Part shown: one piece after another, positions 1 to 64,000 of the stretch | Layout: the number at the start of each line of letters is the position of its first letter | How positions within the stretch are numbered: position 1 is the first letter of the stretch | From: Butyrivibrio proteoclasticus B316 | Lineage (GTDB): Bacteria > Bacillota > Clostridia > Lachnospirales > Lachnospiraceae | Length of the DNA: 64,000 nt | NCBI RefSeq assembly: GCF_000145035.1 | Contig: NC_014387.1 | Coordinates: 1,540,001 to 1,604,000 of the forward strand | Direction: 5' to 3' | The notes under the pieces: model-generated | What the model was told of the DNA's origin: nothing | The model's database searches: none | The model's input: only the letters and a program-made list of their open reading frames with translations | Program-made: the position numbers and the translations under genes

Positions 1-668
<668 letters not shown>

Positions 669-787
669 AAAGAAGGTTAGGAACAAAAGAGGTTAGGATT
701 TAGATTATCAGTGTTCGGTTTTGAAGGTACGATTTGTACAAATTTAAACGAAATTTGAAATATATAAAATACTTATAAATGAAATCT

Positions 788-818
788 TAAAAGACGGTCA
801 AATGGCCGTCTTTTTCGT
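788..818 (+). terminator. Rho-independent terminator of the rRNA operon
   Basis: An inverted repeat GACGGT / GCCGTC, flanked by A-rich and T-rich arms that extend the pairing, is followed by a T-tract. It lies about 120 bases after the 23S end, with no recognisable RNA gene in between (669-787 is AT-rich spacer). Confidence 0.85.
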
Positions 819-951
819 TTTTTTATATTTATTTTCAAAATAGTATGCTATACTAAATGAGGATATTTAAATAATTTTGTATCGGTTTTATGTTATTTTT
901 TATCCATAAATGCAGTGAAACTCAACTATTCTAATTTCGTGAGGTGAGAGA

Positions 952-1851
952 ATGGAATCAAAGATCTTGCTTGAAAGTGGTAACAATGAGTTAGAAGTTC
1001 TTGAATTTAAAATCGATGATCATTGCTATGGAATCAACGTAGCAAAAATCAAAGAGATTATCGTGTATCAGGAGGTTACTCCTGTACCTAATGCACATCC
1101 TAGTATAGAAGGTATCTTTATGCCGCGTGATACTATGATCACTGCTATCGACCTTAGAAACTGCTTGCAACGTGGTGCTTCTAAAGCAGGTGGCCTTTTT
1201 ATTATCACTAATTTCAACAAGCTTGATATTGCCTTCCATGTTGATTCCGTAGTTGGAATTCATAGAGTTTCATGGGCAGATATTATTAAACCTAACGCTA
1301 CAATTTCAAAAGCTGAAGAAAGTATTTCAACCGGTATCATTAAGTTTGAGAACCAGCTTATCATTATTCTCGATTTTGAGAAGATTGTATCTGACATTAA
1401 TCCTAATACAGGACTTAATATGGATGCGCTTGGTGACATTGGTTCCAGACCTAGAAATGAAGTGCCTATTGTTCTTGCAGAAGATTCGCAGCTTCTGAAT
1501 AAGCTTATAGTAGATTCACTTAATAAAGCAGGATATAATAATGTGAGACACTTTGAGAATGGTAAGCTTGCATACGACTATATCAAGGCTTGTAAGGACA
1601 GAAATGAGCTTGATAAGATCAAATGCATCATTACAGATATTGAGATGCCTATCATGGATGGTCATAGACTTACAAAGCTTGTAAAGAGCGATGATGCCAC
1701 AAAGGATATTCCGCTTATTATTTTCTCTTCACTTGTAAACGAGGAGATGAGAAGAAAGGGCGAATCTTTGGGTGCAGACAGGCAGCTTTCCAAACCTGAA
1801 ATTGGTAACCTTGTTTCTGTAATTGATGAACTCGTTAATGCAGGCGGCTGA
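952..1851 (+). CDS. cheV: Chemotaxis coupling protein CheV (CheW domain plus receiver)
   Basis: CheV couples chemoreceptors to the CheA kinase and tunes adaptation through its phosphorylatable receiver. The 299-residue protein has a CheW-like domain at about residues 14-150, starting with ELEVLEFKIDDHCYGINV. A response-regulator receiver spans about 172-296. Receiver landmarks are the acidic pair E177/D178, phospho-acceptor D229 (in ITDIEMP), S259/S260 and K281. Length and domain order fit CheV, and no output domain is present. The start has GTGAGGTGAGAG just upstream. It is the first gene after the rRNA operon and is not part of a che/fla cluster here, but it implies a chemotactic and probably flagellated cell. 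A long-loop terminator follows. Confidence 0.93.
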   Translation: MESKILLESGNNELEVLEFKIDDHCYGINVAKIKEIIVYQEVTPVPNAHPSIEGIFMPRDTMITAIDLRNCLQRGASKAGGLFIITNFNKLDIAFHVDSVVGIHRVSWADIIKPNATISKAEESISTGIIKFENQLIIILDFEKIVSDINPNTGLNMDALGDIGSRPRNEVPIVLAEDSQLLNKLIVDSLNKAGYNNVRHFENGKLAYDYIKACKDRNELDKIKCIITDIEMPIMDGHRLTKLVKSDDATKDIPLIIFSSLVNEEMRRKGESLGADRQLSKPEIGNLVSVIDELVNAGG

Positions 1852-1866
1852 CGATTACTGACTTAA

Positions 1867-1932
1867 ACTCCCCTTTGTTGACTCAGTTTACATATAATGT
1901 GTCTAACTGTTTCAATAGGGGGAGTATTTTTA
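1867..1932 (+). terminator. Long-loop terminator after cheV, overlapping the leader of the next gene
   Basis: ACTCCCC (1867-1873) pairs with GGGGAGT (1919-1925), with an inner CAGTT/AACTG stem (1884-1888 / 1905-1909), followed by ATTTTTATT. It ends about 30 bases before the next start codon, so it terminates cheV and could also attenuate readthrough into the downstream genes. Confidence 0.65.
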
Positions 1933-1962
1933 TTATATTATTTATTCAGGAGTTTAAGTTGT

Positions 1963-2781
1963 ATGGAACAAAGGCTATCAGAGCTGATAGAAAAGGCTGA
2001 CCAGTGTATTATTGGAATCGGAAGCGAGTGGAATTGGGTTAAATCGGGGATCAATGGGGATTGTAGATATAGCCAGATCTTAGAGTATTGTAAACAAGAG
2101 GGTAATCAATGGATTCTACCAATCGTAGAATATGAATTCGCCTATTATAATAATGACAACAGAATAGAAGAAGCTTATAAAGGATTGAGAAAGCTTATTG
2201 GAGATAAGAAATATTTTCTTGTAAGTGATCTTTTCTTACAGGATGCTTTGTTATATGGCTTTGACATAAGCAAGGTTGTTTATCCATGTGGTAACTATAT
2301 GTATTTACAATCTACAAATGATAAGGATCCATTATTGGAAGCACAGAAGGTTCCTGAATTCATGGAGATTGTAAATAGCATACATAAGATTATTACGGAA
2401 TTGGATGGAAATATCGGTGAAGATAGTGTCTTTTCTAAACCATTTTCTGAAGGAAAAGAACTATATCTTAACCAAAAACGTACGGAATATAGTAAAATAA
2501 TATATAATGAGAGTTCATATAAAGGAAGATGGGATGAGTATATGCAGTATTTATCCAGAACACTTAACTCTAATCTTCTTATTATAGAACTTGGCGTGGG
2601 GCTGGAGCACCCTACAGTTGTTAGATGGCCATTTGAAAAGGTTACTTTTATAAATAAAAAAGCCCATTTTGTAAGAGTTCACGAGAAATTATATCATCAT
2701 ACACCGGAAATTGGAGACAAGACTGATTCTATTCAGATGAATTCGGTTGATTTCATTTTGCAGGAGAGCAAAGATTTATGA
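1963..2781 (+). CDS. Sir2-like domain protein, divergent
   Basis: A 272-residue cytosolic protein that resembles the SIR2-like NAD-binding fold seen in Lachnospiraceae. A hydrophobic strand plus glycine loop, IIGIGSE, sits at about residues 16-22. PCGNYMYLQ lies near 108-116. A C-terminal segment IIELGVGLEHPTVVRWPFE near 207-225 looks like the late conserved block of that family. The canonical sirtuin catalytic histidine and GAGAS/NID motifs are not evident, so deacetylase activity should not be assumed. The ATG at 1963 is preferred to one at 1897 because AGGAG lies just before it and the upstream extension overlaps the cheV terminator. Its stop overlaps the next start by 4 bases, so the two are translationally coupled. 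Confidence 0.5.
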   Translation: MEQRLSELIEKADQCIIGIGSEWNWVKSGINGDCRYSQILEYCKQEGNQWILPIVEYEFAYYNNDNRIEEAYKGLRKLIGDKKYFLVSDLFLQDALLYGFDISKVVYPCGNYMYLQSTNDKDPLLEAQKVPEFMEIVNSIHKIITELDGNIGEDSVFSKPFSEGKELYLNQKRTEYSKIIYNESSYKGRWDEYMQYLSRTLNSNLLIIELGVGLEHPTVVRWPFEKVTFINKKAHFVRVHEKLYHHTPEIGDKTDSIQMNSVDFILQESKDL

Positions 2782-5393
2782 GTTCTGACGATGAAAAATA
2801 TCTCGACAGTCTTTTAAATTCTGCACAATCGAATAAAGACCCGCAATCTGCTCTTAGTAGAATGTCACCTAAGGGTAAGTCGGATGGTGATACCTTTGGT
2901 TCAAGTAATAGCGGACCAGAGGATATTGCTGAGCTTGTAGATAATGCCAATGGAAATGATGATCTAAATGAAATTGGAAAGTTATTGAATGACCTCGATA
3001 GTGGTGTGGCAGTTGACAGTAAGATGGCAGACCTCTTAGATGGGATTGAGTCTGCTACTGATCCTTCCATTCCACTTTTTACTGTGGGCAATGAACGTTC
3101 TGCTTCGGATACTAGAGATCCTGAAGAAATAGCTTTAGATGAGGCTATAGCTGATGCAGAAAGGCTTGAGGCAGAAATTCAAAGTGGAAAGTTTAATGAT
3201 GCTCAATCTACAGATGACAAGCCCGCTCCTTTAGTTGACCTAGAGGAGGGGGATGATGCCCTTTCGGAAATGGCTCCTGAAGTTATCCTTCCGGAGGATA
3301 ATGTAGTCACTATAGAAAATAGTGGCTCAGACGCTAACGAAACTCCGGAGGAAATTCTGACAGACTTGCTTGACGATATGCCCGGTGATAGTCTGACTTC
3401 TGTTCCTGATGAATCTGTTCAGGACAGTCTTAATGATGTGCTAGATAATATGCAGGAAACTGCAGAGGATTTATCTGCCAGTCTTGATGGTATGGAGGAT
3501 AATACCAGTAACACCCTTGAAAGTATAGATACACTTGACAATATTGATAATTTATCATTAGAAGATATAGAAAAAGCGATAGATGCGGTTGGAAGTTCTG
3601 TACCAGATACAGATTCTGTTGGCGAACTTGCACTAGAGGAACCAGAAGTATCAGAGCCTTCGTTAGAAGAGCTTTCTTTGGAGGAACCTTCTATATCAGA
3701 GCCTTCATTAGAAGATCTTTCCATGCAAGAACCAAAGTTACCTGATACTTCATTAGAAGAAATGGCTTTAGAAGAACCTTCTGCCGAGAACCCGGAAGGA
3801 ATAGATGAAGCTTTGGCTAGTGCTACAGTAGATGAATCAGAGTTAAATGAGTTATCTCTTGATGAACTTTCAATAGAAGAGCCTGTGCCTGAAAATGATG
3901 AAACTCAGGCGGCTGAGCAGGGTATTTCTGAAGAAACTGCTGGCATTGATGATGCTCCGGAGGCAGTACAGGATGAAGCAGCAACTTCTGAGGAAGGAGC
4001 AGATGAGTCATTAGATGATCTGGCTCTAGAAGGATTTACACTAGACGGCGGTGAACCATCTGATGATATATCCTTGGCAGAGATGGAAGCTCAAATGTCC
4101 GGAATGGATGATTCTGCTTTGGAAGAAACACCGGAAGCACCTTCAGAAGAACCTGCTACAGAAGCTTCTGATAATATTGAAGACGAGTTTAGCCTTGATA
4201 ATATGGAAGCCAGTCTTGATACTCTTATGGGTGATGAAGCAAGCGCTGAAGATTCAACAGCCGGAGAAGTTGCAGAAGTTTCATCAGCTGATGAAGCTTT
4301 GGGCGAGAATTCTGACAAATCCGGTGATGAAGATGTAGATATGTCAGATCTTGATGCTCTGATGAACAGTCTTGCAAGTGATGAAATCGAGGATATAGAG
4401 AGTACGGCTGCTCAGGATGAAGAAGCTGGCGTTTCTGAGGAAGAGGAGCTTCCTAAAGAAGATATTTTAGGAGCCTTGACTGAGGAAGGCTTTGATGATG
4501 GTGAAGCTGAACCTTCACTTGATGAGCTTGCCTCTATACCCGAGAGAAGCAGAGATGACGATGAGCCTGAAGATAATGGCAAGAAAGGTAAGAAAGCCAA
4601 AAAGGATAAAAAAGATAAGAAAGGTCTGGGAGCATTTCTTTCCAAGCTGTTCCATACTCTTACAGATGAGGATGAAGAAAATGAAGGGCTTGCAAGCCTG
4701 ACAGATGAAAATCAGACTGTTCTTAATGAACTTGCAGGAGACGAGAAGCCCAAGAAGGAAAAGAAAAAGAAGGAGAAAAAACCTAAAAAGGAAAAGCCTC
4801 CAAAGGAAAAGAAGCCTAAGAAAGAAAAGCCTCCAAAGCCTAAAAAGGAAAAGAAGCCAAAGCCTCCTAAGGATCCGGGTGTTCCTGAAAAGGCAATGTC
4901 TCCTAAAAAAATTGCTATATCAGGTATTTTTGCAGCAAGTATAGGAATCTTCTTTATGATCCCTGTTTTAGTACTTCCTGACAGAATAGCAAATGAAAAG
5001 GCAGCTACAGCCTATACTCATAAAGAATATACAACTGCATATAAAATGCTCTATGGCAAGGAAAGAACTGAGGATCAGACTGTTATTTATGAACAGTCAA
5101 GAGTTCTTGCCTGGGCAGAGAGATATTTGGCCGGATACGAGAATTACGTTGCTATGAATATGGAGGAAGAAGCCCTTGATATGCTCCTTATGGGAATGAG
5201 AAATAAAGGGGATCTTTTGGAAGAAGCAGCTAAATTCAATGTTGAAATTCAGGTTCAGAGTGTGTACGATAATATAGAATCGTTGCTTTCAACTAATTAC
5301 GGATTAACGGAGTCAGATATTTCTGAGATTAATTCTATTAAAAAAGAGAGAGACTATACTATAAGGTTAATGGAAATAGTAGGAACTCTGTAG
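2778..5393 (+). CDS. Very acidic, low-complexity single-pass membrane protein of unknown function
   Basis: I do not recognise the function. The 871-residue protein has four zones. Residues 1 to about 590 are extremely rich in Asp, Glu and Ser, with imperfect repeats of the type SEPSLEELSLEEP around 280-340. Residues about 595-705 hold a Lys-rich stretch with KKEKPPKEKKPKKEKPP-like repeats. One membrane segment lies at about 712-734 (IAISGIFAASIGIFFMIPVL). A C-terminal 135-residue helical domain follows. By the positive-inside rule the long acidic tail should be cytoplasmic and the C-terminal domain external. ATGA overlap with the Sir2-like gene indicates co-expression. Reading frames opposite this region are composition artefacts. 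Confidence 0.85.
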   Translation: MSSDDEKYLDSLLNSAQSNKDPQSALSRMSPKGKSDGDTFGSSNSGPEDIAELVDNANGNDDLNEIGKLLNDLDSGVAVDSKMADLLDGIESATDPSIPLFTVGNERSASDTRDPEEIALDEAIADAERLEAEIQSGKFNDAQSTDDKPAPLVDLEEGDDALSEMAPEVILPEDNVVTIENSGSDANETPEEILTDLLDDMPGDSLTSVPDESVQDSLNDVLDNMQETAEDLSASLDGMEDNTSNTLESIDTLDNIDNLSLEDIEKAIDAVGSSVPDTDSVGELALEEPEVSEPSLEELSLEEPSISEPSLEDLSMQEPKLPDTSLEEMALEEPSAENPEGIDEALASATVDESELNELSLDELSIEEPVPENDETQAAEQGISEETAGIDDAPEAVQDEAATSEEGADESLDDLALEGFTLDGGEPSDDISLAEMEAQMSGMDDSALEETPEAPSEEPATEASDNIEDEFSLDNMEASLDTLMGDEASAEDSTAGEVAEVSSADEALGENSDKSGDEDVDMSDLDALMNSLASDEIEDIESTAAQDEEAGVSEEEELPKEDILGALTEEGFDDGEAEPSLDELASIPERSRDDDEPEDNGKKGKKAKKDKKDKKGLGAFLSKLFHTLTDEDEENEGLASLTDENQTVLNELAGDEKPKKEKKKKEKKPKKEKPPKEKKPKKEKPPKPKKEKKPKPPKDPGVPEKAMSPKKIAISGIFAASIGIFFMIPVLVLPDRIANEKAATAYTHKEYTTAYKMLYGKERTEDQTVIYEQSRVLAWAERYLAGYENYVAMNMEEEALDMLLMGMRNKGDLLEEAAKFNVEIQVQSVYDNIESLLSTNYGLTESDISEINSIKKERDYTIRLMEIVGTL

Positions 5394-5429
5394 AGGGCAT
5401 CGAACTTTAAATTTGGAGGTTGATGCCAC

Positions 5430-6047
5430 ATGGTAGCAATTATTGATTATGATGCAGGCAATATCAGGAGCGTTGAGAAAGCTTTTTCTTATCTTGGTGC
5501 CAACACTATAGTAACCAGAGATTCAAAAGAGATTCTCAGAGCTGACCATGTTGTTTTACCCGGTGTAGGTGCTTTTGGCGATGCCATGAGCCGCATAAAT
5601 GAATATGATCTGAAATCTACAATCATGAGTGTTGTGGATAAAGAAATCCCATTTTTGGGAATATGCCTGGGCCAACAGCTCTTGTTTGATTCAAGTGAAG
5701 AATCAAAAGGAGTTAGTGGCCTGGGCATTTTACGTGGAGAAATAGTAAGTATTCCTAAGACAGATTCTATGGGAAATACATATAAGATTCCCCAGATTGG
5801 ATGGAACAGTCTCGATTTTCCAAGAGAAGGAAGATTGTTTAAGGGGATTGATCAGGGAGCATATGTTTACTTTGTACACTCTTATTACTTAAGAGCTGCT
5901 GACAGAAATATAGTAACTGCAACTACAGATTATTCAGTCACTGTAGATGCTTCTGTTGAATCAGGAAATGTCTTTGCATGTCAGTTCCATCCGGAGAAAA
6001 GTGCGGATGTAGGAATGCAGATTTTGAAGAACTTTCTTGAAGTTTGA
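5430..6047 (+). CDS. hisH: Imidazole glycerol phosphate synthase subunit HisH
   Basis: This is the glutaminase subunit of imidazole glycerol phosphate synthase, which supplies ammonia to HisF in histidine biosynthesis. The 205-residue class I glutamine amidotransferase has the nucleophile C79 in GICLGQQ and H187/E189 in FHPEKS. The oxyanion-region motif PGVGAFGDAM is at 44-53. The start follows GGAGG at proper distance. hisF begins 17 bases after its stop, so the two subunits are co-translated. No other his genes are in the window, so the pathway is split across the chromosome. Confidence 0.97.
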   Translation: MVAIIDYDAGNIRSVEKAFSYLGANTIVTRDSKEILRADHVVLPGVGAFGDAMSRINEYDLKSTIMSVVDKEIPFLGICLGQQLLFDSSEESKGVSGLGILRGEIVSIPKTDSMGNTYKIPQIGWNSLDFPREGRLFKGIDQGAYVYFVHSYYLRAADRNIVTATTDYSVTVDASVESGNVFACQFHPEKSADVGMQILKNFLEV

Positions 6048-6064
6048 TTTGGGAGGATGAATAA

Positions 6065-6826
6065 GTGCTGACAAAACGTATTATTCCGTGCCTTGATGTT
6101 AATAATGGAAGAGTAGTTAAGGGAGTTAAATTTGTAGATTTAATCGATGCCGGAGACCCGGTGCTTGTTGGAGAAGCTTATTCCAAGGCAGGTGCGGATG
6201 AACTTGTTTTTTTGGATATTACAGCTTCAAATGAGAGACGGGCAACTGTAGCCGATATGGTAAGGGAAGTTGCCAAAAAAGTATTCATTCCATTTACAGT
6301 TGGAGGTGGTATCAGAACTGTCGATGATGTGAAGGCAATTCTGAGAGAAGGCGCTGATAAGGTCGCTGTTAATTCAGCTGCGATTGACAGGCCTGAGCTG
6401 ATTTCAGAAGCTGCTGATAAGTTTGGTAGTCAGTGCGTTGTACTTGCCATCGATGCCAAGCGAAGAGAAGATGGCAGTGGATGGAATATATACAAGCATG
6501 GTGGCAGGATCGACATGGGCATTGATGCTATAGAATGGGCTAAAAAAGGTGCCTATCTTGGTGCTGGCGAAATTCTTGTTACCAGCATGGATTGTGATGG
6601 CACCAAGGAAGGCTATGATATTGAGCTTACCAGGCAGATAGCTGAACAGGTTGATATACCTGTTATAGCATCAGGCGGAGCAGGAAAGATGGAGCATTTT
6701 TATGATGCACTTACAAAAGGTAAGGCAGATGCAGCGCTTGCAGCATCTCTTTTCCATTTTAAAGAAATGGAGATAGGCGATCTTAAGCGCTATCTTATGG
6801 ATAAAAAAGTTCCGGTCAGAATATGA
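6065..6826 (+). CDS. hisF: Imidazole glycerol phosphate synthase subunit HisF
   Basis: This is the cyclase subunit, a (beta/alpha)8 barrel that uses ammonia from HisH to close the imidazole ring, giving IGP and AICAR. The 253-residue length is typical. Catalytic D11 ([13 protein letters not shown]) and D130 (LAIDAKRR) are both present, as are the phosphate-binding glycine loops VGGGIRT (79-85) and ASGGAGK. The start codon is GTG, with GGGAGGATG upstream. It forms a two-gene unit with hisH. Confidence 0.97.
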
Positions 6827-6895
6827 TCTTGTACTGTCTTTCCTCGAATTATGATTACACGCAAATACTGACATAAATGGAAGGTTTTAACTTAT

Positions 6896-7576
6896 ATGAC
6901 CATGATTTCTAATGACTGGCTTCCTGCGCTTTCCGGGGAGTTTCATAAAGACTATTACAAAAAACTGTTTGAATTTGTTAAAGAGGAATATGCCACTCAT
7001 GTAGTATATCCTCCTTCTGATGACATTTTTAATGCCCTCCACCTGACACCTCTTAAAGATGTCAAGGTATTGATATTGGGGCAGGATCCTTATCACGAAC
7101 CCGGCCAGGCTCACGGGCTGTCTTTTTCTGTTCTGCCGGGAAAGGCAGATACTCCACCTTCTCTGGTCAACATATATAAAGAATTGAATGATGATCTGGG
7201 ATGCTACATACCTGACAATGGATATCTTAAGAAATGGGCGGATCAGGGAGTTTTAATGCTCAACACTGTTTTGACAGTTAGAGCTCATCAGGCCAATTCT
7301 CACAAAGGAAGAGGATGGGAGAACTTTACTGATGCAATTATCAGAGCTGTTAATGAACAGGATAGGCCAATAGTTTATATGCTATGGGGAAAGCCTGCTC
7401 AGATGAAAAAAAGCATGCTCAATAACCCCAAGCATTTGATATTAGAGGCACCACATCCAAGCCCATTATCGGCTTATAGAGGATTCTTTGGTTGTAAACA
7501 TTTTAGTCAGGCAAATGACTTTTTGCAGAAAAATGGCCTTAAGCCAATCGACTGGCAGATAGAAAACATTCACTAA
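6896..7576 (+). CDS. ung: Uracil-DNA glycosylase, family 1
   Basis: Excises uracil from DNA at the start of base excision repair. The 226-residue protein carries the family 1 water-activating motif [18 protein letters not shown] with D64 as catalytic base. The C-terminal [14 protein letters not shown] motif holds the catalytic His and the DNA-intercalating loop. A second in-frame ATG lies two codons downstream (6902) and could also be used. It stands alone between hisF and lysA. Confidence 0.96.
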
Positions 7577-7662
7577 TTAGTACTTGCTTTTTGGTGCGTT
7601 AACATGTTAAAGTCTATATTAAATTGTTTAAAACCAAAAGGATATACGAGGAGAGTGCTATT

Positions 7663-8952
7663 ATGAAAAAACCGTTCGTTACTAAGCAGCAGGTTGAAGA
7701 TATTGTTAAAGATTTCCCTACACCATTTTATCTCTATGATGAAAAAGGGCTGGTTGATAATGCCAAGGCAGTATATGATGCCTTTTCCTGGAATAAGGGG
7801 TTTAAAGAGTACTTTGCAGTTAAGGCAACACCCAATCCGGTTTTGATGGAAATCTTAAAGAGCCTTGGATGTGGATTTGATTGTTCATCAGAGACAGAAC
7901 TCATGCTGAGTCAGGCAATTGGTGCAAGCGGAGCAGACATAATGTTTTCCTCCAACGATACTCCTGCGAGAGAATATGCTTATGCAGATAAGCTTGGAGC
8001 AATCATCAATCTGGATGATTTTACACATATTGATTTTCTGGAAGAAACAATAGGTAAGATTCCGGAGACTATTTCATGCAGATATAATCCGGGCGGAGTG
8101 TTCCAGATGAGTAATGGTATCATGGATAATCCCGGAGATTCTAAATATGGTATGACCAAGGATCAGCTCTTTGAGGCATATAAGATACTGCGTTCTAAGG
8201 GAGCCAGGAATTTTGGAATACATGCATTTCTTGCAAGCAACACAGTAACTAATGAGTATTACCCTCAGCTTGCAGGACAGCTGTTTGAGCTTGCTGTGGA
8301 GCTTCAGAAGGAGACTGGTTGTAAGATTGCATTTATCAACCTTTCAGGAGGAGTTGGAATTCCTTATCGTCCTGATCAGGAAGCTAATGATATCAAGGCT
8401 ATCGGTGAAGGAGTAAGGAGGCAGTTTGAGAATATCCTTGTTCCGGCTGGAATGGGCGATGTTTCAATTTTTACCGAAATGGGAAGATTCATGATGGGGC
8501 CTTATGGAGCGCTTGTTACCAAGGCAATTCATGAAAAACATATATACAAGGAATATATAGGTGTTGACGCATGTGCTGTTAACCTTATGCGTCCTGCTAT
8601 GTATGGTTCATATCATCATATCACTGTACTTGGTAAAGAGAATGAGCCTTTAGACCACGTCTACGATGTGACAGGATCACTTTGCGAAAACAACGACAAA
8701 TTCGCTATAGACAGGCAACTTCCAGAAATTGAAATGGGTGATTATCTTTTTATACATGATACAGGCGCACATGGCTATGCAATGGGGTATAATTATAATG
8801 GTAAGCTTAAATGCGCAGAGCTTTTACTCAAGGAAGATGGCTCAGTTCAGATGATCAGAAGAGCAGAAACAGCGAGGGACTATTTTGCAACATTTGATTG
8901 CCTTGAAATTGCAGATAAGCTAAACCATATATTGGAGAGTGAGAGGAACTGA
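7663..8952 (+). CDS. lysA: Diaminopimelate decarboxylase family enzyme (lysA-type)
   Basis: A fold-type III PLP decarboxylase. The best fit is diaminopimelate decarboxylase, the last step of lysine biosynthesis. In this 429-residue protein the PLP lysine is K54 in YFAVKATPNP. LSGGVGIPY is the phosphate-binding loop, CENNDKFA carries the catalytic Cys, and GAHGYAMGYNYNGKL is the C-terminal active-site motif. The loop reads SGG rather than the commonest GGG, so another family member (e.g. carboxynorspermidine-type) cannot be excluded, though length and C-terminus favour LysA. The ATG at 7663 has GAGGAG upstream and is preferred to a TTG at 7624. Confidence 0.88.
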   Translation: MKKPFVTKQQVEDIVKDFPTPFYLYDEKGLVDNAKAVYDAFSWNKGFKEYFAVKATPNPVLMEILKSLGCGFDCSSETELMLSQAIGASGADIMFSSNDTPAREYAYADKLGAIINLDDFTHIDFLEETIGKIPETISCRYNPGGVFQMSNGIMDNPGDSKYGMTKDQLFEAYKILRSKGARNFGIHAFLASNTVTNEYYPQLAGQLFELAVELQKETGCKIAFINLSGGVGIPYRPDQEANDIKAIGEGVRRQFENILVPAGMGDVSIFTEMGRFMMGPYGALVTKAIHEKHIYKEYIGVDACAVNLMRPAMYGSYHHITVLGKENEPLDHVYDVTGSLCENNDKFAIDRQLPEIEMGDYLFIHDTGAHGYAMGYNYNGKLKCAELLLKEDGSVQMIRRAETARDYFATFDCLEIADKLNHILESERN

Positions 8953-8955
8953 TCT

Positions 8956-10725
8956 GTGACTGCTACAGAAGGCTTTGATATAAAAACAATAAAATGTGCG
9001 ATAGCATCCTTTTTTGGATGCTGGGCACTTCAGCAAATAATTGGGATTACCGTTAGAAACCCTCTGACGGTAGTCTTTTTTGTGTTGTTATTTAGCGCAG
9101 CATTACTTCAGGATAAGCAGAAGATTGGAGGAACCATTATTTCTGCTGCTTTATCTGCTGTGCTGACTTTTCTTTTGAGAAATAGAATTGTAGAAGGTTT
9201 TGATAGCAGAATATTTAAGCTCATTAGCTTTTTTATTGTTTTTGTAGGAATGACCTGTGTCTTTTATATAGTAATAGGTTTTTCGATATCTTTTTTCCGT
9301 GCAAGACAAGGAATGTCTGTCAGAGAAAAAGTCAGGAAACTTTTTATTAATACAAGACCGGCTTTTGCAGGTGTAAAAGCAGTTTTGGGTATTGCTCTGA
9401 TATGCTTTTTATGTTGGCTGCCCTATTTTTTGTATGAGTACCCCGGAATTATGACAGCAGATTCTCTTGTTCAGTATGCCGAATTTGCAGGGGATGAGCC
9501 ACTGTCTAATCATCATCCTATAGTTCATACGCTTTTGATTAAAATGTTTGTTGATATAGCAAATCTTTTTAATGCAGACCATCAGACCGGAATAGCACTA
9601 TATACTGTTTTTCAGATGCTGTTTATGACGATTTGCTGTGGCGTTTTGGTAAGCCATATAAGATCCAGAAAGCTACAGGTGATTTCGGTTCTCTTTTATG
9701 CTCTGGTGCCTTTTAATGGTGTTTTTGTTGTAACTGTCTGGAAGGATATTATCTTTGCAGGTATAACAATGCTGTTGTTATGCTGTGTAATAGACTTAAG
9801 GAATTATTATGAGAGCAATCTGCAATCTAATACGTGTATAAATGCTCTTTGGGCATCATTTACTATTCTTGGTATTATGTTTGCACTTTTTAGATCAAAT
9901 GCCTGGTACGCCTTTCTGGTTTGGACCCCATTTATGGTAATTGCTCTGAGAAAAGATATACTTAGAGCAATATGTGCTTCTTTGATAGTGATCATATCAG
10001 TTCTTGTTGTAAAAGGTCCGGTTATGAACAGAGCTGGAGTAGCAAAGCCCGACCTGGTGGAGTCACTTGCTGTTCCAATCCAGCAGACTGCAAGATTTCT
10101 GGTTGATGATGTATTTGTTGAAGATAGTGACATGAAACTAATAAACAAGGTAATTGATACAACCTATATCAAGGAATTATATGCTCCTGATTTTGCAGAT
10201 AATATTAAAGAGCTGGTCCGCGCCGGACATCCTGAAGAAATTGAGAATAATAAGTCTGAATACTTCAAAATGTATCTTAGAATGAATGCCGGCAACCCGG
10301 CCGTAGCACTTAAAGCCTGGTACGATCTGGATGGAGGCTATATTAACCCAAACACATCGTATACGGTTGGAGATATGGACGGCATCATGGGAAATGACTT
10401 TGGCCTTTTCTGGGACCCTAAGATTGGAGGCAGATTTGTAGTCAAGGCTAAAGAAATATCCCTTAAGCTTGGGGATTTTGTTCCGCTTTACGGATTACTG
10501 TGGAGTATTGGTACATATACCTGGATTTTGGTCATTTCAATAGTAATATGTATATTCAGGAAAAAACACATTCTCTGCAAAATGCTGCTTCTTTTGCAGA
10601 TAGGAACCCTTGTTATAGCAGCTCCTGTTGTTGACTTCAGGTATGGTTATTCAATTGTTATGACTATGCCTCTGTGGCTATTATATTATTGGGGGATAGA
10701 AACCGAGTATGGATCAACTAATTGA
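8956..10725 (+). CDS. Polytopic membrane protein, DUF6020-like
   Basis: A 589-residue integral membrane protein with about ten or more hydrophobic segments. It resembles the DUF6020 family of large Gram-positive membrane proteins. The characteristic segment lies after the fourth helix at about residues 160-190: YEYPGIMTADSLVQYAEF then NHHPIVHT. Conserved Asp and His residues in an extracytoplasmic loop recall GT-C glycosyltransferases, but that is inference and no substrate can be named. The start is GTG, four bases after the lysA stop, with GAGAGGAAC upstream. Its end overlaps the next gene by 17 bases, giving a lysA-membrane protein-recombinase transcription unit. Confidence 0.75.
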   Translation: MTATEGFDIKTIKCAIASFFGCWALQQIIGITVRNPLTVVFFVLLFSAALLQDKQKIGGTIISAALSAVLTFLLRNRIVEGFDSRIFKLISFFIVFVGMTCVFYIVIGFSISFFRARQGMSVREKVRKLFINTRPAFAGVKAVLGIALICFLCWLPYFLYEYPGIMTADSLVQYAEFAGDEPLSNHHPIVHTLLIKMFVDIANLFNADHQTGIALYTVFQMLFMTICCGVLVSHIRSRKLQVISVLFYALVPFNGVFVVTVWKDIIFAGITMLLLCCVIDLRNYYESNLQSNTCINALWASFTILGIMFALFRSNAWYAFLVWTPFMVIALRKDILRAICASLIVIISVLVVKGPVMNRAGVAKPDLVESLAVPIQQTARFLVDDVFVEDSDMKLINKVIDTTYIKELYAPDFADNIKELVRAGHPEEIENNKSEYFKMYLRMNAGNPAVALKAWYDLDGGYINPNTSYTVGDMDGIMGNDFGLFWDPKIGGRFVVKAKEISLKLGDFVPLYGLLWSIGTYTWILVISIVICIFRKKHILCKMLLLLQIGTLVIAAPVVDFRYGYSIVMTMPLWLLYYWGIETEYGSTN

Positions 10726-11587
10726 CGCTTTTTGTTTATATCTTGAGACTGTCAAAAAGGCCTCTGCTAACACGATTTCATCTTACAGAAGAGATCTGAA
10801 TCGTATGGCCAGTCACATGAGCAATAGAGGCATTACTTCCATAGCTGATATTACAGATGACAGACTACACGGATATATCAGTTCAATGCAGGAAGAGCAT
10901 TGTGCGGGTAGTTCAATAATCAGAAGTGTGTCATCCATCAGAGCTTTTTTTAGATACCTTCTTGAAAATGGAAATATACAGGATAATCCTGCTGAGAATA
11001 TCAGAACTCCCAAGGCTGCCAGGAGTGCGCCAAGGATCATGACATCTTATGAAATCGAAGCACTTTTGTCTCAGACCTTTCCTAATGATGCTCTAGGTAA
11101 AAGAGATAAAGCTATTCTGGAACTTATGTATGCGACAGGCTTACGTACAACAGAACTTGTAGAACTTGAACTTGAGAACATTGATATGAGTCTTAACTGC
11201 ATAAGATTGGGAGAGAACAGAGTTATTCCTTATGGTAAAAAAGCTAAAGAGGCACTAAATGAGTATCTGCTTTTTGCAAGGGATGAAATTCTTTCTGATA
11301 ACAGTGCCTCTTTACAAAAAGTATTTGTAAATTACATGGGCAATCCTATGTCCAGGCAGGGCTTATGGAAACTGATTAAAACTTATGTGAAAAGAGCCGG
11401 GATAGATGCAGATATTACTCCTTATTCACTAAGGCATTCTTTTACAATGCATCTTATCGAGAGCGGAGCGGATATAAACGCTGTTCAGGATATGATGGGA
11501 CTTAGCGGTCTTTCGGCGCTATCTCAGTACCGAAAGGCCAAAGGGAAAAATAAAGACCCTTATGAATGGGCCAGAATCAGAAACTGA
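10709..11587 (+). CDS. XerD-like tyrosine recombinase, apparently catalytically degenerate
   Basis: A 292-residue two-domain protein with an N-terminal SAM-like core-binding domain (about 1-95) and a tyrosine recombinase catalytic domain (about 108-280). The Xer-style R146 (ATGLRTTEL), a Lys in YGKKAK (177), R242 (SLRHSF) and Y274 are present. However, the His normally three residues before the second Arg is Y239, and the His of the LGH motif is L265 (MMGLSGLS). Two of the six catalytic positions are thus altered. Streptococcal XerD-like proteins are a known precedent for degenerate Xer homologues. It overlaps the preceding membrane protein gene, and there are no att sites or other mobile genes, so it is not a phage integrase. 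Confidence 0.85.
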   Translation: MDQLIDAFCLYLETVKKASANTISSYRRDLNRMASHMSNRGITSIADITDDRLHGYISSMQEEHCAGSSIIRSVSSIRAFFRYLLENGNIQDNPAENIRTPKAARSAPRIMTSYEIEALLSQTFPNDALGKRDKAILELMYATGLRTTELVELELENIDMSLNCIRLGENRVIPYGKKAKEALNEYLLFARDEILSDNSASLQKVFVNYMGNPMSRQGLWKLIKTYVKRAGIDADITPYSLRHSFTMHLIESGADINAVQDMMGLSGLSALSQYRKAKGKNKDPYEWARIRN

Positions 11588-11620
11588 TAAGAATAATATG
11601 AAAATCTCATTGAATATAAA

Positions 11621-11656
11621 AGGCGATGATTACTAAAAAAGTAGTCATCGCCTATA
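11621..11656. terminator. Bidirectional terminator between the convergent genes
   Basis: A 14-bp stem, AGGCGATGATTACT with AGTAGTCATCGCCT (one G-T pair), closed by an A-rich loop. It sits between the plus-strand recombinase gene and minus-strand aroF and probably serves both. The flanks are AT-rich on both sides. Confidence 0.8.
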
Positions 11657-11665
11657 TTATCATTA

Positions 11666-12694
11666 TTATACGAGTTCAGCCATTTCAAGGATCAGCTTTT
11701 CTGTATCATCCCAGCCAAGGCAAGGATCTGTAATGGATTTACCATATACGCCTTCTCCGATTTTCTGGCTGCCTTCCTCAAGGTAGCTTTCTATCATTAC
11801 ACCCTTAACAAGTGATCTGATATCAGGATTGAGACTTCTGGAATGAAGAACCTCTTTGGCTATACGAATCTGCTCCATGAATTTCTTGTTGGAGTTATTG
11901 TGGTTACAGTCAATTATTGCAGCAGGATTGATGATTTCTCTCTGATTGTACAGCTGAAGTAAAAGAGAGAGGTCTTCATAGTGGTAGTTAGGAATTGACT
12001 GACCATGCTTGTTGCTGGAACCGCGAAGAACACAGTGAGCAAGAGGATTGCCGTTTGTCTTAACTTCGTAGCCTCTGTATACAAAACAATGCTCCTGCTG
12101 AGCAGCATAAACTGAATTGAGCATAACAGAGAGAGTACCACTTGTAGGATTTTTCATACCGGCCGGAACATCGAAACCACTTGCGGTCATACGATGAGCC
12201 TGATCTTCCACAGATCTTGCACCGATAGCCACATAAGATAAAATATCTGCAACATATCCCCAATTCTCAGGATAAAGCATTTCATCAGCAGCAGTAAGAC
12301 CGGATTCCTCTATTGCCTTGAGCTGCATGTGACGCATGGCGATGAGACCGGCATGGAAATCTGTCTTGCCCTCAGGATCAGGCTGAGAAGTGATGCCCTT
12401 ATAGCCTTCGCCTGTCGTACGAGGTTTATTGGTATAAATACGAGGAATAAGGATGAGCTTGTCCTTAACCTTCTCGTTAACTTTTCCAAGACGTGTAACA
12501 TATTCGCAAACAGAATCTTCGTTATCAGCTGAGCATGGACCGATGATAACGAGAAATTTATCACTTTTTCCGGTGAAAACATCGGAAATCATTTTGTCTC
12601 TTTCAGCCTTGACAGCTGCAAGCTCCTTGGTAAGCGGAAATCTGTCCCTTATCTCATCGGGAGTAGGGAGCTTTTGTATATATTCAAAAGACAT
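11666..12694 (-). CDS. aroF: 3-deoxy-7-phosphoheptulonate (DAHP) synthase, class I
   Basis: Condenses phosphoenolpyruvate with erythrose 4-phosphate, the first step of aromatic amino acid biosynthesis. The 342-residue protein matches the AroF/G/H (type I alpha) family. It has GPCSADN (metal-binding Cys), PRIYTNKPRTTGEGYKG for PEP binding, GMKNPTSG, and VLRGSSNKHG and DCNHNNSNK with a metal His. AGGAGGATG lies before the ATG. A promoter-like sequence lies between this gene and the methyltransferase gene upstream on the same strand. No leader peptide or T-box is visible, so feedback control by an aromatic amino acid is inferred from the family only. Confidence 0.96.
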   Translation of the reverse strand: MSFEYIQKLPTPDEIRDRFPLTKELAAVKAERDKMISDVFTGKSDKFLVIIGPCSADNEDSVCEYVTRLGKVNEKVKDKLILIPRIYTNKPRTTGEGYKGITSQPDPEGKTDFHAGLIAMRHMQLKAIEESGLTAADEMLYPENWGYVADILSYVAIGARSVEDQAHRMTASGFDVPAGMKNPTSGTLSVMLNSVYAAQQEHCFVYRGYEVKTNGNPLAHCVLRGSSNKHGQSIPNYHYEDLSLLLQLYNQREIINPAAIIDCNHNNSNKKFMEQIRIAKEVLHSRSLNPDIRSLVKGVMIESYLEEGSQKIGEGVYGKSITDPCLGWDDTEKLILEMAELV

Positions 12695-12728
12695 TTATAT
12701 CATCCTCCTAAAACAAAAATCTTATGCC

Positions 12729-12757
12729 ACTATAACACTTTAAACTGTAAAAGTAAA
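12729..12757 (-). promoter_or_regulatory. Predicted promoter for aroF
   Basis: On the minus strand, TTTACT, a 17-base spacer, then TATAGT. This sits about 35 bases before the aroF start and directly after the stop codon of the upstream methyltransferase gene. Confidence 0.5.
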
Positions 12758-14686
12758 CTACCTTTCAGTTATTATTTTTTCGTCAGCAGCATTTAAATTA
12801 TATAGTTTGTTAACGTAATTATCTAGTCTTTTTATAATATATTTGTCGGAATCTGCGCAGTTTTCTGGCAGGCTTGACAGCTTAGCAGCAAGTTCTGAAA
12901 TTTCTTTCATGACTTCGGGTGCACATACAGGTATAGGGAGCTTTTCCAGAACTGATCGCAGCACTTTCATATTCTTGCAAATATGCCTGTAATAGAAGCT
13001 GACTGCGGATGAATTCAGAACTGCCATAATATATGCATTATCATATCCCTGAACATGAGGGATTATGATATTTGCACTGTTTAGTGACAATAATCCCTTA
13101 TCATCAAGGGCAACTATTGGTTCTCCTGCTATAAAGCGGTAGAAGAGCTTATTTGGAGCTCTGTAGTAGCTTTCCGGAGCTACTTGTTGGTATTTTTCCG
13201 GTGCAAATACTGTATAGGCATGACCGGAAGTAATCCTGTATTTAGTTATATCTTTTCCCTTTATGATAGGCTCTGAACCTTTAACAGCAGTTTCGAAAAC
13301 TACATTAGAATTGCCTCCGGTTACGATTCCAAGGGCAAAGTCGGCATTACCCTCAAGATAAAAATGTGGGACAGAGGTCATCTTGGTTAAAATACTGTAT
13401 TCATCGTTATCTGCAAGGATATTGAAATTGTCAGAACCTATTCTGGTCTTGGGAACGTTAAAGCTTTTGACAAGACTTAAGCTTCTGCAGATTTTGCTCT
13501 CTTTTTTGTAAAAAGAGGATTTAATACTGTTTGAAGTACTGATCCTGCTGATCCGCATAATAACTGAAGGACACTGAACTTTATCGAAAACTTCTCCAAG
13601 ATAGCTTATGCTGACAACATTTGCATTATCTGTGATGAATTTACGAATGCCAAGGTGATAATCTGAACCAAGTATTGTTTCAGGAAGGAGAAACGTAACT
13701 TCATCACTTTCCTTAAGAGACTTTTCTATAAAAAGAGAAAAGGATTCAGGCTTACCGGTTCCGCTAAAGGATGAAAAGGTATGTCTTATAAGAGCAGTGC
13801 TGTCCTTGGAAAAAGCATATCCCCAGGGAGGATTGCCCAGTGTGACATTATAGTACCCGTTAGCGGGAGAAAAGAGAAAATCCCTGCACACTATATTATT
13901 TGTAAGAACTTCAAGCTCGGACCAGGAAGTGATGTGATATTTAATTGCTATGTTGATCCGGCATAAGATTACAGCTGTCTTATCAATGTCTGCACCATGA
14001 ATATTGGCTAGAGGAATGTTATCCGGGAGACGCAGAAGGAAATTTCCGGTTCCACATGCAGGGTCAATATATGACTTTGATGCGTAATCTGTAGTAGCTT
14101 TGCTTGAGAAAGCTTCATTTATAAGCTCATCCACAACAAAAAAAGGAGTGTAATAGGCTCCGGTAGACTTCTTGGCCTGAAGACCTCGAAGTGAAAGATA
14201 CAGCATGCCAAGAGTATCCTCAGAATCAACTAATAGCAGAGGGTATTCGGAAGCTAGATCGCAAGGGGTATCAGTGCTGGTTACATTAAGATCTTGTGTC
14301 AAAGAATCAGAAAGTTCTCTATTAATACCGGCAAGCTCCATAAGAATTCCGGCATAGTAATAAAGAAGGCTGTCAATAGGATAATTTGAGATTTCCTTGT
14401 CACAAATCAGCGCCTTGATTGTTTTATAGTTAGGAGATGAATTACTGATGTAGGATTTGGGAATAAAGTTCGAAGAAAGTCTTGATTTATTGCGCCTCTG
14501 ACGCAACAAATCAGAAGAATCAAGAGCAAGGCTGATTCTTTCTACCTCGCTTTTGGATACCCAAAAAGAAGCACCAAACTTGACGGCGCTTAGTTTACCG
14601 AGTTTTATCCAGTTTTTGACGGTAGCGGGGCTGATCCCAAGTATTTCAGAGACCTCGGATACCGATAAATGCTCACTTTTTTCCAT
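12758..14686 (-). CDS. Orphan DNA adenine methyltransferase (Eco57I/TaqI-like) with N-terminal helix-turn-helix
   Basis: A 642-residue protein. Residues 1-50 are a MerR/excisionase-type DNA-binding domain (LSVSEVSEILGISPATVKNW). Residues about 150-400 are a class I SAM-dependent N6-adenine methyltransferase. Motif X is TGAYYTP at 175-181, the SAM-binding motif I is DPACGTG at 208-214, and the catalytic motif IV is NPPW at 285-288. The C-terminal third resembles a TaqI-like target recognition domain (IIKGKDITKY, LLSLNSANIII). No nuclease domain or neighbouring restriction gene is visible, so it looks like an orphan epigenetic methyltransferase. The start at 14686 is chosen because a longer frame to 14941 would add a Phe-rich stretch with no motif ahead of the HTH. 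It is divergent from the beta-propeller gene. Confidence 0.85.
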   Translation of the reverse strand: MEKSEHLSVSEVSEILGISPATVKNWIKLGKLSAVKFGASFWVSKSEVERISLALDSSDLLRQRRNKSRLSSNFIPKSYISNSSPNYKTIKALICDKEISNYPIDSLLYYYAGILMELAGINRELSDSLTQDLNVTSTDTPCDLASEYPLLLVDSEDTLGMLYLSLRGLQAKKSTGAYYTPFFVVDELINEAFSSKATTDYASKSYIDPACGTGNFLLRLPDNIPLANIHGADIDKTAVILCRINIAIKYHITSWSELEVLTNNIVCRDFLFSPANGYYNVTLGNPPWGYAFSKDSTALIRHTFSSFSGTGKPESFSLFIEKSLKESDEVTFLLPETILGSDYHLGIRKFITDNANVVSISYLGEVFDKVQCPSVIMRISRISTSNSIKSSFYKKESKICRSLSLVKSFNVPKTRIGSDNFNILADNDEYSILTKMTSVPHFYLEGNADFALGIVTGGNSNVVFETAVKGSEPIIKGKDITKYRITSGHAYTVFAPEKYQQVAPESYYRAPNKLFYRFIAGEPIVALDDKGLLSLNSANIIIPHVQGYDNAYIMAVLNSSAVSFYYRHICKNMKVLRSVLEKLPIPVCAPEVMKEISELAAKLSSLPENCADSDKYIIKRLDNYVNKLYNLNAADEKIITER

Positions 14687-14777
14687 AATCAATATTATCC
14701 AAAAATGCGGACTAAAAGTAAAGCAATATTTGGGACAATGTGATATCATGGGGAGTGCTGTAAAGGCGGAGGAAGGC

Positions 14778-16247
14778 ATGAAAAAGAAAAAATCGAATAC
14801 GAAATATATATTTTTAACACTAATCTTAATATTACTCTTTTTTATTTGCGGACTGGCGGCAAACGATGTTATAAGTGTCAAAAAATATGCGAAAAAAGAA
14901 ATGACTGTAATAAAAAAAGCGGAGCACACAGATGTAGACAAGCCCAGAATATTTGAGATGGACGATATTCTTTATAGTGAGAATGGCGATATATATGAGG
15001 GCTTTAAGGATGCACCCGGTTACTCGCATTACTGTTCTAAATTTGACGGAACAGGAATGGCGGTTACCGCAGATAATAAAGTCTACTATGTTGATGGGAA
15101 GTTGGAACCCCGCTATTTGTCTGAAAGCTCAACAAGCGCTGTCATTAGTAAAAAGGCTGATTTTGTTTTATATAATGATGAAGTGCATGAGGGCTGCGTT
15201 TATGATGCAGCTAACGACCAAAAAATAACTATATGCGAGGATTATTTTACGGTATACGATAGCGCTATTTCATCAAATGGACGATATGTAGCCTTTTATG
15301 AAAGAGAGTCTGGAACAATCATCCGTGATGTACAAAACCCTGAGTCTTTCACAACAGTCAGTAAGAAGGACCTTGATGCAATCGCTGTTTCTCCTGATGG
15401 TAAGAGAGCATTTTTTAAAAATTATGATGACGAGACATATTTTGCCTATTCCTACCATGATGGTGAATTGTTTGAGATAGCAAGAGGCAATCATTTTGAC
15501 TTTTTCGTAAATGATGAGTGCACAGAAGCATTTGTTTCTGACATTTACAGTACATATTTTTATAGTACGGATATGGAAACAGGGGTAAAGATACTGGATG
15601 ATGATCTGTTTGAAGTTAGTTGCCAAAAAGGCCCCTATGGAATTGTAGGCAAGCATTCCAGCAATATGATCGCAGATGTAGAATCGTTTAAGGGCTGCAT
15701 CTTGGAGACAATATCCAAGGATTATTATTTTGACTCTCCATATAAGAGCCTTATCTTACTTGAACAATACAGTTCAAATGAGCTTCTGGGATTTGACAAC
15801 GGAACTGTATACAGACTATATAGAGATTCTGACTCTGATCTTTGCATTGAGACTATGGAAAATGGCCATTTAAATAGTAATAAAATCGAAGGCATTGATC
15901 CTTTTGTTAGATCATATACGACTTGTGATGATCTAAGCAAAATATATTATGTGGATAGAGATGGTAATCTCTGGTTGTATGAAAACGGAGAGCATAAGCT
16001 TTTACATAGTAGTCCTGATTTGCACAGTAATATTCAATATGACAGCTTTAGTCAAAGACTCTTTTTTATAGAAAAAGAGAGTCTGTATTCTATAGGGGAT
16101 GATCCTGAGGACTGCAGGCTTGAATTTGAAAATGCTGACTATATTTCACATAATTATTACAATTATGAAGACTTTGTTGTATTTTCTTACAAAATGGAAA
16201 AGAGATATGTAAGAGTATTTGGCAATTACATGCTATTTGACAGTTAA
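14778..16247 (+). CDS. Membrane-anchored beta-propeller-like protein, paralogue 1
   Basis: Not recognised as a named family. The 489-residue protein has an N-terminal signal-anchor (about residues 9-28, YIFLTLILILLFFICGLAA). A long extracytoplasmic region follows, built of short beta-rich units such as SSNGRYVAFY, VSPDGKRAFF and VDRDGNLWLY, typical of TolB/WD40-like propellers. The ATG at 14778 follows GGAGGAAGG; upstream in-frame ATGs overlap the divergent methyltransferase gene. The next gene is a clear paralogue with the same anchor-then-propeller layout and the shared motif TDVxxPRxxxxxxILxSE. Its role is unknown, probably surface-located protein or ligand binding. Confidence 0.75.
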   Translation: MKKKKSNTKYIFLTLILILLFFICGLAANDVISVKKYAKKEMTVIKKAEHTDVDKPRIFEMDDILYSENGDIYEGFKDAPGYSHYCSKFDGTGMAVTADNKVYYVDGKLEPRYLSESSTSAVISKKADFVLYNDEVHEGCVYDAANDQKITICEDYFTVYDSAISSNGRYVAFYERESGTIIRDVQNPESFTTVSKKDLDAIAVSPDGKRAFFKNYDDETYFAYSYHDGELFEIARGNHFDFFVNDECTEAFVSDIYSTYFYSTDMETGVKILDDDLFEVSCQKGPYGIVGKHSSNMIADVESFKGCILETISKDYYFDSPYKSLILLEQYSSNELLGFDNGTVYRLYRDSDSDLCIETMENGHLNSNKIEGIDPFVRSYTTCDDLSKIYYVDRDGNLWLYENGEHKLLHSSPDLHSNIQYDSFSQRLFFIEKESLYSIGDDPEDCRLEFENADYISHNYYNYEDFVVFSYKMEKRYVRVFGNYMLFDS

Positions 16248-16261
16248 AGGGGTAGTATAAG

Positions 16262-17752
16262 ATGAACGGGGAATATGAAAAAAGAAGCAGAATGGGGAAG
16301 GTTCTGACTATAGTTTTTATTTTGGCTGTCGCAACATTTTTATGTACAACTATAGAAAATAATAAGAAAAAGTCAAATGATGAGAAGAACAGTTACGGTG
16401 TAGTTAAGAATGCACAGGTGACAGACGTAAGAGAGCCAAGATTATATATGTATAACAAGATTCTGGTAAGTGAAAGTGGTGCTACTTCCGATTTTTTTAC
16501 AGAATTTAGAGATGTAAAAATAAGCTTTTCCTATGACCATAAAAGGGCTGCTGTTACTGCCGATGATGAATTATTCTATGTAGATGGACAATTGATTCCG
16601 CTTGCGTTATGTAATATGGTTAAAGACTATGGGCAAATCAGCAAGGATGGCGGATATATCCTGTATTGGAATGTTAGCTGGAATTCAGTAATAGTATATG
16701 ATATTGACAGAAATGAAGATATAAAAGTTGCGCATGGAATGAACCAGGAGTCCAAATACGCTATTTCATCAAATGGTAAATACGTTACACTTTTTTGCGA
16801 TAATAAAACCCGTATTATTCCATGTGGACAGAGGGCTGTAACAACACCTGTTTCTGATGATAAGCTGATTCCTATTGCTGTTTCTGATGATGGAGAGAGA
16901 GCTTTTTACTACACAACCTATAAAAGACTTGATAAGACCTGGGTTTACAGTTTTCATGATGGACAATTGACAGAAATAGCAGAGCTTGATGGGGCAAATC
17001 GCTGGACATTTGTTGTAAATGAAGATTGCACTGATATTTATATGAATGGCAGTGTGCTTTGGTATTACAATACCAGAAAAGATAAGCTTAGAAGGATTCT
17101 GGGGCAAAGGGCAAATGAAGTTTATTTCTCAAAAGAAGTGTCGCAGGTTTTTGATGGCCATGACAGAGTGCGGATAGTTGACTTGCCTACTTTGGAGGGA
17201 TGTTTAATAGATGCTTATCGCGGGAATTTCTGGTTCTATGATGCCGGAAAAGATGCTATCCGGGTTTCTGAGGATGATGAAAAATGTGAAAATTATAGAA
17301 TTAGAGACAAAGAGCTGGAATATCTTACGATAAAAGATGAGTATGTTTATAAAGTGACACTAAGTGGCAATCATAAGATAGAAGAAAAAATCGTTGAATT
17401 AGAGTACAAGGCTCGAAATGTAATCGCCAATGGTGATTTTTCTGCTATTTGGTTTATAGATACAGACAATTGTCTGCACAAATACCAGAACGGCCATATG
17501 TATGATTTTGGTGATACAGGCCATGACGATGCAATACTTAAGTATGTATCCTGTGAAAAGAAGTTGTATTATATAAAAAATGGATCTGTATTGGCCTTGG
17601 ATGAGCTTACAGATGAGAAGACAATCGTTGCAGAGAGGTGTCGTACCAGAAATGATTTAAGCTCCGATTATGGAAATTTTGTGGGTTATACTGATTTTTC
17701 AGGCCGCAAGGTTATTGTGATATTCGGCAACATTATTCTGGGAGATGAGTAG
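16262..17752 (+). CDS. Membrane-anchored beta-propeller-like protein, paralogue 2
   Basis: A 496-residue tandem paralogue of the preceding protein, starting 14 bases after it. The signal-anchor spans about residues 12-29 (GKVLTIVFILAVATFLC). Matching motifs include TDVREPRLYMYNKILVSE, TADDELFYVDGQL, AISSNGKYVTLF and AVSDDGERAFYY, which align one-for-one with those of paralogue 1, so this is a local duplication followed by divergence. Many repeated strands with aromatic and Asp-Gly turns suggest a beta-propeller outside the membrane. Function is not known. It lies upstream of two cysteine-peptidase-like genes and may act with them at the surface. Confidence 0.75.
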   Translation: MNGEYEKRSRMGKVLTIVFILAVATFLCTTIENNKKKSNDEKNSYGVVKNAQVTDVREPRLYMYNKILVSESGATSDFFTEFRDVKISFSYDHKRAAVTADDELFYVDGQLIPLALCNMVKDYGQISKDGGYILYWNVSWNSVIVYDIDRNEDIKVAHGMNQESKYAISSNGKYVTLFCDNKTRIIPCGQRAVTTPVSDDKLIPIAVSDDGERAFYYTTYKRLDKTWVYSFHDGQLTEIAELDGANRWTFVVNEDCTDIYMNGSVLWYYNTRKDKLRRILGQRANEVYFSKEVSQVFDGHDRVRIVDLPTLEGCLIDAYRGNFWFYDAGKDAIRVSEDDEKCENYRIRDKELEYLTIKDEYVYKVTLSGNHKIEEKIVELEYKARNVIANGDFSAIWFIDTDNCLHKYQNGHMYDFGDTGHDDAILKYVSCEKKLYYIKNGSVLALDELTDEKTIVAERCRTRNDLSSDYGNFVGYTDFSGRKVIVIFGNIILGDE

Positions 17753-17811
17753 TGTATTGACTCATTAACTAAAGATATACGATACAGCACACTAGTGATG
17801 AAAGGGATTTT

Positions 17812-18444
17812 ATGAAAAGAAAACCCTATGGCGGAATAACCAATATATCTAAATATCTGATGGAACAGTATGGGGAGAGAGGCGTCCTTGTCAAAAGAGG
17901 GCGCTCTGTTGTCATGGATCATAAATCCATGGAGGAAATAAGCGGAAGACGAACTAGAAACTGTTCTGTAGTAGCTGTGACAAGGGTTGTAGATTACTAC
18001 CGTAAAAAGCTTAAGATTCCGGGAATTCCTGAAGATATAAGAGAAATATACAGGGATGTAGAAGAAATTGCAGAAAGCTATGGCTATAACGACAAGATTG
18101 GTACTATCCCATTTTTTATCTCAGGTATAGCCAGGGAGTCTTTTGAAAGGTATGGAATAAAGACTAAATGCAAGGGCGTTTATGTCTGGACCTTTGAAGA
18201 TCAGGTGGTAAAAGAGATATCTGAGGGCAGACCGGTGATCATGAACATAGCAAGAGGATACTATAAGGATCACACTGTGGTTGTTGTGGGCTATAGTATA
18301 TGGAGAGTTGGAGATAAGCTTTATCCTATCCTCAGGATCATAGATGGATGGAGAAGCGGATATCGCTATATTGATTATGAGGCATTTGCCAAAGATATAT
18401 CTCAATCCATATTTGGTTCTTTTAACACGATTGTTGTAAAATAG
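17812..18444 (+). CDS. C39-like cysteine peptidase domain protein
   Basis: A 210-residue protein with the layout of a papain-fold C39-like peptidase. C51 is in RNCSVVAVTRVVDYY, H154 in YYKDHTVVVVGY, and D178 in LRIIDGWRSGYRYIDY. This order and spacing fit a Cys-His-Asp triad (inference). There is no signal peptide and no membrane segment, and no ABC transporter domain is attached, so it is not a bacteriocin exporter. A promoter-like TTGACT lies about 50 bases upstream. Its neighbours are two anchored propeller-like proteins and a papain-family protease. Confidence 0.7.
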   Translation: MKRKPYGGITNISKYLMEQYGERGVLVKRGRSVVMDHKSMEEISGRRTRNCSVVAVTRVVDYYRKKLKIPGIPEDIREIYRDVEEIAESYGYNDKIGTIPFFISGIARESFERYGIKTKCKGVYVWTFEDQVVKEISEGRPVIMNIARGYYKDHTVVVVGYSIWRVGDKLYPILRIIDGWRSGYRYIDYEAFAKDISQSIFGSFNTIVVK

Positions 18445-18493
18445 AAATAACTATAAACGCTTATTTGTTTATTTAAGAGATGAGGGGCTTATT

Positions 18494-18787
18494 ATGAACA
18501 AGAAAGTGATAATTGCGATAGTTGCTATCGCTTTGGTAGCTGGTGTTTCTATTGCAGCAGTCTGGGGCATTTCTGCCAATAAAAAAGATACTGCAGCTGA
18601 TGTACAGAGCATTTCTGCAGATGCTACTGATGCTACAAATGAAGATAAGGGCGCTGAAAATGAGCAGGACATTGTAAGTAAGCCGGAGAGCGACGGGCAG
18701 GAAGAAGTCGAAGCTGTGGCTGAGCCTGTCACAGAGCATGTAGATAAAGTGGAAGTGTACAATTCCCGAGGCTATCAGTATAGGTGA
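18494..18787 (+). pseudogene. N-terminal part of a frameshifted papain-like protease (signal anchor and linker)
   Basis: The reading frame codes for 97 residues: a signal peptide or anchor at about 4-26 (VIIAIVAIALVAGVSIAAVWG), then an acidic Ala/Glu/Asp-rich linker. It stops at TGA 18785-18787. Alone it has no domain. The protease domain continues in a different frame that is open from 18744, so a one-base shift between 18744 and 18787 separates signal from enzyme. The two parts are best read as one gene, 18494-20288, that is broken or mis-sequenced. A programmed shift is possible but unsupported. Confidence 0.7.
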
Positions 18788-20288
18788 GGGAGAGCCAGGG
18801 AAATTCTATGACAACAGTGACTTTCATGACGTCAGTCCTGTTGATATTCATTCTTTTTCAAGAGAAGATATTCCTACAAAATATGATTCGCGAAATGTAG
18901 ATGGAATAAGCTATATTACTGATGTTGAAGATCAGGGGTATAGCTATTTGTGCTGGACCTATGCTTCTCTTGGCGCAATTGAAAGTGACCTTTTACTTCA
19001 TAATGATGATTTATCAAGAGAATCACTTGATCTTTCTGAGAAGCACCTTGCCTACAGTAATATGCACAAGGCAAGTGGATCAGTAAACGGATACATAGAC
19101 GGAGATTATCGCGAGTTTGTAAACGCAGACAATGAAGAAAACGCATGGATATTTGATTACGATACAAATTATATAGCTTCCGGGGGAGTTGCAGACTTTT
19201 GCATAAGTCTTTTAACCGCCTGGAAAGGCCCTGTTTCAGAGTCTGGAAATGATTCATTTAAGAGTATTTATGGCGAAAAGTTTCTTTTTAAGGATAATTC
19301 TGATGCGCCTTCTGATATTTTTACCAGCGAATATCATGTTCAGAACGTCTGTGAAATTCCGGCTGGGTATGCTAATAACACTATGATCAAGCAGATGATC
19401 ATGGAACATGGTAGCGTTACTGCCGGAGTTTATGCTGATGACCGATTTTGGAAGGGCCATAACTCTACGCTTTATGCTGATTTTGGAGGAAAAGACATAC
19501 CTACAGCAAATCATGAGGCTTTGATAGTAGGATGGGATGATGAATACAGTAAGGAAAATTTTGCAGTAACTCCTAAAGATGACGGAGCCTGGATCTGCAA
19601 GAACAGCTGGGGAGAAATGTCGGGTATTGGAGGATATTTTTATCTGTCCTATTATGACCAGACAACAGGAAGAAATAACGTAGCAGCCTATATTTCTGCT
19701 GTACCGGGTCAGGAAAACTATTATGATAACAATTATCAGGCAGCTGGCTTTCTCACATATGTGGTCAGCACTTTGGAAGATTCGGAGAATTATGTAACAG
19801 CCTATAGTCCTTCTACAAATACCTACGGAATGTTATACCGGGCTGCAGGAGACGAAAATCTAAAGGCAATAGGGCTGATGGGGCTTGAGACATATCAGCA
19901 GTATCAGTTTGATATATATGTCAATCCGGCTAAGGATGGTGATGATATTAACTTTTCGCTTCTGGGAGAGCCTGCCTTATCTATGAAAGGTTCGGCTATA
20001 AGCGGCGGATATCACACCTTTGAACTTGATAAAGATATTCAGCTTAATAAGGACGATGAATTCCTTATTCTGATAAGGCCTGTGACAGCCGGGAGGCTTA
20101 TCTATGAGGCGGCTGTCGATTCTGTGAGTGCACCTAATTACGATGAATGGAAAAATCTTACCGGAAACGTTCATAACTGTTATCAGGCAAGCGGATGCAG
20201 CTATTATGTGGCTGATGATGGAACAGGTGTTACAAGACAGGATGATAAAGATTTCTTTGTTAAGGCTTATACTGTAGACAGAAAATAG
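18744..20288 (+). pseudogene. Papain-like (C1A) cysteine protease with lectin-like domain, lacking its own start
   Basis: This is the body of a clostridial surface cysteine protease of the Cwp84 type. Propeptide-like text ends in IPTKYDSR. The catalytic core has the Cys in SYLCWTYASLGAIE, the His in TANHEALIVGWDDEY, and the Asn in ICKNSWGEMSGIGGYFYLSYYD. After it, about 180 residues (YVVSTLEDSENY onward, with LKAIGLMGLETYQQYQFDIY) resemble the lectin-like domain found in Cwp84-family proteases. The only early initiator in frame is a TTG at 18948, right at the catalytic Cys, which cannot give a working enzyme. The frame therefore depends on the signal-bearing frame 18494-18787. A good terminator follows. 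Confidence 0.8.
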
Positions 20289-20327
20289 AGATAAAAGAGA
20301 AGTAAACGAATAAGAAGGACATAAGAA

Positions 20328-20364
20328 AAAAGAGGCGGCAGCTTTGCCGTCTCTTTGAATTTTT
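20328..20364 (+). terminator. Terminator of the protease gene
   Basis: AGAGGCGGCA pairs with TGCCGTCTCT (one G-T pair) over a GCTT loop, followed by TTTGAATTTTT. The T-tract runs directly into the first copy of the structured element at 20365. Confidence 0.85.
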
Positions 20365-20458
20365 GGGAGGAGGGCTGTTTAATGGGGAGTTAAACAGCCC
20401 AGGTATGAAAAAAGTTTTGTTGGGGGAGTGAGAATTTTTATTCTCACTATATATATCG
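20365..20458 (+). repeat. Structured intergenic element, copy 1 (candidate RNA)
   Basis: Order of parts: GGGAGGA; an 11-bp stem GGGCTGTTTAA/TTAAACAGCCC (20372-20382/20390-20400) with loop TGGGGAG; a conserved core GGTATGAAAAAAGTTTTG then TTGGGGGAG; a second stem GTGAGAAT/ATTCTCAC (20428-20435/20440-20447) with loop TTTT; then TATATATA. Copy 2 at 20999-21095 has the same core and loop with different but still paired stem sequences, which is what a conserved RNA structure looks like. It begins right after a terminator T-tract. The remaining 20459-20616 is AT-rich and holds a promoter. Confidence 0.75.
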
Positions 20459-20559
20459 GTGGAGTGATAAAAAACTTAACAGCATTTAGAATAAAAATTT
20501 AGATAAAAAATAAACGATAATACGCACATAAAATTGTGCAGAAATGTCAGAACGAACGT

Positions 20560-20588
20560 TTGCAAAAATATTAAATGTATGTTATATT
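20560..20588 (+). promoter_or_regulatory. Predicted promoter for the 111-residue protein gene
   Basis: TTGCAA, 17-base spacer, TATATT, about 30 bases before the start codon. Its position downstream of element copy 1 means the element need not be part of this transcript. Confidence 0.5.
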
Positions 20589-20616
20589 GTGTTTGAATTA
20601 AAGAAAGGCACAAGAT

Positions 20617-20952
20617 ATGGCAAAGAATATAAAAGACGTAGATGAAATTAGCACAACAGATAAACTTAAGGCATTTAAATCGCTCAAGGATTCCGGCCTG
20701 AGAGTAGAGTTTAACGGCAGCGGAGTTCCAACAGTAGTATGTGCCAGAGTTGAGGATATTGACAAGGAAATTAAAAATGTCAGAAAGATTCTCAAGGAGC
20801 TCAGATATAATGGCAGCTTTGGCGTAAGAGGACCCAGGAAGACTGATGCGATCCTGACAGAAGGAGAACAGACAAGTTTAGATGAGACTGAACTTACGAT
20901 TGAGGAAGCACCTTCTCTTGAGACAGAGAATACAGAGATATTAACAGCATAA
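20617..20952 (+). CDS. Small hypothetical protein
   Basis: Not recognised. The 111-residue soluble protein has a charged helical N-terminus and a central part that reads like a small alpha/beta unit (LRVEFNGSGVPTVVCARVEDIDKEIKN). A basic GVRGPRK patch and an acidic, Ser/Thr/Glu-rich tail follow. AAAGGCACAAG precedes the ATG, a promoter lies 30 bases further up, and a strong terminator follows, so it is a monocistronic gene. It is enclosed by the two copies of the structured element. Codon use looks like its neighbours. Confidence 0.75.
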   Translation: MAKNIKDVDEISTTDKLKAFKSLKDSGLRVEFNGSGVPTVVCARVEDIDKEIKNVRKILKELRYNGSFGVRGPRKTDAILTEGEQTSLDETELTIEEAPSLETENTEILTA

Positions 20953-20962
20953 TGCATAATAA

Positions 20963-20998
20963 AACCACCTATCGATCACGATGGGTGGTTGTTTTTTT
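20963..20998 (+). terminator. Strong Rho-independent terminator
   Basis: A 12-bp stem AACCACCTATCG/CGATGGGTGGTT with loop ATCA, followed by GTTTTTTT. Element copy 2 starts directly after the T-tract, exactly as copy 1 follows the preceding terminator. Confidence 0.9.
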
Positions 20999-21095
20999 GG
21001 GAGGAGGGGTCGACCAGTGGGGAGCCGATCGACCCGGTATGAAAAAAGTTTTGTTGGGGGAGTCAGAAGTTACTCACTTCTGATAGTATATATAA
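20999..21095 (+). repeat. Structured intergenic element, copy 2 (candidate RNA)
   Basis: Same architecture as copy 1: GGGAGGA; stem GGGTCGA/TCGACCC (21007-21013/21029-21035) with the identical TGGGGAG loop; the same core GGTATGAAAAAAGTTTTG and TTGGGGGAG; second stem TCAGAAGT/ACTTCTGA (21063-21070/21076-21083) with loop TACTC; then AGTATATATA. Both stems differ in sequence from copy 1 yet remain paired. 21096-21308 is AT-rich spacer with a promoter-like site. Confidence 0.75.
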
Positions 21096-21202
21096 TAGTG
21101 TCTAAATTTGGACAAAATATGGACGGTTTATAAATAAAAAATAAAGTAAATCGAAATAATAAATAACTAGCATACGGAATATTGTTAATTTATGAATAAA
21201 TA

Positions 21203-21231
21203 TTTTTCCGATGCACGAAATATTGTATAAT
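21203..21231 (+). promoter_or_regulatory. Predicted promoter for cbiD
   Basis: Perfect -10 TATAAT with a weak -35 TTTTTC at 17 bases, about 75 bases before the chosen cbiD start. No cobalamin riboswitch is evident in the leader. Confidence 0.4.
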
Positions 21232-21308
21232 GAATATGTATATATAATGTTGCACTGGAAATATTAGATACATAATATTGTGGTTTGTTATACATAAAGA
21301 GGCCAAAT

Positions 21309-22514
21309 ATGGATCGATTTACCGTAAAAGATCAGAATAGTTTACTTAGCAGTCCTGTTTCATCAGGAGATTGTATGGCAGCTGCTGCACAGGCTGCAGC
21401 CAGCGATCTTCTATTTAGGATCAGGTTTGAGAATATTATTGTATATCATGGGACTGCCAGCAGAATCTATCCGGTCAAAAGAATAGATGAAAACTGCAAC
21501 ATCAGGCAATCTGAGTATTCCTGTCTTGTGGAAGGAGCGACGCCTCCTGATATAAAGGATAGAGCTGAAATAAGAGTATGTGTTTCATATATCGACGATT
21601 TTACTAAGATAAGCGATAAGGCGCATGTTGATCCCAGATTTGCCAATCTCTTTTTGGATGGAGCAGAAGGCATAGGAACTGCAATGGGCAAAAGACCAGG
21701 ATATCAGGATGGTGAGGCACTTATTGAAAAGCCCGTTAGAGATTCTGTTTTTGAGACTGTTGCCAATGTCTGCGATATTTCTGATGGGGCTCAGCTCCTT
21801 CTCATTAAAGTCAGCTGTCCTGAAGGAATGATGATAGCTGCCGGGAATGTTATGGGACAGACCACATTTACCGGTGGGATCACTATTATGGGAGAGCATG
21901 CTACCATTTCCAAGATCCATCAGAGAGATATTACAGATTCCATAGATTTTCAGATCAAAAAGCAGGTTGATCTTGGCGTATCAAGTGTTCTTGTATCTCC
22001 CGGTAATTACTGCGCTGACAAGATCAATAGTCAGCTTCACGTACCGCTTACTACAGCTGCCCACTGTTATAATTATCCGGGACAGGCTATTGATAGCTGC
22101 GTTTCTTACGGCGTTACCAACATGCTTCTTGTAGGTAATGTAGGTAAACTTATCAAGCTTGCTGCCGGAATTACCAACACTAATTCTTTTGCTTCAGATG
22201 GCAGAAGAGAGATATTTGCAGCGCATACTGCCATAGTTGGAGGGACCTCCAGCCAGGTCAGAACAGTTATGAACTGTCTTACATGTGATGAGATATTAGC
22301 TCTTTTAACAAGCTGGGGAATAAGAGATAGAGTAATGAGCAGTATCATGAATTCAATTGCTGAATACTGCACTATCAGGAGCCGCGGAAGACTTAATCTT
22401 GCTGTTGCGCTATTCTCAGAAGAATTTGGACTATTAGGTGCAACAATTAATACCAAAAATGTTTTAGTTAAGGTGTCACAGGAACAATTTGCATTGTCAC
22501 TTAAGCTAAAATAG
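21309..22514 (+). CDS. cbiD: Cobalt-precorrin-5B C1-methyltransferase CbiD
   Basis: Methylates C1 of cobalt-precorrin-5B in the anaerobic cobalamin pathway. The 401-residue protein has the family hallmarks: an early GDCMAAAAQAA segment, LEDGAEGIGTAMGKRPG-like text (here LDGAEGIGTAMGKRPGY), ISDGAQLLL, and a C-terminal VGNVGKLIKLAAGITNTNS. The ATG at 21309 is chosen over a TTG at 21285 because an AGAGG-like site precedes it. No other cobalamin gene is in the window, so it is separated from the rest of the pathway, or the pathway is incomplete. Confidence 0.9.
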   Translation: MDRFTVKDQNSLLSSPVSSGDCMAAAAQAAASDLLFRIRFENIIVYHGTASRIYPVKRIDENCNIRQSEYSCLVEGATPPDIKDRAEIRVCVSYIDDFTKISDKAHVDPRFANLFLDGAEGIGTAMGKRPGYQDGEALIEKPVRDSVFETVANVCDISDGAQLLLIKVSCPEGMMIAAGNVMGQTTFTGGITIMGEHATISKIHQRDITDSIDFQIKKQVDLGVSSVLVSPGNYCADKINSQLHVPLTTAAHCYNYPGQAIDSCVSYGVTNMLLVGNVGKLIKLAAGITNTNSFASDGRREIFAAHTAIVGGTSSQVRTVMNCLTCDEILALLTSWGIRDRVMSSIMNSIAEYCTIRSRGRLNLAVALFSEEFGLLGATINTKNVLVKVSQEQFALSLKLK

Positions 22515-22529
22515 AGTATTCTATATTAG

Positions 22530-22552
22530 TATACTTTTTTGTAAAGTATACG
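22530..22552. repeat. Small inverted repeat between cbiD and trpS
   Basis: GTATACTT pairs with AAGTATAC across a T-rich loop. No T-tract follows on the plus strand. It could be a weak terminator or processing site. It is too small for a T-box leader. Confidence 0.4.
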
Positions 22553-22580
22553 AAATTTGGCTTTAGGAGAAATTTGGGGA

Positions 22581-23675
22581 ATGAGTAAGATTATTTTGAC
22601 TGGAGATCGCCCTACAGGTAAATTACACGTGGGACATTATGTTGGATCACTTCGTAGAAGGGTAGAGCTTCAGAATTCAGGGGAGTTTGACAAAATCTTT
22701 ATTATGATTGCCGACGCTCAGGCGCTTACTGATAATGCTGATAATCCTGAGAAGGTTCGTCAGAATATCATCGAGGTAGCACTTGACTATCTGTCTGTAG
22801 GACTTGATCCTGCCAAGTCTACACTGTTTATTCAGTCACAGATTCCTGAGCTTACAGAGCTTTCATTTTATTACATGAATCTTGTTACTGTTTCAAGACT
22901 TCAGAGAAACCCTACTGTTAAGTCTGAAATTGCAATGAGAAATTTTGAGACAAGTATCCCTGTTGGATTCTTCACATATCCGATCAGCCAGGCTGCGGAT
23001 ATTACTGCATTTAAGGCAACAACTGTTCCTGTAGGCGAGGATCAGGAGCCAATGATCGAGCAGTGTAAGGAGATAGTAAGGAAATTTAATTCTGTATATG
23101 GCGAGGCTCTTGTGGAGCCTGAGATTCTTTTACCTGATAACGCTGCATGTCTCAGACTTCCTGGTATAGATGGTAAGGCCAAGATGAGTAAGTCTCTTGG
23201 TAACTGTATTTATCTGTCTGAGGAACCAGAATCTATCAAGAAGAAGGTTATGAGCATGTTCACAGATCCTAACCATTTAAGAGTTGAGGATCCTGGTCAG
23301 GTTGAGGGCAATCCTGTATTTATTTATCTGGACGCTTTTGCCAAGGATGAGCATTTTGCTGAGTTTGCTCCGGACTATGCTAATCTTCAGGAAATGAAGG
23401 ATCATTACAAGAGAGGCGGTCTTGGTGACGTTAAGGTCAAGAAATTCCTTAACAATGTACTTCAGGCAGAACTTGAACCTATCCGTAACAGGAGAAAAGA
23501 GTTCCAGAAGGATATTCCTTATGTATATGAAGTACTCAGAAAAGGTAGCCAGGTAGCTGAGGAAGTTGCAACCCAGACACTTTCAGATGTCAAGAATGCA
23601 ATGAGAATCAACTATTTTGACGATAAAGAACTTATAGCTATGCAATCTGCAAAGTATGAGGAGAAAAACGACTAA
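22581..23675 (+). CDS. trpS: Tryptophanyl-tRNA synthetase
   Basis: Charges tRNA-Trp. The class I synthetase of 364 residues has the HIGH-like HVGH (16-19, within [15 protein letters not shown]) and the KMSKS loop (about 201-205, [11 protein letters not shown]). The ATG at 22581 has an AGGAG-like site; a TTG at 22557 would add eight residues with no family match. No T-box leader is visible in the 66-base gap upstream. The TAA stop shares one base with the start of glgA, so the two are co-translated, an unusual pairing. Confidence 0.96.
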
Positions 23676-25120
23676 TGAAAAAAGTCCTTTTTGTAGCTTC
23701 TGAAGGAGTACCATTTATTAAAACAGGTGGACTTGCTGATGTAGTTGGCTCACTTCCCAAGGACATCGATAAGAGATATTTTGATGTTCGTGTGATCTTG
23801 CCGCTATATAAGTGTATTAATCAGCAGCTCAAGGAAAAGATGGAATACGTTTCCAATTTCTACATGGATTTTCATTGGAAAAACGAGTATGTTGGTATTT
23901 TCAGAGCTGAAGTAGACGGTATCAAGTATTATTTTATCGACAACGAGTTTTATTTTAACGGAATGAAGCCTTATGGCGACGACGTTTTATTTGAGATTGA
24001 AAAGTTTGCATTCTTTTCAAAGGCTGCGCTTTCAATTCTTCCTGTCATAGATTTCAGACCTGACATTATTCACTGCCATGACTGGCAGACAGGACTTGTC
24101 CCGGTTTATCTCAAAGAGAGATTCCAGGGAAGCGAGTTCTATAGAGGCATAAAGGCAATCATGACAATTCATAACCTTAAGTTCCAGGGTAAATGGGATA
24201 TTAAGGCTGTTCAGGATATCACAGGACTTCCTGATTATTATTTCACTCCTGATAAGCTTGGGCTTTTCAAAGATGCCAATCTGCTTAAGGGCGGAATAGT
24301 ATATGCTGATGCTATTACTACAGTCAGCAAGGCATATGCGGAGGAAATCAAGACTCAGTTCTATGGAGAGGAGCTTGATGGACTTTTAAGAGCCAGAGCT
24401 AATGATCTCAGGGGTATTGTCAATGGTATTGACTATGACGAGTTCAATCCTGAGACAGACAAGTATATTCCTTATCAGTACAATGCAATCAACTTCCGCA
24501 AGGAGAAGGTCAAGAACAAGAAGGCACTTCAGAAAGAACTTGGTCTCAAGGAAGATGAGAAGTGCATGATGATCGGTATTGTATCAAGGCTTACTGATCA
24601 GAAGGGCTTTGATCTTATCAACTATGTTCTGGATGAACTTTGCCAGGATGCTATTCAGCTTGTTGTTCTTGGAACAGGAACAGAGCAGTACGAGAATGCT
24701 TTCCGCCACTTTGACTGGAAGTATCATGATAAGGTATCTGCCAATATTTATTATTCAGAGCCTATGTCACACAAGATTTATGCTGCATCTGATGCCTTCC
24801 TGATGCCGTCACTCTTTGAGCCTTGCGGACTTTCACAGCTCATGGCTCTCAGATATGGAACAATTCCGATTGTTCGTCAGACAGGTGGTCTTATAGATAC
24901 TGTTGAGCCATATAACAAGTTTGAGAGTACTGGTACAGGCTTTGGATTCCTGAATTACAATGCACATGAGATGCTTGGAACTATCAGGGAAGCTGAGCGC
25001 GTATACTATGATCAGAAGCGTGAGTGGAACAAGATGATAGATCGTGCAATGGCTGTAGATTATTCCTGGAAGGTATCTGCTGAGAAGTATCAGGAAATGT
25101 ACGACTGGTTGCGACCATAA
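23675..25120 (+). CDS. glgA: Glycogen synthase GlgA (GT5)
   Basis: Transfers glucose from ADP-glucose to growing glycogen. The 481-residue protein has the GT5 N-terminal KTGGLADVVGSLPK (K16) and HDWQTGLVPVYL. The C-terminal catalytic block PSLFEPCGLSQLMALRYGT lies at about 378-396, holding the conserved Glu. It overlaps trpS by one base. The other glycogen genes (glgB, glgC, glgP) are not here. The 266 bases after it hold one long hairpin and no gene that I can see. Confidence 0.96.
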   Translation: MKKVLFVASEGVPFIKTGGLADVVGSLPKDIDKRYFDVRVILPLYKCINQQLKEKMEYVSNFYMDFHWKNEYVGIFRAEVDGIKYYFIDNEFYFNGMKPYGDDVLFEIEKFAFFSKAALSILPVIDFRPDIIHCHDWQTGLVPVYLKERFQGSEFYRGIKAIMTIHNLKFQGKWDIKAVQDITGLPDYYFTPDKLGLFKDANLLKGGIVYADAITTVSKAYAEEIKTQFYGEELDGLLRARANDLRGIVNGIDYDEFNPETDKYIPYQYNAINFRKEKVKNKKALQKELGLKEDEKCMMIGIVSRLTDQKGFDLINYVLDELCQDAIQLVVLGTGTEQYENAFRHFDWKYHDKVSANIYYSEPMSHKIYAASDAFLMPSLFEPCGLSQLMALRYGTIPIVRQTGGLIDTVEPYNKFESTGTGFGFLNYNAHEMLGTIREAERVYYDQKREWNKMIDRAMAVDYSWKVSAEKYQEMYDWLRP

Positions 25121-25212
25121 AATAACAGCAGGACGGCAGAATTAGTAAAGAATTGTTCATAAGAGTTTAATCTTTGCTCACTTCTGGCTCGTCGTAATTT
25201 GCTAAAACTCAT

Positions 25213-25273
25213 AAAAGAAGGATAGCCTCCTTTCAACGTTGTTCAAAGAAGTCGGCTATCCTTCTTTTCTTTG
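25213..25273 (+). terminator. Terminator-like hairpin after glgA
   Basis: AGAAGGATAGCC (25216-25227) pairs perfectly with GGCTATCCTTCT (25254-25265) over a 26-base loop, followed by TTTCTTTGTTTT. The long loop is unusual. The rest of 25121-25386 is AT-rich, with a weaker GAGTTT/AAACTC pairing upstream and nothing else recognised. Confidence 0.75.
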
Positions 25274-25386
25274 TTTTGCAAATTATCTCCTATTTGTTGA
25301 CACTGCGTCTGTTCTTAATCATAATATGTGGAGTGAGTCTGGATTTTTTAATTATTTAATAAAATGTTTGAAAGATAAATTATACA

Positions 25387-27105
25387 ATGAATAAAAAAGT
25401 TGGTAATAAAGAAATGAAAAAGAGCCTTCTTATGAATGCTGGAATTTTGGCTGCAGCCGGAATTATCAGTAAAATAATAGGCCTTTTATATGGTAGTCCT
25501 CTTGCGGCGATAATAGGTGATGAGGGCAATGGCTATTATGGAACAGCTTATGAGATATATACGATCATACTGCTGATTTCTTCCTATAGTATTCCATCTG
25601 CCATGTCCAAGATTATTTCAGCGAGACTAGCTGTTGGCGAGTTTAAGACTGCCCAGAGAATATTCAGATGTGCTCTTGTTTATGTAACAATTGTGGGACT
25701 GATAGGTAGTTTATTGTTATTCCTTGGTGCAGATGTTCTTGCAGCCGGAAGAGCGGCTACAGTCCTTAGATTCTTTGCACCTACTATTTTTGTGTTTGGT
25801 TTCCTTGGAGTTCTTCGTGGGTATTTCCAGGCACAGAGAACGATGGTGCCATCCTCTGTATCACAGATTCTGGAACAGATTTTTAACGCTATAGTCAGTG
25901 TTGGCGCTGCGTATTTGCTGACTGAAATGGCGGGCTATGAAGATACATCAAAGAGAGCTGTTTATGGTGCTATAGGAAGTGCACTTGGAACAGGCTCCGG
26001 AGTATTGGTAGCTCTTTTATTTATGCTTCATATTTATCTCTTTAATAGAAAAGAGATTCATAAGAGGCTTGAATTTGATAAGCACGAGGTACTTCCTGAT
26101 AAAGAAATTTACAGGCTTATCATTATGATCGTAACTCCATTTATTCTTAGTACTGCAATTTATAATTTGTCTTCTTCTCTTAATGCCACACTTTTTTCAA
26201 GAATCCTGATGAATGTCAGAAATGTAGATGAAGCTCAGGTTGCTTCCATGTATGGTATTTATGCGAGAAAAGCCAAGGTAATCACAAGTCTTCCAATAGC
26301 ACTTGCAAGTGCAGCTGCTTCTGCAATGCTTCCGGAGGTTTCAGCTCTTTTGGCAAAAGGTGATAAAGAAGCGGCAAGTAATACAATTTCCAAGGTTACA
26401 AAGGTTATTCTTCTGATTGCTATTCCAAGTACTGTTGGCCTTTTTGCGCTTGCCAAGCCTTTTATCATGATCCTCTTCCCACAGAAGTCATCAATAGGAG
26501 AGGCCGCATTGCTACTTCAGATACTGGCGATCACAGTGGTGTTTTATTCCTTATCAACTATATCAAATGCGGTATTGCAGGGAATAGGCAAGGTGAATAC
26601 GCCTGTTGTAAATGCTTTTCTGGCGCTTATAGTGCAGACTGTGTTATTGACACTTCTTTTACTGTATACAAACCTTGGTGGAGTGTCATTATGTATTGTT
26701 ATGATCGTGTACTCACTTCTCATGTGCATTTTAAATGGTATGGCGCTTAAGAGGAGTATTACAACTAATAATGACTTCAGGAAGACTTATGTACTTCCTT
26801 CTATTGCGGCCATTGTAATGGGAATCTTTGCTTATTTATCTTACGTACTTGTAAGCTTTGTCTTTTATGCAGTCGGACGGCTTGAAGCTGTAGGTGCTAT
26901 CGCTCAGGATATGAAGTTTGTAGATTATATGTATTCAAATTACTTCGTTAATCTTGTTTCAGCTATGATTGCAATGGTAGTAGCTGTTATTGTGTACTTT
27001 GTTATGCTGGTCAAGATCGGCGGAGCATCTGAATCAGAAATCAGAAGAATTCCTAAGGCATATTTGCTGGTCAATGTTATGAAGAAACTTAGGATCATGA
27101 AATAA
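25387..27105 (+). CDS. MurJ/SpoVB-like lipid flippase (MOP superfamily)
   Basis: A polytopic membrane protein of 572 residues with about 14 hydrophobic segments. It matches the polysaccharide transport / SpoVB / MurJ branch of the MOP superfamily. The N-terminus reads KKSLLMNAGILAAAGIISKIIGLLYG, followed by SYSIPSAMSKIISARLA and FLGVLRGYFQAQRTMVPS. Such proteins flip lipid-linked cell wall precursors. Several copies per genome are usual in this family, so the exact substrate cannot be assigned. Start choice is uncertain because the ribosome binding site is weak; an alternative ATG is at 25414. Confidence 0.88.
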   Translation: MNKKVGNKEMKKSLLMNAGILAAAGIISKIIGLLYGSPLAAIIGDEGNGYYGTAYEIYTIILLISSYSIPSAMSKIISARLAVGEFKTAQRIFRCALVYVTIVGLIGSLLLFLGADVLAAGRAATVLRFFAPTIFVFGFLGVLRGYFQAQRTMVPSSVSQILEQIFNAIVSVGAAYLLTEMAGYEDTSKRAVYGAIGSALGTGSGVLVALLFMLHIYLFNRKEIHKRLEFDKHEVLPDKEIYRLIIMIVTPFILSTAIYNLSSSLNATLFSRILMNVRNVDEAQVASMYGIYARKAKVITSLPIALASAAASAMLPEVSALLAKGDKEAASNTISKVTKVILLIAIPSTVGLFALAKPFIMILFPQKSSIGEAALLLQILAITVVFYSLSTISNAVLQGIGKVNTPVVNAFLALIVQTVLLTLLLLYTNLGGVSLCIVMIVYSLLMCILNGMALKRSITTNNDFRKTYVLPSIAAIVMGIFAYLSYVLVSFVFYAVGRLEAVGAIAQDMKFVDYMYSNYFVNLVSAMIAMVVAVIVYFVMLVKIGGASESEIRRIPKAYLLVNVMKKLRIMK

Positions 27106-27162
27106 GTTACTTGTAATATGAAAATAAAAAAAATAATAGTTATTTGAAAGGATTTGATGAAC

Positions 27163-28248
27163 ATGGCAGTAAAGAAAACAACAGGTAAAACCTCGAAAAC
27201 AACAAAAAAGATCGATCTTACCAAATATACAGATTTTATTGTAGAAGAAACTTTAGCTCTTCTTAATATTGATTCACCTACAGGATACACTGAAGAGGCA
27301 GCTGCCTGGGTTAAAAAGGAATTTGAAAAGCTTGGCTTTAAGGCTGCTCAGACTAATAAGGGTGGAATTATCGTTGATCTTACCGGTAAAGATAAAGAAA
27401 ATGGCCTTCTTTTAGAGGCTCATACTGATACTCTTGGTGGAATGGTAGCAACTATAAAGGGAAATGGAAGACTTCAGCTCACAAATCTTGGCGGAATGAA
27501 TCCTAATAATGCGGAAACAGAAAATGTAAGAGTAGTTACCAAGTTTAACGGTATCTATGAGGGAACATTCCAGCTCAATAATGCTTCGATTCATGTAAAT
27601 GGTGAATATGATGACATTAAGCGTAAATGGGATACCTGTGAAGTTGTTCTTGATGAAGATGTTAAGACCAAGGAAGAGACAGAAAAGCTTGGTGTTTCCG
27701 TTGGCGATATTGTATGCTTTGAGCCTAATGCCAGAGTAACAAAGTCTGGCTATATCAAGTCAAGATTCCTTGATGATAAGCTCAGCGTTGGAATACTTCT
27801 TGGACTTGCCAAGTATATCAAGGAAAACAAGGTTACACCTAAGAGAGCTCTTTATGCTCATATTACTGTATATGAAGAAGTTGGTCATGGCGGATGCGGA
27901 AGTGTACCGGAAGGTTGCACAGAGGCTATTTCTGTAGATATGGGTTGTGTAGGAGAGGGACTTACCTGCACAGAAAAACAGGTATCTATCTGTGCCAAGG
28001 ACAGCGGTGGCCCTTACAGCTACGAGATAGTCAAGGCTCTTACCAAAGCGGCTATTGATAGCGGAGCAGACTATGCGGTTGATATTTACCCTCATTATGG
28101 AAGTGATGTAGAGGCTACACTTCGCTCAGGTAATGACTTAAGGCATGGCCTTATAGGTGCTGGTGTCTATGCTTCTCATGGCTATGAGAGAAGCCATAGA
28201 GACGGAGCAGAAAACACACTGCGCCTTCTTATTCAGTATTCAATCTGA
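27163..28248 (+). CDS. M42 family metallopeptidase
   Basis: A cytoplasmic di-metal aminopeptidase of the M42 family (FrvX/YsdC/PepA-like), about 361 residues. Expected ligands are visible: the first His-Asp in EAHTDTLGGM, the bridging Asp in SRFLDDKLS, the Glu pair in YEEVGHGG, the Asp in SVDMGCVG, and the final His in ASHGYERSH. A Lys/Thr-rich N-terminal tail (KKTTGKTSKTTKK) precedes the domain. AAGGA precedes two nearby ATGs (27157, 27163). It lies between the flippase and ABC exporter genes and is probably independent of both. Confidence 0.9.
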   Translation: MAVKKTTGKTSKTTKKIDLTKYTDFIVEETLALLNIDSPTGYTEEAAAWVKKEFEKLGFKAAQTNKGGIIVDLTGKDKENGLLLEAHTDTLGGMVATIKGNGRLQLTNLGGMNPNNAETENVRVVTKFNGIYEGTFQLNNASIHVNGEYDDIKRKWDTCEVVLDEDVKTKEETEKLGVSVGDIVCFEPNARVTKSGYIKSRFLDDKLSVGILLGLAKYIKENKVTPKRALYAHITVYEEVGHGGCGSVPEGCTEAISVDMGCVGEGLTCTEKQVSICAKDSGGPYSYEIVKALTKAAIDSGADYAVDIYPHYGSDVEATLRSGNDLRHGLIGAGVYASHGYERSHRDGAENTLRLLIQYSI

Positions 28249-28287
28249 TAATGACTATATAAGTAAAAATATCCAGGGAGAGCTTAA

Positions 28288-30021
28288 ATGCAACTAGTTA
28301 AGAAGTTTTTGCCGTATTATAAACCCTACATTGGAGTTTTTTTGCTAGATCTTTTATGTGCATCTATTTTGTCTGTAATAGATCTTGCTTTTCCACAGTT
28401 TCTCAGAATATTAAGGGCCACGCTTTTTCTGGAGGCTCCGGATATTATATTAAAAAGGCTTGGCCTGATAGCTCTTTTGCTTGTGCTCATGTATGCTATA
28501 AGATCTCTTTGCAGATGGTATGTAACATATCAGGGACATATGATGGGAGCTAAGATGGAATCCGGTATGAGGAGAGATTTGTTTGATAAGTTCGAAGAAT
28601 TCTCTTTTTCATATTACGACTCGCACAATACAGGTGAGATGATGAGTAAACTGGTTTCTGACCTGTTTGATATTTCCGAGCTGGCTCACCATGGACCTGA
28701 GAATATATTTATTTCTGTGGTGAAAATTGTTGGTTCATTTATTCTTCTTATCAGGATAAATGTTCCCATGACTCTCTGTCTTGCGCTGGTAGTTGTTTGC
28801 ATGGCTGTTTTTGCTATCTTCCAGAATAAGAAGATGAGGACGACCTTTAGGGATAACAGGAAGAAAATAGCGGGCATTAATTCATCTCTTCAGGATACTC
28901 TTGGAGGTATTAGGGTTGTTAAGTCATTTACCGGTGAGGAAATCGAAAAGAGTAAATTTGATGACAGTAATATAGCTTTTCTTGATTCCAAACAGGCAAA
29001 TTACAGGCAGATGGCTATTTTTAATTCTGGCAACAATTTCTTTGAGGGATTGATGTTTATCACCGTTCTTGTGGCCGGAGGTTTCTTTATTGCAAAAGGG
29101 CAGATGACCGGAGAAGACCTGGCAATTTATGCTCTGTATATCAATATATTTATCAATCCGGTAAATGTTTTGGTTGAGTTTACAGAGCAGCTGCAGAAAG
29201 GTCTTGCAGGATTTGAAAGATTCATAGAGGTTGTAGAGACAAGGCCTGCAATTGTAGATAAAGAAAATGCCGCTGAACTTAAAGACGTCAAGGGTGTTAT
29301 TGATTATGAGAACGTTTCTTTTTCCTATGAAAATGATGAGGCAGTCCTCAGCAATATAAACCTTCATGTAGATGCAGGTAAATCCGTCGCTATTGTTGGA
29401 CCATCAGGTGGTGGCAAGACTACTCTTTGTTCACTTTTGCCAAGATTTTATGATGTAACAGGCGGTAGAGTTAAGATAGATGGTACTGATATCAGAGATG
29501 TGACACAGAAATCTCTAAGATCTTTTATTGGTATAGTTCAGCAGGATGTATATCTTTTTAATGGAACGGTAAAAGAGAATATTGCTTATGGAAGACTTGA
29601 TGCGACAATGGAAGAAATTGTGGAAGCAGCCAGAAATGCTGATCTTTTGGAATTCATAGAAAGCCTTCCAAATGGATTTGATACCCAGGTTGGAGAGAGG
29701 GGAGCAAGACTCTCTGGCGGTCAGAAACAGAGAATCGCAATAGCAAGAGTGTTCCTGAAGAATCCTCCAATACTGATTCTTGATGAAGCAACCAGTGCTC
29801 TTGATAATGAGAGTGAGCGTTATATTCAGGAAAGCCTGGATAAACTGGCTTATGGCAGGACTACAATAACGATTGCACACAGATTATCTACGATACTTGG
29901 AGCTGATGAGATAATCGTTCTTGATGAAGATGGAATCAAAGAGAGAGGAAATCACAAGGAACTGATCAAAAAAGGCGGACTGTATGAGAAATACTACCGC
30001 ATGCAGCTAGGTGGAATTTAA
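28288..30021 (+). CDS. ABC exporter, fused permease and ATPase (ABCB type)
   Basis: A 577-residue half-transporter. Six membrane helices lie in residues about 10-300. The nucleotide-binding domain has Walker A GPSGGGKTT (about 371-379), Q-loop IVQQDVYLF, signature LSGGQKQR (about 476-483), Walker B ILILDEATSALD and the switch His in IAHRLST. This is the MsbA/BmrA-type lipid or drug exporter architecture. The substrate is unknown, and it probably works as a homodimer since no partner half-transporter is next to it. Confidence 0.93.
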   Translation: MQLVKKFLPYYKPYIGVFLLDLLCASILSVIDLAFPQFLRILRATLFLEAPDIILKRLGLIALLLVLMYAIRSLCRWYVTYQGHMMGAKMESGMRRDLFDKFEEFSFSYYDSHNTGEMMSKLVSDLFDISELAHHGPENIFISVVKIVGSFILLIRINVPMTLCLALVVVCMAVFAIFQNKKMRTTFRDNRKKIAGINSSLQDTLGGIRVVKSFTGEEIEKSKFDDSNIAFLDSKQANYRQMAIFNSGNNFFEGLMFITVLVAGGFFIAKGQMTGEDLAIYALYINIFINPVNVLVEFTEQLQKGLAGFERFIEVVETRPAIVDKENAAELKDVKGVIDYENVSFSYENDEAVLSNINLHVDAGKSVAIVGPSGGGKTTLCSLLPRFYDVTGGRVKIDGTDIRDVTQKSLRSFIGIVQQDVYLFNGTVKENIAYGRLDATMEEIVEAARNADLLEFIESLPNGFDTQVGERGARLSGGQKQRIAIARVFLKNPPILILDEATSALDNESERYIQESLDKLAYGRTTITIAHRLSTILGADEIIVLDEDGIKERGNHKELIKKGGLYEKYYRMQLGGI

Positions 30022-30047
30022 TAGATTAGAGCTAATTGCTCATACTT

Positions 30048-30079
30048 AAGGCCGACATCTAAATGATGCCGGCCTTTGT
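30048..30079. terminator. Terminator between the convergent exporter and rqcH genes
   Basis: AAGGCCG-A-CATC pairs with GATG-C-CGGCCTT (one mismatch) over TAAAT. T-rich sequence on the plus side is short (TTTGTCTGT). Confidence 0.7.
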
Positions 30080-30148
30080 CTGTGTGTAGAATAGAGTGGT
30101 AGTCAGATTACTTAATTATAGTCACCTTTTGCCTGATATAGAAAGATA

Positions 30149-31981
30149 TCAATCGCTGATAAGCTTTAGCGCAGAAATATCAGGTGAAATTGCCATGGAG
30201 TAGTTGGTGTAATAAACTACAAATCCGGGCTTGGCTCCTCCGGGTTTTTTGACTTCTTTTCTCATAACATAGTCAATTTCAACCTTCTCCTGAACCTTTC
30301 CCTTTGAATAGTAGGCTGCAAGTGCTGCTGCTTCTTCGAAGGCTCTGTCCGGAACTTCTTTTCCGCCTGTTATCAGAACAACGTGAGATCCGGGAATCTT
30401 CTTGGCATGAAACCACCAGTCACCGCCATTTGCTGTTTTGAAGGTGAGCTCATCATTCTGGATATTGTTTTTTCCGACATAAATATCAAATCCATCACTA
30501 CTAAGATAGTGAAAAGGCTTACTTGTGATTTTTTCTTTCCTGCCGTTTTTGCCTGTGTTGTGAGATTTGATATATCCGCTGTCAGCAAGCTCCTGCTTGA
30601 TCTGAGCAAGATCGGCTTCCTTTTGGGCTATCTCCAAAGCATTCTGAATTGATTCAAGCTGGTCAATGGCTTCTTTTGTTTCCTTCATCTGTTCTTCTAA
30701 GGCTTCAGCGGTTCGCTTTAACTTGGTGTATTTGTCAAAATACTTTTTGGCATTCTGACTTGGAGTGAGGGTAGGATCAAGAGTTATAGTCACATCTTTT
30801 CCTGTATTGTAGTCATTGACAGTTATCTTTTCAGCTCCGGGTTCTGCGCTATAACCATATACAGTAAGGAGTTCTCCGTATATTCTGTACTTGTCCTTCT
30901 TTTCACTGTCCTTCATTTGCTTGAGCTGCAGATCATATTTGCGGACATTTCTTTCAAGTGAAGTCTGTACTATTTTTCTAAGGTCAACTGATTTCTGTCG
31001 TATTCTGGTTACAACATTTTTTTCGGCATAGTAGCTTTGCAAAAGGTCAGAAATAGACTCATATTCCTTGTAGGAGTATCCATTTAAATCAGAAGCCTGA
31101 TTGTTAATTGCAGATTCCTGCGCAGATAGTCCTGCGCTCATACCATATAGAGTGAGCGGGATAGAAGCATATTCTTTTGGAGCATCATCTTCATATACTA
31201 CAACAGGAGAAAAAGAGCCGTTTCTTACCAAATCCATCACATCACTAAATGCTCTGTATACTGCAATGGATTCTGCTGTATCAAGCGCAATTGCGGATTT
31301 GTCAGCATCTACGCCACTTCGATAGCAAATCTCCTGCGCAATAATGGGAGATAAACCGGTATAGCTTGAATAAATTGCCTTAAAAAGAGGCATTCCCTTA
31401 CTAAGTACACAGGAAGAAAACTCATCTGCTGTTGTAGCAAGGGGGTTAGCCTTATCCTGTGAAGGAATAAAATATTCTCGCCCAGGTAAAACCTCTCTGA
31501 CTGAACTGACAGAAGCAGGTATATGCTTGATGCTGTCGATGATGACATTGTTTTCATCAGTGAAGATAATATTACTGTACTTACCCATTATCTCAATCAA
31601 AAGAACCTTGTGGCGAAGATCACCCATTTCATCAAGATGTTCTACTTCAAAGCGGATAATTCTCTCAAGTCCGCCCGGCTGCGTGACTGACATGATGCGG
31701 CCATTCTGGATATGCTTTCTAAGGAGCATACAGAAGTTAGGGGCAGTCATTGGTGACTGCTTGCTTTCATCAGACAGATAAGCAAGCGGGAGAGAAGCAT
31801 CAGCTGAAAGAACCAGCTTCTCCTGCTTAATTCCATATTTCTCTGCATTCTCAAAAGAGAGTTTAACAGTAATAAAGAGCTCATCACTCTCGGTCTGGGC
31901 TATTTTATATATGCGACCTCCTGTTAATCTGTCGCTAAAATCTCTTGTCAGGTTTGCTATAGTAATTCCATCAAAAGCCAT
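30149..31981 (-). CDS. rqcH: RqcH / NFACT protein (ribosome quality control)
   Basis: RqcH binds stalled 50S subunits and adds C-terminal Ala tails to nascent chains for degradation. It was formerly annotated as fibronectin-binding protein. The 610-residue protein starts with the NFACT-N signature MAFDGITIANLTRDF, has a central helical coiled-coil (about 280-440), and ends with an NFACT-R domain containing GGDWWFHAKKIPGSHVVL. The start at 31981 follows GAGGAAAAAG on the minus strand; ten upstream residues are dropped. The hydrolase gene upstream ends in its own hairpin, so rqcH probably has its own promoter. Confidence 0.93.
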   Translation of the reverse strand: MAFDGITIANLTRDFSDRLTGGRIYKIAQTESDELFITVKLSFENAEKYGIKQEKLVLSADASLPLAYLSDESKQSPMTAPNFCMLLRKHIQNGRIMSVTQPGGLERIIRFEVEHLDEMGDLRHKVLLIEIMGKYSNIIFTDENNVIIDSIKHIPASVSSVREVLPGREYFIPSQDKANPLATTADEFSSCVLSKGMPLFKAIYSSYTGLSPIIAQEICYRSGVDADKSAIALDTAESIAVYRAFSDVMDLVRNGSFSPVVVYEDDAPKEYASIPLTLYGMSAGLSAQESAINNQASDLNGYSYKEYESISDLLQSYYAEKNVVTRIRQKSVDLRKIVQTSLERNVRKYDLQLKQMKDSEKKDKYRIYGELLTVYGYSAEPGAEKITVNDYNTGKDVTITLDPTLTPSQNAKKYFDKYTKLKRTAEALEEQMKETKEAIDQLESIQNALEIAQKEADLAQIKQELADSGYIKSHNTGKNGRKEKITSKPFHYLSSDGFDIYVGKNNIQNDELTFKTANGGDWWFHAKKIPGSHVVLITGGKEVPDRAFEEAAALAAYYSKGKVQEKVEIDYVMRKEVKKPGGAKPGFVVYYTNYSMAISPDISALKLISD

Positions 31982-31999
31982 TTCTTTTTCCTCAATCAT

Positions 32000-32036
32000 A
32001 AAAAGATCCAAGGCTCTTTATTTCAAGCCTTGGATA
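32000..32036 (-). terminator. Terminator between the hydrolase gene and rqcH
   Basis: ATCCAAGGCT / AGCCTTGGAT, a 10-bp perfect stem with a 10-base loop, followed on the minus strand by CTTTTT. It ends close to the rqcH ribosome binding site. Confidence 0.75.
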
Positions 32037-32102
32037 GAATTGTACACTATTCTTGCCTATGGCTCAACCTGCCTGAAAGCCGACGGCCCTTTTACGTCAT
32101 AT

Positions 32103-32133
32103 CGACTTCTTGAATCATTGATTCAAGAAGTCG
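32103..32133. repeat. Perfect 14-bp inverted repeat across the hydrolase stop codon
   Basis: CGACTTCTTGAATC and GATTCAAGAAGTCG around a 3-base centre. The left arm holds the final codons and the stop (TGA at 32115-32117 on the minus strand). No T-tract follows. It may protect the mRNA 3' end or assist termination together with the hairpin at 32006-32035. Confidence 0.7.
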
Positions 32134-32918
32134 TACATTCTGTCGCGATAGTCGGGGGCTGTGTCGAATGCTGCGTGTCCGTATCCAATATACATGTATA
32201 GCTTGAAGTCTGGTCTGTAATCAAGATTTTCAGCAATTTCCATTGTGGCATCAGAATCAAGAACCGCATCTTCAAAGACGCCGATGGCCAGAGTGGGGCA
32301 TTTGATCTTTGGTATGTCTTTGGATATATCAAAGCCTAGAATAGATTTAGCCAGAATGACAAAATTATCTAGCTCTTTGGTTGTTACACTGTTACTGACG
32401 TCAGCAAAATAGTCTTTGTAAGACTCATATACATCAGGCGGATATATCTCTTTGGCAAAGCTCTGATATAGTGTATGAGCATCGTGAGCCTTGGCAAGTT
32501 CAATCCACTTTTCGAGAACTTTTGACTGGTTTTCTTTGATGTGGGATGATGTTGATCCGAGTATAAGCTTACTTACAAGTTCCGGATATTGTATGGCTAT
32601 AACCATTGCTATCATTCCCCCTTGAGATGCTCCGAAAAGGCATATGTCTTTAAGGTCAAGCTCTTTGATCGCAGCTACCGTATCTTCAGCCATTTCATAG
32701 ATTGAATAATTGTCAGGAATATCTTTTCTTCTGTCGAATACATATATGGTGAATTCATCCTTGATCTTGGCGGGATATTCCGCCTCAACTGTATTTGCTG
32801 CCCCCATAACACTTTGAATACTAAGACCGGGAATCAGTACTAAAATACGTGATCCCGTGCCAAATTTGAAATAGTCCATTGTGAAGTTTTTGTTTGTTAC
32901 ACTGCCTTTTTCTGCCAT
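32115..32918 (-). CDS. Alpha/beta hydrolase
   Basis: A 267-residue alpha/beta-hydrolase fold protein. The nucleophile elbow is GASQGG, the acid is probably in VFEDAVLD, and the His is in GYGHAAFD. The pattern fits esterase, lipase or thioesterase-like members; the substrate is not determined by sequence. GGAGGGG lies before the ATG at 32918, which is preferred to 32945. It lies 60 bases downstream of the merR gene on the same strand and is probably co-transcribed with it, next to a divergent fatty acid synthesis operon, so a role with acyl substrates is plausible (inference). Confidence 0.85.
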   Translation of the reverse strand: MAEKGSVTNKNFTMDYFKFGTGSRILVLIPGLSIQSVMGAANTVEAEYPAKIKDEFTIYVFDRRKDIPDNYSIYEMAEDTVAAIKELDLKDICLFGASQGGMIAMVIAIQYPELVSKLILGSTSSHIKENQSKVLEKWIELAKAHDAHTLYQSFAKEIYPPDVYESYKDYFADVSNSVTTKELDNFVILAKSILGFDISKDIPKIKCPTLAIGVFEDAVLDSDATMEIAENLDYRPDFKLYMYIGYGHAAFDTAPDYRDRMYDFLNQ

Positions 32919-32978
32919 TTGATTTCCCCTCCGAATCATGTTCATGCATTGATATATACGAATGTAACACCTTCTGTG

Positions 32979-33824
32979 TCAGCTTTTAACACAAATAAAA
33001 AGATATTTAAAATATGTATGCTGTTTTTCCTTGCTGTATAGATTGATCAGACTGACGATAAACAGGTCAGATACAGCTGTAAGCCCGTGTCTTTTAATAT
33101 AGGATACCATCTTTTCGTATATTTTATCTATGCCGGTAGACCCGTGTCCGTGATAGCACGCAACTACATTGTTGCTGGGCAAGGAAAATGTATTTTCATT
33201 ATCAGCAGGAAGAAAAGACAGACTGACAATATTGTTATATACATAGCGTTTTTTGCGCATATTTTCATAGCTCATGGTAACGCCTGTTGGAAAAGATGAA
33301 AGAGTTTTATCACCTGAAGTTTTGGCCAGATGAACAGAAATATCACCGGCTATATCTGCGACATGATATGCAGTATTGCTGTCGCGGATAGGCGTAGAAG
33401 AAATACTTATATCAGGTATAAAGTCTGTAAAAACCTTATTGTACCCATGTTCTTCGCAGGTATTTAAGATCCACATGCCAAGGTGAAGTGCACTGATTTT
33501 TTTATTTATCAAAAAGAGCTCTCTCTGCATATCAAGGATTTTGGCATTGGCAAGCTTTGTTATGGCCTCTTTTGACGAAATGTAGATCATATCCCGTATT
33601 TCCTGAATCGAGCAGCCTGCCTGACGCATTGTGGTAATAAAGAAAAAAGAACTGATCTGAGCAGGAGAATAATAGTGATATCCATTCTCAGGATCGACCC
33701 GGGGAGTTATTATTTTTTGCTCATAGTAATGTCTTAGCGTATCTCTTGTTGTGCCGCATAATTTCGCGAATTGGCTGACAGTTAAAGAATACTCTTTTTC
33801 ATCGTCTTGAAAACTACTTCCCAT
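32979..33824 (-). CDS. MerR family transcriptional regulator
   Basis: A 281-residue regulator. The N-terminal winged helix-turn-helix (about 12-80) reads LTVSQFAKLCGTTRDTLRHYYEQKIITP then NGYHYYSPAQI, a classic MerR signature. A dimerisation coiled coil follows (about 85-125), then a C-terminal domain of about 150 residues resembling GyrI/BmrR-type effector-binding domains. The gene is divergent from the fatty acid operon and faces a promoter with a 19-bp spacer and dyad, so it is the obvious candidate regulator of that operon and of itself. The ligand is unknown; acyl compounds or membrane-active drugs are possible. The alpha/beta hydrolase follows in the same operon. Confidence 0.9.
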   Translation of the reverse strand: MGSSFQDDEKEYSLTVSQFAKLCGTTRDTLRHYYEQKIITPRVDPENGYHYYSPAQISSFFFITTMRQAGCSIQEIRDMIYISSKEAITKLANAKILDMQRELFLINKKISALHLGMWILNTCEEHGYNKVFTDFIPDISISSTPIRDSNTAYHVADIAGDISVHLAKTSGDKTLSSFPTGVTMSYENMRKKRYVYNNIVSLSFLPADNENTFSLPSNNVVACYHGHGSTGIDKIYEKMVSYIKRHGLTAVSDLFIVSLINLYSKEKQHTYFKYLFICVKS

Positions 33825-33860
33825 AAAGTTTTAAACCTCATAATTTCTGAAAAAAATTAC

Positions 33861-33891
33861 TTGACCTGGGGGCAACCCCCAAGATTATTGT
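33861..33891 (+). promoter_or_regulatory. MerR-type promoter/operator of the fatty acid synthesis operon
   Basis: TTGACC (33861-33866), a 19-base spacer, then TATTGT (33886-33891). The spacer contains the perfect dyad TGGGGGCAACCCCCA (33867-33881). Long 18-20 bp spacers with a centred dyad are the hallmark of promoters activated by MerR proteins by DNA distortion. It lies between the divergent merR gene and acpP, 50 bases before the acpP start. No T-tract directly follows, so it is not a standard terminator. Confidence 0.65.
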
Positions 33892-33941
33892 AACAAAAGA
33901 TTGATAATTCAAAAACTATTATTTCAAAAAGGAGAAGAAAA

Positions 33942-34175
33942 ATGAAAGACGTAAGAGGCGTGATCGTAAAAATAATTGCAGAGTATCTTGATAAGGATGA
34001 AGAAGAGGTTTCTGTTAATTCAACCTTTACAGAGATTGGACTTGATTCTCTGGACATCATGGAACTTGTTATGCAGATGCAGGAAGAACTTGATTGTAAG
34101 ATTGAACTTTCACAGGATATTACAACAATTGAGCAGCTTGCTCAGCTTATTGAGAAGCAGGGCGCAGCAGTTTGA
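33942..34175 (+). CDS. acpP: Acyl carrier protein
   Basis: Carries growing acyl chains on a 4'-phosphopantetheine arm. The 77-residue acidic helical protein has the attachment site S36 in the GLDSLDIMEL motif. AAGGAGAAG precedes the ATG. First gene of the fatty acid operon; fabK starts 27 bases after its stop. Placing ACP first fits its need for high expression. Confidence 0.97.
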   Translation: MKDVRGVIVKIIAEYLDKDEEEVSVNSTFTEIGLDSLDIMELVMQMQEELDCKIELSQDITTIEQLAQLIEKQGAAV

Positions 34176-34202
34176 CATGCTCATGTAGTGATTGGAGGAG
34201 AA

Positions 34203-35156
34203 ATGGAAAAAAATCCGGTTTGTGAACTATTGGGTATCAAGTATCCGGTAATACAGGGAGGAATGGCTTGGATAGCTGATGCAAGACTCGCCGCTGCCGT
34301 TTCTAATGCTGGTGGGCTTGGCCTTATAGCTGCCATGAATTCTAATGGTGAGCAGCTTAGAGAACAGATCATTGCTGCAAGGAAGCTTACAGATAAGCCT
34401 TTTGGAGTAAATCTAATGCTCATGAGTCCTTATATTGACCAGGCAGTTGATGTTGTGTGCCAGGAAGGTGTCAAGGTCGTGACCACCGGCGCAGGGAACC
34501 CTGCCAAATATATGGATAAGCTCTTATCTTCAGGCGTAAAAGTGATTTGCGTTGTAGCAAGTGTTGCTCTTGCGGTCATGGTAGAAAGAATGGGAGCAAG
34601 CGCGGTTGTTGCAGAAGGCTGCGAGTCAGGCGGCCATGTTGGTGAAACTACGACAATGGCTCTGGTACCACAGGTAGCTGATGCAGTAAATATTCCTGTA
34701 ATTGCTGCAGGTGGAATAGCAGATGGAAGAGGAATGGCAGCTGCTTTTATGCTGGGCGCAAGTGCAGTTCAGATGGGAACAAGATTTCTTACAGCCAAAG
34801 AATGTAGTGTTCATCAGAACTACAAGGATAAAGTACTAAAAGCCAAGGACAGAGACACTATTGTTACAGGCAAAAGCCTTGGCCACCCGGTGAGAGCTCT
34901 TAAAAATCACATGACAAGAGAGTTCATGGAAAAAGAGAATGACAGCAGCACAGCACCATCTGAACTTGAAAAGATGGGATCCGGAGCTCTTAGAAGGGCA
35001 GCTATAGAAGGAGATGTCAGAAACGGATCCTGTATGTGCGGACAGATTGCCGGTCTTGTTAATTCAGAGGACACCTGCCAGGAGATAATCACCGGTATCT
35101 GTAATGATGCCTATGAACTCATGGGGATTAATAGTCTTAAGGTTAAACCTGCATAA
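34203..35156 (+). CDS. fabK: Enoyl-ACP reductase II, FabK
   Basis: FMN-dependent enoyl-ACP reductase for the last step of each elongation cycle, structurally unrelated to FabI. The 317-residue TIM barrel of the nitronate monooxygenase/FabK family has IQGGMAWIAD near the N-terminus, VVAEGCESGGHVGE, and AAGGIADGRGMAAAFMLGASAVQMGTRF-like phosphate-binding glycines (split here for length). The ATG at 34203 follows TTGGAGGAG; an upstream GTG at 34188 lies within that site. FabK organisms are intrinsically less sensitive to FabI inhibitors (family knowledge). Confidence 0.95.
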   Translation: MEKNPVCELLGIKYPVIQGGMAWIADARLAAAVSNAGGLGLIAAMNSNGEQLREQIIAARKLTDKPFGVNLMLMSPYIDQAVDVVCQEGVKVVTTGAGNPAKYMDKLLSSGVKVICVVASVALAVMVERMGASAVVAEGCESGGHVGETTTMALVPQVADAVNIPVIAAGGIADGRGMAAAFMLGASAVQMGTRFLTAKECSVHQNYKDKVLKAKDRDTIVTGKSLGHPVRALKNHMTREFMEKENDSSTAPSELEKMGSGALRRAAIEGDVRNGSCMCGQIAGLVNSEDTCQEIITGICNDAYELMGINSLKVKPA

Positions 35157-35190
35157 CAACGCAAGGTACGCTACATTTTGAGGAGACAGT

Positions 35191-36156
35191 ATGGGAAAAA
35201 TAGCTTTTTTATTTTCTGGTCAGGGAAGTCAGTATCCGGGAATGGCCAAAGATTTATATGAGAATGTTAAAGAGGTTCATGATTTCTTTGGAGTAGCTGA
35301 AGCAATCAGACCGGGAACCATCATACAGATGCTCAAGGGGACAGATGAGGAGCTTAAGAAAACCGAGAATACTCAGCCTTGTCTTTTCCTTGCAGATATT
35401 GCCGGAGCGCTTGCTCTAGAAAGCGCAGGAATATATCCGGATGCAGTAGCAGGCTTTTCTCTTGGAGAAGTTGTAGGACTTGCTGTATCAGGGGCTCTTA
35501 CCAAATCTGAGGCCTTTAAGCTTGTATGTAAAAGAGCCGGCTTTATGCAGAAGGCATCTGAAGAAGTAAAGGGAAGTATGATTGCGGTCATAGGAATGGA
35601 CAAGGAAGAACTGATTAGTCAGTGCCGGAAATCCAAGGTTTATCCTGTTAACTTCAACTGCCCGGGGCAGATAGTTGTTTCAGGAGAAGAAGGCAATATG
35701 GATAAGTTTAAGGAAAAACTTAAAAAATCCGAAGTGAGATTTATTGAACTTAGCGTAGGAGGTTCGTTCCACACTCCTTATATGAAAGAGGCCGCAGAAA
35801 GCTTGAAGGAAGAACTCAAAGCTTCCGGAAATTATAAGCTTACTGCTACTGATAAACCTCTCTATGCAAATAAAACAGCAAGTCCATATCCCAAGGAAAC
35901 TGATGAAATGATAGATATTCTGTCTGATCAGATACAAAGCAGTGTCAGATGGGAAGATACTCTTATTAATATGGCAGAAAGCGGCGTAGATACATTTATA
36001 GAATGTGGTCCCGGAAGAACTTTGTCAGGTTTTGTAAAAAGAACTGTAAAGGGCGCCAAAATCTATAACATAAGTGATCTTAGCTCTTTAGAAAAGATAA
36101 CAAGTGAGCTGGGAACGAATGAAGAATTGCAGGCAAAGGAGCAGACCTATGCTTAA
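35191..36156 (+). CDS. fabD: Malonyl-CoA:ACP transacylase FabD
   Basis: Loads malonyl units from CoA onto ACP. The 321-residue protein has the GQGSQYPGMA N-terminal motif, nucleophile S90 in GFSLGE, and the catalytic His in GGSFHTPYM (about 193). GAGGAGACAG precedes the ATG. Its last codons overlap fabG by 8 bases. Confidence 0.96.
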   Translation: MGKIAFLFSGQGSQYPGMAKDLYENVKEVHDFFGVAEAIRPGTIIQMLKGTDEELKKTENTQPCLFLADIAGALALESAGIYPDAVAGFSLGEVVGLAVSGALTKSEAFKLVCKRAGFMQKASEEVKGSMIAVIGMDKEELISQCRKSKVYPVNFNCPGQIVVSGEEGNMDKFKEKLKKSEVRFIELSVGGSFHTPYMKEAAESLKEELKASGNYKLTATDKPLYANKTASPYPKETDEMIDILSDQIQSSVRWEDTLINMAESGVDTFIECGPGRTLSGFVKRTVKGAKIYNISDLSSLEKITSELGTNEELQAKEQTYA

Positions 36157-36889
36157 TGGAAAGACAGCTGTTGTTACAGGCGGGACAAGAGGAATAGGGA
36201 AAGCCATAGCCTATAAGCTTGCAGGGAACGGAGCAAATATTGCAGTAATTGCAACAAGAGAAACTGATGCAGCTAAAAAAGTAATTGATGAGTTTGCTTC
36301 GATGGGAGTAAAGGCAAGGCTCTATACCTGTGATATTAAAAATGCAGATGAGGTTGCAAGTACATCTGAGGAGATATTAGCTGACTTTGGTCAGGTAGAT
36401 ATTCTTATAAACAATGCAGGAATCACAAGGGATAACATTTTGCCTTCTCTTTCAACGATGGATATTGATGATGTCATTGATGTGAACCTTAAGGGGACGA
36501 TGTTTGTAACAAAATCATTCATCAGGCAGTTTGTAAGACATAGATCCGGGAGCATTATAAATATTAGTTCAGTTGTAGGACTAATGGGAAATAAGGGCCA
36601 GACCAATTACTCGGCATCCAAGGCGGGAATAGTAGGGTTTACCAAGTCTGTAGCAAGAGAGTATGGCAAAAAAAATATCAGATGTAATGCGGTTGCACCC
36701 GGGTATATTGCCACAGATATGACAGATAAATTATCAGATGAACAAAAAGATATGGTCAAATCGCAGATTCCTCTTGGAACTATAGGAAGTCCGGAAAATG
36801 TTGCGGATCTTGTTCTTTTTCTTGCATCAGATTCATCAGCATATATAACAGGGGAAGTTATAAAAGTTGATGGCGGAATGTATGTGTAA
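36149..36889 (+). CDS. fabG: 3-oxoacyl-ACP reductase FabG
   Basis: NADPH-dependent reduction of 3-oxoacyl-ACP. The 246-residue short-chain dehydrogenase has TGGTRGIG (10-17) for NADP binding, NNAG, the catalytic Ser in INISSVVG, and Tyr/Lys in YSASK. The ATG at 36149 lies within the end of fabD and follows AAAGGAGCAG. An in-frame GTG further upstream would run through fabD coding sequence and is rejected. Confidence 0.96.
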   Translation: MLNGKTAVVTGGTRGIGKAIAYKLAGNGANIAVIATRETDAAKKVIDEFASMGVKARLYTCDIKNADEVASTSEEILADFGQVDILINNAGITRDNILPSLSTMDIDDVIDVNLKGTMFVTKSFIRQFVRHRSGSIINISSVVGLMGNKGQTNYSASKAGIVGFTKSVAREYGKKNIRCNAVAPGYIATDMTDKLSDEQKDMVKSQIPLGTIGSPENVADLVLFLASDSSAYITGEVIKVDGGMYV

Positions 36890-36942
36890 AGCGCGATCAT
36901 GCTTATGAGTGTTACGCAATACTAATTATCAAGGAGAAATGT

Positions 36943-38187
36943 ATGTTCAGAGTTGTTGTTACGGGTTTGGGAGTTATCACACCTGTAGGAAATGATATAG
37001 AAACCTTTTGGGACAGTCTTAAAAACGGAAAATGCGGAATTGGAAAAATAGAGCGTTTTGATGCATCAAGATTAAAGGTAAGTCTCGACGCAGAAGTAAA
37101 AGATTTTGAACCAAAGAAATACTATGAAACGGTACAGGAAATAAGAAAGTCAGATCTTTTCATGCAGTATGCAATGGGAGCAGCCAGACAGGCTGTTGAG
37201 CAGAGTGGAATATTAGAGTCTGACCTTGATAAAGAGCGCTTTGGCGTTTATGTAGGAACCGGAATCGGCGGTATTAACACGACTATCAAAGAAAATAATA
37301 AGCTAAATGATAAGGGCCCTGATTTTGTATCACCTTTTTTCGTACCGATGATGATCAGTAACATGGCTGCAGGAGCAATTTCAATCAAATTTGAGGCAAA
37401 AGGCCCTACACTTCCTGTAGTCACTGCCTGTGCTACTTCAACACACACAATAGGCGAGGCATTCAGAGCTATCAAGCACGGCTATGCAGATGTAATAATC
37501 GCAGGAGGAGCAGAGGCTTCTATCAATGAGCTTTCAATGGCAGGCTTTGTAAACTGCCAGGCTCTTAATCTTTCCGATAATCCTGAGGAAGGAAGTCTTC
37601 CATTTGATAAAAGACGCGGCGGTTTCGTAATGGGTGAAGGTGCCGGAATGCTGATACTTGAGGAATATGAGCACGCCAAAAAGCGTGGAGCTGTAATCCT
37701 TGCAGAGGTCACCGGCTATGGTAACACTTCTGATGCATATCACATTACAGCACCTGATCCCGAAGGGGCCGGAGCATGCAGAGCTATTAAGGCGGCTGCC
37801 ACAGAATCAGGAATAAAAGATAAGGACCATCTGTATATCAATGCACATGGTACAGGAACACATTTAAATGATGCAATGGAGACAAAGGCAATTAAAAAAG
37901 TATTTGGAGAAAAAGCCTACGATATTCATATTAGTTCTACCAAGTCAATGACAGGACATATGATGGGGGCAACAGGTGCTGTCGAAGCAATTGCTTCTGT
38001 TCTTGCTCTCAAAAACGGAGTGGTTCCTCCTACCATTAACTACAGGGAAAAAGATGAAGAGTGTGATCTTAACTATACTCCAAACACAGCAGTAGAAACT
38101 GATCTTGATTATGCCCTTAGCACATCACTTGGTTTTGGCGGACATAATGCCTGTATTGCATTTAAAAAGTATGACAGGAATGAATAA
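36943..38187 (+). CDS. fabF: 3-oxoacyl-ACP synthase II, FabF
   Basis: The elongating condensing enzyme. The 414-residue protein has the Cys-His-His triad: Cys in VTACATSTH (about 164), His in NAHGTGTHLND, and His in KSMTGHMMGATG. GGLGVITPVGND-like text opens the protein. AAGGAGAAATG precedes the start. The operon has no FabH, so either initiation is by FabH coded elsewhere or another route is used. Confidence 0.97.
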   Translation: MFRVVVTGLGVITPVGNDIETFWDSLKNGKCGIGKIERFDASRLKVSLDAEVKDFEPKKYYETVQEIRKSDLFMQYAMGAARQAVEQSGILESDLDKERFGVYVGTGIGGINTTIKENNKLNDKGPDFVSPFFVPMMISNMAAGAISIKFEAKGPTLPVVTACATSTHTIGEAFRAIKHGYADVIIAGGAEASINELSMAGFVNCQALNLSDNPEEGSLPFDKRRGGFVMGEGAGMLILEEYEHAKKRGAVILAEVTGYGNTSDAYHITAPDPEGAGACRAIKAAATESGIKDKDHLYINAHGTGTHLNDAMETKAIKKVFGEKAYDIHISSTKSMTGHMMGATGAVEAIASVLALKNGVVPPTINYREKDEECDLNYTPNTAVETDLDYALSTSLGFGGHNACIAFKKYDRNE

Positions 38188-38242
38188 GCAAAGATCAACA
38201 TTTGCTGTGACCTGGTGAGAATATGATACGAGGTGATTAAAA

Positions 38243-38656
38243 ATGACAAATACTCTCAAGGATTATGTTGATGCTTTCAGGGTTCTTGGCTTATCTGAAT
38301 TATCTGTAGAGGATGATGGAGTCAAGCTGGTTCTAAAAAAGAATTCTTCATTTGAACCGGTAATTCTTTCCTCAAATATAAGTGAAATAAGTGAAAAAGG
38401 AAAAGAGCCTTCCAAAGAAGATATTAAAAGCGGAACAAGAGTTAAAGCGCCCTTACTTGGAGTTTTCTATGCGGAAGTAAATGGAAAAATCTGGAAAACT
38501 GGAGACAGGGTTCAGAAAGGCGATATCCTATGCAGTATAGAAGCAATGAAGATGATGAATGAGGTCAAAGCTCCATGCGATGGCGAGATTTTAAGTATAA
38601 ACGTCAAAGATGGCGATCTTGTCGAATACGATCAGGTTTTATTTGAAATATCATAA
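38243..38656 (+). CDS. accB: Biotin carboxyl carrier protein of acetyl-CoA carboxylase
   Basis: Carries biotin between AccC and the AccA/AccD transferase. The 137-residue protein has a helical N-terminus, a variable linker with many Ser/Lys (about 35-65), and a C-terminal biotinyl domain with K103 in the EAMKMMNE motif. ACGAGGTG precedes the ATG. fabZ starts 10 bases after its stop. Confidence 0.96.
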   Translation: MTNTLKDYVDAFRVLGLSELSVEDDGVKLVLKKNSSFEPVILSSNISEISEKGKEPSKEDIKSGTRVKAPLLGVFYAEVNGKIWKTGDRVQKGDILCSIEAMKMMNEVKAPCDGEILSINVKDGDLVEYDQVLFEIS

Positions 38657-38666
38657 AGAGGTTTTT

Positions 38667-39095
38667 ATGAATAAAGATGAAATTATGAAGATCCTTCCGC
38701 ACAGAGATCCTATGCTCCTTGTGGATGAAGTGATCCTTAATGAGGATGGTACTGCAACCGGCATATATCATGTAAGAGGAGATGAGTTCTTTTTAAAGGG
38801 ACATTTTCCGGGAAAACCTATAGTTCCCGGAGTTATTCAATGTGAGATTATGGCTCAGTCAGCCTGCATTCTCTTTGCGGAAAAGATGAAGGAAAAAGGA
38901 GCTCTTCCTGTATATACAGGAATTGATAAGGTCAGATTTCGAGGAATGATCAGGCCCGGGGATACAATAAACACCCATGTTGAACTAAAAAGAGCATCTC
39001 ATCCACTTTATCTTCTGCATGGTGAACTTACAGTGGATGGTAAAAAATGTATGAGTGGCGATTTTTCTTTTGCTATCACTAATAGTGGGGAGTAA
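38667..39095 (+). CDS. fabZ: 3-hydroxyacyl-ACP dehydratase FabZ
   Basis: Dehydrates 3-hydroxyacyl-ACP. The 142-residue hot-dog fold protein has the catalytic H12 in LPHRDPMLLVDEV and the Glu in PGVIQCEIMAQ. FLKGHFPGKPIVPGV fits the family block. The ATG at 38667 follows AAAGAGG; a longer frame starting inside accB is rejected. It sits between accB and accC, as in other clostridial fab operons. Confidence 0.96.
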   Translation: MNKDEIMKILPHRDPMLLVDEVILNEDGTATGIYHVRGDEFFLKGHFPGKPIVPGVIQCEIMAQSACILFAEKMKEKGALPVYTGIDKVRFRGMIRPGDTINTHVELKRASHPLYLLHGELTVDGKKCMSGDFSFAITNSGE

Positions 39096-39099
39096 GTCT

Positions 39100-40428
39100 A
39101 TGTTTGAAAAAGTACTCATTGCAAATCGAGGAGAGGTGGCAGTCAGAATAATCAGAGCATGCAAGGAAATGGGGATAGAGACTATCGCGGTGTACTCTGA
39201 AGCTGACAGGCAGGCACTTCATGTGGAAATGGCAGATGAGAGCTATTGTATTGGAGGCCCTCTTTTAAAAGATAGCTACCTAAATATGGATGCCATAATC
39301 ACTGTAGCTCTTAAGACCGGCGCTGCTGCGATTCATCCTGGCTATGGGTTGCTATCGGAAAACCCGGAATTTGCCAGAAAATGTGAGGAAAACAATATCG
39401 TACTAATTGGCCCAGGCTCTGCTGTCATGGAAAAAATGGGGCAGAAAGAACTTGCGAGAGAAATTGCTGTAAAGGCAGGAGTGCCTGTTACGCCGGGAAG
39501 TGACATATTAGAAAGCCTTGATATGGCTTATTTAGCGGCAGAAAAAATAGGTTATCCTGTTATCTTAAAAGCAAGAGCAGGAGGCGGCGGAAAAGGAATC
39601 AGAGTGGTAAGGGAAAAAGGAGAATTATCGTCAGCTTATGACCTTGTCAAAAAGGAAGCTAAAAGCTCTTTTTCCGATGATGCTGTATTTATGGAAAAGT
39701 ATCTGGAAAACGTTAAACATGTGGAAGTCCAGATACTTGGTGACTTAAAGGGCAAGATAATTGTCCTTGGTGACAGGGACTGCTCTGTGCAGAGAAAAAA
39801 TCAAAAACTTATTGAAGAATGTCCTGCTCCGGTTCTATCAGACGAGCTTAGAAGGCAGATGTATGAGGCATCTAAGAGACTGGCTTCTGAAGTTGGCTAT
39901 GTGACAGCAGGAACAATAGAATACCTGGTAAAAGGTTGTTCTTTTTACTTTATGGAGATGAACACCAGATTACAGGTTGAACATTCTGTAACGGAAATGG
40001 TCTCGGGAGTTGACATAGTTGAGTGGCAGATCAGAACTGCAGCAGGTGTGGAAATAAGCTTCGATCAGGATGAGATTTTCAGCAACAAACATGCTATTGA
40101 ATGCAGAATATGTGCTGAAAATTCTAAAAACTTTACTCCTTCAACAGGAAAGGTTGAAATGCTCCATGTTCCCGGAGGCGTAGATGTGAGATTTGACTCA
40201 GCTCTTTATACAAATTATGTAGTAACTCCGTTCTACGACTCTATGCTTGGGAAACTTATTGTGTGTGCAGGCTCAAGAGACGGTGCAATCCGTAAGATGA
40301 GAAGTGCACTTTCTGAATTTGTTCTAGTGGGAGTAGATAATAACAGGGACATGCACATGAAATTCATGAATGACAACAAATTTATTGCAGGTAATTATGA
40401 CACAACTATCTGTCAGAAGGTTTTATAA
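39100..40428 (+). CDS. accC: Biotin carboxylase AccC
   Basis: ATP-dependent carboxylation of biotin on AccB. The 443-residue protein has the biotin carboxylase start FEKVLIANRGEVAVRIIRAC, the ATP-grasp glycine loop RAGGGGKGI, HVEVQILGD, and the catalytic EMNTRLQVEHSVTE region. The ATG at 39100 is four bases after the fabZ stop, with a GGGGAG site in the fabZ end. One base separates its stop from the accD start. Confidence 0.96.
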   Translation: MFEKVLIANRGEVAVRIIRACKEMGIETIAVYSEADRQALHVEMADESYCIGGPLLKDSYLNMDAIITVALKTGAAAIHPGYGLLSENPEFARKCEENNIVLIGPGSAVMEKMGQKELAREIAVKAGVPVTPGSDILESLDMAYLAAEKIGYPVILKARAGGGGKGIRVVREKGELSSAYDLVKKEAKSSFSDDAVFMEKYLENVKHVEVQILGDLKGKIIVLGDRDCSVQRKNQKLIEECPAPVLSDELRRQMYEASKRLASEVGYVTAGTIEYLVKGCSFYFMEMNTRLQVEHSVTEMVSGVDIVEWQIRTAAGVEISFDQDEIFSNKHAIECRICAENSKNFTPSTGKVEMLHVPGGVDVRFDSALYTNYVVTPFYDSMLGKLIVCAGSRDGAIRKMRSALSEFVLVGVDNNRDMHMKFMNDNKFIAGNYDTTICQKVL

Positions 40429-40429
40429 A

Positions 40430-41269
40430 ATGGACTTAAAAAAGCTATTTTTAAAAGCGGATAATGAGCTTGAAAACAGTGAAAAAAGAATAAGAAGCAG
40501 GAAAATTACCTGCAAAAAGTGCCAGAACAAAACATCGGTCAATAAGATCAGACGAAATTTCTTTATTTGTCCGGAGTGCGGATACTATTTTCCTGTTAGA
40601 GCAAGGCGCAGGATACTGATGCTGACTGATGACAGAAGCTTTATTGAACATGATAGGGAGATGGAGTCGCGAAATATTCTTGATTTTCCAGAGTACGAAG
40701 ATAAGCTATCTGCAGCCAAAGAAAAGAGCCGTGAAAACGAAGGAGTTATAACAGGTGTTGCCGAAATTGGAGGAATCAGAACCTGTATTTTCGCAATGGA
40801 TGGCAATTTCATGATGGGCTCAATGGGAGCGGTAGTTGGAGAGAAGATCACAAGACTTTTTGAGCACGCTGCAAAAGAGATGCTTCCTGTTGTAGGTGTT
40901 ACGGTTTCAGGCGGCGCCAGAATGCAGGAGGGAATGATATCACTTATGCAGATGTCCAAGGTATCAGCAGCTGTCAAAAGACATAGCGATAAAGGCGGGC
41001 TTTATATAGTTCTTTTAACCAATCCTACAACAGGCGGGGTGGATGCAAGTTTTGCAATGCTGGGAGATATCACTCTATCCGAACCTTTGGCAAGAGTTGG
41101 CTTTGCCGGCCCAAGAGTTGTTGAAAAGACACTTAACACAGCTCTTCCGGATAATTTTCAAATGGCTGAAAGAGTTAAAGAATGCGGATTTATTGATGCG
41201 ATCGTTCCAAGACAGGAGCAAAAGAAATATCTGGAAAGACTTTTGAAGTTTCATGATATCTATAAATGA
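40430..41269 (+). CDS. accD: Acetyl-CoA carboxylase carboxyltransferase beta subunit AccD
   Basis: Transfers CO2 from biotin to acetyl-CoA with AccA. The 279-residue protein has an N-terminal zinc ribbon with C28, C31, C47 and C50 (CKKC ... CPEC), then a crotonase-fold carboxyltransferase domain (VSGGARMQEGMISLMQM, LTNPTTGGVDASFAMLGD). The ATG is one base after the accC stop. Confidence 0.95.
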   Translation: MDLKKLFLKADNELENSEKRIRSRKITCKKCQNKTSVNKIRRNFFICPECGYYFPVRARRRILMLTDDRSFIEHDREMESRNILDFPEYEDKLSAAKEKSRENEGVITGVAEIGGIRTCIFAMDGNFMMGSMGAVVGEKITRLFEHAAKEMLPVVGVTVSGGARMQEGMISLMQMSKVSAAVKRHSDKGGLYIVLLTNPTTGGVDASFAMLGDITLSEPLARVGFAGPRVVEKTLNTALPDNFQMAERVKECGFIDAIVPRQEQKKYLERLLKFHDIYK

Positions 41270-41285
41270 AAGAAAAGGATAAGTA

Positions 41286-41974
41286 ATGACGGATATAGAG
41301 ATAGTCAGAAATGCCAGAAAAGAAGGCAGAAAGACTGCAAGTGATTATATAGAAGGCTGCTTTACTGATTTCTGTGAACTTAGTGGCGACAGATACTTTG
41401 GCGATGACAGAGCAGTTATTGGAGGAATTGCTTTTTTGTCGGATATTCCCGTTACTGTGATCGGAATAGAAAAGGGCAAGGATACTCAGGGACGAATTGA
41501 GCACAATTTCGGAAGCGCAAGACCTGAGGGTTATAGAAAGGCTCTGAGACTCATGAAACAGGCAGAGAAATTTCACAGACCGGTGATATGCCTGGTTGAC
41601 ACAGCCGGCGCTTTTCCTGATGTAGAGTCTGAAGAGCGCGGACAGGGAAGGGCAATTGCGGATAACCTTTATGAAATGTCGACGCTTCAAACGCCCATTT
41701 TATCTATAGTTATAGGAGAAGGCGGAAGTGGCGGAGCACTGGCCCTTAGTCATGCAGATAGGATATGGATGCTTGAAGATGCCTATTTTAGCGTGGTTTC
41801 CCTGAAAGCTGCTCAATATCCTATGGAAAACAACGGATAAGCAGATGTTGCTGCAGAGCGCTGGGACTATCTGCGGACAAATTATATAGCCTTGGGATCA
41901 TAGATAAGATCTGTACTAATAAAGAATGGGATAAGTTTTCTGCTGAAATATATACGCAGGTTAAGAGCTTATGA
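41286..41974 (+). pseudogene. accA: Acetyl-CoA carboxylase carboxyltransferase alpha subunit AccA, frame disrupted near the C-terminus
   Basis: The intact part (residues 1-170) is clear Acc[46 protein letters not shown] and [29 protein letters not shown]. Then the frame ends early at TAA 41838-41840 after an unrelated tail. The expected end is present in other frames: CTATGGAAA gives the conserved LWK, GATGTTGCTGCAGAG gives DVAAE, and LGLSADKLYSLGIIDKICTN then runs to TGA 41972-41974. Four single-base losses between about 41798 and 41863 restore one continuous protein of about 230 residues. AccA is normally essential, so a sequence error, or a second copy elsewhere, should be considered. Confidence 0.85.
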
Positions 41975-42052
41975 ATATTCGGACAGACAGGCTTATAGAC
42001 GAGCGTTATACGAAATTCAGGAGTATCGGATACTAATTTATAAATATGATAT

Positions 42053-42075
42053 GAGCACTAATTGTGCGCTTTTTG
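42053..42075 (+). terminator. Weak terminator after accA
   Basis: GAGCAC / GTGCGC with loop TAATT (one mismatch) followed by TTTTT. It lies between accA and the acyl-CoA synthetase gene and may only partly separate them. Confidence 0.45.
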
Positions 42076-42108
42076 CATAAAGAGTTTCAGGGTTTAGAGG
42101 GTGACAGA

Positions 42109-43791
42109 ATGTCTGGCTTATACACGAATTTTTATAAAGAGAAAAAAGATGAAAATGGCAAAATTACAGATGTTGAGTTTATATATGATGATAGTTTTAA
42201 TTTTGCTTATGACGTGGTAGATAAATATGCGGAAGCAGAACCGGGTAAGCTTGCTCTTGTACATAAGAGCACTACCGGGGAAGTGAGGCGGTTTACCTTT
42301 GCAGATATTAAAAATATGTCTGATAGAGCTGCTAATATGCTAAATTCTCTGGGAATAGCCAGGGGAGATAAGGTTATGCTCCTCTTAAAGAGACGCTATG
42401 AATTTTGGATCAGTATCATCGCTCTTCATAAGCTTGGAGCAGTTGCAATTCCGACCTCTCATATGGTATCTGCAAGGGATATTGCGGATAGGGTCAGCAT
42501 GTCATGTACCAAAGCCATAATCTGCGTTAATTCAGATGACATCTGTGACAAAGTAAGAGAAGCAATAGTTTTGGCAGGTGATAGCTCTTTTACCGGCAAA
42601 AATAAAGAAAAAGTCCTGCAGATAGTGGTGGGGGACAGATATGAGGATGCGCTTTCTTTTTCCGAACTGATAGAAGATGCTGAGGACTATTTCGAAAGAG
42701 TCTCTACGAATGTTCATGATGACATGCTATATTATTTCACATCAGGTACAAACGGGGCACCCAAGGCGGTTATTCATGATCATTCATATCCGCTTGCTCA
42801 CATTTATACAGCCAAAAACTGGCACGGAGCCCAGGATAACGGACTTCATTTGACAGTTGCAGATTCAGGCTGGGCCAAATCTGCCTGGGGTAAGCTCTAC
42901 GGTCAGTGGTTTGTTGGAAGTGCAGTAATGGTATATGATTATGAGCAGTTTTACGCATGGGATATCCTTAGTCTCTTGGAAAAAGAAAAAATAACATCAT
43001 TTTGTGCGCCTCCTACAATCTACAAGTACCTGATTCTTGAAGACATGACTAACTATGATCTTTCATCTCTTAAGGAGGTTACAACTGCCGGGGAGCCCAT
43101 GCCGATTGAAGTGGCGAGAAAATTTACAGAAAAGACTGGGCTTATCGTCAGAGAAGGCTTTGGCCAGACTGAGACGGCCCTTCAAATATGTACGCCTGTA
43201 GGAAAAGAGCAAATTAAAGGCTCAATTGGCCAGGCTTCGCCGTTATACGATATCAGGATAGTCGATGAAGAAGGCGAGGAAGTTTCTTACGGAACGGAAG
43301 GCGAAATTGTGATCATACCTAAAGTACGTGGCATTCTGCCTATGGGGGTATTTAAGGGATACCTTGGAGATAAAACGCAGTATGAAGAAGTATGGCGAGG
43401 CGGTATATACCATACAAAAGACAGAGCAATCATGGATGAGAAGGGAAATTTCTTTTTCCTAGGAAGAAATGATGACGTGATCAAATCAAGCGGTTATCGC
43501 ATCGGACCATCGGAAGTGGAAGATGTGATAATGAAGCATCCTGCAGTGTTTGAGTGTGCTGTAACGGGATATCCGTCAAAAAACAGAGGGACTTTGGTGA
43601 AGGCTAGTATTATTTTAAATGATGGCTATTTACCAAGCGCGACTTTGCAGAATGAAATACAGAATTTTGTAAGAGAAAGAGTAGCTCTTTACAAATATCC
43701 ACGCAAAATTTGTTTTGCTACAGATCTTCCCAGAACTACTAATGGTAAGATCAGCAGAGCTATGATAAGAAAAATGGATTATCAAAAGTAA
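42109..43791 (+). CDS. AMP-forming acyl-CoA synthetase
   Basis: A 560-residue member of the adenylate-forming family. The P-loop motif YYFTSGTNGAPKAVIHDH is at about 207-224, EGFGQTETALQ is the A5 motif, KDRAIMDEKGNFFFLGRNDD the A7/A8 region, and the final Lys is in TTNGKISRAMIR. It resembles acetyl-CoA synthetase-like medium-chain acyl-CoA ligases rather than long-chain FadD. The ATG at 42109 follows AGAGGGTGA. Lying right after the fatty acid operon, it may activate exogenous acids (inference). Confidence 0.87.
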   Translation: MSGLYTNFYKEKKDENGKITDVEFIYDDSFNFAYDVVDKYAEAEPGKLALVHKSTTGEVRRFTFADIKNMSDRAANMLNSLGIARGDKVMLLLKRRYEFWISIIALHKLGAVAIPTSHMVSARDIADRVSMSCTKAIICVNSDDICDKVREAIVLAGDSSFTGKNKEKVLQIVVGDRYEDALSFSELIEDAEDYFERVSTNVHDDMLYYFTSGTNGAPKAVIHDHSYPLAHIYTAKNWHGAQDNGLHLTVADSGWAKSAWGKLYGQWFVGSAVMVYDYEQFYAWDILSLLEKEKITSFCAPPTIYKYLILEDMTNYDLSSLKEVTTAGEPMPIEVARKFTEKTGLIVREGFGQTETALQICTPVGKEQIKGSIGQASPLYDIRIVDEEGEEVSYGTEGEIVIIPKVRGILPMGVFKGYLGDKTQYEEVWRGGIYHTKDRAIMDEKGNFFFLGRNDDVIKSSGYRIGPSEVEDVIMKHPAVFECAVTGYPSKNRGTLVKASIILNDGYLPSATLQNEIQNFVRERVALYKYPRKICFATDLPRTTNGKISRAMIRKMDYQK

Positions 43792-43813
43792 TCCATTTTT
43801 TTATTTTAGGTAT

Positions 43814-43827
43814 TGTAAACGCTTACA
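43814..43827 (+). promoter_or_regulatory. LacI-family-type operator 1 upstream of uxaB
   Basis: Palindromic TGTAAACGCTTACA, matching LacI/GalR/CcpA-type operators with a central CG. It overlaps the -35 of the promoter TTGTAA (43813-43818), 18-base spacer, TATAAC (43837-43842). Confidence 0.7.
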
Positions 43828-43873
43828 TAAATATGCTATAACATTGTTAGTAAATAATCTTTTCTTAGCGTTT

Positions 43874-43887
43874 TGTAAGCGCTTACG
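43874..43887 (+). promoter_or_regulatory. LacI-family-type operator 2 upstream of uxaB
   Basis: TGTAAGCGCTTACG, a near-perfect palindrome 60 bp downstream of operator 1, measured centre to centre. It is about 20 bases before the uxaB start, just upstream of its ribosome binding site. The pair could be bound by one looping tetramer, by a dedicated uronate regulator, or one of them by CcpA. Confidence 0.7.
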
Positions 43888-43906
43888 AATTAGGAGGATA
43901 TTTGGA

Positions 43907-45406
43907 ATGGATTTATTAAACTATGATGTATTGGCTAAATCTGGCTATGAAGGCTACGTTTGCAAAGAAGCACCTGTAAGAGTTCTTCAGTTTGGTGAAG
44001 GAAACTTTATGAGAGCCTTTGTTGACTACTTTTTTGATATCAGTAATGAGAAGGCTGGCTTTAACGGCAAGGTTGCTCTTGTTCAGCCTATAGCACAGGG
44101 ACTTACAGAGCTTATTAACAAGCAGGAAGGCCTTTATACTCTTTATCTTCGTGGCAGTGAGAACGGAGAGAAGGTAGATGCCAAGCGAGTTATTTCTGCT
44201 GTAGATTGTTGCCTCAATCCTTATGATAAGGCTGATTATGACAAGATGATGGCTATTGCAGCATCTGATGACCTTGATATTATTGCTTCCAATACAACTG
44301 AGGCCGGTATTGCTTATGATCCATCATGCAAATTTGAGGATGTACCTGCTAACAGTTTCCCTGGCAAGCTTACTCAGGTTCTTTATACAAGATATAAGGC
44401 TGGCAAGAAGGGTGTAGTAGTTCTTTCCTGCGAGCTCATTGACAATAATGGTAAAGAGCTTCTTAAATGCGTAAATCAGTATATCGACCAGTGGCAGCTT
44501 GAGGAAAGCTTCAAGACATGGGTTAATGAGGAGAATATTTTCTGCTCAACTCTTGTTGACAGAATTGTTCCGGGAAGAATCCGTGATCCTAAGGAAGTAG
44601 AAGAACTTGAGAAGATTAACGGATATCACGATGAACTTATCGATGTAGGTGAGATTTTCGGTGTCTGGATCATTGAAGGACCAGAGGGACTTGAGGATAG
44701 ACTTCCTTTCAAGAAAGCCGGAGTAAATGTACATGTTGTTCCTGACGTTATGCCATACAAGCACCGTAAGGTTCGTATCCTCAACGGAGCTCACACAGGA
44801 TTTGTTCTTGGCGCATACCTTGCAGGCTTTGATATTGTACGTGACTGTATGCATAACGATAATGTTGCAGGCTTCATGAACAAGATGCTCAATGAAGAGG
44901 TTATTCCTACACTTGTAGACCACCTTGATGAAAATGATCTTAATGCATTTGCTGCAGCTGTTAAGGATCGTTTTAACAATCCTTTTGTAAATCATGAACT
45001 TATGTCTATTTCACTTAACTCAACAAGTAAGTGGAAGGCTAGAAATATGCCTTCATTCCTTCAGTATATTGACAAAAATGGCAAACTTCCTGTATGCCTT
45101 ACTATGTCACTTGCTGCTTATATTGCTTTTTATTCAAATGATATTCAGGAACTTACAGATGCAGGACTTGTATGTAAGAGACCTGCTGGTAATACATATA
45201 CTGTAAGTGATGACAGATGGGCACTTGAGTTCTTCTATGAGCACAAGGGCGAGTCAGAAGAGGAACTTGTAAAAGCTGTTCTTGGCAATGAGAAAATGTG
45301 GGATCAGGATCTTAACAAGATTGATGGTCTTACTGATGCGGTAGTAGCTGATCTTAAGATGATTCACACAGAGGGTGCTGAAAAGGCTTACGCAAGCTGT
45401 CTTTGA
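43907..45406 (+). CDS. uxaB: Tagaturonate reductase UxaB
   Basis: NADH-dependent reduction of tagaturonate to altronate in galacturonate (pectin) breakdown. The 499-residue protein is of the mannitol dehydrogenase family. QFGEGNFMRAFVDYFF is the N-terminal nucleotide-binding region, SNTTEAGIAY and STLVDRIVPGRI are family blocks, and the catalytic-region motif reads KHRKVRILNGAHT. The ATG at 43907 follows TAGGAGG. It is a single-gene unit with two LacI-type operators in front and a terminator behind. The partner genes uxaA and uxaC are not in the window. Confidence 0.93.
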   Translation: MDLLNYDVLAKSGYEGYVCKEAPVRVLQFGEGNFMRAFVDYFFDISNEKAGFNGKVALVQPIAQGLTELINKQEGLYTLYLRGSENGEKVDAKRVISAVDCCLNPYDKADYDKMMAIAASDDLDIIASNTTEAGIAYDPSCKFEDVPANSFPGKLTQVLYTRYKAGKKGVVVLSCELIDNNGKELLKCVNQYIDQWQLEESFKTWVNEENIFCSTLVDRIVPGRIRDPKEVEELEKINGYHDELIDVGEIFGVWIIEGPEGLEDRLPFKKAGVNVHVVPDVMPYKHRKVRILNGAHTGFVLGAYLAGFDIVRDCMHNDNVAGFMNKMLNEEVIPTLVDHLDENDLNAFAAAVKDRFNNPFVNHELMSISLNSTSKWKARNMPSFLQYIDKNGKLPVCLTMSLAAYIAFYSNDIQELTDAGLVCKRPAGNTYTVSDDRWALEFFYEHKGESEEELVKAVLGNEKMWDQDLNKIDGLTDAVVADLKMIHTEGAEKAYASCL

Positions 45407-45449
45407 TGATTTTTAACCTGTACTGAAATTAAGATTTTTGATTATTTTT

Positions 45450-45486
45450 AGGGGCTCCGAAGTAGTTTTCGGAGCTCCTTTTTTGA
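45450..45486 (+). terminator. Terminator of uxaB
   Basis: AGGGGCTCCGAA pairs with TTCGGAGCTCCT (one G-T pair), followed by TTTTTTG. The rest of 45487-45837 is a non-coding leader holding the opp promoter and two hairpins; I see no gene in it. Confidence 0.88.
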
Positions 45487-45659
45487 TTTTGGTCAAGAAC
45501 GATATTACAAAAATAAAGTTTTTGTAAAAAAATTGTAGCAAAATTAATCAACATGGTTTATTATTGTAACAACACAACGCTTTAAACTGTTAAACTTTAA
45601 CTTAACGAAAAGCTATCCAAAGCTATAAGAAATCGTTATAGGGAAAAAGCATACAGTTA

Positions 45660-45688
45660 TTGATTTATTTTATTGTGGGTAGTATAAT
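45660..45688 (+). promoter_or_regulatory. Predicted promoter of the opp operon
   Basis: TTGATT, 17-base spacer, TATAAT. Transcription would start near 45695, giving a leader of about 140 bases. Confidence 0.65.
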
Positions 45689-45702
45689 TGTATACAAGAT
45701 TG

Positions 45703-45805
45703 AAAAACGGTAGAAACAATGACGTTTTTACGTTGATGAATGTGGGGAACACTTATTAGTAATAAAAATGCTATTTGTATCTTCACGATGCAGATAGCTA
45801 TTTTT
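45703..45805 (+). promoter_or_regulatory. opp leader with two hairpins, the second attenuator-like
   Basis: The first hairpin is AAAAACG/CGTTTTT (45703-45709/45723-45729). The second is a 12-bp stem GCTATTTGTATC/GATGCAGATAGC (45770-45781/45787-45798) with loop TTCAC and the T-rich tail TATTTTTATA. The second hairpin has the form of an intrinsic terminator yet lies between the predicted promoter and the oppA start, so it would attenuate the operon. No known riboswitch is recognised. Confidence 0.55.
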
Positions 45806-45837
45806 ATATATTTTCTTATTAAAAATGGAGGAAGATT

Positions 45838-48111
45838 ATGAAGAAGTACAACAGAGTAATCGCTTTACTTGCTGCTACATCTATGACAGCTACACTTATG
45901 GCTGGATGCGGCAAGACAGAAGCTCCTGCACAGACAGATACACCTGCGCAGACAACAGAAACAACAGAAGCTGCTGCAACTGAGACAACAGAAGCTGCTG
46001 CAACTGAGGAAGCTGATGCAAACCTTCCATCTCTTGTAGGCGTTGAGCCAGACACACGTCTTGCTGCTGATGCTTATTCAGAGCTTTGGGATGTTGACAG
46101 CTACCAGACAGAATCATCAGAGGTTTATAACAGAATTCTTGGCGAGTTCAATGAAGAGTATCAGAAGGCTCTTGCAACAGACAATATCGCTGAGCGTTAT
46201 GCTCTTATGGGTGTTGCAGAAGCTAAGCTTCTTGGCTCAGGCGTATTTATTCCACTTTCAACACGTGGTGGTAACTATGCACTCAGACGTCACATTCCAG
46301 GATCAGTAACAAATACTCTTTGGGGCAACGATGATATGCGTTTCCACAATGTACTTGCTACTACAGATTTCGTTTCAGCTGATGATTACATTGAGCTGAA
46401 GAGCAAACTGAATGACCTTAGAGGAACAGGTACATATCAGGCAGAAGCTAAGAAGTACCTTGAAGAGAAAGGTTATACACTTACAGATACCTTTAACTAT
46501 CCTAATACAAGTGATCCTAAGACTTGGGACGTTCTTGCTACATCAAGAGCAGCTGATTCTGAGAAGCTTGTAAACCTCTATGACGGACTTTTAGAGTATG
46601 ACGTAGAGAACGTTCAGCAGCCTGCACTTGCAGAGAGCTATGAAGAGTCAGAGGATGGACTTACATACACATTCAAGATTCGTGAAGGTGTTAAGTGGGT
46701 TGATTCACAGGGTAGAGAAGTAGCTGATCTTACAGCTGATGACTTTGTAGCTGGTATGCAGCACATGATGGACGCTATGGGTGGTCTTGAGTACCTCGTT
46801 CAGGGCGTTATCGTTGGAGCTGATGCATATATCAACGGCGAGTCAACTGATTTCTCAACAGTTGGTGTTAAGGCAATTGATGATTACACACTTGAGTACA
46901 CACTTGAGCAGAAGACACCTTACTTCCTTACAATGCTCAGCTATGGCGTATTCGCACCTCTTTCAAGAACATACTATGAAGGACAGGGCGGACAGTTTGG
47001 CCAGGGAACAGGTTCTGGTAACTATGGTACAGATCCTGACCACATCGCATACTGCGGACCATTCCTTGTAACAAGCTTTACAGAGAATAACTCAATCGTT
47101 ATGAAGGCTAACCCTTCATACTGGAACAAAGATAACCAGAACATCAAGACTCTTAACTGGGTATTTGAGGATGGTACAGACGTAACTAAGGCATACAATG
47201 ACTGTGTTGCCGGAACAATTACTTCTGTAGGACTTAACACTTCAACAATCGAGTCTGCTAAGGCTGATGGTAACTTTGATAAATATGCAGTTGTAACAGA
47301 TACAGATGCTACAACATTCTGCGGATTCCTTAATACAAACCGTAAGGGATTTGCAAACTTCAACGATGCTACAGTAACTAAGTCTGAGAAGACTGTATGG
47401 GACGGACAGAGAACAGCTATCGCTATGCAGAACCATAACTTCAGACTTGCAGTTGTAACTTCACTTGACAGAGCTTCTTACAATGCTCAGAGAGAGGGTG
47501 AGGATCTCAAGCTTAATAACCTTAGAAACTCTTACACTCCTGGTACATTCGTAACACTTCCTGAGGAAGTTACAATTGATATTAACGGAACAGCAACAAC
47601 ATTTGCTGAGGGAACATACTTCGGTGAGATCGTACAGGCTCAGCTTGATGCTGATGGAATCCAGGTTAAGGCTTGGGATGCAGAGGCTGCTGATGGTGTT
47701 GGATCATCTGACGGATATGACGGATGGTACAATCCTACATATGCTAAGGAAAATCTTGCTAAGGCTGTAGAAGAGCTTGCTAAGCAGGGCGTAGAAGTTT
47801 CTAAGGAGAATCCAATCCAGATCGACCTTCCTTACTTCTCAGGTTCTGAGGTTTATACAAACAGAGCAAACGTTCTTAAGCAGTCTGTCGAGACATCTCT
47901 TGATGGAATGGTAGTAGTTAACCTTATTTCTTGCGAATCTCAGGATGACTGGCTCTATGCTGGTTACTATCCAGAGTATGGCTATGAGATGAACGCTGAT
48001 ATGATGGACGTTTCCGGATGGGGCCCTGACTATGGTGATCCTCAGACATATCTTGACACAATGCTTCCTGATTATGCAGGATACATGGTTAAGAGCCTTG
48101 GAGTATTCTAA
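45838..48111 (+). CDS. Oligopeptide ABC transporter substrate-binding lipoprotein (OppA-like)
   Basis: A 757-residue extracellular lipoprotein of the SBP family 5. The signal peptide ends in the lipobox LMAGC, with lipidated C24. A Thr/Ala/Glu-rich linker with repeated TETTEAAA units follows (about 27-60). The binding domain contains a WDVLATSRAADSEKLVNLYDGL-like entry (WDVLATSRAADS), YTFKIREGVKWVDSQGREV and GPFLVTSFTENNSIVMKANPSYW. It is longer than the 540 residues usual for OppA, with an additional N-terminal segment (about 65-220). GGAGGAAG precedes the ATG. Peptide uptake is inferred from family and operon. Confidence 0.93.
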   Translation: MKKYNRVIALLAATSMTATLMAGCGKTEAPAQTDTPAQTTETTEAAATETTEAAATEEADANLPSLVGVEPDTRLAADAYSELWDVDSYQTESSEVYNRILGEFNEEYQKALATDNIAERYALMGVAEAKLLGSGVFIPLSTRGGNYALRRHIPGSVTNTLWGNDDMRFHNVLATTDFVSADDYIELKSKLNDLRGTGTYQAEAKKYLEEKGYTLTDTFNYPNTSDPKTWDVLATSRAADSEKLVNLYDGLLEYDVENVQQPALAESYEESEDGLTYTFKIREGVKWVDSQGREVADLTADDFVAGMQHMMDAMGGLEYLVQGVIVGADAYINGESTDFSTVGVKAIDDYTLEYTLEQKTPYFLTMLSYGVFAPLSRTYYEGQGGQFGQGTGSGNYGTDPDHIAYCGPFLVTSFTENNSIVMKANPSYWNKDNQNIKTLNWVFEDGTDVTKAYNDCVAGTITSVGLNTSTIESAKADGNFDKYAVVTDTDATTFCGFLNTNRKGFANFNDATVTKSEKTVWDGQRTAIAMQNHNFRLAVVTSLDRASYNAQREGEDLKLNNLRNSYTPGTFVTLPEEVTIDINGTATTFAEGTYFGEIVQAQLDADGIQVKAWDAEAADGVGSSDGYDGWYNPTYAKENLAKAVEELAKQGVEVSKENPIQIDLPYFSGSEVYTNRANVLKQSVETSLDGMVVVNLISCESQDDWLYAGYYPEYGYEMNADMMDVSGWGPDYGDPQTYLDTMLPDYAGYMVKSLGVF

Positions 48112-48163
48112 TAATACTCTTTAAATTCTGATTTAATTTGTAATAAGGCATTGCAAATAAATT

Positions 48164-48198
48164 GGAGAAAGTGGGAAAAAGACCTTCCCACTTTCTCC
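48164..48198 (+). terminator. Strong intercistronic hairpin between oppA and oppB
   Basis: Perfect 13-bp stem GGAGAAAGTGGGA/TCCCACTTTCTCC with a 9-base loop. The following sequence ATTATGTTG is only weakly T-rich. Likely partial terminator or mRNA 3' stabiliser letting the binding protein exceed the permease, as in other binding-protein operons. Confidence 0.7.
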
Positions 48199-48299
48199 AT
48201 TATGTTGTATAATGTTGTGGCTGTGTATTTAATTATAAAATTTTTATAAACATAGATATTTCAGCTATACAATAATATGTACCACAAAGGGAAAAAGCT

Positions 48300-49877
48300 A
48301 TGACTAAGTATGTATTGAAAAGACTATTGCATGGAATAATTTCATCATTCATTGTTGTTGCTATTGTAATGATAATGATCTATACCATGCTGGACAGAAA
48401 CCTGATCTTTGCTCAGGATAATGTCTTCAAGAACTATGGCAATAACGAGAAGACTGCCTATATGTACAGAAAGTGGGAGGAGTATGGGTATTTGGATCTT
48501 CTCACATATCAGGATTATTTGATCATGCTCCAGGAACAGGGAGAATTAGACGAGGAGACCAGAGTTAAGGCTGCCTCAATTGGTAAGAAGCCTGAGAATG
48601 ATAGTGAACTTACAGCTGAGTATGTTCAGAAGTTTCAGGAATACTGTGATGCTAATGGATACACTGTAACCAGATGTAATGCCATTATGGTATCACCTAA
48701 GAAATACGCTAACGGTGGAGCACAGCAGCTTTTTGCGTCCAAGGATTATCCTATCACGCACAGACTGATTACATATATTACAGGTTTATTTACTGTTGAT
48801 AATGTTCATTTCGTTGATGAAGATATAGATATAGGAGAGAGAAAGCTCACATTTACTCTTCATGATCCAGTATATGGAGGAGATAAGTTTGCTCCTGCAG
48901 TTATAGGAAATGGAACTTATCACAAATATCTTATTTATACAGACAATAAGTTCCCATTCATACATCAGAACCTTTTGACACTTAATCTTGGTAAGTCGTA
49001 TGCGGTTAATGCCGGCATTGATGTATTTGACACTATGACCAAGAGACAGGGTTCATATGTAATGCAGACAACTACATTCCCTACCGGTCTTACAGAGGAA
49101 TCTGCAGATGACCTTCATACTGCTGTTTTCGCATATGGTTCAAGAGAAACTAACAAGGTTAATGCTGATAGATTTACTGATGATTATACAAGCGTTAATA
49201 CAATTAAGAATGGTAAGTCCAAGATGGGATATTCATTCTCAATCGGTATCGTTTCAGTTCTTCTTATGTACCTGATTGGTATTCCTCTTGGTATCTTGAT
49301 GGCAAGACATAAAGATAAGTTTGTAGATAAGCTTGGAACCGGATATATCATGTTTATTACAGCGGTTCCTTCACTGGCCTATATTTTCCTGTTTAAAGCT
49401 ATCGGCGGAAAACTTGGATTCCCTACTACATTTGATATCGAATCCACAAGCAGACTTGTATATGTACTTCCTATAATTTCACTTGCACTCAGACCTATTG
49501 CAGATACTATGAAGTGGCTTCGTAGATACATGATCGATCAGATGAACTCTGATTATGTTAAGTTCGCAAGGTCAGGAGGCCTTACAGAAGGCGAGATTTT
49601 CAGAAAACATATTCTTAAGAATGCTTCAATTCCGATTGTTCATGGAATACCTGCAGGTATCCTTGGAGCAGTTGTAGGAGCTATTATTACAGAGCGTGTA
49701 TACGTAGTTCCAGGTGCTGGTAACCTTCTTACTGTTGCTATCAACCAGTATGATAATGGTGTTATTGTTGGTGTAACATTGTTCTATGCACTTCTTTCTG
49801 TAGTTAGTATGATTTCTGGTGACGTACTTATTTCTGTTGTTGATCCTAGAATCAACTATTCAGGAAAAGCCAGGTAA
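48300..49877 (+). CDS. Oligopeptide ABC transporter permease OppB-like, with large external insertion
   Basis: A 525-residue inner-membrane subunit, about 200 residues longer than typical OppB. TM1 lies at about 12-32. Then about 275 residues with no hydrophobic segment follow, which should lie outside the membrane. The usual permease core follows from about 310 (SIGIVSVLLMYLIGIPLGILMA), with the EAA loop DYVKFARSGGLTEGEIFRKH that contacts the ATPases. AAAGGG precedes the ATG. oppC follows at 15 bases. Confidence 0.9.
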   Translation: MTKYVLKRLLHGIISSFIVVAIVMIMIYTMLDRNLIFAQDNVFKNYGNNEKTAYMYRKWEEYGYLDLLTYQDYLIMLQEQGELDEETRVKAASIGKKPENDSELTAEYVQKFQEYCDANGYTVTRCNAIMVSPKKYANGGAQQLFASKDYPITHRLITYITGLFTVDNVHFVDEDIDIGERKLTFTLHDPVYGGDKFAPAVIGNGTYHKYLIYTDNKFPFIHQNLLTLNLGKSYAVNAGIDVFDTMTKRQGSYVMQTTTFPTGLTEESADDLHTAVFAYGSRETNKVNADRFTDDYTSVNTIKNGKSKMGYSFSIGIVSVLLMYLIGIPLGILMARHKDKFVDKLGTGYIMFITAVPSLAYIFLFKAIGGKLGFPTTFDIESTSRLVYVLPIISLALRPIADTMKWLRRYMIDQMNSDYVKFARSGGLTEGEIFRKHILKNASIPIVHGIPAGILGAVVGAIITERVYVVPGAGNLLTVAINQYDNGVIVGVTLFYALLSVVSMISGDVLISVVDPRINYSGKAR

Positions 49878-49892
49878 GGAGAATTTAAGATA

Positions 49893-50867
49893 ATGGAAAA
49901 TAAAGATTTATTTACAGTAGAAGGAATGACCGATGAAGAGCTCTTTTCTCTGGTAGACCATAACAGCCTTGATTCAGAGAAGATTACGGCTCCAAGATAT
50001 TCATATTGGAAGTCAGTATTCAGAGTGTTCTTTAGAAATAAAGTTAACATTGTTATTCTTTCAATACTTGCTTTTGTATTATTGTTTGCATATATTTATC
50101 CTTCAGTTATCGAATATGACAGATTCGGTAATCTTATGGATTCTACAGCTAAGCACCTGATGCCGGGGGCTGCTATGAAGAAGTTTGGTTACAACATACA
50201 CTGGATTCTTGGTGCCGGTGCATCAGGACAGTCAACATTTGATGCCATCTGGACAGGTTCAAGAATTTCTATTTCACTTGCCTTTGTCTGTGCAGCGATC
50301 AACCTTACTGTTGGTGTATTTGTAGGAGCTATTTGGGGATTTTCCAAGAAAATTGATATCTTTATGGTAGAGGTTTACAACATCGTTGGTAACGTTCCTC
50401 AGATTCTTCTTATATCAGTACTTGTACTTATTCTTTCACCAAGCTTTTGGTCAATGGTATTTGCACTGACTATTACAGGATGGCTTTTCATTGCTTACTT
50501 TATCAGAACACAGGTTATTATTATCAGAGACAGAGAGTACAACCTTGCAAGTAAATGTCTTGGAACACCACTTACCAGAATTGCTACCAGAAACATTCTG
50601 CCTTTCATGACATCAGTTATAGTTACACTGCTTGCAGTTGAGATTCCATCATATATCGGATATGAGGTTTTCCTTGCTTATATCGGAATGGGTATGTCTG
50701 ATATGTCTCTTGGACGACTTATCTATGAAGCTGAGAGTGCTATGGTAACTCCTGGTTGGCAGTTTGAGTTCTGGAGTCCTGTAGTTATTGCTTCAATCAT
50801 TACAGTTGCTCTTTATGTAACAGGACAGAATTTGGGTGACGCATCTGACCCTAGAACACATATGTAA
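49893..50867 (+). CDS. Oligopeptide ABC transporter permease OppC-like
   Basis: A 324-residue permease. It has a cytosolic N-terminal tail (about 1-45), TM1 at 50-70, then five further membrane segments. The EAA-type loop is EYNLASKCLGTPLTRIATRNILPFM-like (core ASKCLGTPLTRIATRNILP). AAGGAGAAT precedes the ATG. It pairs with the OppB-like protein to form the translocation pore. Confidence 0.93.
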   Translation: MENKDLFTVEGMTDEELFSLVDHNSLDSEKITAPRYSYWKSVFRVFFRNKVNIVILSILAFVLLFAYIYPSVIEYDRFGNLMDSTAKHLMPGAAMKKFGYNIHWILGAGASGQSTFDAIWTGSRISISLAFVCAAINLTVGVFVGAIWGFSKKIDIFMVEVYNIVGNVPQILLISVLVLILSPSFWSMVFALTITGWLFIAYFIRTQVIIIRDREYNLASKCLGTPLTRIATRNILPFMTSVIVTLLAVEIPSYIGYEVFLAYIGMGMSDMSLGRLIYEAESAMVTPGWQFEFWSPVVIASIITVALYVTGQNLGDASDPRTHM

Positions 50868-50881
50868 GGAAAAACAAGAAA

Positions 50882-52648
50882 ATGGAAGATAAGAAAGTAT
50901 TATTATCAGTTAAAGATTTGGAAGTTAAATTCCGTGTAAGAGGACGAATCCTTACAGCTATACGTGGAATTTCACTTGATATTTACGAGAATGAATCCAT
51001 TGCCATCGTTGGTGAGTCAGGATCAGGTAAGTCTGTATTTACCAAGACTTTCGCAGGAATGCTTGAGACTAATGGTTTTATCAGTAACGGTGATATCATC
51101 TTTAATGATGAAGAATTATCCAATACAATTGTTACTCTTAATGCATCCGGTAAGAGAGAACTTGCAAGAATTATTGACAAGCTCAACACATACTCAGCTC
51201 TTGAGTCTGGTGCTGATACATACAGACAGATTCTTGACCTCGAGTCAGAAAAGAGAGCCAAAGAGACTCTTTCTGATGAACAGGATGAGGAGTTTAACAA
51301 TAAGATCAATGATCTTAAGTTCAAGAAGACTGAAGAGTTTAACCTCAAACAGACTTATGATACCAAGAAGGAAAAGGATAAGATCAAGGAATCTGAGAGA
51401 AAAATCAAGGCTTTTGAGGATGAGATTGCCAAGATTCAGAAGGAAAGAAATGATCTTATTCAGAAGCATAAGGAAGAAGTATCTTCTGATGCTACATACC
51501 TTAATGAGTACGAAAAGAAGCTTGCAGCTCTCAAGGCTCAGTATAAGCTTGATATATCCAAGCCTATAACCAAGGAACAGATGGATAGAAACTCTGTACT
51601 TGGTAAGGAGATATACCTTTCAGTTGGTAGATTCAAATATACTACAAGAAGAAAATATGTCAGCAGAATTCTTAACGACTTTAAGAAAGCGCTTAAACTT
51701 GGCGAGAATATTGCTGATGAAGAGACAAAGATTAAGATCTTTGATAATGTTATGTATTGCAAGCTTGTAGATGAAGCTGAAACTAAGCTTTCAGGTAAGA
51801 TTTTCATCAACCTTGCAAGAGTAACAGATCCAAGTGACTGGGGACAGACTCGTGGTAAGAAGATTGCTACAGTATTCCAGGATCCTATGACCTCTCTTAA
51901 CCCAATTATAACAATTGGTAAGCAGATTTCTTCAATTATTATGAAGCATCAGAATGTTTCAGAGGTAGAGGCTAGAGCGAGAGCAATCGAGATCATGAAG
52001 AAGGTTGGTATTCCTAATGCTGAGAAGCGTTACGATGATTATCCATTCCAGTATTCAGGCGGTATGAGACAGCGTATTGTTATAGCAATTGCTCTTTCAT
52101 GTCAGCCTAAGATCCTTATCTGTGATGAGCCTACTACTGCTCTTGACGTTACAATTCAGGCACAGATACTTCAGCTTCTCAAGGATCTTCAGAAGGAATA
52201 TAACTACACTATCGTATTCATTACACATGACCTTGGTGTTGTTGCTAATATTGCAGACAGAGTTGCAGTTATTTATGGTGGACAGATCGTTGAGCTTGGA
52301 ACCGTTGAGGATGTATTCTACGATAGCAGACATCCATATACATGGGCTCTTTTGTCTTCACTTCCTCAGCTTGCACAGAAGGATACAGAACTGTACTCAA
52401 TTACAGGAACACCACCATCACTTTACAACAAGATTACAGGTGATGCTTTTGCTCCTCGTAATCCATATTGCCTTAAGATTGATACTATTGAGGAACCACC
52501 TATGTTCAAGGTAAGTGATACTCATTATGCTAAGACATGGCTTCTCGATCCAAGGGCACCTAAGATTGAAAAGCCGGAAATTATCCGGGATATTCATGAG
52601 AAGTTTATGAAGATTTACAATATTACGGAGGTTTCAGAAAATGCCTAA
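50882..52648 (+). CDS. Oligopeptide ABC transporter ATPase OppD-like, with charged coiled-coil insertion
   Basis: A 588-residue ATP-binding subunit. Walker A is GESGSGKS at 44-51. The Q-loop [12 protein letters not shown] has its Gln at residue 333, the signature is YSGGMRQR near 391, and Walker B is [12 protein letters not shown] near 410-421. In normal OppD the Walker A to Q-loop distance is about 50-60 residues; here it is about 280. The insertion (about 85-310) is rich in Lys/Glu with heptad-like text ([18 protein letters not shown]). A C-terminal peptide-transporter oligo domain ([12 protein letters not shown]) is present. It overlaps oppF by 8 bases. Confidence 0.92.
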
Positions 52649-53933
52649 TAATCAGTTTCCTGAGCATGGACCAATAGATCCTGAGACAGGCAAAGAAGTA
52701 CTCCTTTCTGTTAAGAATATTGATATTACTTTTGGAAAGGGAGACAACGCTTTCAAAGCTGTTAAAGATGCAAGCTTTGATATTTACAAGGGCGAGACCT
52801 TCTCACTTGTAGGTGAGTCTGGATCTGGTAAGACTACAATCGGTCGTGCAGTAATCAGGGTTAACCCTTGTTCAGCTGGTGAGATTCAGTATAAGGGCGT
52901 TAAAATATCCGGTAATATTTCTAAATCTCTTGATAGAGAGGTTATTAGAAATATTCAGATGGTATTCCAGGATCCTGCTGCATCTCTTAATGAGAGAGCA
53001 ACTGTTGACTATATCATCTCAGAAGGTCTTTATAACTTCCATCTTTTCAAGAATGAAGCTGACAGAGTTCAGAAGGTTGAGAAGATGATCGAAGAGGTTG
53101 GACTTCTTCCGGAGCACCTTACTCGTTATCCTCACGAGTTCTCTGGTGGACAGAGACAGCGTATCGGTCTTGCAAGAGCGATGGTCATGGAACCTGAACT
53201 TGTAGTAGCAGATGAGCCTATTTCTGCCCTTGATGTTTCTATCAGAGCGCAGGTCCTGAACCTTCTCAAGAAGTTCCAGAGAGAAAGAGGAGTATCATAT
53301 CTCTTTATTGCACATGACCTTTCAATCGTAAGATTTATTTCTGATCGTATTGGTGTTATTTATAAGGGTAACATCGTTGAGATTGCAGATACTGAAGAAC
53401 TCTTCCAGTATCCGCTTCATCCATATACCAAGTCTCTTATTTCAGCAGTACCTATTCCTGATCCGAGACTTGAGAAGAACAAGGTTCTTTTTGCTTATGA
53501 TCCTTCAGTTCATGATTATTCAGTTGATAAGCCTGAGCTTGTTGATATCGGACATAATCATCTTGTATATGGTAACAAGAAAGAAATCGAAGAGTATAAG
53601 AAGCTTCGAGATGAGAATAAACCAATTCAGGCTGTTAGAATTGATCCTGAGGAAGCTCAGAAGCAGATGGCTAAGAATACTGAGTTTATGGAATCAGAAG
53701 ATACAGGAAGCAGCGAGATTCTCAGTACTCCTATACATGATACAGGAAGCATCTGGCTGTCAGTTCTTTCATTCTTCCTTCCTGTACTTGGCATTATTGC
53801 AGCCTTTGTATTCAGAAAGATGAATTACATCCGTAATTACAAGAGGTGTAAGAAGGGTGCTATTATTGGATTGTTAGTTCTTTTGGCTATCATAGTAGTG
53901 TTTGGTATATTGCTGATATTAGCATCACTGTGA
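52641..53933 (+). CDS. Oligopeptide ABC transporter ATPase OppF-like, with C-terminal membrane segments
   Basis: A 430-residue ATPase with Walker [11 protein letters not shown]-loop [13 protein letters not shown], signature [14 protein letters not shown] and Walker [13 protein letters not shown]. OppF normally ends near residue 320-330. Here a charged linker (about 320-365) leads to two hydrophobic segments at about 371-391 and 406-430, separated by a basic loop ([14 protein letters not shown]). This suggests a membrane-tethered ATPase. The start overlaps the oppD end. A terminator follows, so it is the last gene of the operon. Confidence 0.92.
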
Positions 53934-53968
53934 TAGAGTGATCCGGATATAATTTCATAGAATTTCTT

Positions 53969-54031
53969 AATTAAGGCCGATGACAAAAGCCGCAGTAATG
54001 GGGACTTTGTTGACATTGGCCTTAATTTTGC
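53969..54031 (+). terminator. Terminator of the opp operon
   Basis: AATTAAGGCCGATG pairs with CATTGGCCTTAATT (one G-T pair) across a 31-base internal region, followed by TTG. Long, stable and placed 35 bases after oppF. Confidence 0.8.
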
Positions 54032-54111
54032 GCTATATTATGTTATGTAGAATTGCCAAGAAAACGAGTGTTACAATGCAATTCTAATAATATGATTAGG
54101 AGATTAATAAT

Positions 54112-54999
54112 ATGGTTTGCAGTATGACTGGCTTTGGTAGATGTGAAGTTACTGAGGGACAGCGTAAGTACACTGTTGAACTCAAATCTGTTAATAACAG
54201 ATATTTGGATCTTGGCCTTAAGATGCCAAAGAAATTCAATGCATTTGAATCAGCTATTCGTTCTGAACTCAAGAGCTATATGAAACGTGGTAAGGTTGAT
54301 GTATTCATAAGCTATGAAGATTTTTCTGAATCAGATTCCAGAGTAAAATATAATAAAGCTATTGCGGAAGAGTATTATAATTACTTAAAGGAAATGTCTT
54401 CCGATTTTGGCCTTGATAATGATGTAAGGATTTCTGTGCTTTCAAGATTTCCTGAGGTTTTTACCATGGAAGAGGAAGAACTTGATGAAGAGGAAGTATG
54501 GAGCGGATTAAGCAAGGCAATAAATGGTGCAGGTAAAGCTTTTTTGGAATCCAGAATGAAGGAAGGAGAATTTCTTTCAAAAGATTTATCAGAAAAGCTT
54601 GACGGAATGATGGAAAACGTGGAATATATTACAGAACGTTCTCCGGAAATCATTCAGGAATATAAGACTAAGCTACGAGAGAAAATTGCAGATTTACTCG
54701 AGGATAAGCAGGTTGATGAGAACAGACTTGCTATGGAAGTTACTATTTATGCAGACAAGGTCTGCGTTGATGAGGAACTTACAAGACTTCGTAGCCATAT
54801 TAAGGCTACCAAGGAAGCACTACTTAAGGGCGATGACAAGGATGGCATCGGCAGAAAGCTTGATTTCCTTGCTCAGGAGATGAACAGAGAGGCTAATACA
54901 ATTCTATCCAAGTCAACAGATCTTAAGATTTCTGACAGAGGAATAGCACTTAAGACTGACATTGAGAAGGTCAGAGAACAAATTCAGAATATCGAATGA
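54112..54999 (+). CDS. yicC: YicC family endoribonuclease-like protein
   Basis: A 295-residue YicC/YloC protein, a family with members reported to be endoribonucleases. The N-terminal signature MVCSMTGFGRCE and NNRYLDLGLKMPKK are canonical. The C-terminal DUF1732 block reads DEELTRLRSHIKATKEAL, then GRKLDFLAQEMNREANTILSKS. An acidic loop (MEEEELDEEEVW) is in the middle. It is upstream of gmk and rpoZ, the conserved Firmicute order, but no remA (DUF370) gene lies between yicC and gmk as is common. Confidence 0.93.
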   Translation: MVCSMTGFGRCEVTEGQRKYTVELKSVNNRYLDLGLKMPKKFNAFESAIRSELKSYMKRGKVDVFISYEDFSESDSRVKYNKAIAEEYYNYLKEMSSDFGLDNDVRISVLSRFPEVFTMEEEELDEEEVWSGLSKAINGAGKAFLESRMKEGEFLSKDLSEKLDGMMENVEYITERSPEIIQEYKTKLREKIADLLEDKQVDENRLAMEVTIYADKVCVDEELTRLRSHIKATKEALLKGDDKDGIGRKLDFLAQEMNREANTILSKSTDLKISDRGIALKTDIEKVREQIQNIE

Positions 55000-55037
55000 T
55001 ATGTCATAAATAATCTATTAGAATGTGAGTATTACAA

Positions 55038-55661
55038 ATGAATCGTAAAGGTATTATTATTGTTGTTTCAGGGTTTTCCGGTGCAGGAAAAGGCACTATA
55101 ATGAAGGCTCTTACTGCTAAGTATGATCAGTATGCGCTTTCAATTTCAGCAACTACCAGAGATCCCAGACCTGGAGAAGTTAATGGAAGAGAATACTTCT
55201 TTGTAAGCAACGAAGAGTTTGAGAAACTCATTGCTGACAATGGACTTATCGAACATGCCGGTTATGTTAATCATTACTATGGCACACCCAGAAAATTTGT
55301 TGAAGATAAGCTTAATGCTGGAATTGATGTTATACTAGAAATAGAGATCCAGGGTGCTCTTCAGGTTAAGGAGCAGTATCCTGATGCAGTTCTATTGTTT
55401 GTTATGCCACCTTCTGCAGCTGAACTTGAGAAGAGACTTCGTGGCAGAGGCACAGAATCTGACGAAGTTATCAGGCAGAGACTGAAGAGGGCAGTAGAAG
55501 AGTCTGTTGGAATTGAGAACTATGATTATATAGTAATTAATGATAAACTAGAAGATGCTGTCGAGAGCGTCCATGGAATCATTACAGCAGCTCATGGTAC
55601 TCCTGACAGGAATATGGAGTTTATCAGTAAGGTAAGAGAAGAACTCAATGGTTTGAATTGA
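55038..55661 (+). CDS. gmk: Guanylate kinase
   Basis: Phosphorylates GMP to GDP. The 207-residue protein has P-loop GFSGAGKGT (12-20), SATTRDPRPGEVNGREYFF for GMP binding, and LEIEIQGALQVK. Length and motifs are standard. It lies 38 bases downstream of yicC and 118 bases before rpoZ. Confidence 0.97.
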   Translation: MNRKGIIIVVSGFSGAGKGTIMKALTAKYDQYALSISATTRDPRPGEVNGREYFFVSNEEFEKLIADNGLIEHAGYVNHYYGTPRKFVEDKLNAGIDVILEIEIQGALQVKEQYPDAVLLFVMPPSAAELEKRLRGRGTESDEVIRQRLKRAVEESVGIENYDYIVINDKLEDAVESVHGIITAAHGTPDRNMEFISKVREELNGLN

Positions 55662-55779
55662 GAATACTTTTATTTATTGATATTTCAGTAAGTTTTAATT
55701 TGTTAGATATTACACTTATTACGTGTTTTATACTATATTTATGTAATGTGTATGCGTAAGACGCAGGAAAGGATTTAAT

Positions 55780-56052
55780 ATGATACACCCATCTTATGTT
55801 GATCTTATGAAGGTTGTTAACAAGGGAGTTGAAGAGGGCGAGGAGCCTGTTATCAGCTCAAGATATTCAGTAGTTATGGCTACTGCAAAGAGAGCAAGAC
55901 AGATCATTGCCGGTGATGAGCCAATGGTTAAGGTTAAGGACAAGCAGAAGCCTCTTTCAATTGCTGTTGATGAGATGAACCAGGATACACTCCGTATTCT
56001 TACTGACGAGGAGAAGGAAGAAATCCAGACAGAGGCTACAGAGAACGAGTAA
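55780..56052 (+). CDS. rpoZ: RNA polymerase omega subunit
   Basis: A 90-residue small RNA polymerase subunit that helps beta-prime assembly. The core SRYSVVMATAKRARQII and KPLSIAVDEM matches RpoZ, followed by an acidic tail. GGAAAGGA precedes the ATG. rimO starts 3 bases after its stop. Confidence 0.94.
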   Translation: MIHPSYVDLMKVVNKGVEEGEEPVISSRYSVVMATAKRARQIIAGDEPMVKVKDKQKPLSIAVDEMNQDTLRILTDEEKEEIQTEATENE

Positions 56053-56055
56053 TAT

Positions 56056-57411
56056 ATGAAGATTTTATTTGTGTCACTTGGATGTGACAAGAATAGAGTT
56101 GATACTGAGGTTATGCTGGGGATGCTGGCTGACCGTGGTCACAACTTTACTGATGATGAACAGGAAGCAGAAGCAGCAGTTGTTAACACCTGCTGCTTTA
56201 TAAATGATGCAAAAGAAGAGAGCATTAATACTATTTTAGAACTTGCTGAGCGGAGAAAGTCCGGTCAGCTTAAAGCGCTTATTGTTACAGGATGTCTTGC
56301 TCAGCGTTATAAAGAAGAGATTCAGGATGAGATTCCTGAAGTTGATGAGATATTAGGCGTATCCTCTACAGATAAGATAATAGAGGCTCTTGATGAAACT
56401 ATCGAGAGAAATAAGCTTTTTTCACACAAGAATTATTTTGATGATGTTAACAGAAAGCCGATTGGTGGCAAGAAGAGAGTCATCACTACCGGAGGCCTTT
56501 ACAACTATCTCAAGATAGCTGAAGGGTGCGACAAGCACTGCACATACTGCATTATTCCTAAGGTAAGAGGTGCTTACAGAAGTGTTCCTATGGAACAGCT
56601 CCTGGCAGATGCCAGAAATCTTGCAGAAGCCGGTGTTACAGAGCTTTTACTGGTAGCACAGGAGACAACACTTTATGGAACAGATCTTTATGGAGAGAAA
56701 AAGCTTCCGGAACTTCTCCATAAGCTCTGTGAGATAGACGGATTTAAATGGATCAGGATTCTTTACTGCTATCCTGAGGAAATAACAGAGGAGCTTATCC
56801 AGACAATCAAGACTGAGCCCAAGATCTGTCATTATTTGGATATCCCGATTCAGTCTGGTTCTGACAGAATTCTGAAGTTAATGGGAAGACGTACTAATAA
56901 TGCAGAAATAAGAGCACTTGTTGAGCACCTTAGAGAGGAAATACCTGATATTTGTATCAGAACAACTCTCATAAGCGGATTCCCGGGAGAAACAGCGGCT
57001 GATCATAATGAGACTTTCAAGCTTGTTGAAGATCTTAGATTTGACAGACTTGGAGTGTTTACTTATTCACAGGAAGAAGATACTCCTGCAGCTACTATGC
57101 CGGATCAGGTTACTGAGAGAGTCAAGAACACAAGGCGTAACAAGCTTATGCGTCTTCAGCAGGAAATTGCTTTTGAAAATGCTGAGAATATGGTAGGCAA
57201 GATTGTAGAGGCTGTTATTGAGGGAAGAATTACAGATACTGACGATGAAGAAGGCTTTTCTTATGTCGCCAGAACCTATAAGGATGCCCCCGACATTGAT
57301 GGGTATGTATTTGTCACCGGTGTAAAGAGAGAACTTATGACCGGTGATTATATAAAAGTATTGATCACAGGATCTAATGAGTATGATCTGATTGGGGAGG
57401 AAACAACATGA
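56056..57411 (+). CDS. rimO: Ribosomal protein S12 methylthiotransferase RimO
   Basis: A radical SAM enzyme that adds a methylthio group to an Asp of ribosomal protein S12. The 451-residue protein has three UPF0004-domain cysteines (C10 in SLGCDKNRVDTE, NTCCFI, GCLAQRY). The radical SAM cluster CDKHCTYC is at about 157-164, and a C-terminal TRAM domain follows. SLGCDKNRVDTE distinguishes RimO from MiaB. pgsA overlaps by 4 bases (ATGA). Confidence 0.96.
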   Translation: MKILFVSLGCDKNRVDTEVMLGMLADRGHNFTDDEQEAEAAVVNTCCFINDAKEESINTILELAERRKSGQLKALIVTGCLAQRYKEEIQDEIPEVDEILGVSSTDKIIEALDETIERNKLFSHKNYFDDVNRKPIGGKKRVITTGGLYNYLKIAEGCDKHCTYCIIPKVRGAYRSVPMEQLLADARNLAEAGVTELLLVAQETTLYGTDLYGEKKLPELLHKLCEIDGFKWIRILYCYPEEITEELIQTIKTEPKICHYLDIPIQSGSDRILKLMGRRTNNAEIRALVEHLREEIPDICIRTTLISGFPGETAADHNETFKLVEDLRFDRLGVFTYSQEEDTPAATMPDQVTERVKNTRRNKLMRLQQEIAFENAENMVGKIVEAVIEGRITDTDDEEGFSYVARTYKDAPDIDGYVFVTGVKRELMTGDYIKVLITGSNEYDLIGEETT

Positions 57412-57956
57412 ATTTACCAAACAAGCTGACCGTTCTTAGAGTTATACTGATTCCATTTTTTGTAGTTTTTTTGCTTCTTAGTCCCGGAAATGATTTGTTT
57501 AAATGGATTTCACTGGCAATTTTTATCATTGCCAGCCTGACGGATATGCTTGATGGCAAGATTGCCAGGAAATATAACCTTATTACTGATTTTGGTAAGT
57601 TTATGGATCCTCTGGCTGATAAACTTCTTGTATGCAGTGCAATGATTTGTCTGATTGACCTTGGAAAGATTCCTTCATGGGTAGTTGTAATAATTATTGC
57701 AAGAGAGTTTATTATAAGCGGATTCAGACTTGTAGCAGCTGACAATGGCCGTGTTATTGCTGCCAGCTATTGGGGCAAATTTAAGACAACATTCCAGATG
57801 ATAATGGTAATTCTTATGATTGCTGATTTGGGGGCTGTTGTTCCGTATTATGACATCGTGACCACTATAATCATGTGGATCGCACTGGTACTTACTATCA
57901 TTTCTCTTTGCGATTACATCATCAAGAACAAAGATGTTATGAGCGGTGATATGTAA
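57408..57956 (+). CDS. pgsA: CDP-diacylglycerol-glycerol-3-phosphate 3-phosphatidyltransferase
   Basis: Makes phosphatidylglycerol phosphate, the precursor of PG and cardiolipin. The 182-residue integral membrane enzyme has the CDP-alcohol phosphotransferase motif complete: D46, D49-G50, A53-R54, G63, D67 and D71 (TDMLDGKIARKYNLITDFG then KFMDPLAD). The start overlaps the rimO stop. Two hairpins follow. Confidence 0.95.
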   Translation: MNLPNKLTVLRVILIPFFVVFLLLSPGNDLFKWISLAIFIIASLTDMLDGKIARKYNLITDFGKFMDPLADKLLVCSAMICLIDLGKIPSWVVVIIIAREFIISGFRLVAADNGRVIAASYWGKFKTTFQMIMVILMIADLGAVVPYYDIVTTIIMWIALVLTIISLCDYIIKNKDVMSGDM

Positions 57957-57961
57957 TATTG

Positions 57962-58020
57962 GAAGTTGCAATCAGTTTTTCTGATTTTTGCAACTTCAAA
58001 AGCCTCATATATCGAGGCTT
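57962..58020 (+). terminator. Tandem hairpins after pgsA
   Basis: Hairpin 1 is GAAGTTGCAATCAG / CTGATT-TT-TGCAACTTC (57962-57997). Hairpin 2 is AAGCCTC/GAGGCTT (57999-58020). Neither has a long T-tract on the plus strand. They separate pgsA from the helicase gene and lie just before its leader. Confidence 0.6.
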
Positions 58021-58059
58021 GTAGTAATTGTTATAGTTTTAAGAAATAAAGAGAGTTTT

Positions 58060-60123
58060 ATGAATAAAGATTTAGAAAAAGAATTATTAGATCAGGCAGA
58101 AGTTCAGGAAGAAAATATCAAAGAGCCTGAGAAAAAAACAAAGAAAGAGGACGAAGATAAGGTTCGTTACGACGAATCAGGACTGGATGAGAGAATTATA
58201 AGAGCTGTTTCTGAGATGGGATTTGAGTATATGTCTCCAATTCAGAAGGCAGCTATTCCTGTAATGATACAGGGAAAAGATATAATAGGACAGGCACAGA
58301 CTGGTACAGGTAAGACAGCTGCATTTGGTATTCCGCTTCTTCATCAGGTGGATCCGGCCAATAAGCATCTTCAGGCCGTTGTCCTTTGTCCTACAAGAGA
58401 GCTTGCTATGCAGGCTGCCGATGACATAAGAGATTTTGCTAAATACATGTTTGGGATCAAAGTTCTTGCCGTATATGGTGGACAGGATATTTCCAGACAG
58501 ATCAAAGCTCTTTCAAATGGCGTGCAGATAGTTGTTGGTACTCCCGGAAGAGTTATGGATCATATGCGCAGACATACTATGAAGATGAAAGACGTCAAGG
58601 TCCTCGTTCTTGATGAAGCGGATGAGATGCTTGATATGGGATTTAGAGAGGATATTGAGACTATCCTCCAGGGAATGCCAATGGAGCGTCAGACAGCTCT
58701 TTTCTCTGCAACAATGCCTGAGGCGATTCTCAAGATTACCAAGACATATCAGAAGAGTGATGCTGAATATATCAAGATGACTCCTAAGGAAATAACAGTA
58801 GCCGCTATTGAACAGGCTTACTATAGAGTACCTCAGAAGCTCAAGGAAGATGTCCTTGTAAGACTTATGGATTATTATAATCCTGCAAGATCACTTATTT
58901 TCTGTAATACCAAGAGAATGGTAGATCAGCTTGCTGAGAGCCTTAAGGGAAAGGGCTATTTAGCTGATGGCCTTCATGGGGATCTTTCTCAGAATCAGAG
59001 AGATACTGTAATGAATCTCTTTAGAAACGGCAGGATCAATATTCTCATTGCTACTGACGTGGCAGCCAGAGGTATAGATGTAAGCGGCGTAGAAGCAGTG
59101 TTTAACTATGATATTCCTGAAGATATTGAGTACTATGTTCACAGGATCGGACGTACCGGAAGAGCCGGCAGAAGCGGCATGAGCTTTACACTTGTTGGCG
59201 GACGTGAGATGTACAAACTTAGAGAAATCGAGAAGGTTTGCCATACCAAGATTGAAGAGAGGCACGTTCCTAAGGCCAAAGAGATTACAAGAGTTAAGTC
59301 TCAGAAGGTCTTTGCAGAAGTAATAGATATTATTGAGAATGGTGATATTTCTTCTGTTCTTGAATTTGTTAATCAGAAGGTTGAAGAGGGCGAATATACA
59401 GCAGAGCAGCTTGCAGCCGGTTTTATGAAACTCAAGATGGGTGCTGATCTTGAAGATCTTGTTCTATTTGAAAAGAGTGACAGGAACCGTAGAGACTTTA
59501 AGACCCGTGGTGAAAGAGGACGTGGCGAGAGAGGCCGAGACGGTAGACGTTCTGACAGAGACCGTGACGGTAAAAGAGGTCGTGGCGATAGAGAACGCGA
59601 TGGCAAAAAGTCCGGAAGAGATTCTCGTAGCCGTGATGGGAAAAGCTATGATAAAGATTCACGTGGCAGACGAGGCAAGTCTTTTGATAAAGAAAAAGAC
59701 TTATTCCCTAAGCCACGTAGGAAGAATAAACCATTAAACGATCATGATGGTTTTAATAAGAATACAGGTCTTGATGAGAACCTTATTGCGAGCATAAAGG
59801 CTGACAGAGATCAAAATGCCAATAAGTCTTCTGATGCATCCAAGACTTCTGATAATAAGAAGTATGAGAGAAAGCCAAGAAAGAGTAACGACGGATTTGA
59901 AAATGTAGGACGCATTAATATCAAAGGGGAAGGTTCTACGAAGTCATGGTATATGGAGGATACTCCAAGACATAAGAAAGCTGACAAGCAGGATGTTGAT
60001 ACCATGAATGTTTCAAAGTCTGACAAGAAGGCTATTAAATCAGAGAATAAAAAGAGAAGCCTTGATTACCTGGCAGATGTAAGCAGCCTTGTAATGGAGA
60101 GCTTTGGTAAACGCAAGAAATAA
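58060..60123 (+). CDS. DEAD-box RNA helicase with long basic C-terminal tail
   Basis: A 687-residue ATP-dependent RNA helicase of the DeaD/CshA type. Q motif is MSPIQKAAIPVM, motif I AQTGTGKT (about 78), Ia PTRELAMQ, II DEAD (about 185), III SAT and VI HRIGRTGRAGR (about 360). From about 490 onward the tail is rich in RG, RD and KS repeats and low-complexity charge, likely for RNA binding. Probable roles are ribosome assembly and mRNA decay. The ATG at 58060 is chosen because the N-terminal 24 residues of a longer frame overlap the preceding hairpins. Confidence 0.94.
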   Translation: MNKDLEKELLDQAEVQEENIKEPEKKTKKEDEDKVRYDESGLDERIIRAVSEMGFEYMSPIQKAAIPVMIQGKDIIGQAQTGTGKTAAFGIPLLHQVDPANKHLQAVVLCPTRELAMQAADDIRDFAKYMFGIKVLAVYGGQDISRQIKALSNGVQIVVGTPGRVMDHMRRHTMKMKDVKVLVLDEADEMLDMGFREDIETILQGMPMERQTALFSATMPEAILKITKTYQKSDAEYIKMTPKEITVAAIEQAYYRVPQKLKEDVLVRLMDYYNPARSLIFCNTKRMVDQLAESLKGKGYLADGLHGDLSQNQRDTVMNLFRNGRINILIATDVAARGIDVSGVEAVFNYDIPEDIEYYVHRIGRTGRAGRSGMSFTLVGGREMYKLREIEKVCHTKIEERHVPKAKEITRVKSQKVFAEVIDIIENGDISSVLEFVNQKVEEGEYTAEQLAAGFMKLKMGADLEDLVLFEKSDRNRRDFKTRGERGRGERGRDGRRSDRDRDGKRGRGDRERDGKKSGRDSRSRDGKSYDKDSRGRRGKSFDKEKDLFPKPRRKNKPLNDHDGFNKNTGLDENLIASIKADRDQNANKSSDASKTSDNKKYERKPRKSNDGFENVGRINIKGEGSTKSWYMEDTPRHKKADKQDVDTMNVSKSDKKAIKSENKKRSLDYLADVSSLVMESFGKRKK

Positions 60124-60153
60124 AGAAATACTGTCGTAGATTCGGGGGATAAT

Positions 60154-61365
60154 ATGGCTGACGCAAAAATGAAGAAGGTAAGCTTTAACAGATTTAGAGC
60201 AAAAGTCTTTAATATGGTCAGTACAGGTGTCATTGATGAACCGTTAAACCGTTTTTATGACGTACTGAGTATAGTCGCACTTATACTCAATCTTTTTGCT
60301 GCGTTTGCAATTACATTTGATTATATGGAGGAGCACTATAAAGGGCTCCTCCTTGTTATTGAAGGCGTTACAACGTTCTTTTTTGCAATTGACTATCTTT
60401 TGAGAGTATTTACAGCCAAGGAGCTGTATCCTAAGTTATCTGAATCCCGTTCCATATTTAAATATGTATTATCGTTTACAGGAATCATAGATCTATTGTC
60501 TTTTTTGCCTTATTATCTTCCTGTTTTCTTTCCTGCAGGTTCTGCAGTATTCAGAATGTTTCGAGTTGCTCGAATACTTAGGCTGTTCAGGATCAATTCC
60601 TATTACGATCAGCTAAACGTTATAACTGAAGTTCTTGCAAGTAAAAAGCAGCAGCTTCTGGCATCGGTATTTATTATTCTGATACTCATGATGGCGTCAA
60701 GTCTATGCATGTACAGTGTAGAACATGATGCACAGCCGAATGTGTTCCAAAATGCTTTTTCTGGTGTCTGGTGGTCAGTATCAACTCTTTTGACAGTAGG
60801 ATATGGTGACATATATCCGGTAACCGTTGCGGGTAAAATACTTGGAATTCTTATAAGCTTTTTGGGTGTTGGAATGGTTGCTATCCCGACTGGTATCATA
60901 AGTGCCGGATTCGTAGAGCAGTATCAGAAGCTTAAGACTGTAGGTGATTATGCCGAGGAAGAGAACATCCATTTTATCAGGATAAAGCTTACAGATAAAG
61001 ATAGCTGGACTAAAAAGAAGATTATTGATCTGCAGCTGCCAAAAGATATCATGATAGTTGCTGTTCAGAGAGATAAAGATACAATTATTCCCAGAGGGCA
61101 GACTGTTCTTGAAAGCGGTGATGTTGTCGTCATGTGCGCTGAAAAAACTAAGGAGATACAACCAATTGATCTAAAAGAGATCACAATAAATGATGGCCAC
61201 TCCTGGAATGGTGTTGCAATCAAAGACCTTGACATCTCAAGGCAGAGTTATATTTTTATGATCAGAAGAAAAGGAAAGGCAATTATTCCAAGAGGAAATC
61301 TTACCATTAAGGCCGGAGATGTGATCCTGTTATATGAGAAGCACTCCATTCGAGATTTTGCCTGA
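60154..61365 (+). CDS. Voltage-gated-type potassium channel with two RCK_C domains
   Basis: A 403-residue six-helix K+ channel. Helices S1-S3 occupy about 40-120. S4 carries regularly spaced arginines (FRMFRVARILRLFRI, about 130-147). The selectivity filter TVGYGD is at about 215-220. After S6, in place of a full RCK/TrkA-N domain, two tandem TrkA-C (RCK_C) modules are seen. Each has the pattern LPKDIMIVAVQR..IIPRGQTVLESGDVV: about 285-330 and 352-400 (second copy FMIRRKGKAIIPRGNLTIKAGD). It may be regulated by a small ligand such as c-di-AMP (inference). Confidence 0.9.
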   Translation: MADAKMKKVSFNRFRAKVFNMVSTGVIDEPLNRFYDVLSIVALILNLFAAFAITFDYMEEHYKGLLLVIEGVTTFFFAIDYLLRVFTAKELYPKLSESRSIFKYVLSFTGIIDLLSFLPYYLPVFFPAGSAVFRMFRVARILRLFRINSYYDQLNVITEVLASKKQQLLASVFIILILMMASSLCMYSVEHDAQPNVFQNAFSGVWWSVSTLLTVGYGDIYPVTVAGKILGILISFLGVGMVAIPTGIISAGFVEQYQKLKTVGDYAEEENIHFIRIKLTDKDSWTKKKIIDLQLPKDIMIVAVQRDKDTIIPRGQTVLESGDVVVMCAEKTKEIQPIDLKEITINDGHSWNGVAIKDLDISRQSYIFMIRRKGKAIIPRGNLTIKAGDVILLYEKHSIRDFA

Positions 61366-61385
61366 CGATAGAGAGTAATTAGAAA

Positions 61386-62243
61386 ATGAGTATGTTTGAT
61401 ATAGAAACTAAAAAGAAAATACTTGATGAAACAGATCTTTTTGTCCTTGATATGGACGGGACTTTTTACCTTGATGAAGATATTTTAGATGGTGCACTGG
61501 ATTTTCTAAGTGCTGTTCGAAATGCAGGAAAGGACTATTTGTTTTTTACCAATAATTCATCGACGTCTCCTGCGCTTTATATTGAGAAACTTGCCAGAAT
61601 GAACTGCCATATAACAAGGGATCAGATCATGACATCAGGTGATGTAATGATCAGATATTTAAACAGTAATTATCCTGGAAAAAGTGTATATTTGCTTGGA
61701 ACACAGCCTTTAATAGATGATTTCAAAAAGGGCGGTATAAACTTGTTTGAGCCGGAGATACCTGTTAATGAAGGTTTTGTTCCTGCTGATACCACGAATA
61801 TTCCGGATATTGTTGTAATTGGTTTTGATAAGACTCTTACTTATGAAAAACTTACAAATGCCTGTACATATATTAGAAATGGTGCTCTTTTTCTTGCAAC
61901 TCATCTTGATATCAACTGCCCTGTTAAGGGTGGATTTATCCCTGATTGTGGAATGATGTGCGCTGCAATTACTCTTTCTACGGGAAAAGAGCCAAGGTAT
62001 GTAGGTAAGCCTTTTTCTGAAACTGTAGATATGGTGATTGATAAGACTGGCTTTGACAGAGAGAAGATCACTTTTGTAGGTGACCGCCTGTATACAGATG
62101 TTGCTACCGGGGTTAAGAATGGTGCAAAAGGGGTTCTGGTGCTCACAGGAGAAGCAGGACTTGAAGATATACCAGGGTCAGATGTTAAGCCTGATGCTGT
62201 ATATGAAGGCATAGGTGAGATGGGAAAACTCCTATTGAGATAG
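61386..62243 (+). CDS. HAD-IIA family phosphatase (NagD-like)
   Basis: A 285-residue HAD-superfamily hydrolase of subclass IIA. The nucleophile and acid are D22 and D24 in VLDMDGTFYLDE. Motif II is in FTNNSST, and motifs III/IV in KPFSETVD and FVGDRLYTDVATG. Such enzymes dephosphorylate sugar phosphates, nucleotides or glycerol phosphate. The specific substrate is not readable. It starts 20 bases after the channel gene and may be co-transcribed. The next 202 bases to rpiB hold nothing I recognise. Confidence 0.92.
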   Translation: MSMFDIETKKKILDETDLFVLDMDGTFYLDEDILDGALDFLSAVRNAGKDYLFFTNNSSTSPALYIEKLARMNCHITRDQIMTSGDVMIRYLNSNYPGKSVYLLGTQPLIDDFKKGGINLFEPEIPVNEGFVPADTTNIPDIVVIGFDKTLTYEKLTNACTYIRNGALFLATHLDINCPVKGGFIPDCGMMCAAITLSTGKEPRYVGKPFSETVDMVIDKTGFDREKITFVGDRLYTDVATGVKNGAKGVLVLTGEAGLEDIPGSDVKPDAVYEGIGEMGKLLLR

Positions 62244-62445
62244 GCTGTATGGAAATCTCAGAGCAGTTCTGAATGGCAGGAATGTGACGAGAATCTTGAA
62301 AAAATTGCACAAAGCCTTTGGCATAATAGACGATTGAAAGGTAAGAATCTATAATAATCTAGAGAGTAAAACGATAAACCATGTGCGTCTGAACATTAAA
62401 CTACTGATGCCACATGAATGAGAATAATATCAACGGAGGTATGAA

Positions 62446-63087
62446 ATGAAAATCGCACTTATTAATGAGAACAGTCAGGCTGCCAAGAATGAGATGATCT
62501 ACGGAGCACTCAAGAAGGTTGCTGATAAGCATGGCTTTGAGGTGTTTAATTACGGAATGTATTCAGCTGAGGACAAGGCGCAGCTTACATATGTACAGAA
62601 TGGTATTCTTGCTTGTGTTCTTCTTAACTCTGGCGCTGTTGATTATGTAATTACCGGCTGCGGAACAGGAGAGGGCGCTATGCTTGCTTGTAACAGCTTC
62701 CCTGGAGTTATCTGTGGTCATGTAACAGATCCTCTTGATGCTTACACATTTGCTCAGATCAATGATGGTAACGCTATTGCCATGAACTTTGCACTTAAGT
62801 CAGGATGGGGCGCAGAACTCAATCTTGAATATACATTTGAGAAGCTTTTCTCTGAGGAGTCAGGACAGGGATATCCAAGAGAGAGAGCAGTTCCTGAGCA
62901 GAGAAATAAGAAAATTCTTGATGAAGTCAAGAAAGTTACATACAACCAGGATGTTGTAGATATTCTTAATAAGCTTGACAGAGATCTTGTTAAGGGAGCT
63001 CTTTCAGGTGAGCATTTCCTTGAGTACTTTGATGCAAATGCCAAGGATGAGAGAATCAAGGCTGCTGTACACGAAATACTTGCATAA
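62446..63087 (+). CDS. RpiB/LacA/LacB family sugar-phosphate isomerase
   Basis: A 213-residue protein of the ribose-5-phosphate isomerase B family. The catalytic loop GCGTGEGAMLACN has Cys at 72, corresponding to the active-site Cys of RpiB. NDGNAIAMNF matches the AN..N.L anion-binding region. It is longer than the 150 residues of typical RpiB, with an additional C-terminal 60 residues, as in the longer Clostridia members. Either ribose 5-phosphate isomerase or a related keto-aldose isomerase. AACGGAGG precedes the ATG. Confidence 0.88.
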   Translation: MKIALINENSQAAKNEMIYGALKKVADKHGFEVFNYGMYSAEDKAQLTYVQNGILACVLLNSGAVDYVITGCGTGEGAMLACNSFPGVICGHVTDPLDAYTFAQINDGNAIAMNFALKSGWGAELNLEYTFEKLFSEESGQGYPRERAVPEQRNKKILDEVKKVTYNQDVVDILNKLDRDLVKGALSGEHFLEYFDANAKDERIKAAVHEILA

Positions 63088-63107
63088 ATCATAATATATG
63101 AAGTATG

Positions 63108-63163
63108 GGGCTGTCGCTTTAGATGATCAGTTGATCAAATCTTATTGCGGTAGCCCTTATTTT
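63108..63163 (+). terminator. Terminator after the isomerase gene
   Basis: GGGCTGTCGC pairs with GCGGTAGCCC (two G-T pairs), with an inner AGATGATCA / TGATCAAATCT stem, then TTATTTTAG. Confidence 0.75.
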
Positions 63164-63217
63164 AGTTATATGGAATATTTTGCTATCCTCTTATATATGG
63201 AATTAAGAAAAATTTTA

Positions 63218-63226
63218 TGATATAAT
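63218..63226 (+). promoter_or_regulatory. Extended -10 promoter for the TPR protein
   Basis: TGATATAAT fits the TGn-TATAAT extended -10 consensus. No good -35 is present. About 65 bases before the start codon. Confidence 0.55.
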
Positions 63227-63290
63227 ACGCGATAGTGTTGAAATGGGGAAGTTGGATTTTGATACTTTTGTATTAGGTTTTATAAGGAGT

Positions 63291-64000
63291 ATGGTTTACA
63301 AAAAGGCTATGGGTTACAGAGAGAAAGATCACTCTTTTGACTCTATTAAAAAGAGTAGTAAACATAAGAAGAGGCGCAGGCGCGCTAACAGAATAGACAT
63401 CAGGAAGGTTGCAATTATTGGCATAGCCACAGTGATTACTGTTGTGTGTGGATATGCAGTATATAGTCATTTGCCATTTGTTAAGGTTAATAAGGCTATA
63501 GCAGCCGGTAACAGATATTCAGAACAGGCAGAATATGATGCAGCGATCAATTCGTATTCAGAGGCAATTGAGATAGATTCCGGCTCTGTTGCAGCTTATT
63601 CTAATATGGCAAGTGCATATCTTAGCATAGATGATTCTGAATCTGCCAAGAAGGTTTTATATGATGGATGGCAGAATACAGAGAGCCAGGCACTTCTTTC
63701 AAATTATCTTACTGTTATCATGAATGACGCTGTTAGTACGATTAACGAGGGTAATGGTAATATTGATACAGTTTTAAGTGTCATGTCTGTTCTTGAGCAG
63801 GACAGCAGTAATACAGATGCTATTCAGCTTATGGATGCTGCTTATGACAGATGCTTTAGCTTATATGATGATGACGTCAACTCAATGTTCAGATGTTCAG
63901 AGTCCGGATGCAGCTATGAGAAGTATGCTGATCTTATAGGCAGGATGCTAGCTGTATATCAGACAGCTCCATCTGATGAACTTAAGGCACTTGTTCTTAA
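63291..64000 (+). CDS. TPR-containing membrane protein, partial (runs off window)
   Basis: The reading frame from ATG 63291 is open to the window edge, giving 236 residues without a stop. AAGGAG lies directly before the ATG. A very basic N-terminus (KKSSKHKKRRRRANR, residues about 20-34) precedes one membrane segment at about 41-58 (VAIIGIATVITVVCGYAVY). An external region begins with TPR-like helices (YSEQAEYDAAINSYSEAIEI, then AYSNMASAYLSIDD). Function is unknown; the C-terminal part is not visible. Confidence 0.85.
   Translation, partial: MVYKKAMGYREKDHSFDSIKKSSKHKKRRRRANRIDIRKVAIIGIATVITVVCGYAVYSHLPFVKVNKAIAAGNRYSEQAEYDAAINSYSEAIEIDSGSVAAYSNMASAYLSIDDSESAKKVLYDGWQNTESQALLSNYLTVIMNDAVSTINEGNGNIDTVLSVMSVLEQDSSNTDAIQLMDAAYDRCFSLYDDDVNSMFRCSESGCSYEKYADLIGRMLAVYQTAPSDELKALVL

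Follow-up and report, generated by a model that had tools for sequence, protein, structure and literature searches.

The window analysed here is a stretch of 64,000 nucleotides of the Butyrivibrio proteoclasticus B316 genome (C1:1540001-1604000). The 3' end of a 23S rRNA gene lies at window positions 1-670, a gene encoding a CbiD-domain protein at 21312-22514 and, adjoining the latter, a gene at 22557-23675 that was read by eye as encoding a tryptophanyl-tRNA synthetase. A first-pass annotation had placed two copies of a structured element at 20365-20458 and 20999-21095, and both were found at these positions, with a common GGGAGGA, a hairpin with a TGGGGAG loop, a core, a second hairpin and an AT-rich tail. 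Read on the minus strand, the two elements resemble two genes, called sRNA A and sRNA B below, of a small RNA (sRNA) family that occurs in Butyrivibrio and some relatives and appears not to have been described. The two transcripts are predicted from their fold z-scores and from matches to the covariance model R1, with inferred ends, and the features of the locus are:

20322-20448, minus strand: sRNA A (window copy 1), predicted transcript of ~127 nt
20453-20479, minus strand: promoter of sRNA A, sigma-D (flagellar) type; TTAA at 20476-20479, N15, ACCGATAT at 20453-20460
20427-20448, minus strand: hairpin 1 of sRNA A (covariation, fold)
20402-20428, minus strand: core of sRNA A, a 27-mer identical to that of sRNA B (shared word, alignment)
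20372-20400, minus strand: hairpin 2 of sRNA A, loop CUCCCCA at 20383-20389 (covariation, fold)
20365-20371, minus strand: unpaired putative anti-Shine-Dalgarno tail UCCUCCC of sRNA A (alignment, fold)
20322-20356, minus strand: intrinsic terminator of sRNA A, hairpin at about 20330-20355, then UUUUCUUA
20617-20952, plus strand: neighbouring gene for a 111-aa protein between the sRNA genes; no Pfam match at E 0.001
20956-21084, minus strand: sRNA B (window copy 2), predicted transcript of ~129 nt
21092-21124, minus strand: promoter of sRNA B; GTCCAT at 21119-21124, N5, GTCCAA at 21108-21113, N10, -10 box TATTAT at 21092-21097
21063-21083, minus strand: hairpin 1 of sRNA B (covariation, fold)
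21036-21062, minus strand: unpaired core CUCCCCCAACAAAACUUUUUUCAUACC of sRNA B (alignment, fold)
21007-21035, minus strand: hairpin 2 of sRNA B, 11 bp, loop CUCCCCA at 21018-21024 (covariation)
20999-21006, minus strand: unpaired putative anti-Shine-Dalgarno tail CUCCUCCC of sRNA B (alignment, fold)
20956-20990, minus strand: intrinsic terminator of sRNA B, hairpin at 20963-20990, U-rich tract at 20956-20964

The terminator of sRNA B can also be used by the plus-strand gene of the 111-aa protein.

The 27-mer common to both copies, GGTATGAAAAAAGTTTTGTTGGGGGAG, occupies 20402-20428 and 21036-21062, and the chance expectation for sharing it was a mean of 0.00 in 100 shuffles. R1 matched sRNA A at 20361-20447 (minus strand, 98.5 bits) and sRNA B at 20996-21084 (minus strand, 107.7 bits), both copies having belonged to its training set. 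The only other R1 match in this genome was a third copy, paralogue C (C1:2055959-2056048, 84.7 bits), with the core AAUACUUUUUUUCAUACAC. It is flanked by a gene for a 152-aa protein without a Pfam match and a GGDEF-EAL gene (L109:907-2950), and a flagellin-domain gene lies close by. The covariance-model search of Lachnospiraceae genomes that the first-pass annotation had called for yielded many further copies: R1 matched in 72 of the 79 genomes of the genus, including 45 of the 47 of good quality, mostly with 2-4 matches per genome. A 24-base core pattern run against genome contigs recovered 75 stretches, all from Butyrivibrio. Where a locus held two copies, B preceded A in the direction of the sRNAs in 23 of 23 cases, at a distance of 535-675 bases in 22 of these loci and 1624 in one. 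The view that the element belongs to no known RNA family held against Rfam: no family matched it in the whole window at gathering scores, and all 11 hits in 20200-21300 at E up to 10 fell far under the gathering score of their family. In 27 related loci searched at gathering scores, the only matches were to tRNAs (two) and, at the end of a locus, to part of a DUF3800-I RNA, all outside the elements.

The alignment of the family comprised 79 rows (78 distinct sequences), with L043 and L073 omitted as lying at contig ends and L060 omitted on account of its replaced hairpin 2. Of its 1451 cells, 97.7% held a standard pair, and two-sided changes occurred in 15 of the 19 pairs. None of 500 shuffles attained the observed pairing, which fell to 32-47% when the partner columns were slid by 1-3 positions. 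Hairpin 2 had two-sided changes in 10 of 11 pairs and 99.4% of its cells paired. The paired changes first seen between the stems of the two window copies are thus real and extend far past these copies, and the proposal that selection acts on RNA structure is borne out by covariation in both hairpins. The core CUCCCCCAACAAAACUUUUUUCAUACC was near-invariant across the 79 rows, an invariance that arises partly by selection of the sample, the loci having been recovered with a pattern derived from the core. The C-rich and CAU stretches were unpaired in the folds of sRNAs A and B. In paralogue C, the CAU was engaged in long-range pairing in the minimum free energy structure and unpaired in the centroid.

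Hairpin 2 also discriminates between the strands. Its wobble-type exceptions in the family alignment were 69 G-U against 1 A-C on the minus-strand reading, and the 69 G-U would become 69 A-C mismatches if the plus strand were read. Hairpin 1 was strand-neutral (15 G-U, 15 A-C), and hairpin 2 of six distant matches, described below, had no strand preference (2 G-U, 3 A-C). Fold z-scores against shuffles were -7.40 for the minus strand of sRNA A (20310-20448), -6.39 for that of sRNA B (20950-21085) and -6.1 for the paralogue C transcript; the plus strand of the B region scored -3.15, weaker than the minus-strand transcripts. Promoters were conserved at the proper distance on the minus strand. 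Of the 101 copies collected, four were dropped for insufficient flank; in the other 97, a scripted scan called a terminator on the sRNA strand in 90 and on the opposite one in 63. These 101 copies come from the window, one G207 locus and the 75 stretches, and at least one locus entered twice (L003 lies within L040). They follow a common minus-strand plan: the promoter is followed by hairpin 1 and CUCCCCCAACAAAACUUUUUUCAUACC, then comes hairpin 2, whose loop reads for instance CUCCCCA or UUCCCCA, and CUCCUCCC and the terminator close the element; L060 departs from this plan, with hairpin 2 and tail replaced and promoter, hairpin 1 and core intact.

The plus-strand reading of the first-pass annotation is therefore reversed by the wobble asymmetry, the conserved promoters, the terminators and the fold z-scores, and both copies are almost certainly minus-strand sRNAs. 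Strand, structure, covariation, family relation and the architecture of promoter and terminator all come directly from the computation. Two other observations of that annotation take on a different meaning on the minus strand. A terminator hairpin does precede each copy, as had been noticed, but the same hairpin is a terminator on the other strand too: many of these terminators are bidirectional, which explains why, from the plus strand, the element seems to follow immediately on a terminator. Likewise, the AT-rich TATATA stretch is present, but it is the conserved minus-strand promoter region and not a tail. The denial that the element is simply a 5' UTR was upheld.

The promoters are of two types. 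The sRNA A promoter has the sigma-D-type form by comparison both with the B. subtilis-type consensus and with flagellin genes of its own genome. The sigma-D consensus of B. subtilis is of the TAAA/TTAA-N15-GCCGATAT type, and TTAA-N15-NCCGATAT was found in 25 of 29 distinct type A promoters. A wider sigma-D pattern, picked after inspecting the 4 misses of the TTAA-N15 form, fitted 29 of 29 type A promoters and 0 of 69 type B promoters. Of the six flagellin-domain loci of this genome, L174 and L175 carry a promoter of this kind before the gene (TTAA-N15-GCCGATA and TAAA-N16-GCCGATA, respectively), and none of their own was seen at the other four. The first -10 base is A in the sRNA A promoter and G in the flagellin promoters. 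Within this genome the exact type A pattern is unique to sRNA A, the flagellin promoters matching a looser form only. A divergent TTAA-N16-GCCGATAT promoter, not that of a flagellin, lies beside L174. In the sections of PMC7438776 drawn on here, no consensus letters for the clostridial sigma-D were found. Taken by its promoter, sRNA A very probably stands under sigma-D-type control.

Type B promoters carry two half-sites 11 bp apart, ten bases ahead of the -10 box. The pattern was scored as two GTMMMW half-sites separated by N5, with TANNAT a further N9-N11 on, in promoter sets from which duplicates and promoters with less than 75 bases of flank were omitted. At least 13 of its 16 positions were matched in 68 of 69 distinct type B promoters, all with N10, and all 16 in 42 of 69; at the same threshold, the controls gave 2 of 29 type A promoters and 128 of 1380 shuffles. 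Self-similarity at lag 11 was 0.578 in B promoters (0.285-0.385 at other lags) and 0.393 in A promoters (0.320-0.384 at other lags). In 27 promoters from other genera, some of them near-duplicates and not all independent, it reached 0.411, with 0.303 in shuffles, none of the 2000 attaining the observed value, and 0.256-0.336 at other lags; L206 and L210, which did not match the orientation rule, were left out of this set. Direct half-sites repeated at 11 bp are the layout of OmpR-family regulators, and OmpR-type control of sRNA B appears likely from this arrangement. The promoter of paralogue C was read by eye only. When 3 mismatches were allowed, the B operator GTCCATANTTTGTCCANANT had 19 sites genome-wide, fewer than the 33 of its reversed control, and hence no regulon can be read from this search. 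A Pho-box reading for sRNA B was also considered. In four related genomes, pstS was preceded by TTTACA-N5-TTTACA in three and by one exact TTTACA in the fourth (L189), whereas the sRNA promoters of these genomes carry TTCACA-type repeats, clear in L180, L182 and L184 and weaker in L181. In the genome of the window, TIGR02136 gave no match and its own Pho box was not seen. With the sRNA and pstS boxes differing in the related genomes, a phosphate regulator is not indicated, although one may still act on sRNA B.

We infer that the transcripts are expressed from these promoters, under the regulators suggested above, and pair with messages. In the proposed mechanism, the paralogous genes of a trans-acting, base-pairing Lachnospiraceae sRNA family would be transcribed from the minus strand. 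Copy A would be activated by the flagellar sigma factor; copy B, and perhaps paralogue C, would be activated by a response regulator of the OmpR family that occupies the 11-bp direct repeats standing in for the -35 box. Each RNA would expose three C-rich stretches able to act as anti-Shine-Dalgarno: the linker has CUCCCCC, the loop of hairpin 2 has CUCCCCA, and (C)UCCUCCC stands ahead of the terminator. A further exposed stretch, CUUUUUUCAU, would act as anti-start, its complement being AUGAAAAAAG. Within the core CUCCCCCAACAAAACUUUUUUCAUACC, the C-rich part could serve as anti-Shine-Dalgarno, CAU as anti-start and UUUUUU as the complement of two lysine codons. An anti-AUG followed, past hairpin 2, by an anti-Shine-Dalgarno is the right order to cover a Met-Lys-Lys initiation region; hairpin 2 would be looped out when the RNA pairs with the message, and pairing would block ribosome entry.

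Complements of seven of eight words taken from the C-rich and CAU stretches were 5.5- to 18-fold enriched around 320 predicted starts (genes predicted from 464 kb of this genome), an enrichment that is partly built in, as the start caller demanded a Shine-Dalgarno match and favoured ATG. It is also expected of any sRNA directed against initiation regions and is thus not proof. The eighth word, AAAAAAGTT, had 0 of its 18 occurrences at starts, with 0.34 expected over the same 320 genes. The preference of the tail CUCCUCCC for initiation regions, -2.78, exceeded that of all 20 shuffles (mean -1.51, sd 0.34, lowest -2.17), and that of the core, -2.37 kcal/mol, fell within its 20 shuffled cores (mean -1.76, sd 0.46, lowest -2.69). 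The AUG was covered in only 10 of the 30 top core duplexes, and the top core duplexes among the 320 predicted genes did not converge on one function. With one mismatch allowed, GGTATGAAAAAAG occurred 25 times in the genome, two of them the sRNA genes, against 19 for a control, and is hardly commoner. Among the loci with a start resembling GGTATGAAAAAAG are L163, for a patatin-like protein, L167, for a regulator of the ROK family, and L171, for an NlpC/P60-PcsB-like protein whose start resembles a signal peptide; we note these as leads only. Pairing with the Shine-Dalgarno and AUG of messages, in the manner of csRNAs and LhrC, is probable in our judgement.

Relatives of the family were found outside the genus. 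Across 397 genomes of the family Lachnospiraceae, R1 matched in seven, five of them outside Butyrivibrio. Six matches from these five genomes were added to rebuild the model as R2, which matched 50 of the 397 genomes, 48 of them outside the genus, and 43 of 334 genera in all. Five of the 48 had supplied training sequences, and at the E 0.01 used about four genomes are expected by chance if the E-values hold, which are rough and, by the tool's own warning, may be off by a factor of five. In a control search of 391 genomes of the class, 4 that lie outside the family had a weak R2 match, about what chance gives at E 0.01 over 391 genomes, and on reading these matches were unlike the family. In 27 of 29 loci read from other genera, a C, the U run, CAU and then a C-rich stretch were kept while the other parts drift. 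The neighbours of the first six distant matches were unrelated genes, except for those shared by L181 and L183, which are of one genus; unrelated neighbours are expected of free-standing sRNAs. Four genomes outside Butyrivibrio (G321, G132, G046 and G361) had 4-6 R2 matches each. A distinct subfamily in other genera (L187, L205, L207, L208, L211, L212, L215 and L216) has a hairpin like GTTTCAAGT..ACTTGAAA, then AAAGCTTTTTCATACTCATACC, a hairpin and CCCCC(C); most of these loci have one more hairpin, for example GTTATCCGAAAGGATAAC, immediately upstream. In L024 and L072, the C-rich tail apparently doubles as the terminator's 5' arm (L024 reads CTCCTCCATTAATGGGGGATTTTTTT), an arrangement that would couple termination to hiding of the anti-Shine-Dalgarno.

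The first-pass annotation had suggested, as speculation, that a plus-strand RNA titrates CsrA through exposed GGA motifs, and the plus strand does contain GGAGGA, GGGGA and GGGGGA, one of them in a loop. These motifs fall on the non-transcribed strand, however: the wobble polarity of hairpin 2 is 69:1 for the minus strand, where promoters and terminators are conserved, the plus-strand fold is the weaker one, and the distance from the upstream terminator to GGGAGG leaves no space for a plus-strand promoter. The unpaired motifs of the minus strand being CUCCUCCC, CUCCCCA and CUCCCCC and not GGA, CsrA titration loses its basis, and we regard it as very improbable. The same lack of promoter room speaks against a short plus-strand leader peptide, MKKVLLGE from ATGAAAAAAGTTTTGTTGGGGGAG, whose frame is open in both window copies. 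In paralogue C that frame is shifted by an additional T within the T run, and conservation runs on through the hairpins and non-coding positions, leaving this reading with practically no weight.

A DNA element without an RNA product, such as an operator, an insertion-site repeat or a MITE-like repeat, could account for inverted repeats, fixed spacing and two copies about 600 bp apart. It is a highly improbable reading, given that R1 has just three matches in this genome, that the B-A arrangement is fixed in all 23 two-copy loci, that the hairpin 2 exceptions are G-U and not A-C, and that the copies have their own terminators. A transposon-derived repeat, which had been named as an outcome that would refute the structured RNA, is opposed by the absence of matches in plasmid (both copies), phage (copy B) and viral-contig collections, the last with 0 matches to a 21-base core pattern. 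A minus-strand sRNA whose main ligand is a protein, for instance an RNA chaperone or a ribosome-associated factor binding the 27-nt core, is unlikely. Loose mRNA pairing would not need a core as invariant as this one (among loci found by the core pattern), the core-TIR energies are no better than those of shuffled cores, and a protein site was also considered for the conserved nonamer of the csRNAs in the part of PMC3091779 used here. Against this, the U run with CAU and the C-rich parts persist in distant relatives while the rest drifts, and such persistence is also the signature of sRNAs directed against initiation regions. Taken as a whole, the best explanation of the locus is a pair of minus-strand anti-initiation sRNAs, A under sigma-D and B under OmpR-type control, to which we assign a probability of about 0.8.

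Lachnospiraceae are among the main butyrate formers of the gut and rumen. The sRNAs could form a family-wide RNA hub on which motility and envelope sensing converge as one translational brake, a tentative idea that we hold to be possible and somewhat doubtful. If it were true, the near-identical sRNAs would read Shine-Dalgarno plus AUG-AAA-AAA and could silence many Met-Lys-Lys messages, which often encode secreted and cell-envelope proteins; they would receive parallel inputs, A from the flagellar sigma factor and B and C from a stress regulator of the OmpR type, and the system would stand beside csRNA and LhrC as their independent counterpart. With readable inputs (a flagellar sigma factor and an OmpR-type regulator) and an output code of Shine-Dalgarno plus AUG-AAA-AAA, post-transcriptional control in Lachnospiraceae would become directly testable. 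Among the matches listed in a search of the open-licence literature, there was no paper on Lachnospiraceae sRNAs or on this family.

CsrA sponges of the CsrB/RsmZ type carry repeated short loop motifs. Repeated loop motifs are found here as well, but the motif of the predicted transcribed (minus) strand is CCU-rich and not GGA. Rfam includes LhrC, and no match to it arose in 20200-21300 at E up to 10. According to the sections of PMC4132741 drawn on here, LhrC1-5 of Listeria monocytogenes are multicopy sRNAs under two-component system control that bind a Shine-Dalgarno region and whose loops and single-stranded stretch hold three redundant motifs of the CUCCC type. Three C-rich motifs are likewise present in our family, two with UCCCC and one CUCCUCCC, all unpaired, in company with an anti-AUG segment that is prominent here and sets the family apart from LhrC. 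The same sections describe UCCC motifs of RsaE, FsrA and other C-rich sRNAs of low-GC Gram-positives as pairing with the Shine-Dalgarno; the sRNAs described here also have UCCC motifs, a likeness drawn in outline only, and the window had no Rfam match to them.

The streptococcal csRNAs, as presented in the sections of PMC3091779 used, are CiaR-controlled sRNAs with several paralogues per genome, a promoter of the form TTTAAG-N5-TTTAAG-N10-TATAAT and a conserved nonamer, [A/C]UCCUAAA[A/C], after the first stem-loop, for which the authors weighed a protein site; CiaRH is apparently absent outside streptococci. Our family resembles them in its multiple paralogues, its intrinsic terminator, the unpaired anti-Shine-Dalgarno and CAU beside stem-loops (an unpaired anti-Shine-Dalgarno and anti-AUG do lie between stem-loops here), and its 6-bp half-sites N5 apart and N10 from the -10 box, the csRNA regulator being of the OmpR family. 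It differs in half-sites that are GTMCAW-like and not TTTAAG, the geometry alone fitting 68 of 69 type B promoters, and in lacking the UCCUAAA nonamer, in whose place the alignment reads CUCCCCCAAC. An extra hairpin stands between the anti-start and the last anti-Shine-Dalgarno, one paralogue has a sigma-D-type promoter, and the bacterial family is another. As the operator sequence, the nonamer and the Rfam models are not matched, we file the family neither as csRNA nor as LhrC; it appears to be an independent case of the csRNA/LhrC design.
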